IMG/VR virus record: IMGVR_UViG_3300042565_000996
Location: 1 to 35,952 of that record
DNA length: 35,952 bases
Reading direction: 5' to 3' (one strand)
DNA from: a virus
How positions within the stretch are numbered: the first letter of the stretch is position 1; every line of letters begins with the position of its first letter. Positions 1 to 35,952 of the stretch are shown in pieces. The notes under the pieces are model-generated. The model had not been told where the DNA came from, ran no database searches, and worked only from the letters and a program-made list of their open reading frames with translations. A program made the translations under genes and the position numbers.

Positions 1-1060
1 CTAAGTCAGAAATATCAACTATATTGTAATGTGTTCTTTGTGTTTCAATTGTATGCTGTAATAATCGTAATGCACTCGTAACATCAAATGCTTTGTATAA
101 ACGATCATAATCTATAAATTCAGGGAAAGATCTGAAATTAGGATATACAATATCAGCACCAAATGCCGTTGCTTCAATAACTGTCCAAGACACGTAATCT
201 TGTAATGCTGAATTGAACTGAATTTTACATGTAGCTAATTCAGTGTAATATTCTTCTTTTGACAATCCACTTAACAATTTAAAACGAGGTTGACGTTTAG
301 CTAATGCTTTCATTGCATCAATTACATCAGGAAGCATCGATCTAAATTCTTTACCAGATGTAGTTACATGCCATTCCCATATAGTATGTTGTTCTAAAAA
401 CTGTTCTGCAACATCTAACATGAAAAACGGATTCTTTTCTTTGTCTAAACGAGATGAATATACTACTACATTTTTCTTTCGTTCAGATATATTTGGTAAT
501 TTTGCTAATGTAGCTTGTTTATGAATTGGTAATGAAACTACATGAATTGGTGCAGTGAATCCAGCTGCTCGAAGTTGTTCTCTATGAATAGTGCTACCGA
601 CAAAGATGCCAGACATTCGTTTATCTAATCCTAATTCATAATTACGCATCCACTTTGCCATTGGATATGTAAAATCATATTCATCAACAGATTGTGCATG
701 AAGCATTGCATACACTTTAACTTCAATGCCATATAAATCCAATGCATACCAAATTGCATCTAAACCAGGAGTCCAATAATCTTGCAAAAAGATAATATCT
801 CCAGATTTAACTTCATCATTATAAATTCGTTGAAGAAAATTTTGACATTGTGTCAAACTAAATTTACCTCTACCAATAGCATCTAATACTGCACCAACTT
901 TAATTTGCTGATCAGGATCAAATTCGCCTTCAATATCTATAAAGTTTAATTTTCCAGCTTTTACATATGGTTCGAATGTGGCTGGCATCCATTCTTTTGA
1001 AAGCTGATATGTGTATCGAGCTTTAAGTGGTTCTAAACCGAAATAAAATAAATTCCTCAT
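1..1060 (-). CDS. Glycosyltransferase-like protein, C-terminus cut by window edge
   Basis: The frame is open from an ATG at 1060 to the left edge (353 codons), so the C-terminus is missing. It begins MRNLFYFGLEPLKARYTYQL. The middle carries the linker and second-domain signs of a GT-B glycosyltransferase: a VVVYSSRLDKEKNPFFMLDV stretch (the usual strand after the linker, with a basic nucleotide-sugar contact), then a region like KLLSGLSKEEYYTELATCKI and an acidic turn near VIEATAFGADIVYPN, which resembles the E-x7-E nucleotide-sugar motif of group 1 enzymes. Donor and acceptor cannot be read from sequence. A cytidylyltransferase-like gene lies two genes upstream, so a role in making or attaching a sugar (DNA base, capsid or host surface) is possible. 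This is inference. There is no signal peptide or membrane segment. Confidence 0.65.
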   Translation of the reverse strand, partial: MRNLFYFGLEPLKARYTYQLSKEWMPATFEPYVKAGKLNFIDIEGEFDPDQQIKVGAVLDAIGRGKFSLTQCQNFLQRIYNDEVKSGDIIFLQDYWTPGLDAIWYALDLYGIEVKVYAMLHAQSVDEYDFTYPMAKWMRNYELGLDKRMSGIFVGSTIHREQLRAAGFTAPIHVVSLPIHKQATLAKLPNISERKKNVVVYSSRLDKEKNPFFMLDVAEQFLEQHTIWEWHVTTSGKEFRSMLPDVIDAMKALAKRQPRFKLLSGLSKEEYYTELATCKIQFNSALQDYVSWTVIEATAFGADIVYPNFRSFPEFIDYDRLYKAFDVTSALRLLQHTIETQRTHYNIVDISDL

Positions 1061-1098
1061 TATAACTTATAATAATAAATTTTTTAAAACTATCCAAG

Positions 1099-1452
1099 TT
1101 AATCACGCTCAATTATAGCGCCGTTTTCCCAATCTTCCCAAACTTCTACTTTGTATAGTTCTGGAAATTGATCTAATAACCATTCGCCAATTGCTTCACA
1201 TGACATTGGTCCGAATTCTAACACATTGGCAAAGCCTTTTTCGAAGCTCAATTGTAATGTTCTTTTTATTTCACGATTCAATAAAATAAATTCTTTGTCG
1301 CGATCTGTATGTGTTACTGTTGCATAACAACGAAACCCGAACATATGACGATGTCTATCTGATAAAAATGCTACTGGTGGAAATATGTCTTTTGCTGCAG
1401 GCCAACAATGAAACCCTTCCATACTAAATGTTACTACTACGCTGTACTTCAT
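1099..1452 (-). CDS. Small phage protein resembling a diverged PTPS/QueD T-fold
   Basis: This 117-residue protein is not confidently named. Its layout parallels 6-pyruvoyltetrahydropterin synthase/QueD proteins: an early FSMEGFHCWP segment with H15, an RHRHMFGF segment with H34 and H36 where QueD has HGH, a PMSCE segment (residues 82-86) where QueD has PTAE, and a closing VEVWEDWENGAII like the VxVxETxxxxAxY end. The three histidines match the zinc-ligand pattern. The catalytic Cys four residues before the first His of HGH is absent (Leu), and no Asp-His pair is visible. It may bind a pterin or purine without QueD catalysis, or do something else. Its start overlaps the 3' end of the upstream cytidylyltransferase gene by 29 bases, so the two are probably co-translated. 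Confidence 0.55.
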   Translation of the reverse strand: MKYSVVVTFSMEGFHCWPAAKDIFPPVAFLSDRHRHMFGFRCYATVTHTDRDKEFILLNREIKRTLQLSFEKGFANVLEFGPMSCEAIGEWLLDQFPELYKVEVWEDWENGAIIERD

Positions 1453-1840
1453 CTGCTATTTGTTTTTTAAATTTAGTGGTTGACCATCCATGGTCTCTGT
1501 TTATGTAATGAATATCGATACCTAATTCCTTACCAGTAAAATCTTTTCCAATATAATCATCGCCTAAAAACCGTACATCTGGATCGATTCCTTTAAGGAA
1601 TTCATATAGTATTTCTTCGGTAGAATATGCTATAACTTCATCAATCATTTCTAATGAATACAACATTTCTTTTCGGTCATCTAAAGATAATATTGGTTTC
1701 ATTTTCTCTGGGCGTTCTAAACTAGGATCTTCATGTAATAATACTATTAACCAAGTACAATGTTTTTTACATTCTTTAAACATTTTAATGTAACCTGGAT
1801 GCATTACATCAAAATTACCTGCTATAACTCCTAATTTCAT
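1424..1840 (-). CDS. Cytidylyltransferase-like nucleotidyltransferase (TagD type)
   Basis: This 138-residue protein fits the small cytidylyltransferase family (glycerol-3-phosphate cytidylyltransferase TagD is about 130 residues). It has the HxGH-type signature as GNFDVMHPGYI at residues 8-18, with the last His replaced by Tyr, and a late WSTTKFK segment that matches the conserved ISTT-[KR] motif. The family joins CTP to a phosphorylated small molecule and releases pyrophosphate. The acceptor cannot be read here; glycerol phosphate or a sugar phosphate is possible. The change of the second signature His to Tyr is notable because that residue helps bind the triphosphate. The gene overlaps the upstream unknown gene by 4 bases (ATGA type) and the downstream PTPS-like gene by 29 bases. 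A glycosyltransferase follows further downstream. Confidence 0.8.
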   Translation of the reverse strand: MKLGVIAGNFDVMHPGYIKMFKECKKHCTWLIVLLHEDPSLERPEKMKPILSLDDRKEMLYSLEMIDEVIAYSTEEILYEFLKGIDPDVRFLGDDYIGKDFTGKELGIDIHYINRDHGWSTTKFKKQIADEVQRSSNI

Positions 1841-2274
1841 AGTTCTTCATCAAATTTATAGTTATCAGGCTGAATTTCCATCATATTGCACTTAGTAATC
1901 TGGTGCACACGATACCAACCAGCATCAATACTCAATGTATCGGTGTCTTTTAGCAGTTGTACTGCATCATCTTGTATACGATAAATAATGTGGCATCGAT
2001 TAACAAGATCCACAGGAATGTTCTTTAAAGTGTCTTTAGCAGCTTCAATGGTTATAGCACAATTAGTTGTATCTAAAATATGCCGGATAATTGAAAGATA
2101 TTGTGCATTATCTTCAATTTGTCGCATATATTCTATAGTAAAATAATAATGTGGATATTCTGTATATGATTTTACTTCTAGTTTATTGTTAACTAACTCT
2201 CTAACAAAGAATGTCATAATATCCGAATACCGACCTTCTACTTCGCGGCCGCGCCATTGCTTTTTTCCGTACAT
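1837..2274 (-). CDS. Phage protein of unknown function
   Basis: This is a 145-residue soluble protein that I do not recognise. It is rich in aromatic and charged residues and has no signal peptide, membrane segment or clear catalytic motif. It begins MYGKKQWRGREVEGRYSDIM. It is the first gene after a strong intrinsic terminator (2326-2356) and has a sigma70-like promoter immediately upstream (2286-2314), so it probably opens a separate transcription unit that continues into the cytidylyltransferase, PTPS-like and glycosyltransferase genes. It overlaps the cytidylyltransferase start by 4 bases. Confidence 0.6.
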   Translation of the reverse strand: MYGKKQWRGREVEGRYSDIMTFFVRELVNNKLEVKSYTEYPHYYFTIEYMRQIEDNAQYLSIIRHILDTTNCAITIEAAKDTLKNIPVDLVNRCHIIYRIQDDAVQLLKDTDTLSIDAGWYRVHQITKCNMMEIQPDNYKFDEEL

Positions 2275-2285
2275 ATTTTTCTTTT

Positions 2286-2314
2286 ATTATATGTAATAAT
2301 ATTAAAATAACCAA
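2286..2314 (-). promoter_or_regulatory. Sigma70-like promoter
   Basis: On the minus strand there is TTGGTT (2314-2309), a 17-base spacer and a perfect TATAAT (2291-2286). It sits between the terminator at 2326-2356 and the ATG at 2274. Transcription would start only a few bases before that ATG, giving a very short leader. Confidence 0.5.
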
Positions 2315-2325
2315 ATGTTTTAACA

Positions 2326-2356
2326 GTAAAAAAGTGCAACGTTTAAATTGCACTTA
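2326..2356 (-). terminator. Intrinsic terminator after the 128-residue leader protein gene
   Basis: On the minus strand the arms AAGTGCAA (2355-2348) and TTGCACTT (2339-2332) form a perfect 8-bp stem with an 8-base loop, followed by a run of T. It lies 12 bases after the stop of the gene ending at 2368. Confidence 0.85.
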
Positions 2357-2367
2357 AAATATTTAGT

Positions 2368-2754
2368 TTAACTTAACGGAGTAGAATCGTCTTCATTTTC
2401 TGGATCTACATACAATCCTAATTGTCGACCTAATGCTTTCATAATTTCAATTCCAGTTGCATCATCTATAGTAGAATCTATCGATTTCATATATTTAAGA
2501 ATTTCATCTGGATCTGTATCTTTTATAATCATGCTTTGTATGTTTAATACCATACGAGCTTGTTCTCGCTCTTTTGCACTTTTTCCAGAAAATACTTTTG
2601 CATATGTTGCAACTGCAGCTGCCAAAAGTCCTCCAGCTCCTATTGCCATTTTAGAAGCTGGAAATAAAATCCCAGGATGTTCTTCATTTAAATTTTTAGT
2701 TTTAAACCGACGCATATTTTCTGCTAGCAAATCTGTTAGTTTAATATTTGACAT
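2368..2754 (-). CDS. Candidate internal virion protein with LxE leader
   Basis: The function of this 128-residue protein is not known. Its first residues, MSNIKLTDLLAE then NMRRFKTKNLNE, closely match the start of the protein at 15971-16471. Both LLAE and NLNE fit the (I/L)-x-E cleavage rule of the T4 prohead protease gp21, and the short amphipathic leader resembles T4 capsid-targeting sequences. A glycine/alanine-rich hydrophobic stretch follows (about residues 35-55, IGAGGLLAAAVATYAKVF), which may be a membrane-active helix. The C-terminal half is charged and helical. The start is supported by AAAGGA seven bases upstream of the ATG and by an ATATTTAT element at 2780-2787. An intrinsic terminator follows, so it can be a single-gene unit. 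Packaging in the head is an inference. Confidence 0.6.
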   Translation of the reverse strand: MSNIKLTDLLAENMRRFKTKNLNEEHPGILFPASKMAIGAGGLLAAAVATYAKVFSGKSAKEREQARMVLNIQSMIIKDTDPDEILKYMKSIDSTIDDATGIEIMKALGRQLGLYVDPENEDDSTPLS

Positions 2755-2779
2755 TAGTATCCTTTAACATAATTTTAAT

Positions 2780-2787
2780 ATAAATAT
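2780..2787 (-). promoter_or_regulatory. ATATTTAT element (candidate late promoter)
   Basis: The minus strand reads ATATTTATATTAAAA, 25 bases before the ATG at 2754. It belongs to the recurring element discussed in the findings. Confidence 0.4.
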
Positions 2788-2802
2788 ATGCAAAAAAAAA
2801 AA

Positions 2803-5313
2803 TCATTTACCAAAGCTAAAAAACTTTGCCGCATTATTATTTTCTGGCAATACGCCCCACGTCATTGCTGCATAGAAATCATCTAGTTTGCCTTTTAATT
2901 CGCGTTCAAACTGCTTGTTACGATCAATGTACATTGCAACAAAATCTACAATCTCCGTAGGATCCTGGTAACCTTTAAGTGCCATGGTATCAAATCCATA
3001 TGGATTATTTCGAAGATATGCCCATTTCACTTTATCACCATCTTTGATAGAAACTACATCAGTTGTTAATGTTGTTAACATGTCATTGTAATTAATTGCT
3101 GATTTAACATGAGCTGGCGAACCAGATAAATATCCACTAAAAGGTTTACGTTTCTTAGTATATTTAGATATTTCTTTAACACCTGAATTCTTCATTACAC
3201 TTGTTAATTCTGCATTATTCAATGAATCTTTGAATTTTAAAATCATTTCAGATGTAGCTTGTTTGCTGTTTTGTTTCAAAATATACCATAATGTTTCTTT
3301 CATTATAGTTTTAAACTCATCTGGGAATGATGATCTAACTACATCTAATCCTTTAATATCCATTTTGTTAGTAGGTTTACCTTCTTTAAAGATAACCCAC
3401 TGTGCATATCTTTTCTTAGCAATCCATAAACCAGATTTTGCAACATATTCTTGTTTAATTGTGAACCGATGCGATTCTGTATTTAAAAATACTTTTGCAT
3501 ACTGGTTGTACATTGTGTTTACTTTAAGTTGTACTTCAGATGCAATTTCATTGGTTTTTTCAATCATGAATTGTTCGTCTGTTTCATCGAATCCAGGATA
3601 ACGATGCTGTATGAGCGGTAAACTAGAAACAAATGTTGAATCTGTGTCAGTATAAAATGCAAACTCAGCTTGTTGACCGGATGCATTAATAAAGTTTGAA
3701 TGTCCAATTTCTTTTTGGTAATGATTATTAATAACTTTTGCTGAAAATTTAATAATACTTTGTCCAGTTGCTGTAATAGCACCAGCATTATCTAAATCGT
3801 GGAATCGAAACGTTTTAAGTCCTAATACTCCATAAAATGAATTAAGCAATACTTTTTGTGTTAACTGCATTGCATCATAAAACTTATAATCATCACTACC
3901 TACTTCATATTCATCACGCTTATCTTTAAATTCTACCCGCTCATCAAACCATTTTGCTAGAATTGTTGGTAAAAATCCTTTTATATCGGTTCGATACACC
4001 GTTCCATTGCTAGCAACTGTATATTTATTATCGGTTAACCATTGTTTAACATCTGTAATCGTTTTGTTTCCAATTTGTACCGATACCGGATCAGTTTTTA
4101 ATAAACATGTTTCATCCCAATTAGCAATAACTCCGATCTTTGTTTCTGGAGATATGTTTAAACTCATAATGATACTCGGATACAGAGATGTTAAATCCAA
4201 GTCATATATCCATTTATACAATCCAGGCACCGGTGCCATTACATATGCACCTGCCAACACATCAGCTGCAGTTTCTTCTTCAATAAAACGGAATTGTTTA
4301 TTTGGAGCTACATATCCATTACGTTTTAAATCTACTATAGCAGCACCATCTAGATATTTAGATGCATAATAAACATCTTCATATGGTACATGTCCTTTAT
4401 GACATATAGTCCGTGCTAAGTTTATGAACTGTAACTTTTCATCTAATTCATAAACCAAATCGGTATCTGTCATGTTGTAAAAAGCAAACTTGTGAATATC
4501 TTGTGTAAAAAGAACATCTAAATCACCTTCATATTCAACTTTACCTCGACCCAATTCTAGTTTTGCAACAGTATCTAATCGATAATTTGGTAATTCGCTG
4601 TATGTAAAGTTTTTATATAGTTTCAAATAATCTAAACTAGAAACACCAAATATTTTCCATTTTTCCTTTTTTGGATTATAATCTACAATTCCAGCCGGAC
4701 TTAATTTTTTGATGGCATTTACACCTAATACCTTTTTAGCACGACCCAATAAATATGGAATATCATATCCATCAGTGTTCCATCCTGTAATTACAGTTGG
4801 TTGTACAGCCGCAAATATGTTTATAAATCTGGTTAAAAGATCTCTTTCGTCTCGAAATATTTCTAAAACATAACCATCGCCTTGTATTTCACGTTCTTTT
4901 ATGCGATTCAGTTCGTCTAATATAAGTACTCGTCTATCATTACCAATTTTATCATAATATGCAATTGATGTTATAGCCGTGCGCGTATCATGTATAGTAC
5001 TATATCCATTTTCATCTTTTGCTGTTTCAATATCAAAGAAAAAATCGCGATGTCCTTTTGATACTAAATCTGATTCATAGTATAAATCTATCAGGGTTCG
5101 GACTTCTTCATTTAGATCAGATTCGTATGAAGCAGGATTATCTTTATGATTTCCTGGTATCTGTTTTAATGTAGTGCCGTCTAATGATACATATGTTCCT
5201 GCAGAGTCTGGTAAATATGCATATGGTTTAAATGGAAATTTTTGATGTCCTAATTCATCATCCCACACGTGCATAGTACCGGATTTTCTGTCATATGAAA
5301 TATTTTGATACAT
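2803..5313 (-). CDS. 43: Family B DNA polymerase, T4 gp43 type
   Basis: This is the replicative DNA polymerase of the phage, with 3'-5' proofreading; at 836 residues it is slightly shorter than T4 gp43 (898). Exonuclease motifs are visible: FFFDIET with D94 and E96, WNTDGYDIPYLLGR near 178-191, and Y279-N-M-T-D283. Polymerase motifs follow: motif A DLDLTSLYPSI (D371, D373), motif B KVLLNSFYG (K487, N491, Y494-G495) and motif C YTDTDST (D556, D558). All catalytic acids are present. The C-terminal end FFSFGK may be the clamp-binding tip, as T4 gp43 ends in a similar hydrophobic peptide. The start codon follows the stop of the upstream membrane-protein gene with no gap (TAAATG), so translation is probably coupled. 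No intein or split is seen. Confidence 0.97.
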   Translation of the reverse strand: MYQNISYDRKSGTMHVWDDELGHQKFPFKPYAYLPDSAGTYVSLDGTTLKQIPGNHKDNPASYESDLNEEVRTLIDLYYESDLVSKGHRDFFFDIETAKDENGYSTIHDTRTAITSIAYYDKIGNDRRVLILDELNRIKEREIQGDGYVLEIFRDERDLLTRFINIFAAVQPTVITGWNTDGYDIPYLLGRAKKVLGVNAIKKLSPAGIVDYNPKKEKWKIFGVSSLDYLKLYKNFTYSELPNYRLDTVAKLELGRGKVEYEGDLDVLFTQDIHKFAFYNMTDTDLVYELDEKLQFINLARTICHKGHVPYEDVYYASKYLDGAAIVDLKRNGYVAPNKQFRFIEEETAADVLAGAYVMAPVPGLYKWIYDLDLTSLYPSIIMSLNISPETKIGVIANWDETCLLKTDPVSVQIGNKTITDVKQWLTDNKYTVASNGTVYRTDIKGFLPTILAKWFDERVEFKDKRDEYEVGSDDYKFYDAMQLTQKVLLNSFYGVLGLKTFRFHDLDNAGAITATGQSIIKFSAKVINNHYQKEIGHSNFINASGQQAEFAFYTDTDSTFVSSLPLIQHRYPGFDETDEQFMIEKTNEIASEVQLKVNTMYNQYAKVFLNTESHRFTIKQEYVAKSGLWIAKKRYAQWVIFKEGKPTNKMDIKGLDVVRSSFPDEFKTIMKETLWYILKQNSKQATSEMILKFKDSLNNAELTSVMKNSGVKEISKYTKKRKPFSGYLSGSPAHVKSAINYNDMLTTLTTDVVSIKDGDKVKWAYLRNNPYGFDTMALKGYQDPTEIVDFVAMYIDRNKQFERELKGKLDDFYAAMTWGVLPENNNAAKFFSFGK

Positions 5314-5547
5314 TTACTTTGTAATTTCTTTATTGTGTAATATACGAATAATTCCGTATAAATTAATTGATATGATGACAAAACTTAATACTAGGTGACT
5401 TATATTGTTTATATATAAATCATATGATACCCAACCAATATCACCAATTATCCAAGCAATCATCGCAAACATTGGATAGCCTTTGGCATTGGAAATGTAT
5501 CCTAACAAAACCAATGCCGTGCTTACCCATCCTATGAATTCAATCAT
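5314..5547 (-). CDS. Small membrane protein with three predicted helices
   Basis: This 77-residue hydrophobic protein has three likely membrane helices, around residues 5-20 (GWVSTALVLLGYI), 25-45 (MFAMIAWIIGDIGWVSYDLY) and 50-70 (LVLSFVIISINLYGIIRIL), and a basic C-terminal tail. The middle GDIGWVSYDLYINN and the ending NLYGIIR look like pieces of small transporter-type bundles, but I cannot assign a family. It overlaps the GroES-like gene by 4 bases upstream and abuts the DNA polymerase downstream, so it is made from the same message. Its role is unknown. Confidence 0.65.
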   Translation of the reverse strand: MIEFIGWVSTALVLLGYISNAKGYPMFAMIAWIIGDIGWVSYDLYINNISHLVLSFVIISINLYGIIRILHNKEITK

Positions 5548-5843
5548 ACATTGGTATTTATCATAGCAATTTCTGATTCACGAATAAGTACATATTCATC
5601 GCCATCAATTGTAACTTTTTTCTGGGATCCGATATTCCCATTGTAAATTTTAACTTGCATGCCGGGTTTTGTTGTCATTGGAATTCGATCACCAGTATGC
5701 GTAAACAAACCATCGCCAATTGCAATGACATCACACGTTACATAATCATCCATACCAGCCATAACAATAATACCACTCGCTGTTTTTTCTTGTTTTTCTT
5801 GCTGTTTAACAAGAACTTGATCTCCAATTGGTTTCCAATTCAT
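5544..5843 (-). CDS. GroES-like co-chaperonin (Cpn10 family)
   Basis: This 99-residue protein matches bacterial GroES (about 95 residues). It opens with WKPIGDQVLVKQQEKQEKTA, the usual P-x-G-D-x-V-L-V-K strand, followed by the mobile-loop segment TASGIIV that contacts GroEL, and ends with DGDEYVLIRESEIAMI like the family's closing strands. T4 encodes the analogous gp31, which replaces GroES so that the host GroEL can fold the major capsid protein; the same role is likely here. The start is supported by AAAGGA eight bases upstream. It overlaps the membrane-protein gene by 4 bases. Confidence 0.9.
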   Translation of the reverse strand: MNWKPIGDQVLVKQQEKQEKTASGIIVMAGMDDYVTCDVIAIGDGLFTHTGDRIPMTTKPGMQVKIYNGNIGSQKKVTIDGDEYVLIRESEIAMINTNV

Positions 5844-5858
5844 AACTTATTCCTTTTT

Positions 5859-6107
5859 TTATTTATTATATAAATTTATTACTGCATCTTTTGTTATAGC
5901 AGTTCCTAGTATTCGTCCTACTTCTATTCCATTTTTAATTATCAGCAATGTAGGCACAGTTCGTACGTTGTATTTACTGCATGTATCTGGGCTTGCATCT
6001 GCGTCAATAAATGTAATTGTCATTTGAGATTGTAATTGTTGAATTTGTGGTTTAATCATTTTGCATGGTCCACACCATTCTGCTGAAAAATAAAGTACTT
6101 GTTTCAT
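5859..6107 (-). CDS. Thioredoxin
   Basis: This is a short thioredoxin of 82 residues (E. coli TrxA is 108). It has the active site AEWCGPCKM (C12 and C15), the strand TFIDADASPD, and the cis-proline segment VRTVPTLLI. The N-terminal helix of larger thioredoxins is missing, as in other phage thioredoxins. It would reduce disulphides in the cytosol. The most likely partner in this window is the ribonucleotide reductase, which has a C-terminal CxxxxC pair that must be re-reduced after each turnover. It lies between the QueE and GroES genes. Confidence 0.93.
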   Translation of the reverse strand: MKQVLYFSAEWCGPCKMIKPQIQQLQSQMTITFIDADASPDTCSKYNVRTVPTLLIIKNGIEVGRILGTAITKDAVINLYNK

Positions 6108-6164
6108 TTCTTTATAATATAATTAATTTCATAATTTCCAAATGTCGTTGTCGTTGTCCACATA

Positions 6165-6941
6165 TCAAACTCCCCTTTTAGTATCATATGCCACGATATG
6201 GTCTCTTCCTGTCATGTTATAACCATGGTTAGCACACATTTCAAATACCAACGGATACATTTTAATCAATTCGTCTCTAGTATCACCAGCAGGCATTATG
6301 TACGTTTTATCCTTTGGAATATTATGTTGAATCCTAAACAATTCAATTTCTTGTAGATTCTCTTCAGTACCATCCCAGACTGGTTTATAGTGATAATCTG
6401 CGTGATATGCAATCATTTTATCTATCGCTTCGCTATTGAGACGGAATTTATTATGTTGCTTAACCATCTTTTCATCCGTAATCGTCCCTTGCGGTGTAGC
6501 AACGCCCACAACGGGTACGCTATTGGCAAACTTAGGACTAATAGAAAGGAGGCCAATAGGGTAATCAGTTTCAATATAATGAGAACCTTCAGTTTCAATA
6601 GTAATAAGAATATCTCTTTCATGTGCAAAATGTGTCAATTCATTAACTAGTGCTGGATGCATTGTCGGGGATCCTCCAGTTAACATCATTTCTTTAATAT
6701 GTGGATTTTCGTCGTAAATTTTAATAATATCATTGAATGTAAAAGTACCTTTTTCTGGATGAATTGAACTGTACCAGCTATCGCACCAGCCACCTTCACC
6801 AAAATAGCATCGATGAGTGCATCCGGTAGTGCGTACTGCGATTGTTGGTCTACCAAATCGGCTTCCTTCTGATTGCACACAACGATATAATTCTATGATT
6901 GGCAATGTTTTATTGTAGTCTGTTATTCTTCCTGGCTTCAT
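6165..6941 (-). CDS. queE: 7-carboxy-7-deazaguanine synthase, radical SAM
   Basis: QueE converts 6-carboxytetrahydropterin to 7-carboxy-7-deazaguanine using S-adenosylmethionine and a 4Fe-4S cluster. The protein has LYRCVQSEGSRFGRPTIAVR, the usual QueE opening, then GCTHRCYFGEGGWCD, where C41, C45 and C53 would hold the cluster (spacing C-x3-C-x7-C, longer than the usual x3/x2), the GGSPT strand as MLTGGSPTMHP, and LLSISPKFAN like the family's SPK segment. I start it at 6941 rather than at the longer in-frame ATG at 6995 because AAGGA lies four bases upstream of 6941 and this removes a 47-base overlap with the preceding gene. It is 258 residues long. FolE and QueD lie just upstream. Confidence 0.88.
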   Translation of the reverse strand: MKPGRITDYNKTLPIIELYRCVQSEGSRFGRPTIAVRTTGCTHRCYFGEGGWCDSWYSSIHPEKGTFTFNDIIKIYDENPHIKEMMLTGGSPTMHPALVNELTHFAHERDILITIETEGSHYIETDYPIGLLSISPKFANSVPVVGVATPQGTITDEKMVKQHNKFRLNSEAIDKMIAYHADYHYKPVWDGTEENLQEIELFRIQHNIPKDKTYIMPAGDTRDELIKMYPLVFEMCANHGYNMTGRDHIVAYDTKRGV

Positions 6942-6948
6942 AAATTCC

Positions 6949-7320
6949 TTAAAATGGTAGGTCGTCATCGATTGACTCAACACTATTGGTAACATTGGTA
7001 TCTAATTTTTTAATTAATTCATCAAACTTATTTTCTAATGAATATAAACGTTCAAGTAAATAACGCAAATCAGCCTGTGCTAATTCAGAAGCAAATGTAT
7101 CACCGGGTGTAGTTTTGCCAAAGTATTCATCTAGAAATGATTTTGGATATGTTGCTACTCGATTATATTCTGGTCTAGATAAGTCTGGTGGTAGATCTTG
7201 ATAAATAACATGAATATTTTTTGACTTTGCAGCTTCATACACTTTTTGACCTAGTCCACTTTCTCGAGATGCTTTACCACTGTAATCATACAGTGACATA
7301 TATTGATCATTACTCTTCAT
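6949..7320 (-). CDS. Unknown protein with SSB-like acidic tail
   Basis: This 123-residue protein is not recognised. The first two thirds look like a small globular domain (YDYSGKASRESGLGQKVYEA, then KSFLDEYFG). Residues about 85-108 (LRYLLERLYSLENKFDELI) look like a coiled coil. The last residues ESIDDDLPF match the conserved C-terminal tip of bacterial single-stranded DNA-binding proteins (DDDIPF/DDDLPF), which recruits repair and replication proteins. No OB-fold is evident, so it does not look like an SSB itself. It may attract host SSB-binding proteins or compete for them. It sits between QueE and a 71-residue unknown. Confidence 0.6.
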   Translation of the reverse strand: MKSNDQYMSLYDYSGKASRESGLGQKVYEAAKSKNIHVIYQDLPPDLSRPEYNRVATYPKSFLDEYFGKTTPGDTFASELAQADLRYLLERLYSLENKFDELIKKLDTNVTNSVESIDDDLPF

Positions 7321-7323
7321 GGT

Positions 7324-7539
7324 TTAGTTATTTGGTTTAACCGTTATTGTATATTTTCTAGTATAACTAGAATCCTCGTTTTTTACTAACACACCTAGTA
7401 CTGGTATAAATTCGTTAGGATCAAACATAATTGGTGTAACAACAACACTTAGATTGGAGTTTTCTAAAGCAATTTTAATTTGTTGAGTTATTGCCATCTC
7501 ATTAACTTCTACTTTCATTTGGTCTTTATTATTGTTCAT
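7324..7539 (-). CDS. Small unknown protein
   Basis: This 71-residue protein has no recognisable domain. Its central part (TQQIKIALENSNLSVVVTPI) looks like a helix then strand, and it ends in a strand-rich segment (YTRKYTITVKPNN). The start overlaps the 3' end of QueD by 11 bases and the stop lies 3 bases before the next start, which supports it as a real operon member. Confidence 0.5.
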   Translation of the reverse strand: MNNNKDQMKVEVNEMAITQQIKIALENSNLSVVVTPIMFDPNEFIPVLGVLVKNEDSSYTRKYTITVKPNN

Positions 7540-7993
7540 AACTTGCTGAATTTCGTTCGTGTTCGTATACTTCTATTTTGATAGCTTTTACTCGGCCTTC
7601 TGTTTCTTCTTTTAAGAATGCATTTATTACATAATATAAATGTTCTGCAAATTTTTCACATCCAGTAGCTGGTAAAATTCTTAATTGAATAATACCATCT
7701 TCATCCATTTGTTTGAATTTATCTAAATATGGATCATCTAATGCAACGATTGTAGTATGATCTAATAAAAATGTAAAATAATCTTTTGGAGACATACCTG
7801 CAATTTGAGTTTTAGAACGCTTCATACCGCCAAAATCCCATACCCAATTACGATGATCTAATTCTCCTTCAAACCATACTCTAAATGATACAGCATATCC
7901 ATGTAAGAATTTACAATGAGTATCTTCTGCTTTCCATTGACGGAAACAAGTTGAGTAACCATCAAATAATTTTGTTGAAATGTAACGTGCCAT
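7529..7993 (-). CDS. queD: 6-carboxytetrahydropterin synthase-like QueD, phage variant
   Basis: QueD turns 7,8-dihydroneopterin triphosphate into 6-carboxy-5,6,7,8-tetrahydropterin, the second step of the 7-deazaguanine pathway. The protein (154 residues) has the signature THCKFLHGYAVSF (catalytic C27, H31), the catalytic Asp-His as LLDHTTI, the ILPATGCEKFAEHL helix, which replaces the usual NPTAE, and the closing EVYEHERNSASYE with the pterin-binding Glu. Two zinc ligands differ from E. coli QueD: H33 of HGH is Tyr, and the first His position is Cys (C16 in STCFRQW). This looks like a phage-specific branch rather than damage, since the rest is intact. It lies one base from FolE. Confidence 0.88.
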   Translation of the reverse strand: MARYISTKLFDGYSTCFRQWKAEDTHCKFLHGYAVSFRVWFEGELDHRNWVWDFGGMKRSKTQIAGMSPKDYFTFLLDHTTIVALDDPYLDKFKQMDEDGIIQLRILPATGCEKFAEHLYYVINAFLKEETEGRVKAIKIEVYEHERNSASYEQ

Positions 7994-7994
7994 A

Positions 7995-8699
7995 TTAATT
8001 ATTATAACCTTTTACAAATTGATAAAATTCTGATCTTGCGTTGCCATCTTCTAAAAATGCACCAGATAATTTCGCAGTTTTCATTGAAGCACCACCATGC
8101 TTAACTCCTCGACATTGCACACAGTTATGAGTTGCTTCAATCATTACTGCTACACCTTTATTGTTTTCGATAAGTTCATCAATTGCGTGGTGGATAGCAA
8201 CAGTTAATTGTTCTTGAATTGCACCTCGTCTGCCAAAGTGCTCAACTACTCGATTCAATTTACTTAAACCAATAACGTTGCTATTTTCACCCGGAATATA
8301 TGCAACGTGAACTAGACCCATAATAGTTTGATGATGATGGCTACACATTGATGTTAATGGAATACCTCCTTCAAACACAATGCCATCGTATCCATCACTT
8401 GGAAATGCTGTAATATCTGACATTGGTTCATATCGACCGGCCCATAAGTCATTTACATATGCCTTTGCTACTCGCCGAGGTGTATCAGCCGAGTTTGGAT
8501 CAGATTCCCATGTTACGCCTAATGCGGTTAAGAATTGACCATAATGATATGCAGCTTTATCGATAATAGCTTGTTTTTCTTCTGTAGTCAATCTAGCATC
8601 TGGACCTTCAATCGATTGTTTTGTTGCTAACTGAATAGAAACTCCATTTGCAAAGCCAGGATGCACTAATTCTAAATTTGTTCTTTGTTTCGTTGTCAT
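7995..8699 (-). CDS. folE: GTP cyclohydrolase I
   Basis: FolE opens GTP to dihydroneopterin triphosphate, the first step of folate and 7-deazaguanine synthesis. The 234-residue protein has the zinc motif TSMCSHHHQTIMGLVHVAYI (usually CEHH), the SKLNRVVEHFGRRGAIQEQL helix region, and the second zinc segment ATHNCVQCRGVKH. The usual length is about 200-220. The N-terminal 40 residues are a variable extension. It is followed at once by QueD and then QueE, which shows it feeds 7-deazaguanine synthesis rather than folate. It starts a run of closely packed genes. Confidence 0.95.
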   Translation of the reverse strand: MTTKQRTNLELVHPGFANGVSIQLATKQSIEGPDARLTTEEKQAIIDKAAYHYGQFLTALGVTWESDPNSADTPRRVAKAYVNDLWAGRYEPMSDITAFPSDGYDGIVFEGGIPLTSMCSHHHQTIMGLVHVAYIPGENSNVIGLSKLNRVVEHFGRRGAIQEQLTVAIHHAIDELIENNKGVAVMIEATHNCVQCRGVKHGGASMKTAKLSGAFLEDGNARSEFYQFVKGYNN

Positions 8700-8731
8700 A
8701 ACTTGTTTTATTAATTATAATATAGAATATT

Positions 8732-9482
<751 letters not shown>

Positions 9483-9486
9483 ATTA

Positions 9487-9494
9487 ATAAATAT
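9487..9494 (-). promoter_or_regulatory. ATATTTAT element
   Basis: The minus strand reads ATATTTATTAAT four bases before the ATG at 9482. This is closer than the other copies, so a promoter here would give a leaderless message or the match may be chance. Confidence 0.25.
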
Positions 9495-9501
9495 CTAAAT
9501 A

Positions 9502-11358
9502 TTATTTTATCTCACACGCTCCACCAGCACAAGCTAATTCGCCTGATAAGTCGGTATTATCATCTAATTCAATTACTTGACTCAAATCAATATTATGAAG
9601 AGATTTCATCATGTTCTCATATGTTTCTTGAGTACAATCTTCAAATGGAGCTTGTGTATAAGTTCCGCCATCATATGGCAATACTGATAATCCGTTATAA
9701 TGATCTCTATTCTCCCACATCCATTCGCCAGCTAATTCCCATTCATCTGCTTTAAGTGAAACGGTTGCAGAAACATTGTGAGTATTATTTCCTGATCGGT
9801 GTCCTGGTTTAACCCATTCTAGGTGTACCTTTTTAATACGATCTAATAATTGGAATGGGGATTCTGTTCTCATAATAGCGCCTTCTGGTGCTTTTTGAGG
9901 AATTGAAATAACTGCAGTGTCATGTGGACGGAAATACTCATCTTCAATAAGTTCTGGATGATTGATTGCTAGGTATGAATAAATTGCTTCATTTTTTCCT
10001 ACACGAATGCGACGAATATAATAATCATTGTGCCAAGCGTGAATACCTGATGATGTTCCTAATGCTAATGATGTCGTCCCTGCAGGCTTAACTGTGGTAG
10101 TACGAGCTGATTTGTTGATTCCAATCAATTCAGCTACCCGTACATTTTCTTCTTTAACTGCCTTTGCGGCAGCTTTCATATCATAGCCTAACACTGTTCC
10201 AGAACCGATTCCTGTCATGGATACTCCGATAAGGGCATCTTTCTCAGTCGTACGTTTCCATACTGGACGAAGATAATGAAAATCAGTGTAACCTGCTTGA
10301 AGTGTTCCAATAAATGCTGCTGCTCGTACTCTTGCTTCTAAATCTTCTTGTGATTCGATGTCAGACGCGTTAACTTCACATAAATTACAGAACTGAAATG
10401 GTCGTAATGCAATTTCACAACATGGATTCGTTCCCCAATCTTTATCATTTGTTAAATAAATTCCTGGTTCACCTGCTCCTGACAATTCAACACGTTTCCA
10501 TAAATCCATAAAGAATTCTTTTGTTAATTTATGACGCATTAATGTTGCTGAATTGTTTGCACGCCCTCGTTGTGGATTATGCTCCCACCAATTACCAGAT
10601 TTGCATGAAATCATTTCTTCATCATCGGCACTAAAAAGACTAATAAGAGCTGCTCTACGAATACCCCCGGCTAATACTGCATCTGCAATATGACAAACCA
10701 TATCGTGTACTTCAATAGCAGTTAATTTATCGCCATCTTCTTTTGCATCTAAGATACCGGCTAATTTAATTAAACATTCTTTAAGTGGTTGTGGGCCTGG
10801 TGCTTTTCCTCCGGATGTTACTAAACGAGCACCTTTGGCACGAATATCCGAAAAATCAAATGTAAACGTAGATCCACCTTCGAAATACGATTTAACTAAT
10901 GCCTTTACTGCATCAGCCCATCCTTCGATCGAATCCGCGATAAGATATCTTCGTGTTTTCTTTGGATTAGGTTTACGAATTTCAGGCAATTTTTCTACGT
11001 GATGTGTTTGAACTGAATATCCTACACCAGTACCGCCTAAAAGTAAAAACATTGCTTCGCCAAATGCTCGATAATCATCAATTGGTAAATATGCACAGTT
11101 ATAAATTCGGTTAGGGGAGATTTCAATTGGTTTTCCGCCGAATTGCAAACTACGCATCGATGGTAATACTTTTTTATCATAAACAAATTTATATGCAGCT
11201 TCAATTTCATCTCGCAAATGCGGATACTTCTTTTGATGCATTTCTTTGTTTCTCGTAACTAATTCTTCCCATGTTTCTCGACGATTGAGCTCGGGAACAT
11301 ACTTTGCATACTTCATGTATACTGTAATTTCACTTAAAATTTTGTTTGAAATCTCCAT
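9502..11358 (-). CDS. nrdJ: Class II ribonucleotide reductase, adenosylcobalamin-dependent
   Basis: This enzyme reduces ribonucleotides to deoxyribonucleotides with a B12-derived radical and needs no small subunit. The protein (618 residues) has the active-site Cys in PNRIYNCAYLP (C88), the LLLGGTGVGYSVQ region, the loop TNPCCEIALRPFQFCNLCEVN (N311, C313, E315; second redox Cys at 324), and a C-terminal redox pair CAGGAC (C610, C615) as in the monomeric Lactobacillus-type enzyme (739 residues). It lacks an obvious N-terminal ATP cone, so allosteric activity control is probably reduced. No nrdB gene is nearby, which agrees with class II. The thioredoxin at 5859-6107 is a likely reductant. It depends on cobalamin from the host. 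Confidence 0.88.
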   Translation of the reverse strand: MEISNKILSEITVYMKYAKYVPELNRRETWEELVTRNKEMHQKKYPHLRDEIEAAYKFVYDKKVLPSMRSLQFGGKPIEISPNRIYNCAYLPIDDYRAFGEAMFLLLGGTGVGYSVQTHHVEKLPEIRKPNPKKTRRYLIADSIEGWADAVKALVKSYFEGGSTFTFDFSDIRAKGARLVTSGGKAPGPQPLKECLIKLAGILDAKEDGDKLTAIEVHDMVCHIADAVLAGGIRRAALISLFSADDEEMISCKSGNWWEHNPQRGRANNSATLMRHKLTKEFFMDLWKRVELSGAGEPGIYLTNDKDWGTNPCCEIALRPFQFCNLCEVNASDIESQEDLEARVRAAAFIGTLQAGYTDFHYLRPVWKRTTEKDALIGVSMTGIGSGTVLGYDMKAAAKAVKEENVRVAELIGINKSARTTTVKPAGTTSLALGTSSGIHAWHNDYYIRRIRVGKNEAIYSYLAINHPELIEDEYFRPHDTAVISIPQKAPEGAIMRTESPFQLLDRIKKVHLEWVKPGHRSGNNTHNVSATVSLKADEWELAGEWMWENRDHYNGLSVLPYDGGTYTQAPFEDCTQETYENMMKSLHNIDLSQVIELDDNTDLSGELACAGGACEIK

Positions 11359-11403
11359 GTTGTAATCTCTTTAATTTAAAAAATATAAATGTTTATTAGA
11401 TAA

Positions 11404-11430
11404 AAAAAGGGCCGAATATTATCCGGACCT
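11404..11430 (-). terminator. Intrinsic terminator after the helicase gene
   Basis: On the minus strand CCGGAT and ATTCGG pair around an AAT loop, extended by a GG/CC pair across one mismatch, and a run of seven T follows. It lies about 20 bases after the stop of the helicase gene and separates it from the RNR gene. Confidence 0.75.
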
Positions 11431-11438
11431 CATTTTAT

Positions 11439-11446
11439 ATAAATAT
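11439..11446 (-). promoter_or_regulatory. ATATTTAT element placed before a terminator
   Basis: The minus strand reads ATATTTATATAAAATGAGG between the helicase stop and the terminator at 11404-11430. Unlike the other copies it is not directly before a gene; see findings. Confidence 0.3.
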
Positions 11447-11450
11447 GGTT

Positions 11451-12818
11451 TTATCCTAAAGTTCCACCCAAATCTTTGAATTTTTGTGCTAAATTTTTCT
11501 TCATAACATTTTCGCCTGTTTTCATAACTTGTGTGGTCTGTTTGCCTTGTGTTGTTTGTGGCTCAAAAAATTGAAATTGGCCGTTGTTTGTGTTAATTTT
11601 ACTAGGCAAGGTAATGCCATCTGGGCCGAACCGATTCTTAATAACGTGACCTCTACCTGTACCTGACATTTTATCTTCAACCTTACGAGACAATGACATC
11701 AAGAAGTCAGCTACCATCACTTTTCCATATGATGATGCAATTTTATCTGCTTCAATAATATCTTCTTCTAACGCACTTCGACCTGCTTGTGATGCCGTCC
11801 AAACCGGAATATCATACTCACCTGCCATTCCTCGTAACTCCTCGTAAAGTTCTTCTAATGCCTCGTGTTTGTCCTTTTTTGTATTGATTTTTAACAAATC
11901 ACCATAATCTACAATTACAACATCTGGCTTTTTACCTAGCATAATAGTTTTTTCTAAATGAGCTTTTAATCCCATTACGCCAACTGATTTAGTTGGAAAA
12001 TATTTTACAATCAAATCACCGCGTAAACTTTTCATTTTATCTTCAACTGTGTCTTGATGATTTTTTAAGCTCTGTGCATTAATACCAGTTAATACCGAAT
12101 CATAACGTTGTCCTACATAATTTTCATTAAGTTCTAATGTGTAATGTATTACGGTATGACCTGCCTTTACTGCATTAGCTCCAATGTTAATTAAGAGCCA
12201 TGATTTACCAATACCAGCTGGTGCCATTACTACACCTAATTCACCTGGAGCTAATCCGCCGTCCATTAAATCATCAATAACATCCCATCCGGTTGTAATT
12301 GTATGACGCGATGCTTCGGCGTATCGAGCTGATATATTAAGTTTATATTCTAACCCAATATTAGTATCAGCACCAGCTTTCATTGCTGTATCAATCTTTG
12401 ACTTTATTTCATCATAATTTCCACGTTGCAACAAATTAACCGAATCCATAATTGCCCGTTTAATTTCCTGATTTTTACAGAAATTAAGTATTTCATCTTT
12501 GACAAAACTTAAATCATCTGATTCCATGTATCGGAACACATCTTTAAGTTGTTCTAGTATTGCAGTTTTAAGTATAGATTCTGGACCAGATTCACTTAAT
12601 GCAGTTAATCGAACTTTTAAAACATCTTTTGTTGGGGGTGTTTTATATTGTTGAAAATGATCTAAAACTGTTTCTAATACCCAATTATTTGCATCTGATT
12701 CGAAATACTCTGGGCGAATAATATCGGCAATTTGTTGTAAAAATATTCGGTCGGTAAACATTGCTGCTAAAACTTTTACTTGAAAGCTCCAGCCATATTC
12801 CGATAGTTTATCTGTCAT
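11451..12818 (-). CDS. 41: Replicative DNA helicase, DnaB/T4 gp41 type
   Basis: This 455-residue protein is the fork helicase. The N-terminal part (about 1-150) is helical as in the DnaB N-domain. The RecA-like core has the Walker A APAGIGKSW (K205, S206), the ELNENYVGQRYDSVLTG helix region, the Walker B DVVIVDYGDLL (D304), and SLSRKVEDKMSGTGRGHVIK before the NRFGPDG segment, which carries the arginine finger and DnaB motif 4. T4 gp41 is 475 residues. It works with the family B polymerase, gp32-like SSB and UvsX genes around it. A terminator follows. No primase gene is visible in this window. Confidence 0.93.
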   Translation of the reverse strand: MTDKLSEYGWSFQVKVLAAMFTDRIFLQQIADIIRPEYFESDANNWVLETVLDHFQQYKTPPTKDVLKVRLTALSESGPESILKTAILEQLKDVFRYMESDDLSFVKDEILNFCKNQEIKRAIMDSVNLLQRGNYDEIKSKIDTAMKAGADTNIGLEYKLNISARYAEASRHTITTGWDVIDDLMDGGLAPGELGVVMAPAGIGKSWLLINIGANAVKAGHTVIHYTLELNENYVGQRYDSVLTGINAQSLKNHQDTVEDKMKSLRGDLIVKYFPTKSVGVMGLKAHLEKTIMLGKKPDVVIVDYGDLLKINTKKDKHEALEELYEELRGMAGEYDIPVWTASQAGRSALEEDIIEADKIASSYGKVMVADFLMSLSRKVEDKMSGTGRGHVIKNRFGPDGITLPSKINTNNGQFQFFEPQTTQGKQTTQVMKTGENVMKKNLAQKFKDLGGTLG

Positions 12819-12854
12819 AAACTTATTATATAATAGTTATGTATAAATTCCAAG

Positions 12855-13913
12855 TTATTTTTTATGTGTTTGTTGTGCAAATGCATTTAGTGATAACCAT
12901 GTATTATTTAACCAATCTGGTAAATTTTTCATAGTTGACCACATTTTGTCTTCCATGAATAATCTTTGAAATTCCATTTTGTTCATCATTGGAATCGGCT
13001 GATCTAATATACCTCGAATTACCGTAGCACTCTGAGCTGGAATATCTAATAATTTAATATTCATTAAACGATAATTCTTATCAATAGTATCCTGATTTTC
13101 TAGTATTTTACCATATGTTTTTGATTCATTTAAATTATTAGTGCATTTATTAAATAATGCATCTAACGTAAACTCAGTAGTATCAGCAAGTTCGGGTAAT
13201 GTTTTTATAATTGTCTTTGGACCTATTCCAGATACCCCGGGTATGTTGTCAGAGGTGTCGCCTGTAAATGTTCGATAAATAACATAGTTATTTGGATGTA
13301 CTCCAAATTCATCTAATAATGCTTGTTCGTCATACATTTTCTTTTTGATAGGCGACCATACTTGAATTGTAGGACTTATTAACTGATAAAAATCTCTATC
13401 CGTTGAAACTATGGTAATTTTTTTAGAAATACCTTGATACATATCAGCAATATATGCAATCGTATCATCTGCTTCGATACCATCAATTGAAATAAATGTT
13501 ACTGGTAAATTATCTAGATATGATACTAATCGAGAAAATTGCCAACGCATTGCTTCCTGTTCATCTTCAATTGTAGCAAATTGTTGATGATCGTGTCTAC
13601 GTAAACGTGTTTTATTTGCTCGATTACCTTTATAATCGCCGTAAATCTTTCTGCGACGAGCAGATCCGCCTCTACCATCAAACACGATAACTAACCGAGA
13701 TGGTTTAAAATCTCGAACTACTTTACCTATTGAAAATAAAAATCCAGTAATTCCTCCGATATGATCACCATCTTCATTTGTAGATGGAGTTGCTCCAAAC
13801 GCTCTAATAAAGGTGTTTAGCCCATCAAGCACCATAATATGATCATTGACACTTGATGGACTATTTTCCTTTTCTTGTTGTAACTGTTTGAATAGCTGTT
13901 GATACCTGTTCAT
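12855..13913 (-). CDS. rnh: 5'-3' exonuclease (RNase H/FEN-1 family)
   Basis: This nuclease removes RNA primers and flaps from lagging-strand fragments, like T4 RNase H (305 residues); here it has 352. Metal-binding acids are in place: VLDGLNTF (D30), VIVFDGRGGSARR (D79), IEADDTIAYI (E147, D149, D150), STDRDFYQL (D172, D174) and TGDTSDNIPGVSGIGPKT (D219, D222) with a helix-hairpin-helix that holds DNA. The C-terminal part is helical and may contact gp32. Its ATG shares one base with the stop of the UvsX gene, so the two are translationally coupled. Confidence 0.92.
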   Translation of the reverse strand: MNRYQQLFKQLQQEKENSPSSVNDHIMVLDGLNTFIRAFGATPSTNEDGDHIGGITGFLFSIGKVVRDFKPSRLVIVFDGRGGSARRRKIYGDYKGNRANKTRLRRHDHQQFATIEDEQEAMRWQFSRLVSYLDNLPVTFISIDGIEADDTIAYIADMYQGISKKITIVSTDRDFYQLISPTIQVWSPIKKKMYDEQALLDEFGVHPNNYVIYRTFTGDTSDNIPGVSGIGPKTIIKTLPELADTTEFTLDALFNKCTNNLNESKTYGKILENQDTIDKNYRLMNIKLLDIPAQSATVIRGILDQPIPMMNKMEFQRLFMEDKMWSTMKNLPDWLNNTWLSLNAFAQQTHKK

Positions 13914-15076
13914 TAAGCTTCTTCGTCTATAACCTCATCTGTAATAATTACGTCATCAATACCGCCATCGATACCAGCTTGATACTTAAAGATATACGCA
14001 TCGCATATTCTTTTATACAATCGATCTTTAATCTCTGGTTGATTGATTACCTTATCTACAAATGTTTTTGATTGAAATTTAATTTCTCCAAATACTTCTC
14101 CAGTTTCAATATCAGTGTCATCTAATGTATAATGAGCTCCTGATTGTTTTACTAGATTGTATTTTTTCATTGTTTCAAGCCATCCACCATAGTTATCAAT
14201 ACCACTATCATAATAGATGTCATAGTTGATTTTTCGATGCGGAGGACCCATTCTGTTTTTCACTACTTGTACTTCAGTCTTACTTCCTACCACTTGTTCA
14301 ACGCCTTCAACTTTGGCTTTAATCATTCCAGTATTCTTAAGACGAAGACGTACAGATGCATGAAATGGAATCGCTTTACCACCCGATGTTGTCCACGCAT
14401 CGCCGAATGATACCCCTAATTTAGTTCGTAACTGATTAGTCATAATCAAACAAATTCTTTCTCGTGCAATCCAGTTAGTTACCTTACGCATTGCTTTTGA
14501 TAGAATAATTGATTTACTGGTAGCATATCCATCTTTGTCATATTCAGCAGCCATTTCTATTTTTGTAGATGCACCCATAATAGAGTCAACAATAATAGTA
14601 ACGAGACGATCTTTATCTGATTTACGTACCTGTTCAACAATAGTTTCAATTGTTTCAAAAATTTCTTCTACTGTTTCTAATGGAACATATAACATTGATT
14701 TCAAATCAATTCCAATAGCTGACATAAATTCAGCACTAGTTGCTGCTTCTGTATCAATATAAACTGCTAATCCACCTTTTTTCTGTGTTTCTGCAGCTAC
14801 ATGAGATACTAATAAAGACTTACCTGATGCTTCTAATCCGGTAACTTCAGTTATCCGACCTACTGGGAATCCTCCGTTCGATCGGTTTGAAATCGCTAAA
14901 TCGAGCATATCACAACCAGATGAAATCCATTCTGTTACATTGCTTGGTGAATCAGCATCTCCTTCTAAAAAGAAAGCTGTTTTAAGAGCTTGCCCTTTAA
15001 ATTGCTTGTTAATGCTATCAGCTAATGTACTTGCTAATGAGTCTTCCAGTTCCAGTTTGCTTTTACTCTTTGCCAT
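13913..15076 (-). CDS. uvsX: RecA-like recombinase, T4 UvsX type
   Basis: UvsX pairs homologous strands for repair and for recombination-dependent replication. The protein has 387 residues (T4 UvsX 391). Walker A is GLEASGKS (residues 80-87), and the Walker B strand is VTIIVDSIM. The MTNQLRTKLGVSFGDAWTTS segment matches the L2/DNA-binding loop of the family, and the RMGPPHRKINYDIYY segment is shared with RecA proteins. A strong AAGGAG lies before the start. The C-terminus is acidic (DDVIITDEVIDEEA), as in many RecA proteins. It follows the gp32-like gene by 13 bases and precedes the 5'-3' exonuclease with a one-base overlap. Confidence 0.95.
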   Translation of the reverse strand: MAKSKSKLELEDSLASTLADSINKQFKGQALKTAFFLEGDADSPSNVTEWISSGCDMLDLAISNRSNGGFPVGRITEVTGLEASGKSLLVSHVAAETQKKGGLAVYIDTEAATSAEFMSAIGIDLKSMLYVPLETVEEIFETIETIVEQVRKSDKDRLVTIIVDSIMGASTKIEMAAEYDKDGYATSKSIILSKAMRKVTNWIARERICLIMTNQLRTKLGVSFGDAWTTSGGKAIPFHASVRLRLKNTGMIKAKVEGVEQVVGSKTEVQVVKNRMGPPHRKINYDIYYDSGIDNYGGWLETMKKYNLVKQSGAHYTLDDTDIETGEVFGEIKFQSKTFVDKVINQPEIKDRLYKRICDAYIFKYQAGIDGGIDDVIITDEVIDEEA

Positions 15077-15089
15077 TTATAACTCCTTC

Positions 15090-15866
15090 TTAATTAAAAA
15101 GATCATTGAATGCTGATGCTACGTCATCAACTTTACCTGCTACTGGCTTTGCAGCTTTTGCTGGTGTTGAAACGCCTTGTGCCTCTTCTTCTTCATCAGC
15201 TGCTACATCTGAATCTGCATTTTCAGGATTCATCCATTCTGTTAATGCAACTTCTAACTCTTCATAAGTTGGTTCAGGAAATATGTCAGTAATTACTGGT
15301 TGATTCATAATCTTTTCAGCAATTGCTTTATCTTCTGTTGCTGGCTGTGTGTTTGGTTTCACTCGAATTGCAGTTTTTGGAAATGCACCACCTTCTGCAG
15401 GAGTAAATTCTACATCAATATCACGACCATTCATTAAATCTGTAATGTCTCCATAGTCTGGATCAGAGATAATTGATAATAGTTCTGCGTAGATAGTTTT
15501 ACCAAATCCCCAAAACTTTACACCTTCTGCTTCTTTACCGCGCACGATAACAGGTACATAAGTTCTCATTTTAGGCTCAATTTTACGACCCATCATCCAT
15601 TCATCCTTATCGCCAGTTTTTTTTAGTTTGTCTGAAAACTCTACGATTGGATCTGCATTGCCGAATGAGATCGGTGATAACATTGATCTTTTGCCAATGT
15701 CGTAATGAAAATACAATTCTAAGAATGGATTGTCTTTTCTGTGCACATATGGCACGATACGGATTCTTGTTTTACCTGCTTCAGGTTTCCACAAATTGTT
15801 TTTCTTTTCATCAGTTTTGTTCAACTGATTGAGTTTTGCCTTTATGGCATCTAAATTTAAGCCCAT
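15090..15866 (-). CDS. 32: Single-stranded DNA-binding protein, T4 gp32-like
   Basis: This is the likely phage SSB: 258 residues (T4 gp32 301), directly upstream of UvsX. It has a basic N-terminal segment, a core with KTRIRIVPYVHRKDNPFLEL, FHYDIGKRSMLSPISF and VKFWGFGKTIYAEL, like gp32's IRFLPS and FRFGKKIW strands, and an acidic linker (ADEEEEAQG) followed by an Ala/Lys/Pro segment and FNDLF at the end. gp32 binds one zinc through His and Cys residues; this protein has no cysteine at all, so the zinc module is lost or replaced. A sigma70-like promoter lies at 15916-15943, and AAAAAAGGA supports the start. The AT-rich leader may allow gp32-style self-repression; this is an inference. Confidence 0.85.
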   Translation of the reverse strand: MGLNLDAIKAKLNQLNKTDEKKNNLWKPEAGKTRIRIVPYVHRKDNPFLELYFHYDIGKRSMLSPISFGNADPIVEFSDKLKKTGDKDEWMMGRKIEPKMRTYVPVIVRGKEAEGVKFWGFGKTIYAELLSIISDPDYGDITDLMNGRDIDVEFTPAEGGAFPKTAIRVKPNTQPATEDKAIAEKIMNQPVITDIFPEPTYEELEVALTEWMNPENADSDVAADEEEEAQGVSTPAKAAKPVAGKVDDVASAFNDLFN

Positions 15867-15915
15867 TGGTTAAATCCTTTTTTAATTGGTTAATAAAATA
15901 TAAAATATTAATTAC

Positions 15916-15943
15916 ATTATAAGTAATTAAATCGTTAAATCAA
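15916..15943 (-). promoter_or_regulatory. Sigma70-like promoter of the gp32-like gene
   Basis: The minus strand has TTGATT (15943-15938), a 16-base spacer and TATAAT (15921-15916). A start about seven bases downstream would leave an AU-rich leader of about 40 bases before the ATG at 15866. The rest of the gap 15867-15970 is AT-rich with no other signal seen. Confidence 0.5.
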
Positions 15944-15970
15944 AGTAATTTGTTAAGTTTTTTTTTGTTT

Positions 15971-16471
15971 TTAAAATAAATAATCCATAATCGTAGAATC
16001 ACTTATTCCATATTTTGTAGCAATATCTTCATCCTGTATTTCTACATTTTGAATATCACCATCTTCATCATATGTAACTGTCAAATCGATAGTATCGGTA
16101 CCAACTTTAAGTTCACAGTCAAATGTAATGTCGGATACTAATCTGGTTTGATCATATGCACCAGTTGGATCATTTTTACTTTCAATATCTTGTTTGATGT
16201 CGTTCACAATATCTTGAAATGTATTTTTATCATCAATTCCAGATCCTTGAAAATACATAGATGTAATACCAGAAATGTTGGTATCATAATCAACTCGGTT
16301 AATATGAAGTTTTAAATTCTTAGGATCAAACATTGGATTACCTGTTCGAGGATCTCGATTGGCACCATCGAATCCTAATTTATTTTCCAAATCACTTAAA
16401 TCAGCTTCGTGTAGATTTTTTGTATTAAAACGACGCATATTTTCTGCTAGGATGTTTTCTAGTTTTTTCAT
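15971..16471 (-). CDS. Candidate internal virion protein with LxE leader
   Basis: This 166-residue protein begins MKKLENILAE then NMRRFNTKNLHE, nearly the same as the start of the protein at 2368-2754, with two (I/L)-x-E sites 12 residues apart. The remainder is acidic and beta-rich (DSTI, DGDIQNVEIQDEDIATKY) and shows no known motif. The repeated leader on otherwise unrelated proteins suggests a sorting signal that is removed by the prohead protease. It lies between the gp32-like gene and another leader-bearing gene at 16478-16903. Confidence 0.62.
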   Translation of the reverse strand: MKKLENILAENMRRFNTKNLHEADLSDLENKLGFDGANRDPRTGNPMFDPKNLKLHINRVDYDTNISGITSMYFQGSGIDDKNTFQDIVNDIKQDIESKNDPTGAYDQTRLVSDITFDCELKVGTDTIDLTVTYDEDGDIQNVEIQDEDIATKYGISDSTIMDYLF

Positions 16472-16477
16472 AATTAC

Positions 16478-16903
16478 TTATTTTGAAAATCGATATGCGT
16501 AACTGCTAGTATCGCCGGATTGGATTGCATATGCGTGTTGTAACATACGATTAAGATTATCTCTTACATCTCGGTAAGTTCCTTGCCATCCGCTATATGT
16601 TTTTGAATATGGATATAATTCTAAAAATGCATTTATAAAATCCATAGTAGTCGCACTGCCAGGCGTTTTATCTTTATAGATTGATAACAAATCCATCACA
16701 TCATTTTTAAACTCAGCCATATCAATACGAGCTCGTTTTATTCTAGAATAGTTTTGTTCTAGTTTAGATAAAAAACTATCCTGTATTCTTTGATCTGCTT
16801 CGGCATCTAATCCAGTCGTTTTACCTAATTGTGCTGGCGACTTATAATCAGCAGGATTCCATTTCTGCTCATCTTCTTTTAATAAATGTTTTAATTTTAG
16901 CAT
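16478..16903 (-). CDS. Unknown protein with LxE leader
   Basis: This 141-residue protein starts MLKLKHLLKEDEQKW, with LLKE at residues 7-10 in the same place as the LLTE and ILAE of the other leader proteins here. The rest is helical and charged (EQNYSRIKRARIDMAEFKND), with a C-terminal YAIQSGDTSSYAYRFSK. There is no catalytic motif that I recognise. TAGGA and an ATATTTAT element (16923-16930) lie upstream. Its stop is six bases from the next start. Head cargo is the inferred role. Confidence 0.58.
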   Translation of the reverse strand: MLKLKHLLKEDEQKWNPADYKSPAQLGKTTGLDAEADQRIQDSFLSKLEQNYSRIKRARIDMAEFKNDVMDLLSIYKDKTPGSATTMDFINAFLELYPYSKTYSGWQGTYRDVRDNLNRMLQHAYAIQSGDTSSYAYRFSK

Positions 16904-16922
16904 AGTTATTCCTATTACTTAT

Positions 16923-16930
16923 ATAAATAT
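16923..16930 (-). promoter_or_regulatory. ATATTTAT element
   Basis: The minus strand reads ATATTTATATAAGTAATAGG, 19 bases before the ATG at 16903, touching the stop codon of the upstream gene. Confidence 0.4.
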
Positions 16931-17316
16931 CAATTCCAAGTAATTTTCTTAAAAAATACCAATCCAACAACACGATATCCAGCATCATCTGTTAATATAA
17001 ATGAATTTTGATATTTACTCCAATCCAATTGATATGTTTTATCTAAAACTCCGTTATTAACCGTTCGTATAACTTCATTAAGTGCATTAACCGTATACAA
17101 GGTATTTGTTTCTTTTTTACGGTGTATGCTTATTGTGTTTTGTCCTCTGCGACCAGAATCGATAGCATTGTATGTGCAATACAAATTGTCTGCATGATCT
17201 TCGTTTGCAAATACAAATATTCGACGTTCTGGAATCTCGTAGTTATGTTGTATGTATTCGGATATAATGTTTAAATCCGTTTTATGTGCAAATGTGCAAA
17301 GTAGTTGTGTTTTCAA
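16930..17316 (-). CDS. Conserved-looking phage protein, unknown function
   Basis: This 128-residue protein is not named. It opens MKTQLLCTFAHKTDLNIISE and has a distinctive central HRKKETNTLYTVNALNEVIR segment followed by LDWSKYQNSFILTDD. The alternating strand and helix pattern suggests a compact alpha/beta fold. It has no membrane segment. It overlaps the candidate nuclease gene by 4 bases, so it belongs to the polymerase-nuclease unit. Confidence 0.55.
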   Translation of the reverse strand: MKTQLLCTFAHKTDLNIISEYIQHNYEIPERRIFVFANEDHADNLYCTYNAIDSGRRGQNTISIHRKKETNTLYTVNALNEVIRTVNNGVLDKTYQLDWSKYQNSFILTDDAGYRVVGLVFFKKITWN

Positions 17317-18563
17317 AGTTCATATTCCTCAGTTATATCCGTATCGCTTAAATCAATTTTATCTGAACCAATTGCCGTTTCTATTATACGTATTTTTCCG
17401 GCATCTATAACTACATATCTAAATTCGTTTGTAACTCGTATACGATCTTTTCTAAAAACAATAAATTGTAAATCGTTACCTATAATTGAATCAACAGCTT
17501 CTTGTAAATCTACATCTAACATTTCTGGTTGTCGTACGTATTTTAATCGACGAAGTTCTGTGTTAATATATGTAATGTCCTGACTACCATCATCGATAGG
17601 CTTAATAGTTACTGATCCATCAATTGTTTGTTTTAATGGCTCAATTGACATTTCTATAGGAGTAGCATTTGGTCCGCGTAAAATAACATTAGTATATCCT
17701 TGTATTTCAGAATTTAATAAGTTAGCTTCTCGATAAAATTGCATTAAAAATTGTTTATCTTTCATATTTAAATTTCCAGCTAAAATAAATGTGCGCCGAT
17801 CATCTAAATATGCAATAGAATTTAACAACGATTCGTTAAAATATTTATGAAATTTAAATTTTGGGTTTTCAACAGTTCCTCGTAATTGATCTAGACGTTT
17901 CAAAGTTGTTACTATTTCATCCCAAAATTTAAATCTAGTAACACTAGCTTTAGTACCCAATCGAATCGATTTAGCATTTCCTTTCCCACCAGTATAATCT
18001 TTTATTTCATAGGATCGTCCATTTGCTGTCATATCAAATGATACTCCGCTGCCGTTTATTCGTGATCCTTTGATTAAAGATGCTAATAAAATTTCACCTT
18101 TTCCTATACCCTTAGGTTCTAATTTGAATAAATCATGTCCAATGCCGGATTTGAAGTTTATAGTATTTAACTCATCCTCTGTAACATCATTCAATGTATA
18201 TAACAAAGAAGCAAACATTACAGATTGTTCCGAATTCAATTGATTTAAAAAATTTAAAGTTATAGCATCTGCTTCAGTTGGTAATAAATTTAAAAATTCT
18301 CGAAATTCATTGGTTTTATTTGCTTGTTGAATTGCATTAATTAATAATTGATTTTCGATAGAATCAAATTGTATAGATTCAGTAACGAGTTGTTTAACGT
18401 TACCTCGAGCTCGTTCTACAATCAGTCGTGCTTCGTCTGGAGATATATTTACCACTTCTAATAAAACATCATATAATGTCTCATAATCTTTAGATGCAGT
18501 AGGATATCCTTTTGGTAATCGATAACACCATTCTGTTAATATTAAATTAATGTCTATGTTCAT
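17313..18563 (-). CDS. Candidate PD-(D/E)XK nuclease with LxE leader
   Basis: This 416-residue protein is not in a family I can name, but the middle carries a likely nuclease core: GKGEILLASL (E157), SFDMTANGRSYEIKDY (D177, then E186-I-K188) and GNAKSIRLGTKA. A helix Glu, then D-x8-E-x-K on two strands, is the usual PD-(D/E)XK layout. The N-terminus MNIDINLILTEWCYRLPKGY has an ILTE site at residues 8-11, like the leader proteins nearby. The C-terminal half is mixed alpha/beta and ends acidic (SDTDITEEYEL). It overlaps both neighbours by 4 bases. If the leader is a head-targeting signal, it could be an injected nuclease; otherwise it may act in DNA repair with the upstream polymerase-like protein. 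Confidence 0.55.
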   Translation of the reverse strand: MNIDINLILTEWCYRLPKGYPTASKDYETLYDVLLEVVNISPDEARLIVERARGNVKQLVTESIQFDSIENQLLINAIQQANKTNEFREFLNLLPTEADAITLNFLNQLNSEQSVMFASLLYTLNDVTEDELNTINFKSGIGHDLFKLEPKGIGKGEILLASLIKGSRINGSGVSFDMTANGRSYEIKDYTGGKGNAKSIRLGTKASVTRFKFWDEIVTTLKRLDQLRGTVENPKFKFHKYFNESLLNSIAYLDDRRTFILAGNLNMKDKQFLMQFYREANLLNSEIQGYTNVILRGPNATPIEMSIEPLKQTIDGSVTIKPIDDGSQDITYINTELRRLKYVRQPEMLDVDLQEAVDSIIGNDLQFIVFRKDRIRVTNEFRYVVIDAGKIRIIETAIGSDKIDLSDTDITEEYEL

Positions 18564-19882
18564 AACGAGATTGTTTTCATTTTACTATAAATATTAGCAA
18601 CTTTCACTTTTACTGGAAAATTACCTTGTTCCAATGCCTGTTTTATCTGTGGTATGAGTTGTTGAGCTTCTTCAAATTTACTGTCTATCAAAATACTATC
18701 ATACGTGTACAATATGAGTTTAGTTTCATAGTCGTGTAATATTTGTTGAACTGTTTGTAATTTTTGCACAGATACCTCCGTTTCCATTGCTTGTAAATAA
18801 TAGTTAAACACTTTGTTTGCGGTTGGATTTGAAATCATATCATGTGTAATTTGTCGTTTTAAAATCGGTGTTTCTATTCGCTTTTTTGTTTTCCAAGTAT
18901 TCCATAATGAATAAATAAAATCATTTACCTTAGCAAAAAATGGAACGGATAAAAATTCTCGATCGATTCCACCATATAACAAACGAAATGTTATTTGTTT
19001 GCTTTGTTCGTATTGTTCTTCTGTTAATTGTTCAGTGTCAAAATAGAACCGGCCAAAATATTCATGCACAGATCCAGCCGGTAACTCATATCCAATTATC
19101 CTAGCAATCAATCTAACATGATATGCATCAAAGTCCATTTCCACTAATGCTCCATTATCAAATCTGCTACAAAATGCTGCACGTGTACCATCTTCTTTGT
19201 TCATTGCAGCAAAATTGAATCCTCGAGCTGCATTACTAGGTCGACCCGTAACCGTGTGATAGTTATAACTTGAATACACTCGACCAGCATTAACTAAATC
19301 TGGCATACGGAATGTTTCATTAACAGCTAATCCCGTGCTTTCAATTTCAGCAAAAACTTTAGGATATATTTCATTGAACCGTAAATATGAAGTTGACAGT
19401 TCGGCATTCATACACATCGGCCAAGCATATTTTCTAATTTTCTGACACATAGCTAAATGTTGTTGTAATGGCACAATTGCATTAACATGTGCTAATGTTT
19501 GATGACGTCGCCAATAAAATGAATGAGCCGTTGTTGGATAATGTGATTCATCATATGCTTCATTGTATGTATACCACCATAACGTCTTTATATCCAATAC
19601 GGCATCATTTCCTCCGATTTGAAGCCAGGTTTTCTTGTCATGGACAAATATATTGCGTAATGCTAAAAAGTCTGGCAATCGTTTTGAAAACCCGGTTATC
19701 TGTTCTGTATGCCGGATTGGTATTAATCTTTCTACATCATCTTCAGTATAAATATAAATTGCAATAACTGGATTAATAACAGGATGTAATACTGGACTTG
19801 ATAGTATTGGTATTAACAGAGTTCGCTTCTGTGCACAGTATTGCAATATTGCATCAATTTCATCTGCATGATCCGTTATCAT
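18560..19882 (-). CDS. Family A-like DNA polymerase, reduced
   Basis: The C-terminal 240 residues follow DNA polymerase I motif order. TGR (212-214) comes first, then GTRAAFCSRF, then motif A LVEMDFDAYHVRLIARIIG (D250), HEYFGRFYF where DIH normally stands, motif B EQYEQSKQITFRLLYGG (K295, YGG 303-305), and motif C LYTYDSILID (D395). Both catalytic Asp are present. The O-helix Arg of R-x3-K is Tyr, and HDE is YDS. The end FPVKVKVANIYSK matches the family's final strand. Residues 1-170 look like a decayed exonuclease-type domain (IFVHDKKTWLQIG, DIKTLWWYTY) without the DTET motif. At 440 residues it is far shorter than Pol I. The phage already has a family B polymerase. It is coupled by a 4-base overlap to the candidate nuclease. 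Confidence 0.75.
   Translation of the reverse strand: MITDHADEIDAILQYCAQKRTLLIPILSSPVLHPVINPVIAIYIYTEDDVERLIPIRHTEQITGFSKRLPDFLALRNIFVHDKKTWLQIGGNDAVLDIKTLWWYTYNEAYDESHYPTTAHSFYWRRHQTLAHVNAIVPLQQHLAMCQKIRKYAWPMCMNAELSTSYLRFNEIYPKVFAEIESTGLAVNETFRMPDLVNAGRVYSSYNYHTVTGRPSNAARGFNFAAMNKEDGTRAAFCSRFDNGALVEMDFDAYHVRLIARIIGYELPAGSVHEYFGRFYFDTEQLTEEQYEQSKQITFRLLYGGIDREFLSVPFFAKVNDFIYSLWNTWKTKKRIETPILKRQITHDMISNPTANKVFNYYLQAMETEVSVQKLQTVQQILHDYETKLILYTYDSILIDSKFEEAQQLIPQIKQALEQGNFPVKVKVANIYSKMKTISL
18587..18594 (-). promoter_or_regulatory. ATATTTAT element inside the polymerase-like gene end
   Basis: The minus strand reads ATATTTATAGTAAAA, 23 bases before the ATG at 18563, within the last codons of the polymerase-like gene. 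It may give separate late transcription of the nuclease. Confidence 0.35.
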
Positions 19883-19919
19883 ACATTAAATATAAGAAAA
19901 ATATTTCAATAAAACAATG

Positions 19920-20528
19920 TTATTGATTAATATCTGCAGGTACCACGTAATCCGAGTCAGAATAATATTGTAATAAATCAGTAAAGAATGTAAATATATC
20001 AGGAATCGATTCTTGTAACTTGGTTAGTGTTTCTAAGTTTTTAGTGTATACACCTGGTTTTAATACGCCACCTTCATATACATCGGTAGTTGGTCCGGAG
20101 ATATACCATTTAAACTGAAATGCTTGGTATAAATTATTATCTATTTGCCGAGCAATCCATTTTGTATATTGACCTGAATCGATTTCGGTTATTAAATTTT
20201 TATTTAACTGATATAAAATATATCTAGTAATGAATCCAGCTGTACGATCTGCTTCTGTGATTGTTGGTATACTAGTTACCGGCGGATCAAATTTTGTTTG
20301 TACAGTTTTTATTCTTTTGTACTGTTTCGTTAACTCGGATTCAAATACTATAGCAAATAATTTGATTGATGTTTGTGGATTCCATGTTGCACCAGAAAAT
20401 ACTTCACCGGTAGTGTATGTATGATATGGACCTATATATTCTTTCTGAGCTGAATTCATTAACTCAGATCCAGTAGTATATAGATTTTTAGTAATCTGAC
20501 TTGGGGTGTAATGTAAACGTTGTCTCAT
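19920..20528 (-). CDS. Tail/baseplate-associated structural protein
   Basis: This 202-residue protein has the stretch LYTTGSELMNSAQKEYIGPY then HTYTTGEVFSGATW, a pattern seen in structural proteins that sit beside baseplate genes in T4-related phages. The rest is helical with QIDNNLYQAFQFKWYISGP. It overlaps the hub-like gene by 4 bases and is the last member of the tail block before the polymerase-like gene. The exact place in the virion is unknown. Confidence 0.55.
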   Translation of the reverse strand: MRQRLHYTPSQITKNLYTTGSELMNSAQKEYIGPYHTYTTGEVFSGATWNPQTSIKLFAIVFESELTKQYKRIKTVQTKFDPPVTSIPTITEADRTAGFITRYILYQLNKNLITEIDSGQYTKWIARQIDNNLYQAFQFKWYISGPTTDVYEGGVLKPGVYTKNLETLTKLQESIPDIFTFFTDLLQYYSDSDYVVPADINQ

Positions 20529-22594
20529 TCTAATATCCGAACTCTAGGTACACATCTAATTTTAGTAGTCCAATCGCCAGTGTTTGAAACTTCATGTGTA
20601 ACTGCCATTATAGTAAATACAAATGCATCTGTATATCTTCTCGGTAACCCAGCAAATGTTAAAACATCTCCATATTTAAATCCATTAATACCATCAATTG
20701 TAAACTCTAATTCCATTGGAAACACAGTTTTATTACGTTGTATCGATTTTTTAATATCAGGCGTAAAATATGATATATATTGTTCTAAAACTTTAGCAAA
20801 TGTTTTTTTAAGTACCGGGTCATCTGGTCTTTTTGAAAAAGTATTTTTAACAGTAGCCAAATCTTTGAGTGATTGTTCGTGATTAGCTCGCCACTCTTTT
20901 TCTAATTCAATTCTTTGCGCTTCAGTTCCATATATATATCCGTTATATGCAACTTGTTTCTGTGTACCGGTTGCCCCAGATGTAATACCAAAAATCATAT
21001 TTTTAATTGAATTCGGTACATTTGATGTTAGTGAAAAATCACGAACTACTGATTGGCCAGTTTTTGATGTAAATATTGGAATTTCAAATTCTGTTACAAC
21101 TCTGTCTGAATCAACATAATTTACATCAGTATATAATAAAGCATCTGGAATTATAGGATCTTGCACTAACACCATACGTATAGCATTGCCAGTAGAAGTA
21201 TATATTATATTACTTAATTTATTTAAAAAATGTCTAATAGATAAATCTGGTTTTTCTTGTGCGGACATTTCATTAATAATGTTTTGTATAACATCAATGT
21301 TTATGTATATTCGAGATGGATATGATACCCCAGCTGACCCTGCTATTACAGAAAATCCTTCTGATTGTGGGTTAACGTTTGGAAACATTTTTAATGGGGA
21401 ATCGGGTGGCCCAGCTGGGGTAACTTCAGGAACATCAGCCGTAGTTCCGAATATCACAGCTTCGCCTAATGGAGGTTGTGTAGTTATATCATAATTATAT
21501 ACATCAGTCTTAATACCGTTGGTGCCAGACCATAACAATATATTTTCTGGATCTGCTGATACTATTTTTTCATAAAAATTACTTAAACATACCGAATCAT
21601 TACATACTATTCGCGATCCGACACGTTCTAATGCAAATGTATTAATATAGTTAATTAAATATCCTAAAGTTATTAAACGATGTTGATGTGGCGAATTAGT
21701 ATTTCCTATTTTATATGGCACTCCAACTAATAAACCTTGATCTTTAGTTCCGGATGTTATTTGCTCAAATTCTATATTCTCTTTGCCAGTTTCTTTGTAT
21801 GCTTGAATAATATCATCAATTTGTCTCGATAATCCGGCGTACAAATCGCTAACTTGATTTTCAACATCTTTACCACCAGATCCGCTATTTTTAGTTTTTA
21901 CTGAATTCTTTATATAAAGCTGAACCTCTGCATATGTGTTACTAGTACCTATAGCTTCGATTTGCAATTCAACCGTACCAGCTGGTGTGTATGAAAATGT
22001 AAAATTTGATATACGTCCTTGAAAATAAAATTCATTCATGTTTTTTAGACGTTCTAAATCTACATTTGGATATAACTTTGTCAAAGTTTGTGTGCTAGGC
22101 AATTCTAAATCAGATAATTTTGTATTTGTAATAACAGCTGTCTCTGGATGTGCAATTACTAATTGAATGTACCGACCCGGTGCACAATATATACGTTCAA
22201 TTTCATTTAAATCAGTTGTTGGATCCGGAATACTAATATCAATCGTAGTCTTATTCATATAGAATTTAGATTGATCATAAAAACCAGTATTTACATTTGT
22301 TATAAATGGAGGTATACGGTGCGCCGGTCTAATTCTATCATTTAAAAATCCTTCCGGACCTGATGGCATGTATGCTTTAGATACCACTGAAGCTCCACCT
22401 AAAATACCATAACCATCAAATGGTTTAGAATCTTTTTGTGGTCGGGATTCATATGCAGTTAATTCAACATTTGCAATTTTTTCCAACATAAATTGCATAG
22501 CAGCAGTAGTTCGATCTATAGAACCAGCTCGGCCTCGAGCATTTAATTCAGCTCTTAAATTAGGATTAACTTGTGAATAAAATATAGCACTCAT
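20525..22594 (-). CDS. Baseplate hub-like structural protein
   Basis: This 689-residue protein probably belongs to the tail hub (gp27/gpD-like role). The C-terminal part, MELEFTIDGINGFKYGDVLT then GLPRRYTDAFVFTIMAVTHE, fits the hub pattern in which a DGI-x-G-x-x-x-GD turn is followed by an LP-x-RY segment and a VxHxVxxxxWTT strand. The N-terminal part has RAGSIDRTTAAMQFMLEKIA, a helix also seen in phage baseplate proteins. The middle is large and beta-rich. No lysozyme motif is seen. It overlaps the LysM-like gene by 4 bases and the downstream structural gene by 4 bases. Confidence 0.65.
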   Translation of the reverse strand: MSAIFYSQVNPNLRAELNARGRAGSIDRTTAAMQFMLEKIANVELTAYESRPQKDSKPFDGYGILGGASVVSKAYMPSGPEGFLNDRIRPAHRIPPFITNVNTGFYDQSKFYMNKTTIDISIPDPTTDLNEIERIYCAPGRYIQLVIAHPETAVITNTKLSDLELPSTQTLTKLYPNVDLERLKNMNEFYFQGRISNFTFSYTPAGTVELQIEAIGTSNTYAEVQLYIKNSVKTKNSGSGGKDVENQVSDLYAGLSRQIDDIIQAYKETGKENIEFEQITSGTKDQGLLVGVPYKIGNTNSPHQHRLITLGYLINYINTFALERVGSRIVCNDSVCLSNFYEKIVSADPENILLWSGTNGIKTDVYNYDITTQPPLGEAVIFGTTADVPEVTPAGPPDSPLKMFPNVNPQSEGFSVIAGSAGVSYPSRIYINIDVIQNIINEMSAQEKPDLSIRHFLNKLSNIIYTSTGNAIRMVLVQDPIIPDALLYTDVNYVDSDRVVTEFEIPIFTSKTGQSVVRDFSLTSNVPNSIKNMIFGITSGATGTQKQVAYNGYIYGTEAQRIELEKEWRANHEQSLKDLATVKNTFSKRPDDPVLKKTFAKVLEQYISYFTPDIKKSIQRNKTVFPMELEFTIDGINGFKYGDVLTFAGLPRRYTDAFVFTIMAVTHEVSNTGDWTTKIRCVPRVRILE

Positions 22595-22893
22595 CTAGTT
22601 GTATTTACTGTTTGTATTTGTTGTTGTATACCAGTGATATCTGGAATACGTAATCGTGTATTAGGAGGGGCAATCAATGATCCTTTACCTAAACCATTTG
22701 CAGATGCAATAACATACCATAAAGTAGCATCATTGTAGAATCTATATGCTAATAAATCTAAGCGTTCTAACGATGTAACTTGAATATACACATCATTATT
22801 AGATATAGCTGGTACCGGAATAATCATTGTATCTTTTCTCCGGCGACCATTTGAGTCCTTTATCGTTTTAGTATTTGAGTATCGATTTGCCAT
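22591..22893 (-). CDS. LysM-like baseplate/tail protein (gp53/gpX type)
   Basis: This 100-residue protein has the LysM-like pattern used by phage baseplate wedge and tail X proteins: SLERLDLLAYRFYNDATLWY, then VIASANGLGKGSLIAPPNTR and LRIPD. The R-x-D-x-LA-x-RFY-x-D-x-x-LWYVI-x-x-AN order is diagnostic. The N-terminus is basic (RYSNTKTIKDSNGRRRK). It is likely to attach the wedge or the tube end in the baseplate. AGAGG supports the start. It is packed between the repeat-bearing tail protein and the hub gene. Confidence 0.75.
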   Translation of the reverse strand: MANRYSNTKTIKDSNGRRRKDTMIIPVPAISNNDVYIQVTSLERLDLLAYRFYNDATLWYVIASANGLGKGSLIAPPNTRLRIPDITGIQQQIQTVNTTR

Positions 22894-22930
22894 ATTATAA
22901 TCCTCTGTTTAATATATATTTTTATAAACA

Positions 22931-24808
22931 TTATCCACCAACGCCAGGTTGGTTTTCTGTTGTTATACTAGCACGATTAGCAGCTCGATTTTCAGCTATT
23001 TTTTTAGCTTTCTCATCAGTTTGGTTTGTACCAAAATCACTTAACCAATTATCGCCACCTTCTTTTGGAATTCCTAGATCATTATATTGTTTAGCCAATG
23101 AATACATACGTCCGCCTTTTTCAGGAAGATAATCAGATATAACATGTAATCCTAGTTGAACTGAAACTTTATGTGGTACTTGCATCATTGTGCTATCTTG
23201 TTCTATGTTAATTTCCCAGGTAGTATCAGAATCCATAAATGTATATTGTAATGATGTAATTACTACCGGCTGTTGGACTAATAAATCACCAATTGTCATT
23301 CGTAGCCATGGACCTTTCATTGCTATTGTATCACTCGAATAATCAGGAGTAGTATATGCTGCTAATGCATTAATCTTACGATACATCGGTTTCATTTCAT
23401 CACGGGATGTAGCAAACATTGTGAATGATAAACTAACATCGCGAGAATATCCGGTATAAATGTAATTAGGGTCAGCACGACCAACCATTTGAACTGCATC
23501 CCAGGATGGCGAATGACTATCAGAAAATGAATCTATTGTAGCTCGAAATACCATGATATCATCAACAGCATCTTCTGCTCCATTGTGTAATTTAGGACCA
23601 GTAAAATAAAATTTTATAAAATCTTGTGTTAAATCGGTAGCATTTAATATATTTGAAATAGCATTCCACGTATCACTTCCATTAAATAGTTTAGGTTTCC
23701 ACTGATATACTTGTGATAATTTTCGTTGACTGAAATCAATAACATTAATTTTATCACCTCTAAATTCAGTAGATAACTCTATAGGATTAAATGTAGGGAT
23801 CCATTTACCTTTTGTACTTAATTTACCATCAGGTCCTATAGATGGTATAGGTGACCAATTTGTAGCAACTTGAGTTCTTGCTGTGAAATCTCGTCGTTGA
23901 GCATTAGTATCACCGTGATTACCAAATCCATATACTGACTCTAAATTGAATAATGTATATGCACCCCCTGGAGCTGCAGATGTTGCAGCAAATAATCCAC
24001 TAATTGCAGAAGATTTAATATTTCCGCTAAATAAATTTCTAGCAGCTGCAGCAGCACCATCTATTCTAACATCATCTACGCTAAATACATATCCTTTAAA
24101 CGTTCGAAAGTCTTTATATTTAGTTAATGACCATTCTTCTATTTCTTTTTTACGCGTGAATGGCATAATAGAATATGGTGTTCCTAAGTTTTCACTGCGA
24201 GTATCATCATCTAAACTTAATTTAAATATTGTAGAAATTGCAGTACTGGATAATTGATGAGTCATTGGAGTACCAAGACCAGCTGTAATTCCGACTAATG
24301 CATTTCTAATTGCATTTTTAAATATGGATCCCGGTGGTGTATTACCAATATTTTGCACAATATCAGCTCGTGTACGATATGTAAATCCGCTTGGATTAGA
24401 TAGAGTTGAATTGTCGCCATTTGCAGACGGACCTAACACAATTTCTGGTGTATTAAATGGTACTGCGTATGAATATTGTGATAATGATAATAAAATTCCG
24501 CCTGGAGTTGGATATTGTTTCGATACTGGACGAAATGAACTGTCAATAGTTGTTAAATAAATAGCACCTTCATATTCAGATACCGTACCAATTGGAAATT
24601 GTGTATCAGAATATTTTTCTCGTCGGATTCCTATAGGAAATGGTGGAGGAGGAAATTCTGTGTCTGAATATTTCGATGGCTCTGCTGTATTTGGAAATGG
24701 CGGTGGCGGAAATTGTGTATCAGAATATTTTGATTGCCCTGCTGCCGGCGTAAATGGCGGAGGAGGAAAATTCGTACTGGAATATGGATTTTGATATGTA
24801 TTTGACAT
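22931..24808 (-). CDS. Baseplate/tail structural protein with FPPPPF repeats
   Basis: This 625-residue protein has a tail-protein C-terminus: FRATIDSFSDSHSPSWDAVQ, then GRADPNYIYTGYSRDVSLSF, the W-x5-GR-x-D-x-x-Y-x-Y-x-G-x-x-R pattern of phage baseplate proteins, and DSDTTWEINIEQD near the end. Residues 8-82 are four 19-residue repeats around YSDTQFPPPPFP, which look like flexible proline-rich arms. The middle is large and beta-rich. It lies between the tape measure and the LysM-like protein, where T4 has the tube-initiator genes 48 and 54. I cannot say which one it replaces. Confidence 0.65.
   Translation of the reverse strand: MSNTYQNPYSSTNFPPPPFTPAAGQSKYSDTQFPPPPFPNTAEPSKYSDTEFPPPPFPIGIRREKYSDTQFPIGTVSEYEGAIYLTTIDSSFRPVSKQYPTPGGILLSLSQYSYAVPFNTPEIVLGPSANGDNSTLSNPSGFTYRTRADIVQNIGNTPPGSIFKNAIRNALVGITAGLGTPMTHQLSSTAISTIFKLSLDDDTRSENLGTPYSIMPFTRKKEIEEWSLTKYKDFRTFKGYVFSVDDVRIDGAAAAARNLFSGNIKSSAISGLFAATSAAPGGAYTLFNLESVYGFGNHGDTNAQRRDFTARTQVATNWSPIPSIGPDGKLSTKGKWIPTFNPIELSTEFRGDKINVIDFSQRKLSQVYQWKPKLFNGSDTWNAISNILNATDLTQDFIKFYFTGPKLHNGAEDAVDDIMVFRATIDSFSDSHSPSWDAVQMVGRADPNYIYTGYSRDVSLSFTMFATSRDEMKPMYRKINALAAYTTPDYSSDTIAMKGPWLRMTIGDLLVQQPVVITSLQYTFMDSDTTWEINIEQDSTMMQVPHKVSVQLGLHVISDYLPEKGGRMYSLAKQYNDLGIPKEGGDNWLSDFGTNQTDEKAKKIAENRAANRASITTENQPGVGG
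24614..24787 (-). repeat. 57-base coding repeats for FPPPPF units
   Basis: Three tandem 19-codon units encode YSSTNFPPPPF, KYSDTQFPPPPF and KYSDTEFPPPPF, followed by a shortened fourth unit KYSDTQFPIG. Confidence 0.85.
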
Positions 24809-24818
24809 TTTATTAATC

Positions 24819-26492
24819 CTATATTATATTCGTGTTATTCATTACTGAATTATCTAATATTTGTAATGAAGATCGAATTTTTTGACCATCAAATACATTG
24901 GTTACATGAAAACTCATTCCTTTTAATGCTGCAGCTACAGCAGATCCAACAGATTCTCCAGAACCATTTCCTCGCGATCCGACTGCGTCCCGAATACCTG
25001 GCATAGCTAATACATCATCTCGGCTATCTAATGCAAATGATCCAAATGGCCCTGACACGACAGTACCCGCGGATGCTGGTATAAATACATCTTGTTTAGG
25101 GGTAGTATTTAATGGCAATGTGTCCCGATCTTGCCTGGTTGTTATTCCTTTTATATTTAATAAATCTACAACGATACTACCAACATTCATTAACCCTATA
25201 GCAGTGCCGATTATTCCAGATCCTTTATTAATTGCCTGATTTGCTAGTTTACCAGCACCAGCATAAGTAGCGTCAGATGCAGCTTGGAATCCTGTATTTA
25301 GTTTTTTAACTTCTTCAGAATAATCTCCAAGTGCATCTATTTGTGCCTTAACGTTTCGATCTAGTTGTTGCACTTGCTGTGAACGTTCATCGCCTAATTT
25401 AATCTGCTCTTCAAAATTCTTACCATTAATTACTGTTGCATCGACTTGTGCGTTAATAAGTTTTAAACTATCTTCATGTGTTAGTTTTTGAGCTTTTAAT
25501 TGTTCATACATTTTAAATGCATCATCTACCGATATACCTGCTATATCATTAAAACGTTGTTGTAGATAGACATTATCTCGCAAGTCATCACCATATTTTT
25601 CAACCAATCCTGCATATAGTTCAACTTGACGATTTGCATCTTGCGCAAGTACAGCTTTTTGCATTTCAACTGCAAAATCTTCACCTTTTTGTGTAGTTAA
25701 TTCTTCACCCGTTAATAATTGAAATTCTAGTTGACCAGCAATTGCGCTTTCTACATCTAAAAATTGTTGTGCACCATCTGTAAGAGTTGATAATGATGTA
25801 CCTAATAATTTTGTTTTAGCCAATGCTAGGCCTAGTTGGTGTGGCATTCTGCCGAATGTAACCCGTTGTTTTGCTTCTAAATCAGTAAACGAATCTAATA
25901 TATCTGTCATTGCACCTTCATAGCCTAACTTTTCTAAAGATGCAGCTACATCAGCAAATTGTTCTGCTGACTGCTCGAATGTAATACCCATATTAGAATA
26001 TAATACTGTTTGTGTACGAGCAAAACTTTCATTGGCTTCTGCGGTTAATCCTAATCGGTTTCGCAATGCTTCACTTTGTTTCAATAACATTGCACCAGCA
26101 CCGGTAGTATTATTATATATCTTAGTAGTGCCAACAAATAAATTTCTTAATTCAACAGCATATTGTTTATTCTTTTGTGAATTAGTTCCTAATTCGCGTG
26201 ATATTTTATCAATTTTAACACCAAATTTAGCAGCGTTTTCTCCATTAATATTAAATCCTTCTGATAACTCTTGATTTAGATCTTGAAGTATTGATAAATT
26301 TTGTACTACTCCACTAATCTGATCTGCTAGTTTACCAAATACATTTAAACGGATAATTTCATCGCCGCCGACTTTATATAAATCAAATACCTGTTTAAGA
26401 CCAGCTGTTACTTGGCTTAATGGATCAACTGCCTGTCCATGCCTTGGTTGTTGTTTTAAGCGACTAATTAGTTGATCTCGATGCAAATTCAT
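24819..26492 (-). CDS. Tail tape measure protein
   Basis: This 557-residue protein lies just downstream of the chaperone-like pair and upstream of baseplate genes, the usual place of the tape measure (T4 gp29 590 residues). It is mostly helical with a Gln/Leu/Asp-rich body (QVTAGLKQVFDLYKVGG, SQQVQQLDRNVKAQIDALGD) and a hydrophobic stretch near residues 400-430 (GSGIIGTAIGLMNVGSIVVD), as found in tape measures that pass through the host membrane. The C-terminal GPFGSFALDSRDDVLAMPG matches the DD-x-[VL] segment common at tape-measure ends. Its length should set tail length. An ATATTTAT element precedes it. Confidence 0.82.
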   Translation of the reverse strand: MNLHRDQLISRLKQQPRHGQAVDPLSQVTAGLKQVFDLYKVGGDEIIRLNVFGKLADQISGVVQNLSILQDLNQELSEGFNINGENAAKFGVKIDKISRELGTNSQKNKQYAVELRNLFVGTTKIYNNTTGAGAMLLKQSEALRNRLGLTAEANESFARTQTVLYSNMGITFEQSAEQFADVAASLEKLGYEGAMTDILDSFTDLEAKQRVTFGRMPHQLGLALAKTKLLGTSLSTLTDGAQQFLDVESAIAGQLEFQLLTGEELTTQKGEDFAVEMQKAVLAQDANRQVELYAGLVEKYGDDLRDNVYLQQRFNDIAGISVDDAFKMYEQLKAQKLTHEDSLKLINAQVDATVINGKNFEEQIKLGDERSQQVQQLDRNVKAQIDALGDYSEEVKKLNTGFQAASDATYAGAGKLANQAINKGSGIIGTAIGLMNVGSIVVDLLNIKGITTRQDRDTLPLNTTPKQDVFIPASAGTVVSGPFGSFALDSRDDVLAMPGIRDAVGSRGNGSGESVGSAVAAALKGMSFHVTNVFDGQKIRSSLQILDNSVMNNTNII

Positions 26493-26509
26493 ATAAATCG
26501 TACTTTATT

Positions 26510-26517
26510 ATAAATAT
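26510..26517 (-). promoter_or_regulatory. ATATTTAT element before the tape measure gene
   Basis: The minus strand reads ATATTTATAATAAAG, 17 bases before the ATG at 26492. It contains TATAAT. Confidence 0.4.
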
Positions 26518-26811
26518 TTACAATGGAGATTTTACGATAGGTTTTTTAGAAGCAGACGCTTTGGCTTTCTTTTTCTCATGACGTTGTTTATCTTCTTCAA
26601 TTATCTGATTGACTTTATTGATCCAGAATCTACGTAAATACACTGGCATACTGTATAAATCAGACCATGTCCATCGACCTTGACCAAACCAAACTAGATT
26701 GAATAAAGATTCATGAAGTTGTACGCGGTCTTCTGGTTTAAAACCAAAAAAGGTCTGCTCCAATTTGAAACATTGCAGTGAAGGTGTCCCCATCTTCACC
26801 TTCGAATTCAT
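26518..26811 (-). CDS. C-terminal half of a split hub/tail-chaperone protein
   Basis: This 97-residue frame lies in the +1 frame relative to the gene 26738-27499 and overlaps it by 74 bases. Read from the overlap it gives FFGFKPEDRVQLHESLFNLV then SMPVYLRRFWINKVNQIIEE, ending in a Lys/Ala-rich tail. The MPV-x-x-R-x-x-x-x-K helix is the expected C-terminal end of T4 gp26/gp51-like proteins, so the two frames look like one protein. A +1 shift at the T6 run 26746-26751 would join them into about 326 residues. The frame also has its own ATG at 26811 and another at 26793, so separate initiation is the alternative. Confidence 0.65.
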   Translation of the reverse strand: MNSKVKMGTPSLQCFKLEQTFFGFKPEDRVQLHESLFNLVWFGQGRWTWSDLYSMPVYLRRFWINKVNQIIEEDKQRHEKKKAKASASKKPIVKSPL

Positions 26812-27499
26812 ATTCTAATACAACACTCGGTGTATTATCACTCATATAATTCCGGAATTTTTTAGATTCAGATGCTAAAAATTTATATCGAATGAAATCA
26901 TCAATGTCTGTTTTTGATCGAGAATCATTAACTTGACAAATAGTATGTTCTAAAAATTTTGAAATAGATAAATCTACATTATCATTGTTTAACAAAAATT
27001 TAAATTTTAATTTAGTTCCATTTGTTAGTTCATAATCAAATTCACCATTTTCATCAGAAACTAAATTGAATTCTGAATGTTTTAATTTGTTTAAATCGAC
27101 AATGCGTTGCAACGTGTTACTTGTTTTAGGATTTGTTACTTGAACTGGATAATCCTTTCCGTAACTTAATATACGGGCTGAGATAATCAATCCATTTTTG
27201 TCTACGCGCGAAATAGTTGAATAATCTACAGGAGTTACTATCAATGATTCTAACAATTTATCTAATACAACGCCTTCTCGTATATATGATGGATTAGTTA
27301 GAATATCTTCATCATATGCTGTCATGTACCGCATTTCAATAGTACCATCACGTAATGGATGATCTTTTGGATATACCATTCCGTTGCTAACTAAACGAAT
27401 TAATTCGCTAGGAATACTGCTTCGTTTGCTGTCTTCATACTGTTTTTTAGCAAGTTGTATTAAATCTTGATTGGTTACTCGATCTGTCATTGCACTCAT
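26738..27499 (-). CDS. Baseplate hub/tail-assembly chaperone-like protein (gp26/gp51 type)
   Basis: This 253-residue protein matches the T4 gp26/gp51-like pattern: IPSELIRLVSNGMVYPKDHP, then GTIEMRYMTAYDEDILTNPS, GLIISARILSYGKDYPVQVT and a C-terminal TFTAMFQIGADLF. It normally continues into a helix with MPV-x-x-R, which here lies in the overlapping frame 26518-26811. I start it at 27499 instead of the longer in-frame start at 27556 because AAGGAG precedes 27499 and the extra 19 residues cross an intergenic terminator and promoter. It sits upstream of the tape measure, where other phages keep frameshifting tail chaperones. Cysteine zinc pairs seen in some relatives are replaced by KTSN. Confidence 0.65.
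   Translation of the reverse strand: MSAMTDRVTNQDLIQLAKKQYEDSKRSSIPSELIRLVSNGMVYPKDHPLRDGTIEMRYMTAYDEDILTNPSYIREGVVLDKLLESLIVTPVDYSTISRVDKNGLIISARILSYGKDYPVQVTNPKTSNTLQRIVDLNKLKHSEFNLVSDENGEFDYELTNGTKLKFKFLLNNDNVDLSISKFLEHTICQVNDSRSKTDIDDFIRYKFLASESKKFRNYMSDNTPSVVLEYEFEGEDGDTFTAMFQIGADLFWF
26740..26752 (-). other. Candidate +1 frameshift or slippage site
   Basis: On the minus strand the frame-0 codons are CTT TTT TGG TTT TAA, with a run of six T at 26751-26746. A +1 slip on TTT lets the ribosome re-pair on TTT and read GGT TTT AAA into the frame 26518-26811, just before the frame-0 stop. Loss of one T by polymerase slippage or a sequencing error would have the same effect. Confidence 0.5.
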
Positions 27500-27523
27500 T
27501 ATTCTCCTTATAACTTCTTTTAA

Positions 27524-27531
27524 ATAAATAT
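27524..27531 (-). promoter_or_regulatory. ATATTTAT element
   Basis: The minus strand reads ATATTTATTTAAAAG, 24 bases before the ATG at 27499. It is directly downstream of the terminator at 27542-27569. Confidence 0.4.
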
Positions 27532-27541
27532 GTTTGAACAT

Positions 27542-27569
27542 AAAAAATGGGGACAACTGCCCCCATTAA
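27542..27569 (-). terminator. Intrinsic terminator after the tail tube gene
   Basis: On the minus strand AATGGGG (27567-27561) pairs with CCCCATT (27552-27546) around a loop of eight bases, followed by a T run. It lies about 20 bases after the tube stop codon. Confidence 0.88.
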
Positions 27570-27586
27570 ATAGTATAATATCAATA

Positions 27587-28102
27587 TTAGTATTGAAGAA
27601 TTGCGTAATCATATTTAAGCGTTAATTCAATCATCATCGCTTCTTCTGTTCCCCAATCCATGTTTCCAAAGTTTGCATCTGAAATAAATGCTCCTTTTAA
27701 AGTCCAGTTTTCAATTTTTTCACCTAATGCTGATAATGCATAAAATTCTAAATCGCGTTTATAATCAGTAGAATATCCATCTCTACCAGTTAATGATTCG
27801 TGGTGGAAACGTACCCATTCCATTACTGCCTGAGCGCCTTCTGATGTAATTGGATCATATATAGATATCGAAACATCACTCCAACGAGATTTTCCTTTAA
27901 CTTTTCGGTCAATATTGATATGATCTAGAACAATTTCACCATTTGTTATAGTAGGGCGAGCTGCAGCTTTAACTAGATATGCCGGAATATTTGTACCTGC
28001 TAATTGCATAATAAATCTATTGGCATATTTCGGTTCCCACGAAAACGCACTATTAAATAAATCATTCTGACTAATATCAGGTAAAGTTGGTGTTAATGCC
28101 AT
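27587..28102 (-). CDS. 19: Tail tube protein, T4 gp19 type
   Basis: The inner tube of the contractile tail is built from this protein. It has 171 residues (T4 gp19 163). It shows WEPKYANRFIMQLAGTNIPA at the start, VLDHINIDRKVKGKSRWSDV (the strand before the W-x-x-[IV] motif), SISIYDPITSEGAQAVMEWV and the closing EEAMMIELTLKYDYAIL strand. AAGGA precedes the start. It lies downstream of the sheath gene, as in T4, and is bounded by intrinsic terminators on both sides, which suits an independently made, abundant structural protein. Confidence 0.92.
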   Translation of the reverse strand: MALTPTLPDISQNDLFNSAFSWEPKYANRFIMQLAGTNIPAYLVKAAARPTITNGEIVLDHINIDRKVKGKSRWSDVSISIYDPITSEGAQAVMEWVRFHHESLTGRDGYSTDYKRDLEFYALSALGEKIENWTLKGAFISDANFGNMDWGTEEAMMIELTLKYDYAILQY

Positions 28103-28127
28103 TTGGTATCCTTCATTACTTTTTTAT

Positions 28128-28135
28128 ATAAATAT
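28128..28135 (-). promoter_or_regulatory. ATATTTAT element before the tube gene
   Basis: The minus strand reads ATATTTATATAAAAAAG, 25 bases before the ATG at 28102 and just after the sheath terminator. Confidence 0.45.
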
Positions 28136-28144
28136 CAGCAAAGT

Positions 28145-28174
28145 AAAAAAGGTAGAACCGAAGTCCTACCTTTT
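28145..28174 (-). terminator. Intrinsic terminator after the tail sheath gene
   Basis: On the minus strand AAAAGGTAGGAC and GTTCTACCTTTT form a 12-bp stem closed by the stable TTCG tetraloop, followed by T residues. It lies 20 bases after the sheath stop codon. Confidence 0.93.
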
Positions 28175-28193
28175 AATGATTAGATTTAAAATA

Positions 28194-30686
28194 CTATTCT
28201 GGGAAACTTGCTCCAGTAGGTTGAATATTGAAATCTAAAATAATAAATTCAGCCGTACGTGTCGGTTGAAGGAAGATTTGACCATATAAAATATTTTGAT
28301 CAATCAAATCTGGTGTATTATTTGAAGAATCCATTACTACACGGAATGCAAATAATCCTTGTTTAGCTTTTACCTGATCTAGGTATGGATTAACAATTGA
28401 CAAGAAACGTAAACGTGTTGCATCAGTGTTTTGTTCAAATACTAAGTATCTAGTAGATGATGCAATAAACTTCTTCACAGTAAGCAGTAAACGACGCACA
28501 TTTACTCGGTCTAATGCACTTGGAATTCCTTGTAGAGTCTTTTGCCCCCAAATACATACTCCGTCGTTAGGGAAGTTGGCAATAGGGTTTACGCGAGCTT
28601 CATACAATGTGTCCCGATCTGATTGATTCAAGTTAGTATATACATCTGATACTGTGGTTAAACCACCGCGTGTCAATCCAGCTGGTGCATACCATGGTGC
28701 GGCAACAGAATCGTTAAATGATAACACGCCTGGTACTACAACGGATGGTGGAACCCATAATGGCACATTTTTAGCAGGATTAACTATTCTAACCCATGGC
28801 CAATATGTTGCAGTATAATTTGTATCTAATGTGGTAACATTATTAACCACGGTAGGAATTGATTCTGTTAATCCGTTTGAATCCATTACATAGAATGCAT
28901 CTTGACGAGTTTCTACCATGTTAATTGCTGCACTAGTTACAATGCTGTGTTCGCTATTAATAATACCAGGGGTTACTAACATGTTAATGTCATAGTAATC
29001 AGTATCACTTAGCAATGCAAATGCTTTGTTATATGCTTTTGTTCCAGCTGTGCTTGTACCTGAACAATTGAATCCAAATGTGTTGTCATTTGTAATGTAT
29101 TGTCCTGAGTATTTTTTTAGGTTTGGTTTAGCCCCATCAAATCCGCCTTGCATCGGTACAATGAACTTACGTGTACTAAGTGCTACGTTAGCTGTAAAGT
29201 ATGAATTACCTGTTGTCAATGCTGTTTCTAAACTTCCGGAATATGGTGATGTTGTTGTAGGAAAACCTGCAGCTGCATCTTGATTCACATTACCTAAATA
29301 AAAGTCAGTGTTACTACCAGTTACTGAACCAGATGTTGGTACTGGTGCTAAGTAATTCAAGTTATTAACATTGCTAAAGTTAAATCCAAAATAGTTATTT
29401 GCGTTGTATGTAGTTACAACTTGTGATGTTAGATATGTAGTAGCAGTTAAGTTAACAGAACCAGATGGCATCGGTATTGGTGAATTCAACGCACGGAATC
29501 CAAATGGAATCAAACTTTTATCATTTGTTTTTGTTTCAACACCAGTTGTTACTTCTACTCGGATGTATTTTGAAAGGTTTGGATATGCACCGTAACGAAC
29601 AATTTTATTATCATCTGACACAATCTGATAACGATCTCCAATTACCCGAGAGATGTATCTAGATGAATCTGGATTTAAATTGACATTTTGAAATACTTCA
29701 ACAATATCAGGATTTCGGTCTGTGTCTTGAGATGAATATGGTGAGTTTGGAATATTATTAGTATTAACTCGTCGAACTTCCACAGTAAATGTACCATATC
29801 CAGATGGATCAGAAACTTCAGCTGAAGTACGTACATCTCGAATACCAACTTTAACCTCATGGTTAACTGATGTACCATCTGCTAATGCATAGAAACGGAA
29901 CAAGTCTTTAGATACAACTCCTACTTTTTGTGATGTTATCCATGGAGTAGCAGCTTTACCATCTAAATTACCATAATCAGTTAGCAATTCATAGTTTGAA
30001 ATTATTGCTAGTTTCGTAGTAATATTGCCTGGATTTGCAAATGCAGCAAATGCAGTCGGATTTTCATACAATACATATGCTGGATAGTCTACCGATTTAG
30101 GACCAGTTCCAAATACTTTAGCTAAATAGTTATTAGCATTTGGATTAATAGAAGCGGATATCGCAGTATCTTGTGATACTAGGAATGATCCATCAAATCC
30201 AATGGCAGCATCGGTTGATGCAACTGCACTAGATCCGGATATTTTAATTGCAAATGATCCTGACCCAGCATCAGTTAACACTGAATTTTCAAATATTGGT
30301 GTAGCACCATCTGCTTCTACTGCTTGCACTGGATGAAGTACATGTGTTACTACTTCTACTTTAGATGCGCCAGATCCCGAAGCTGCAATGATTGCTAATG
30401 CTCCATTTGTTAATTTATACCCATCTTCATATAAAAGACGAGTTACTGTGATTACACTTCCGTTACGTAAATAATCTTGAACGACAAATGGCACATATGA
30501 ATCATCTGTATATGATCCAAATGTTGCTACAAAATCGCTATAATTTCTTATTTGCGTAGGAATTAGTGCTGGTCCTTTCACAGTTGGACCTACTATTGCT
30601 GCACCTATTGCAGCAACGCCACCAGCTAAAAACGATTGATCTACTTCGTTCGTAAATACGCCTGGTGACACAATTCTTTCTGCCAT
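28194..30686 (-). CDS. 18: Tail sheath protein, T4 gp18 type
   Basis: The contractile sheath subunit. The N-terminus AERIVSPGVFTNEVDQSFLA and AAIVGPTVKGPALIPTQIRN are typical, as are YVPFVVQDYLRNG and VTRLL. Later come KNVPLWVPPSVVVPGVLSFN and the conserved C-terminal core AWYAPAGLTRGGL, then WGQKTLQGIPSALDRVNVRR and ATRLRFLSIVNPYLDQVKAK, ending ARTAEFIILDFNIQPTG-like strands. It has 830 residues against 659 in T4, so the variable outer domain (about 100-480) is enlarged. AGGAG precedes the start. It is the first gene after an ATATTTAT element and is followed by a terminator. Confidence 0.95.
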   Translation of the reverse strand: MAERIVSPGVFTNEVDQSFLAGGVAAIGAAIVGPTVKGPALIPTQIRNYSDFVATFGSYTDDSYVPFVVQDYLRNGSVITVTRLLYEDGYKLTNGALAIIAASGSGASKVEVVTHVLHPVQAVEADGATPIFENSVLTDAGSGSFAIKISGSSAVASTDAAIGFDGSFLVSQDTAISASINPNANNYLAKVFGTGPKSVDYPAYVLYENPTAFAAFANPGNITTKLAIISNYELLTDYGNLDGKAATPWITSQKVGVVSKDLFRFYALADGTSVNHEVKVGIRDVRTSAEVSDPSGYGTFTVEVRRVNTNNIPNSPYSSQDTDRNPDIVEVFQNVNLNPDSSRYISRVIGDRYQIVSDDNKIVRYGAYPNLSKYIRVEVTTGVETKTNDKSLIPFGFRALNSPIPMPSGSVNLTATTYLTSQVVTTYNANNYFGFNFSNVNNLNYLAPVPTSGSVTGSNTDFYLGNVNQDAAAGFPTTTSPYSGSLETALTTGNSYFTANVALSTRKFIVPMQGGFDGAKPNLKKYSGQYITNDNTFGFNCSGTSTAGTKAYNKAFALLSDTDYYDINMLVTPGIINSEHSIVTSAAINMVETRQDAFYVMDSNGLTESIPTVVNNVTTLDTNYTATYWPWVRIVNPAKNVPLWVPPSVVVPGVLSFNDSVAAPWYAPAGLTRGGLTTVSDVYTNLNQSDRDTLYEARVNPIANFPNDGVCIWGQKTLQGIPSALDRVNVRRLLLTVKKFIASSTRYLVFEQNTDATRLRFLSIVNPYLDQVKAKQGLFAFRVVMDSSNNTPDLIDQNILYGQIFLQPTRTAEFIILDFNIQPTGASFPE

Positions 30687-30712
30687 TAAATTACTCCTAT
30701 GATTTGTTTATT

Positions 30713-30720
30713 ATAAATAT
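30713..30720 (-). promoter_or_regulatory. ATATTTAT element before the sheath gene
   Basis: The minus strand reads ATATTTATAATAAAC, 26 bases before the ATG at 30686. It contains TATAAT and is followed by AGGAG. Confidence 0.45.
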
Positions 30721-30730
30721 AATGCTAATG

Positions 30731-31003
30731 TTACTGACCAACAGGAGTAAATGTGCCGGCAGCAATATTTATTTCACCGTCTCCATACCGCTCTTTAAGT
30801 TTTTCTAGTAAGGATGATTCATCATTTCGTAATTTATCAAATCGAGCTAATAATTGAGTTTCTTGTTCAGCAAGTTGTTCTAGTTGCCGTTTTAATAGTT
30901 GTTTTTCAATTGATACATTGCCGATGTAAGATGCAACCTCAGAAAACCCTGTTCGTAACTCTTGTATTGCATCTAAATGTTCTTTGTCTAATTTTCGTGT
31001 CAT
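30731..31003 (-). CDS. Small coiled-coil protein
   Basis: This 90-residue protein is almost all helix. Residues 8-70 show a strong heptad pattern (HLDAIQELRTGFSEVA, KQLLKRQLEQLAEQETQLLA, DESSLLEKLKERYG) and the last 20 residues GDGEINIAAGTFTPVGQ are a loose tail. No enzyme motif is seen. It may be a small structural or assembly protein linking fibre and sheath genes; the function is not known. Confidence 0.6.
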   Translation of the reverse strand: MTRKLDKEHLDAIQELRTGFSEVASYIGNVSIEKQLLKRQLEQLAEQETQLLARFDKLRNDESSLLEKLKERYGDGEINIAAGTFTPVGQ

Positions 31004-31032
31004 ATGTAACCGTTTCTTGATATAATAAGAAG

Positions 31033-31040
31033 TATTTATA
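31033..31040 (-). promoter_or_regulatory. TATAAATA box (T4 late-promoter match)
   Basis: The minus strand reads TATAAATAC, an exact match to the T4 late-promoter core, 29 bases before the ATG at 31003. It is the only copy noticed in this orientation between genes. Confidence 0.35.
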
Positions 31041-31051
31041 TAAAATCCAAA

Positions 31052-31288
31052 TTACCAACTAGTAATTATTATGATTCCAGATCCGCCATAACCACCTTGA
31101 CCACCAGTGCCTGTTGTATTTCCTATTAAACTTCCGCTTAATCTTAAACTTCCTGTTAAAGTAAATGAGCCAGACACAGTTATATCGTATGCTTCAACTT
31201 TAGTAAAAGCATCAATTGATTGGGTAACATGCCAAGCATCAACTTGTTCTCCAGTTACTATTCCAGTTTTAGATAAAACTTTAGCCAT
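31052..31288 (-). CDS. Small fibre-like protein
   Basis: This 78-residue protein has HVTQSIDAFTKVEAYDITVS followed by SGSFTLTGSLRLSGSLIG, the T-G-S strand repeats that also fill the fibre proteins upstream, and ends in a Gly-rich run and a hydrophobic IIIITSW. It looks like a short beta-structured fibre or tip subunit. The function is not known. Confidence 0.55.
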   Translation of the reverse strand: MAKVLSKTGIVTGEQVDAWHVTQSIDAFTKVEAYDITVSGSFTLTGSLRLSGSLIGNTTGTGGQGGYGGSGIIIITSW

Positions 31289-31299
31289 TTAGTTTTATT

Positions 31300-31307
31300 A
31301 TAAATAT
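31300..31307 (-). promoter_or_regulatory. ATATTTAT element
   Basis: The minus strand reads AATATTTATAATAAAAC, 11 bases before the ATG at 31288. It contains TATAAT. Confidence 0.4.
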
Positions 31308-31313
31308 TAAATT

Positions 31314-31550
31314 TTAAAGCATTTCAACATCATTTATGTTGATAGAGAAATCACTTACAGATAGTGTATCTCCATCCAATGTAAAATCTGTTCGATAGTC
31401 TAAAGGTGTACCTGCAGGTATATTTGAAGTGTCGATTTTTAATCCATATCCTGCTCCATCAACATAAACATTGATGATTTGGTTGTAATCAAAATCAACT
31501 AATTCAACTGCTGTTAAAGTTTTGTCTTGTAAAAATTCTTTAAGTGTCAT
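31314..31550 (-). CDS. Small unknown protein
   Basis: This 78-residue acidic protein has no recognised domain. It begins MTLKEFLQDKTLTAVELVDF and has strand-like segments (IINVYVDGAGYGLKID, FTLDGDTLSVSDFSININDV). It lies between the propeller gene and the small fibre-like gene and is probably tail associated. Confidence 0.5.
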   Translation of the reverse strand: MTLKEFLQDKTLTAVELVDFDYNQIINVYVDGAGYGLKIDTSNIPAGTPLDYRTDFTLDGDTLSVSDFSININDVEML

Positions 31551-31568
31551 AAATTTAATTGTTTTACA

Positions 31569-33800
31569 TTAATATATATATGGCAAAATTATACGTACAA
31601 CGTTGTTAAAACCAGATCCTGTAGGAACAAATGTAGTATCTATAGTACCATTTGTATTTAGTCTTGCAATTCGGTTTACTGTTGAGCCTGAATATGTAGT
31701 AAATCCTCCACCTATTAAGATTTTTTGCGTTTCTGGGTCTAATGTTATGTTGGATACTTCTCCATTAGCTCCAGACCCTACATTGAATGTTGCATCTATA
31801 GTACCATTTGTATTTAGTCTTATAATTCGATTTGTTGATGAACCGGAATATGAAGTAAATGATCCCCCTGCTATAATTTTTCCATCGGTTTGGATTGCTA
31901 ATGAGGTTACTGAGTTATTTCCGAATCCAGTTCCTATATTGAATGTTGTATCTAGAGTACCATTTGTATTTATTCTTACAATTCGATTTATGTTTGAACC
32001 AGAGTATGAAGTCAAGGCCCCACCGGCTATTATACGGTTCGAAGAGTCGATAGCTAATGCATTTACAGTATTGTTAAATCCAGTTCCTACGTTAAACGTA
32101 GCATCTATAGTACCACTTGTATTTAGTCTTACAATTCGATTTATGTTTGAACCAGAATATGAAGTGAAATCACCTCCAGCTATTATTTTATTATCTGTTT
32201 GTATTGATAAACTACTAAGACCACCACCAAAACCAGTTCCTATACTAAATGTAGTATCTCTAGTTCCATTAGAATTAATTCGAGTTATTCTGTTCTGTGT
32301 TGAACCAGAGTATGAAGTAAATGATCCCCCTGCTATAATTTTTCCATCTGTTTGTAATGTTAATGAATTTACAGTACTGTTAAAACCATTTCCTATGTTA
32401 AAAGAGGCATCTATACTTCCGTTAGGGTTTATTCTAGTTATATAATTTCGAGATGATCCTGAATAATATGTAAAAGTTCCACCAGTTATAATTTTTCCAT
32501 CAGTTTGTGCTTTTAGGTCGCGTATATTAAACCAAAACCCATTAGAGGCTATTATACTATTAGAAGTAGTGCTGCCAGTAGTATTTAAAAAGGTTAATGA
32601 ATCTATATTATTCCCTGTGAAATTACCTCCGACAACAATATTATTATTAGGTAGTTGTAATATTATATTTGGACGAGTAGATGAATTTATCCCATGATTA
32701 AAAGAAGTATCTACAGTACCATCAGTGTTTAATCTAATAGTTCTTACAGCTAACGATCCTGAGTATGAGGTAAATTGACCTTGTATTAATATTTTTCCAT
32801 CAGATTGGATTCCAATACTATCTACTGTTGGTGTAACACCACCAATTCCAGTTCCTATATTGAATGTTGTATCTAGAGTACCATTTGTATTTAGTCTTAC
32901 AATTCGATTTATGTTTGAACCAGAGTATGAAGTGAAATTACCTACAACTATTACTTTATCATCGGATTGAATTGCTAATGAATTTACCTCACTATTAAAT
33001 CCAGTTCCTATATTGAATGTTGTATCTAGAGTACCATTTGTGTTTAGTCTTACAATTCGGTTTATTGATGAGCCTGAATATGAAGTGAAATTACCTACAG
33101 CTATTACTTTACCGTCGGATTGTGACACCATATAATTTGCTTGGCCATTTAATCCGCTGGTGCCAACATTATAAGTTGTATCTCTTGTCCCATCAGTATT
33201 CAAACGTATTATACGAGTTGCACCGGATGACGAGCCTGAATATGATGTAAATGCTCCAGAGGCTATTATTTTATTATCTGTTTGTATTGATAAACTACTA
33301 AGACTACCGTTGAAACCAGTTCCTATATTAAATGTAGTATCTCTAGTTCCATTAGAATTAATTCGAGTTATTCTGTTCTGTGTTGAACCAGAATATGAAC
33401 TTAATGATCCGCCAGCTATTATACGACCCAATGAATCTATACCCAATGTAACTACACCACTATTAAAACCTGTACCTATATTAAATGTAGTATCTCTAGT
33501 TCCGTTTGTATTAATTCGGGTTATATATGGTTGGGATGATCCTGAATAGTTAAGGAATATACCTCCTAGTACTAATTTATCATCAGATTGTATGCTATAA
33601 GTGTATACAGTGCCATTTAAACCGTCACCTTGATTAAAATTACTAGCCTGGGATCCACTTGAATCTAAAACTCTAAAATATGGGTTGGTATTAGTAGCAT
33701 ATGTATTAAAATCACCTCCTATATAATAACCATTAACTATTATCCCAGGGGTTGGTAGTACTAAAGATAAAGGTTGAATAAATGCAAATGGTGTAAACAT
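31569..33800 (-). CDS. Tail adhesin with 14 delta-60/DUF5122 propeller repeats
   Basis: This 743-residue protein consists almost wholly of 14 repeats of about 51 residues. Each has an I-x-R-[IL]-N-x-N-G-T-x-D-T-T-F strand, an NIGTGFN-like turn, a SLAIQTDGKIIAGG strand and FTSYSGS. This is the delta-60 (DUF5122) beta-propeller pattern. Repeats 1 and 8 are both degenerate, seven apart, and repeat pairs such as 3/10 and 5/12 match best, so the protein is probably two seven-bladed propellers. No signal peptide or catalytic residue is seen. In this position among fibre genes it probably binds the host surface. The start at 33800 lies 3 bases after the upstream stop. Confidence 0.82.
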   Translation of the reverse strand: MFTPFAFIQPLSLVLPTPGIIVNGYYIGGDFNTYATNTNPYFRVLDSSGSQASNFNQGDGLNGTVYTYSIQSDDKLVLGGIFLNYSGSSQPYITRINTNGTRDTTFNIGTGFNSGVVTLGIDSLGRIIAGGSLSSYSGSTQNRITRINSNGTRDTTFNIGTGFNGSLSSLSIQTDNKIIASGAFTSYSGSSSGATRIIRLNTDGTRDTTYNVGTSGLNGQANYMVSQSDGKVIAVGNFTSYSGSSINRIVRLNTNGTLDTTFNIGTGFNSEVNSLAIQSDDKVIVVGNFTSYSGSNINRIVRLNTNGTLDTTFNIGTGIGGVTPTVDSIGIQSDGKILIQGQFTSYSGSLAVRTIRLNTDGTVDTSFNHGINSSTRPNIILQLPNNNIVVGGNFTGNNIDSLTFLNTTGSTTSNSIIASNGFWFNIRDLKAQTDGKIITGGTFTYYSGSSRNYITRINPNGSIDASFNIGNGFNSTVNSLTLQTDGKIIAGGSFTSYSGSTQNRITRINSNGTRDTTFSIGTGFGGGLSSLSIQTDNKIIAGGDFTSYSGSNINRIVRLNTSGTIDATFNVGTGFNNTVNALAIDSSNRIIAGGALTSYSGSNINRIVRINTNGTLDTTFNIGTGFGNNSVTSLAIQTDGKIIAGGSFTSYSGSSTNRIIRLNTNGTIDATFNVGSGANGEVSNITLDPETQKILIGGGFTTYSGSTVNRIARLNTNGTIDTTFVPTGSGFNNVVRIILPYIY
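31620..33700 (-). repeat. About 153-base coding repeats of the propeller gene
   Basis: Fourteen imperfect units encode the blades. The blocks near 32175-32345 and 33255-33410 are almost identical over about 160 bases and lie about 1.07 kb apart, which equals seven units. Confidence 0.8.
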
Positions 33801-33803
33801 AAC

Positions 33804-34616
33804 TTATATCATATTTCTTACAGAACTTAAAAATACTGTTGTTGAATCAAATGTAATCATTGTTACAATATCAATTGCGTTTGATATTTGTGAACCAGTA
33901 TATGCAGAACCACTTGGTTGATCAACGGTAGATGGAAAACTTACTGTACCTGTTCCAGCTGAACCTTGATTTACTCTAATATTGACTGTTTGTCCTGGTT
34001 GTAGGTTAGTTGGGTTAATATGGGTGTTTGCTCCATTTACTAAATTTAAAATAAAGAAGTTACCAAAAGACATATTAAGTGAAGCAGTATTTGATGAAAT
34101 GGAAAGTGTGGATACATTTCCACGTAATGAACCAGTTATTACTTGACTTCCTGTTATAGTTAATGAACCAGTTATAAGAGTATTACCTGTTGAAGTAATA
34201 CGCATTCGTTCAATTGATGAATCTGAATTAGAAGGTAAAGTAGTAGAGGGTGAAGTGCTAAATATTATATCATCTGCATAAAAATTCGTTCCAGCATTAT
34301 GATTAAATTCTATTTTTGAAGTAATATTATTACTAGATCCAAGATCATAACCATGACCTATTTTCATAGATACTGGGGCTGAATTAGTTCCAATTATATT
34401 TGGTTGGGTTGAGGTTGTAGATATATGAAGACTATGAGCTGGGGTAGTTGTTCCAATTCCAACTATTCCACCAAATGAAGCTGTTGAAGCATTCTGTGTA
34501 ATTGAACCTGTAATTACTACTTGTTGATTAAGTGGGTTGACAAATGAAGCCGTAGATGCAAATGAAGCACTCTCTGCTGTTATTTGAAAACCGTTTATTT
34601 TGCTTACGTTACTCAT
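33804..34616 (-). CDS. Tail fibre protein
   Basis: This 270-residue protein has the low-complexity beta-strand repeats of phage fibres: ESASFASTASFVNPL, VVITGSITQNASTASF, TLITGSLTITGSQVITGS. The GIGTTTPAHSLHISTT segment is a motif often found near fibre tips and chaperone-processed adhesins. The C-terminal third (QPGQTVNIRVNQGSAGTGTV and TVFLSSVRNMI) forms a beta domain, likely the tip. No peptidase triad is seen. It overlaps the upstream fibre gene by 4 bases. Confidence 0.65.
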   Translation of the reverse strand: MSNVSKINGFQITAESASFASTASFVNPLNQQVVITGSITQNASTASFGGIVGIGTTTPAHSLHISTTSTQPNIIGTNSAPVSMKIGHGYDLGSSNNITSKIEFNHNAGTNFYADDIIFSTSPSTTLPSNSDSSIERMRITSTGNTLITGSLTITGSQVITGSLRGNVSTLSISSNTASLNMSFGNFFILNLVNGANTHINPTNLQPGQTVNIRVNQGSAGTGTVSFPSTVDQPSGSAYTGSQISNAIDIVTMITFDSTTVFLSSVRNMI

Positions 34617-35952
34617 ATCTCATACCAATCGTTAGATGGGTTAAATTTCATTATCCAATAGTCAGGTGTTGTTGCGCTGTTGTAGTACATATGGCCTACC
34701 ACTCTCACATATCCTGAGGTTGGTTTAGTTGTAGTAAGGGATGACTGTGATCCGGTTAAATATACAGGCATACCGTAAAAGTTACTTCCTCTTACATATG
34801 GTACATCTATAATAGCAGATGAGGTTGTTACAGTAACTATTCCATCTATTAAGATACCACCTCTAACGTACCCATTAGTACAAATTCCTAAAAGTTTTGT
34901 AGTATTATCTGTTGATTGGTCTGCTAGTTTCCATACACCATCTGTATCTAAAAATACAGTATTTGATGCTGTTACTGCCAAATCAATATTTGGGCCAACC
35001 TCTATAAGTTTACCAGCAAAATTAGAAGCTATACTACCAAACCCGGTTGTGGTTGCAATAAATTCATCTTGAGAAGTTTCATTTGAAATTTCAATAGTAG
35101 GTCGATAATTTACTATATTAAGTCCAGAAGTACCACTCCAGTCTATTGATGGATTACCTCCGGTGTCGTCTGCTCGACGGTTTTCCCAATTTATAGATGT
35201 GTTACCTGACGAATCGAGATTAACTCTGTTTGTCCAATCACTTGATATATTACCGGCAGTATCTAATAAATAACGGTTCTGCCAATCAATTGATTGAAGT
35301 TGGGTTGTATCATATGAAATACGATTTTGCCAATCTACGGAACTAATATTACTATCATCTGTTAATGTACTAGTTGCAGTATCTAGTTTAACATTAGTTC
35401 CATTATTTACAGAAAATGATCCAGTAACTCCTAAGCTTCCAGTTATCTGTGCTGAGCCAGTGTATGGGAATACCGGAGCATATGATGCTGATGTTGCGAA
35501 TGATGCGGTACCTAGTAGTGACCCTGTAAATGAAGTTGCTGACAAACTTCCCGTTAATCCGTATGATCCGGTAAGCTGTCTACCACTAATCCAAACGCTT
35601 CCAGATTTTACTAATATATCACCAAAGGATGATGTAGTTGTAGTTTCTCTAACATCATGTAACTCCCCAATCTCCCATCCATTTGATATATGCGTAAATA
35701 TAGATCCTACGGTATTATGCACCCTAACAATATATCCTAATAGTACTGTATGTTGTGGTGCTTGTGGCTGTGTAGTTGTCCATCCACCTGGGGTGGTTGG
35801 TGATAACCAAACTGGCGATCCGCCTATTGTACCACTGGTATTTATGTTATTAATAAATCCAAATGTAGTAACATAACCTTCAGCACCAGATAATATAGAT
35901 TCTGCAGTAAATCCTAAAGTTGTTGCTGAATATCCATCAGTCGTACCAATCG
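34613..35952 (-). CDS. Tail fibre protein, N-terminus beyond the window
   Basis: The frame is open from the right edge (35952) to the stop at 34613, so the gene is 5'-partial with at least 446 codons. A GTG at 35722 is not a likely start, since the upstream part reads GYVTTFGFINNINTSGTIGG, then QPQAPQHTVLLGYIVRVHNT and GSIFTHISNGWEIGELHDV, a conserved fibre-shaft segment. Then come TGS strand repeats and five 16-residue repeats (DWQNR-type, 35135-35344). The C-terminal part, DGVWKLADQSTDNTTKLLGI to VPYVRGSNFYGMPVYLTGSQ, forms a receptor-tip-like beta domain. It is probably a host-recognition fibre. Confidence 0.7.
   Translation of the reverse strand, partial: IGTTDGYSATTLGFTAESILSGAEGYVTTFGFINNINTSGTIGGSPVWLSPTTPGGWTTTQPQAPQHTVLLGYIVRVHNTVGSIFTHISNGWEIGELHDVRETTTTSSFGDILVKSGSVWISGRQLTGSYGLTGSLSATSFTGSLLGTASFATSASYAPVFPYTGSAQITGSLGVTGSFSVNNGTNVKLDTATSTLTDDSNISSVDWQNRISYDTTQLQSIDWQNRYLLDTAGNISSDWTNRVNLDSSGNTSINWENRRADDTGGNPSIDWSGTSGLNIVNYRPTIEISNETSQDEFIATTTGFGSIASNFAGKLIEVGPNIDLAVTASNTVFLDTDGVWKLADQSTDNTTKLLGICTNGYVRGGILIDGIVTVTTSSAIIDVPYVRGSNFYGMPVYLTGSQSSLTTTKPTSGYVRVVGHMYYNSATTPDYWIMKFNPSNDWYEI
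35135..35344 (-). repeat. 48-base coding repeats with DWxNR units
   Basis: The Asp/Asn-Trp pairs of DWQNR, DWQNR, DWTNR, NWENR and DWSG recur exactly every 16 codons. The units share an LDTAGNISS-like linker. Confidence 0.85.

Follow-up and report, generated by a model that had tools for sequence, protein, structure and literature searches.

A reduced divPolA1-type family A DNA polymerase beside a gp43-type family B polymerase in a T4-like phage

DivPolA1, a variant of family A DNA polymerase (PolA), has been described computationally in a set of 14 phages centred on Flavobacterium phage vB_FspM_immuto, with a genome of 155–190 kb among the criteria for the family (accessible part of Yutin et al., 2024; PMC11348598). 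The divPolA2 of barbaviruses, which we compare by its description in the same part of that account, is likewise a second reduced PolA that stands beside a family B polymerase (PolB) and has no ordinary thumb, but it differs in its N-terminal domain and in a variable gene neighbourhood (PMC11348598). Among the best-ranked literature matches listed, the name divPolA1 occurs only in PMC11348598 and its preprint, and no experimental test of divPolA1 function was found in the accessible open-access literature. Here we analyse a gene in a viral record of 35,952 bases (the whole stretch analysed, hereafter the window), coded on the minus strand at 18560..19882; its 440-aa product is a divPolA1-type family A DNA polymerase on fold, profile and motif evidence, and thus belongs to the already published family. 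The immuto divPolA1 matches it by tblastn with E 2e-51 and 30.2% identity over 90% of the protein. As in immuto, an extra PolA stands beside a regular polymerase, with palm motifs kept, thumb apparently truncated, exonuclease acids replaced and replication genes downstream; the regular polymerase, however, belongs to family A in immuto and to family B in the window. Nothing was found in this comparison that sets the window protein apart. The protein recurs, identical, in a viral contig of 159,977 bases (L004), and a relative is carried by LR756508 (484,177 bases).

The family A homology of the window protein is far beyond chance. The Pfam profile PF00476 (DNA_pol_A) matches it with E 4.8e-8 and 32.8 bits, short of the curated cut-off of 34.3, which is exceeded in some relatives; at E 1e-3 the profile matches 44/55 relatives, and in 5/20 records, all of the Mel-JY01 clade, it has zero matches. 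PHROG_17 (DNA polymerase) matches with E 4.7e-7. A phmmer search of the PDB with the window protein gave no real match; the family profile found the Klenow fragment there with E 5.4e-8. Profile-profile comparison with nine full PolAs, picked out of 17, gave a probability of 99.4 and E 2.7e-21 over 420 columns by default (425 columns with a looser setting). An AlphaFold2 model of the protein (pLDDT 93.5, pTM 0.91) has Klenow-type polymerases as its closest solved structures (Z 28.6, 3.5 Å, 410 residues), and motifs A, B and C follow in order within a Klenow-type palm and fingers. A predicted palm had been set beforehand as the test of the initial annotation, and along almost its entire length the model fits Klenow structures, which have a palm. 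The open reading frame is thus real, and the reduced family A polymerase which that annotation had proposed is borne out by the Klenow match and the profile-profile result. The same holds for the second polymerase which it had placed beside this one: a gp43-type family B DNA polymerase of 836 aa, with an exonuclease domain, is coded at 2803..5313 on the minus strand (PF00136, E 6.1e-40; PHROG_262, E 4.5e-171) and is the regular replicase. The window gene is therefore a reduced family A polymerase beside a gp43-type family B polymerase.

Constancy was assessed in 208 distinct proteins, the window's included, left from 315 matches after removal of 22 incomplete or short ones and 85 duplicates; the viral scans contributed the best 80 of 246, 445, 312 and 109 relatives. 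Motif A was one of six seed patterns in three scans and one of two in two others, so that sampling was somewhat biased against proteins lacking D250 or H255. The 17 comparison PolAs include four near-identical ones from immuto-type phages and eleven other phage PolAs (twelve such regions were considered and the split gene of Fi4S2 was excluded). Gene order was read in three divergent clades, which are 22–33% identical to one another. In seven pairs of family genes dN/dS was 0.055–0.139, the most distant pair being near saturation (dS 1.6); a decaying pseudogene is ruled out by these values together with the invariant catalytic residues. In a tree, the divPolA1 clade had support of 100 and a long stem, with poorly supported deeper branches, which rules out a duplicate of the large PolA in these phages. 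That polymerase in immuto (gp199, 777 aa) also belongs to family A and shares its genome with a divPolA1; it falls outside the clade and differs by a PF01612 exonuclease domain, a stretch as long as a thumb ahead of the TGR motif, and Leu762. The six records with strong matches in the phage collection represent at most five genomes (MW353175 recurs as its reference copy, NC_055915), and immuto isolates account for three of them; RM378, with which a tail gene is shared, did not match the divPolA1 profile. Three further matches lie in metagenome-assembled contigs. DivPolA1 occurs in many aquatic phages of the T4-like kind, a large group.

The motif residues named at the outset (D250, K295, Y303-G304-G305 and D395) are all at the positions given for them. 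Motif A (D250-F-D252-A-Y-H255; 19118..19135, minus strand) places D250 at Asp705 of Pol I, D252 at Ser707 and H255 at the steric-gate Glu710, a residue described as a gate in the accessible part of PMC13228545. Each of the three is constant in the family (208/208), and the pattern D-[FY]-D-x-[YF]-H extends to the three metagenome contigs, one of which (L375) was found through another seed pattern. In the comparison PolAs the gate Glu is kept in 17/17 and His is found at 710 in none; at 707, Asp occurs in 0/17 and Glu in 1/17. Motif B, in the O-helix (Y291...K295...F299...Y303-G304; 18971..19012, minus strand), was assigned from the family alignment and the model, and motif C (Y394-D395-S396, for His881, Asp882 and Glu883) lies at 18695..18703 on the same strand; its Tyr and Asp are present in all 208 proteins, and its third place is Ser in 92 and Ala in 116. 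Loss of a catalytic Asp in homologues was looked for, and neither Asp was lost in any of the 208, which also share the equivalents of Lys758, Phe762, Tyr766, Arg668 and Gln849 without exception; that of Asn845 is kept in 207/208 distinct full-length proteins. One comparison PolA, that of fJoAci04, shows Gly at Lys758 in the MAFFT alignment, probably a local misalignment.

The initial annotation had also pointed to Tyr for the O-helix Arg and to YDS for HDE, and both replacements are present in the window protein (Y291 at the place of Arg754, and Y394-D395-S396). The first is not family-wide: the Arg754 place holds Tyr in 157 and Arg in 51 of the 208 proteins, every Arg within the window's own clade, and Arg754-to-Tyr as the key change is thereby ruled out. 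Ser for the Glu of HDE is frequent in phage PolA (8/17 comparison PolAs). The constant changes are instead Glu710 to His, Ser707 to Asp and His881 to Tyr, which seem to be new relative to the accessible part of the published account (PMC11348598). The Klenow fragment of E. coli and Bacillus Pol I shares with the window protein the fold over 410 residues, motifs A–C, Arg668, Asn845 and Gln849, but not these three replacements.

A further difference from Klenow lies in what appears to be missing. At the junction of residues 191 and 192 (19307..19312, minus strand), 91 residues of E. coli Pol I (552–642) have no counterpart, a gap found under three hhalign settings. The spacing from G184 to T212 is 17–35 residues in all 208 family proteins, as against 121–289 in the matching stretch of the 17 full PolAs. 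An earlier MAFFT alignment, in which the helices at the N-terminus of the small proteins were not matched to those of Pol I, leaves 62–81 thumb-stretch residues in its 12 small proteins, still below 121–289, and the thumb loss is therefore argued from the profile alignment and the structure match rather than from that alignment. On sequence and model, the thumb of the window protein seems to have been deleted, and without a thumb of the Pol I type the protein is classed as a divPolA1 variant rather than as an ordinary Pol I. This deletion had been overlooked in the first description, which was otherwise right about a reduced polymerase. That description had further recognized a decayed exonuclease domain at the N-terminus, and here it was correct: the model and the profile alignment place an exonuclease-like remnant at residues of about 1–135 (19478..19882, minus strand), and the catalytic acids are absent, with Pro25 and Leu27 at the places of Asp355 and Glu357 and gaps at those of Asp424 and Asp501. 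A rougher alignment puts Ile and Ser at the first two places, and one Asp, at Glu357, in Mel-JY01. Proofreading activity thus seems to have been lost, as judged from these residues. The relative in L375 consists of the palm-and-fingers part only; the N-terminal half is absent from it, so that this half is perhaps dispensable, or the L375 copy is broken.

The initial annotation had put the gene amid tail genes and well away from the replication block. The tail genes are indeed found upstream: a 202-aa gene at the end of the tail-gene run (19920..20528, minus strand) directly precedes divPolA1, and is present in 64/64, 51/52 and 41/41 loci with enough flank. However, far from being remote from replication, divPolA1 heads the run of replication and recombination genes. 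In all three clades the order is tail genes, divPolA1, a 128-aa gene, gp32, UvsX, 5′ nuclease and helicase. In the window, the last four follow about 2.7–7 kb downstream of divPolA1 on the same strand and encode a gp32-type single-strand DNA-binding protein (15090..15866; PF08804, E 4.5e-13), a UvsX/RecA-type recombinase (13913..15076; profile matches), a free-standing Pol I-type 5′-3′ nuclease (12855..13913; PF02739, E 3.8e-32; PF01367, E 7.8e-12) and a DnaB/gp41-type helicase (11451..12818; profile matches), all on the minus strand. The 5′ nuclease belongs to the Pol I/SPO1 kind, and when its relatives in the phage collection are ranked, the top six fall in the six divPolA1 records; related nucleases occur in 1,777 phage records in all, many without divPolA1. 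The gene for the 128-aa protein (16930..17316, minus strand) follows divPolA1 at a short distance in each of the three clades (54/54, 27/27 and 34/34 of the loci whose flank was long enough; 115/115), and among the 50,697 records of the phage collection it occurs in the same six as the strong divPolA1 matches, a linkage that seems to be new relative to the accessible part of the published account (PMC11348598). Family and fold searches with this protein gave no convincing match (best Z 5.9, mostly over its first 64 residues). Between the two genes, in the window's clade only (55/55 loci, against 0/28 and 0/38 in the remaining clades), lies a gene for a 416-aa protein (17313..18563, minus strand), which overlaps the end of divPolA1 by 4 bases and for which Pfam and PHROG gave no match at E 0.01. 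Promoters, terminators and the TATAAATA motif around the gene were not notably above shuffles; since the tail genes are only 37 bases off, co-transcription with either gene set is possible.

The main polymerase is less constant. Among 20 records selected for length, 19 carry a regular replicase, which is a PolB in 12 and a PolA of about 780 aa in seven. DivPolA1 consistently heads the replication and recombination genes, irrespective of the family to which the main polymerase belongs. A DnaG-like primase homologue was found in 14 of the same 20 records, spanning all three clades (the zinc-ribbon primase family used alone gave weak matches, below the cut-off, in 6/20); none was found in the 35,952-base fragment that is the window record. 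DivPolA1 is therefore unlikely to substitute for a primase, and primase replacement as its sole function is ruled out.

The fold, the kept catalytic residues, the thumb gap, the loss of exonuclease acids, the strong constraint and the fixed gene place are the computed support for our reading. From sequence and model we conclude, with moderate confidence, that divPolA1 is an active accessory polymerase, with the thumb deleted, the exonuclease dead and palm and fingers Klenow-like. More tentatively, the likeliest role would be distributive gap filling together with the linked Pol I-type 5′ nuclease. Given the missing thumb and proofreading, the enzyme would grip DNA weakly and add few nucleotides per binding event, and would for this reason not be the genome copier. 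The 5′ nuclease would first take off RNA primers or flaps, and divPolA1 would then fill the short gaps on DNA coated by gp32 and UvsX, the two proteins being in effect a Pol I divided over two genes; the missing grip may be provided by the 128-aa protein. In T4, primers are removed by RNase H and gaps are filled by gp43 alone, so that in principle a phage can do without a dedicated gap filler. The 5′ nuclease gene lies several genes away from divPolA1, a counterpoint to gap filling. For the 128-aa protein, linkage is the basis of the proposed partner role, with the 416-aa gene intervening in the window's clade.

The absent proofreading residues and thumb, the presence of gp32 and UvsX in the same gene run, and Tyr at the O-helix Arg in 157/208 proteins could also be read as marks of a repair or translesion polymerase, whose open, thumbless site would tolerate damaged templates or recombination intermediates and would act in UvsX-dependent repair, not at primer gaps. 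Retention in every clade with readable gene order, however, fits a routine role at least equally well, and insertions are found in translesion enzymes of family A such as Pol theta, whereas divPolA1 is a deletion variant; we regard a repair role as unlikely. The invariant motif A pattern, in the 208 proteins and the three contigs, set against 17/17 comparison PolAs with a Glu gate and none with Asp at 707, would suit a polymerase tolerant of rNTPs, or a primer maker, with the sugar gate and the metal site remodelled through Glu710-to-His and Ser707-to-Asp. This is quite unlikely: a DnaG-like primase occurs in 14/20 records spanning all three clades, His equals Glu in bulk so that the gate may still work, the equivalents of Phe762 and Gln849 are kept, and the one comparison PolA with Glu at 707 makes an acid there not unique. 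A narrower proposal, in which the extra metal-site acid and the His gate would allow rNTP use or extension of RNA primers and the 128-aa protein would be a thumb in trans, strikes us as a long shot.

According to the accessible part of the account of Yutin et al. (PMC11348598), divPolA1 has a conserved replication context and the function of the regular polymerases is less obvious. DivPolA1 might accordingly be what actually replicates the genome, and the exchangeable regular polymerase an auxiliary, as a replication context that stays fixed while the other polymerase switches family between clades would allow. This is very improbable for an enzyme apparently without thumb or proofreading, given that the longest contigs of these phages in the data reach 160–177 kb; in the window's regular PolB, moreover, an exonuclease domain accompanies the polymerase domain. 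We give hardly any credence to a catalytically dead scaffold, in which the polymerase fold would be retained for protein contacts only: the losses of thumb and exonuclease residues and the change of three residues that are Pol I-like in nearly all comparison PolAs agree with it, but both Asp and the equivalents of Lys758, Tyr766, Arg668 and Gln849 are invariant in the 208 proteins.

A seemingly thumbless, non-proofreading fold that is held under strong constraint probes how much a family A enzyme can do without. The invariant replacements in motif A, together with the 128-aa gene linked to divPolA1, make what has been an orphan computational family testable at the bench.

The open reading frame at 18560-19882 on the minus strand of the window is intact and genuine and encodes a 440-residue protein, which the initial annotation had correctly read from the raw sequence as a reduced family A DNA polymerase in a phage with a family B enzyme. 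Taken as a single sequence, its link to family A is modest: Pfam DNA_pol_A was matched with an E-value of 4.8e-8, slightly below the curated cut-off, and PHROG_17 with 4.7e-7, and phmmer returned no genuine match in the PDB. At the profile level the link is clear. A 55-member profile matched the Klenow fragment in the PDB (E 5.4e-8), and profile-profile comparison with nine family A polymerases (PolAs), selected out of 17 available, aligned almost the full length (probability 99.4, E 2.7e-21); a smaller comparison, with three PolAs only, aligned residues 191-423 (E 6.8e-11). The AlphaFold2 model, built on a 55-row alignment, has a pLDDT of 93.5 and a pTM of 0.91, and its top-ranked solved structures were family A polymerases both in Foldseek (E down to 3.1e-19, with 246 chains reaching E ≤0.001) and in VIA-align, which placed model residues 1-436 on Bacillus residues 302-876 (Z 28.6, 3.5 A, 410 residues).

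In the profile alignment with E. coli Pol I, the motif A, B and C residues noted initially, D250, K295 and D395, correspond to Asp705, Lys758 and Asp882, and F299, Y303, N360, Q364 and R214 to Phe762, Tyr766, Asn845, Gln849 and Arg668; D252, H255, Y291, Y394 and S396 stand at Ser707, Glu710, Arg754, His881 and Glu883. The sole large gap, identical under three settings (the second largest is of 10 residues), leaves Pol I residues 552-642, the thumb of the Klenow structure, with no counterpart in the phage protein. The N-terminal part retains the exonuclease fold in outline with its catalytic acids gone, bearing out the suspected decay of this domain: Asp355 is replaced by Pro and Glu357 by Leu, and no residue aligns with Asp424 or Asp501.

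A total of 315 matches came from four viral-contig scans (best 80 loci of each) and from annotated phages. Of these, 293 are full-length and 208 are distinct, the window protein included; the distinct proteins form clades of 92 (window-like), 58 (immuto-like, after Flavobacterium phage vB_FspM_immuto) and 57 (Mel-JY01-like, after a Microcystis phage) and one singleton, with 22-33% identity between groups. In this sample, the stretch between the conserved Gly184 and Thr212 is only 17-35 residues long in 208/208 proteins; the equivalent part of E. coli Pol I spans 121 residues, and that of other PolAs as many as 289. The Pol I residues at 214, 250, 295, 299, 303, 304, 364 and 395 are present in all 208, as are the departures D252, H255 and Y394, motif A being among the scan seeds, which somewhat biases the motif counts; Asn360 is found in 207. 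A comparison set of 17 comprised the PolAs of E. coli and T7 and 15 further phage PolAs, four of which come from immuto-type phages; position 710 is Glu and 881 His in all 17, and 707 is Glu in one and Asp in none. The Tyr seen at the O-helix Arg holds for the window protein (Y291) but is not a family rule, since 157 of the 208 have Tyr and 51 Arg. For seven gene pairs, dN/dS was 0.055-0.139. A relative found with a non-motif-A seed, on a metagenome-assembled contig (L375, about 8001-8620), likewise has D-Y-D-A-Y-H, together with Y-D-S, in a similar palm and fingers; a stop codon lies in frame just ahead of motif A and the N-terminal half is missing from the frame and match inspected: a broken or an N-terminally reduced copy.

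Preceded by the last tail genes, the gene is the first of the replication and recombination genes. Context was counted from 229 loci with distinct proteins at the outset, scoring only those with sufficient flank (window-like, immuto-like and Mel-JY01-like clades, in that order). A 202-aa gene lies upstream (64/64, 51/52, 41/41) and a 128-aa gene downstream (54/54, 27/27, 34/34); further downstream are gp32 (33/33, 22/22, 28/28), UvsX (27/27, 17/18, 24/24), a 5' nuclease (17/17, 17/17, 20/21) and a helicase (17/17, 15/15, 19/19). The 5' nuclease is of the Pol I type (PF02739 and PF01367), and its top-ranked relatives outside the group are SPO1-type. Rhodothermus phage RM378 shares a tail-region protein with the group (6966-8342; 26.9% over 27%) and has no match to the divPolA1 profile.

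Between the polymerase and the 128-aa gene, the window-like clade alone carries a 416-aa gene (55/55, 0/28, 0/38; window 17313-18563, minus strand, overlapping each neighbour by 4 bases). Its product has no Pfam or PHROG family match and a weak relative in the record LR756508 (E 3e-4); by eye, its stretch FDMTANGRSYEIKDY resembles a PD-(D/E)XK nuclease motif. The 128-aa gene (window 16930-17316, minus strand) has an apparent TTG start that overlaps the 416-aa gene's stop codon; its product was modelled with a pLDDT of 93.6, and fold comparison gave no convincing relative. Among 50,697 phage records, this family and the strong divPolA1 matches occupy the identical six, the remaining 16 records matching divPolA1 being weak matches to annotated DNA polymerases. 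The two families may merely mark one lineage, and so their co-occurrence by itself does not prove partnership.

The family was described as divPolA1 by Yutin and colleagues in 14 phages, including immuto; according to the sections consulted, the phages also have a regular polymerase of family A, B or C, the divPolA1 gene has replication genes downstream of it, and its product has its thumb truncated, its exonuclease inactivated and its palm preserved (PMC11348598). The window protein is an additional member of this published family, and the 10 best-ranked of 104 literature matches include no experimental work, or bench test, under that name. A term search of the main text of the divPolA1 paper found neither position 710 nor histidine, and the figure alignments may show the substitutions; relative to the sections consulted, residue-level and neighbourhood details are added here.

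Twenty records selected by their length (16 viral contigs, three phage genomes and the window) include 12 with a family B polymerase and seven with a PolA of about 780 residues; one 114-kb contig, possibly incomplete, has neither. Thus, divPolA1 is constant while the main polymerase switches family. Fourteen of the 20 carry a homologue of immuto's DnaG-like primase, so divPolA1 is not the sole possible primer maker. Family B matches fall into two separate open frames in the records G015 (610 and 306 aa) and LR756508 (1022 and 625 aa), which points to inteins, introns or split genes. In immuto-type phages, the regular PolA (L315, 16899-19232) has Leu at position 762, a variant of viral PolAs that passages of PMC6302109 and PMC13228545 discuss. 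The window also encodes, on the minus strand, a QueE-like radical SAM protein (6165-6995) and GTP cyclohydrolase I (7995-8699), steps of the 7-deazaguanine pathway, and the immuto genome also has an annotated DpdA, which suggests modified DNA. Near divPolA1 in Mel-JY01, a 428-aa gene annotated as hypothetical (16769-18055) matches S-adenosylmethionine lyase (PF23780, E 4.4e-10).

The fold, residues, losses, constraint and gene order of divPolA1 are established computationally, and the protein is very probably an active polymerase. That it is, loosely put, an accessory polymerase in replication is an even prospect, and gap filling is a tentative assignment of its role. The enzyme would carry out brief, distributive synthesis at gaps, without proofreading, teamed with the linked 5' nuclease, on DNA bound by gp32 and UvsX, with the 128-aa protein as a candidate supplier of the missing DNA grip; the invariant D252 and H255 would be compatible with a change in sugar selection.
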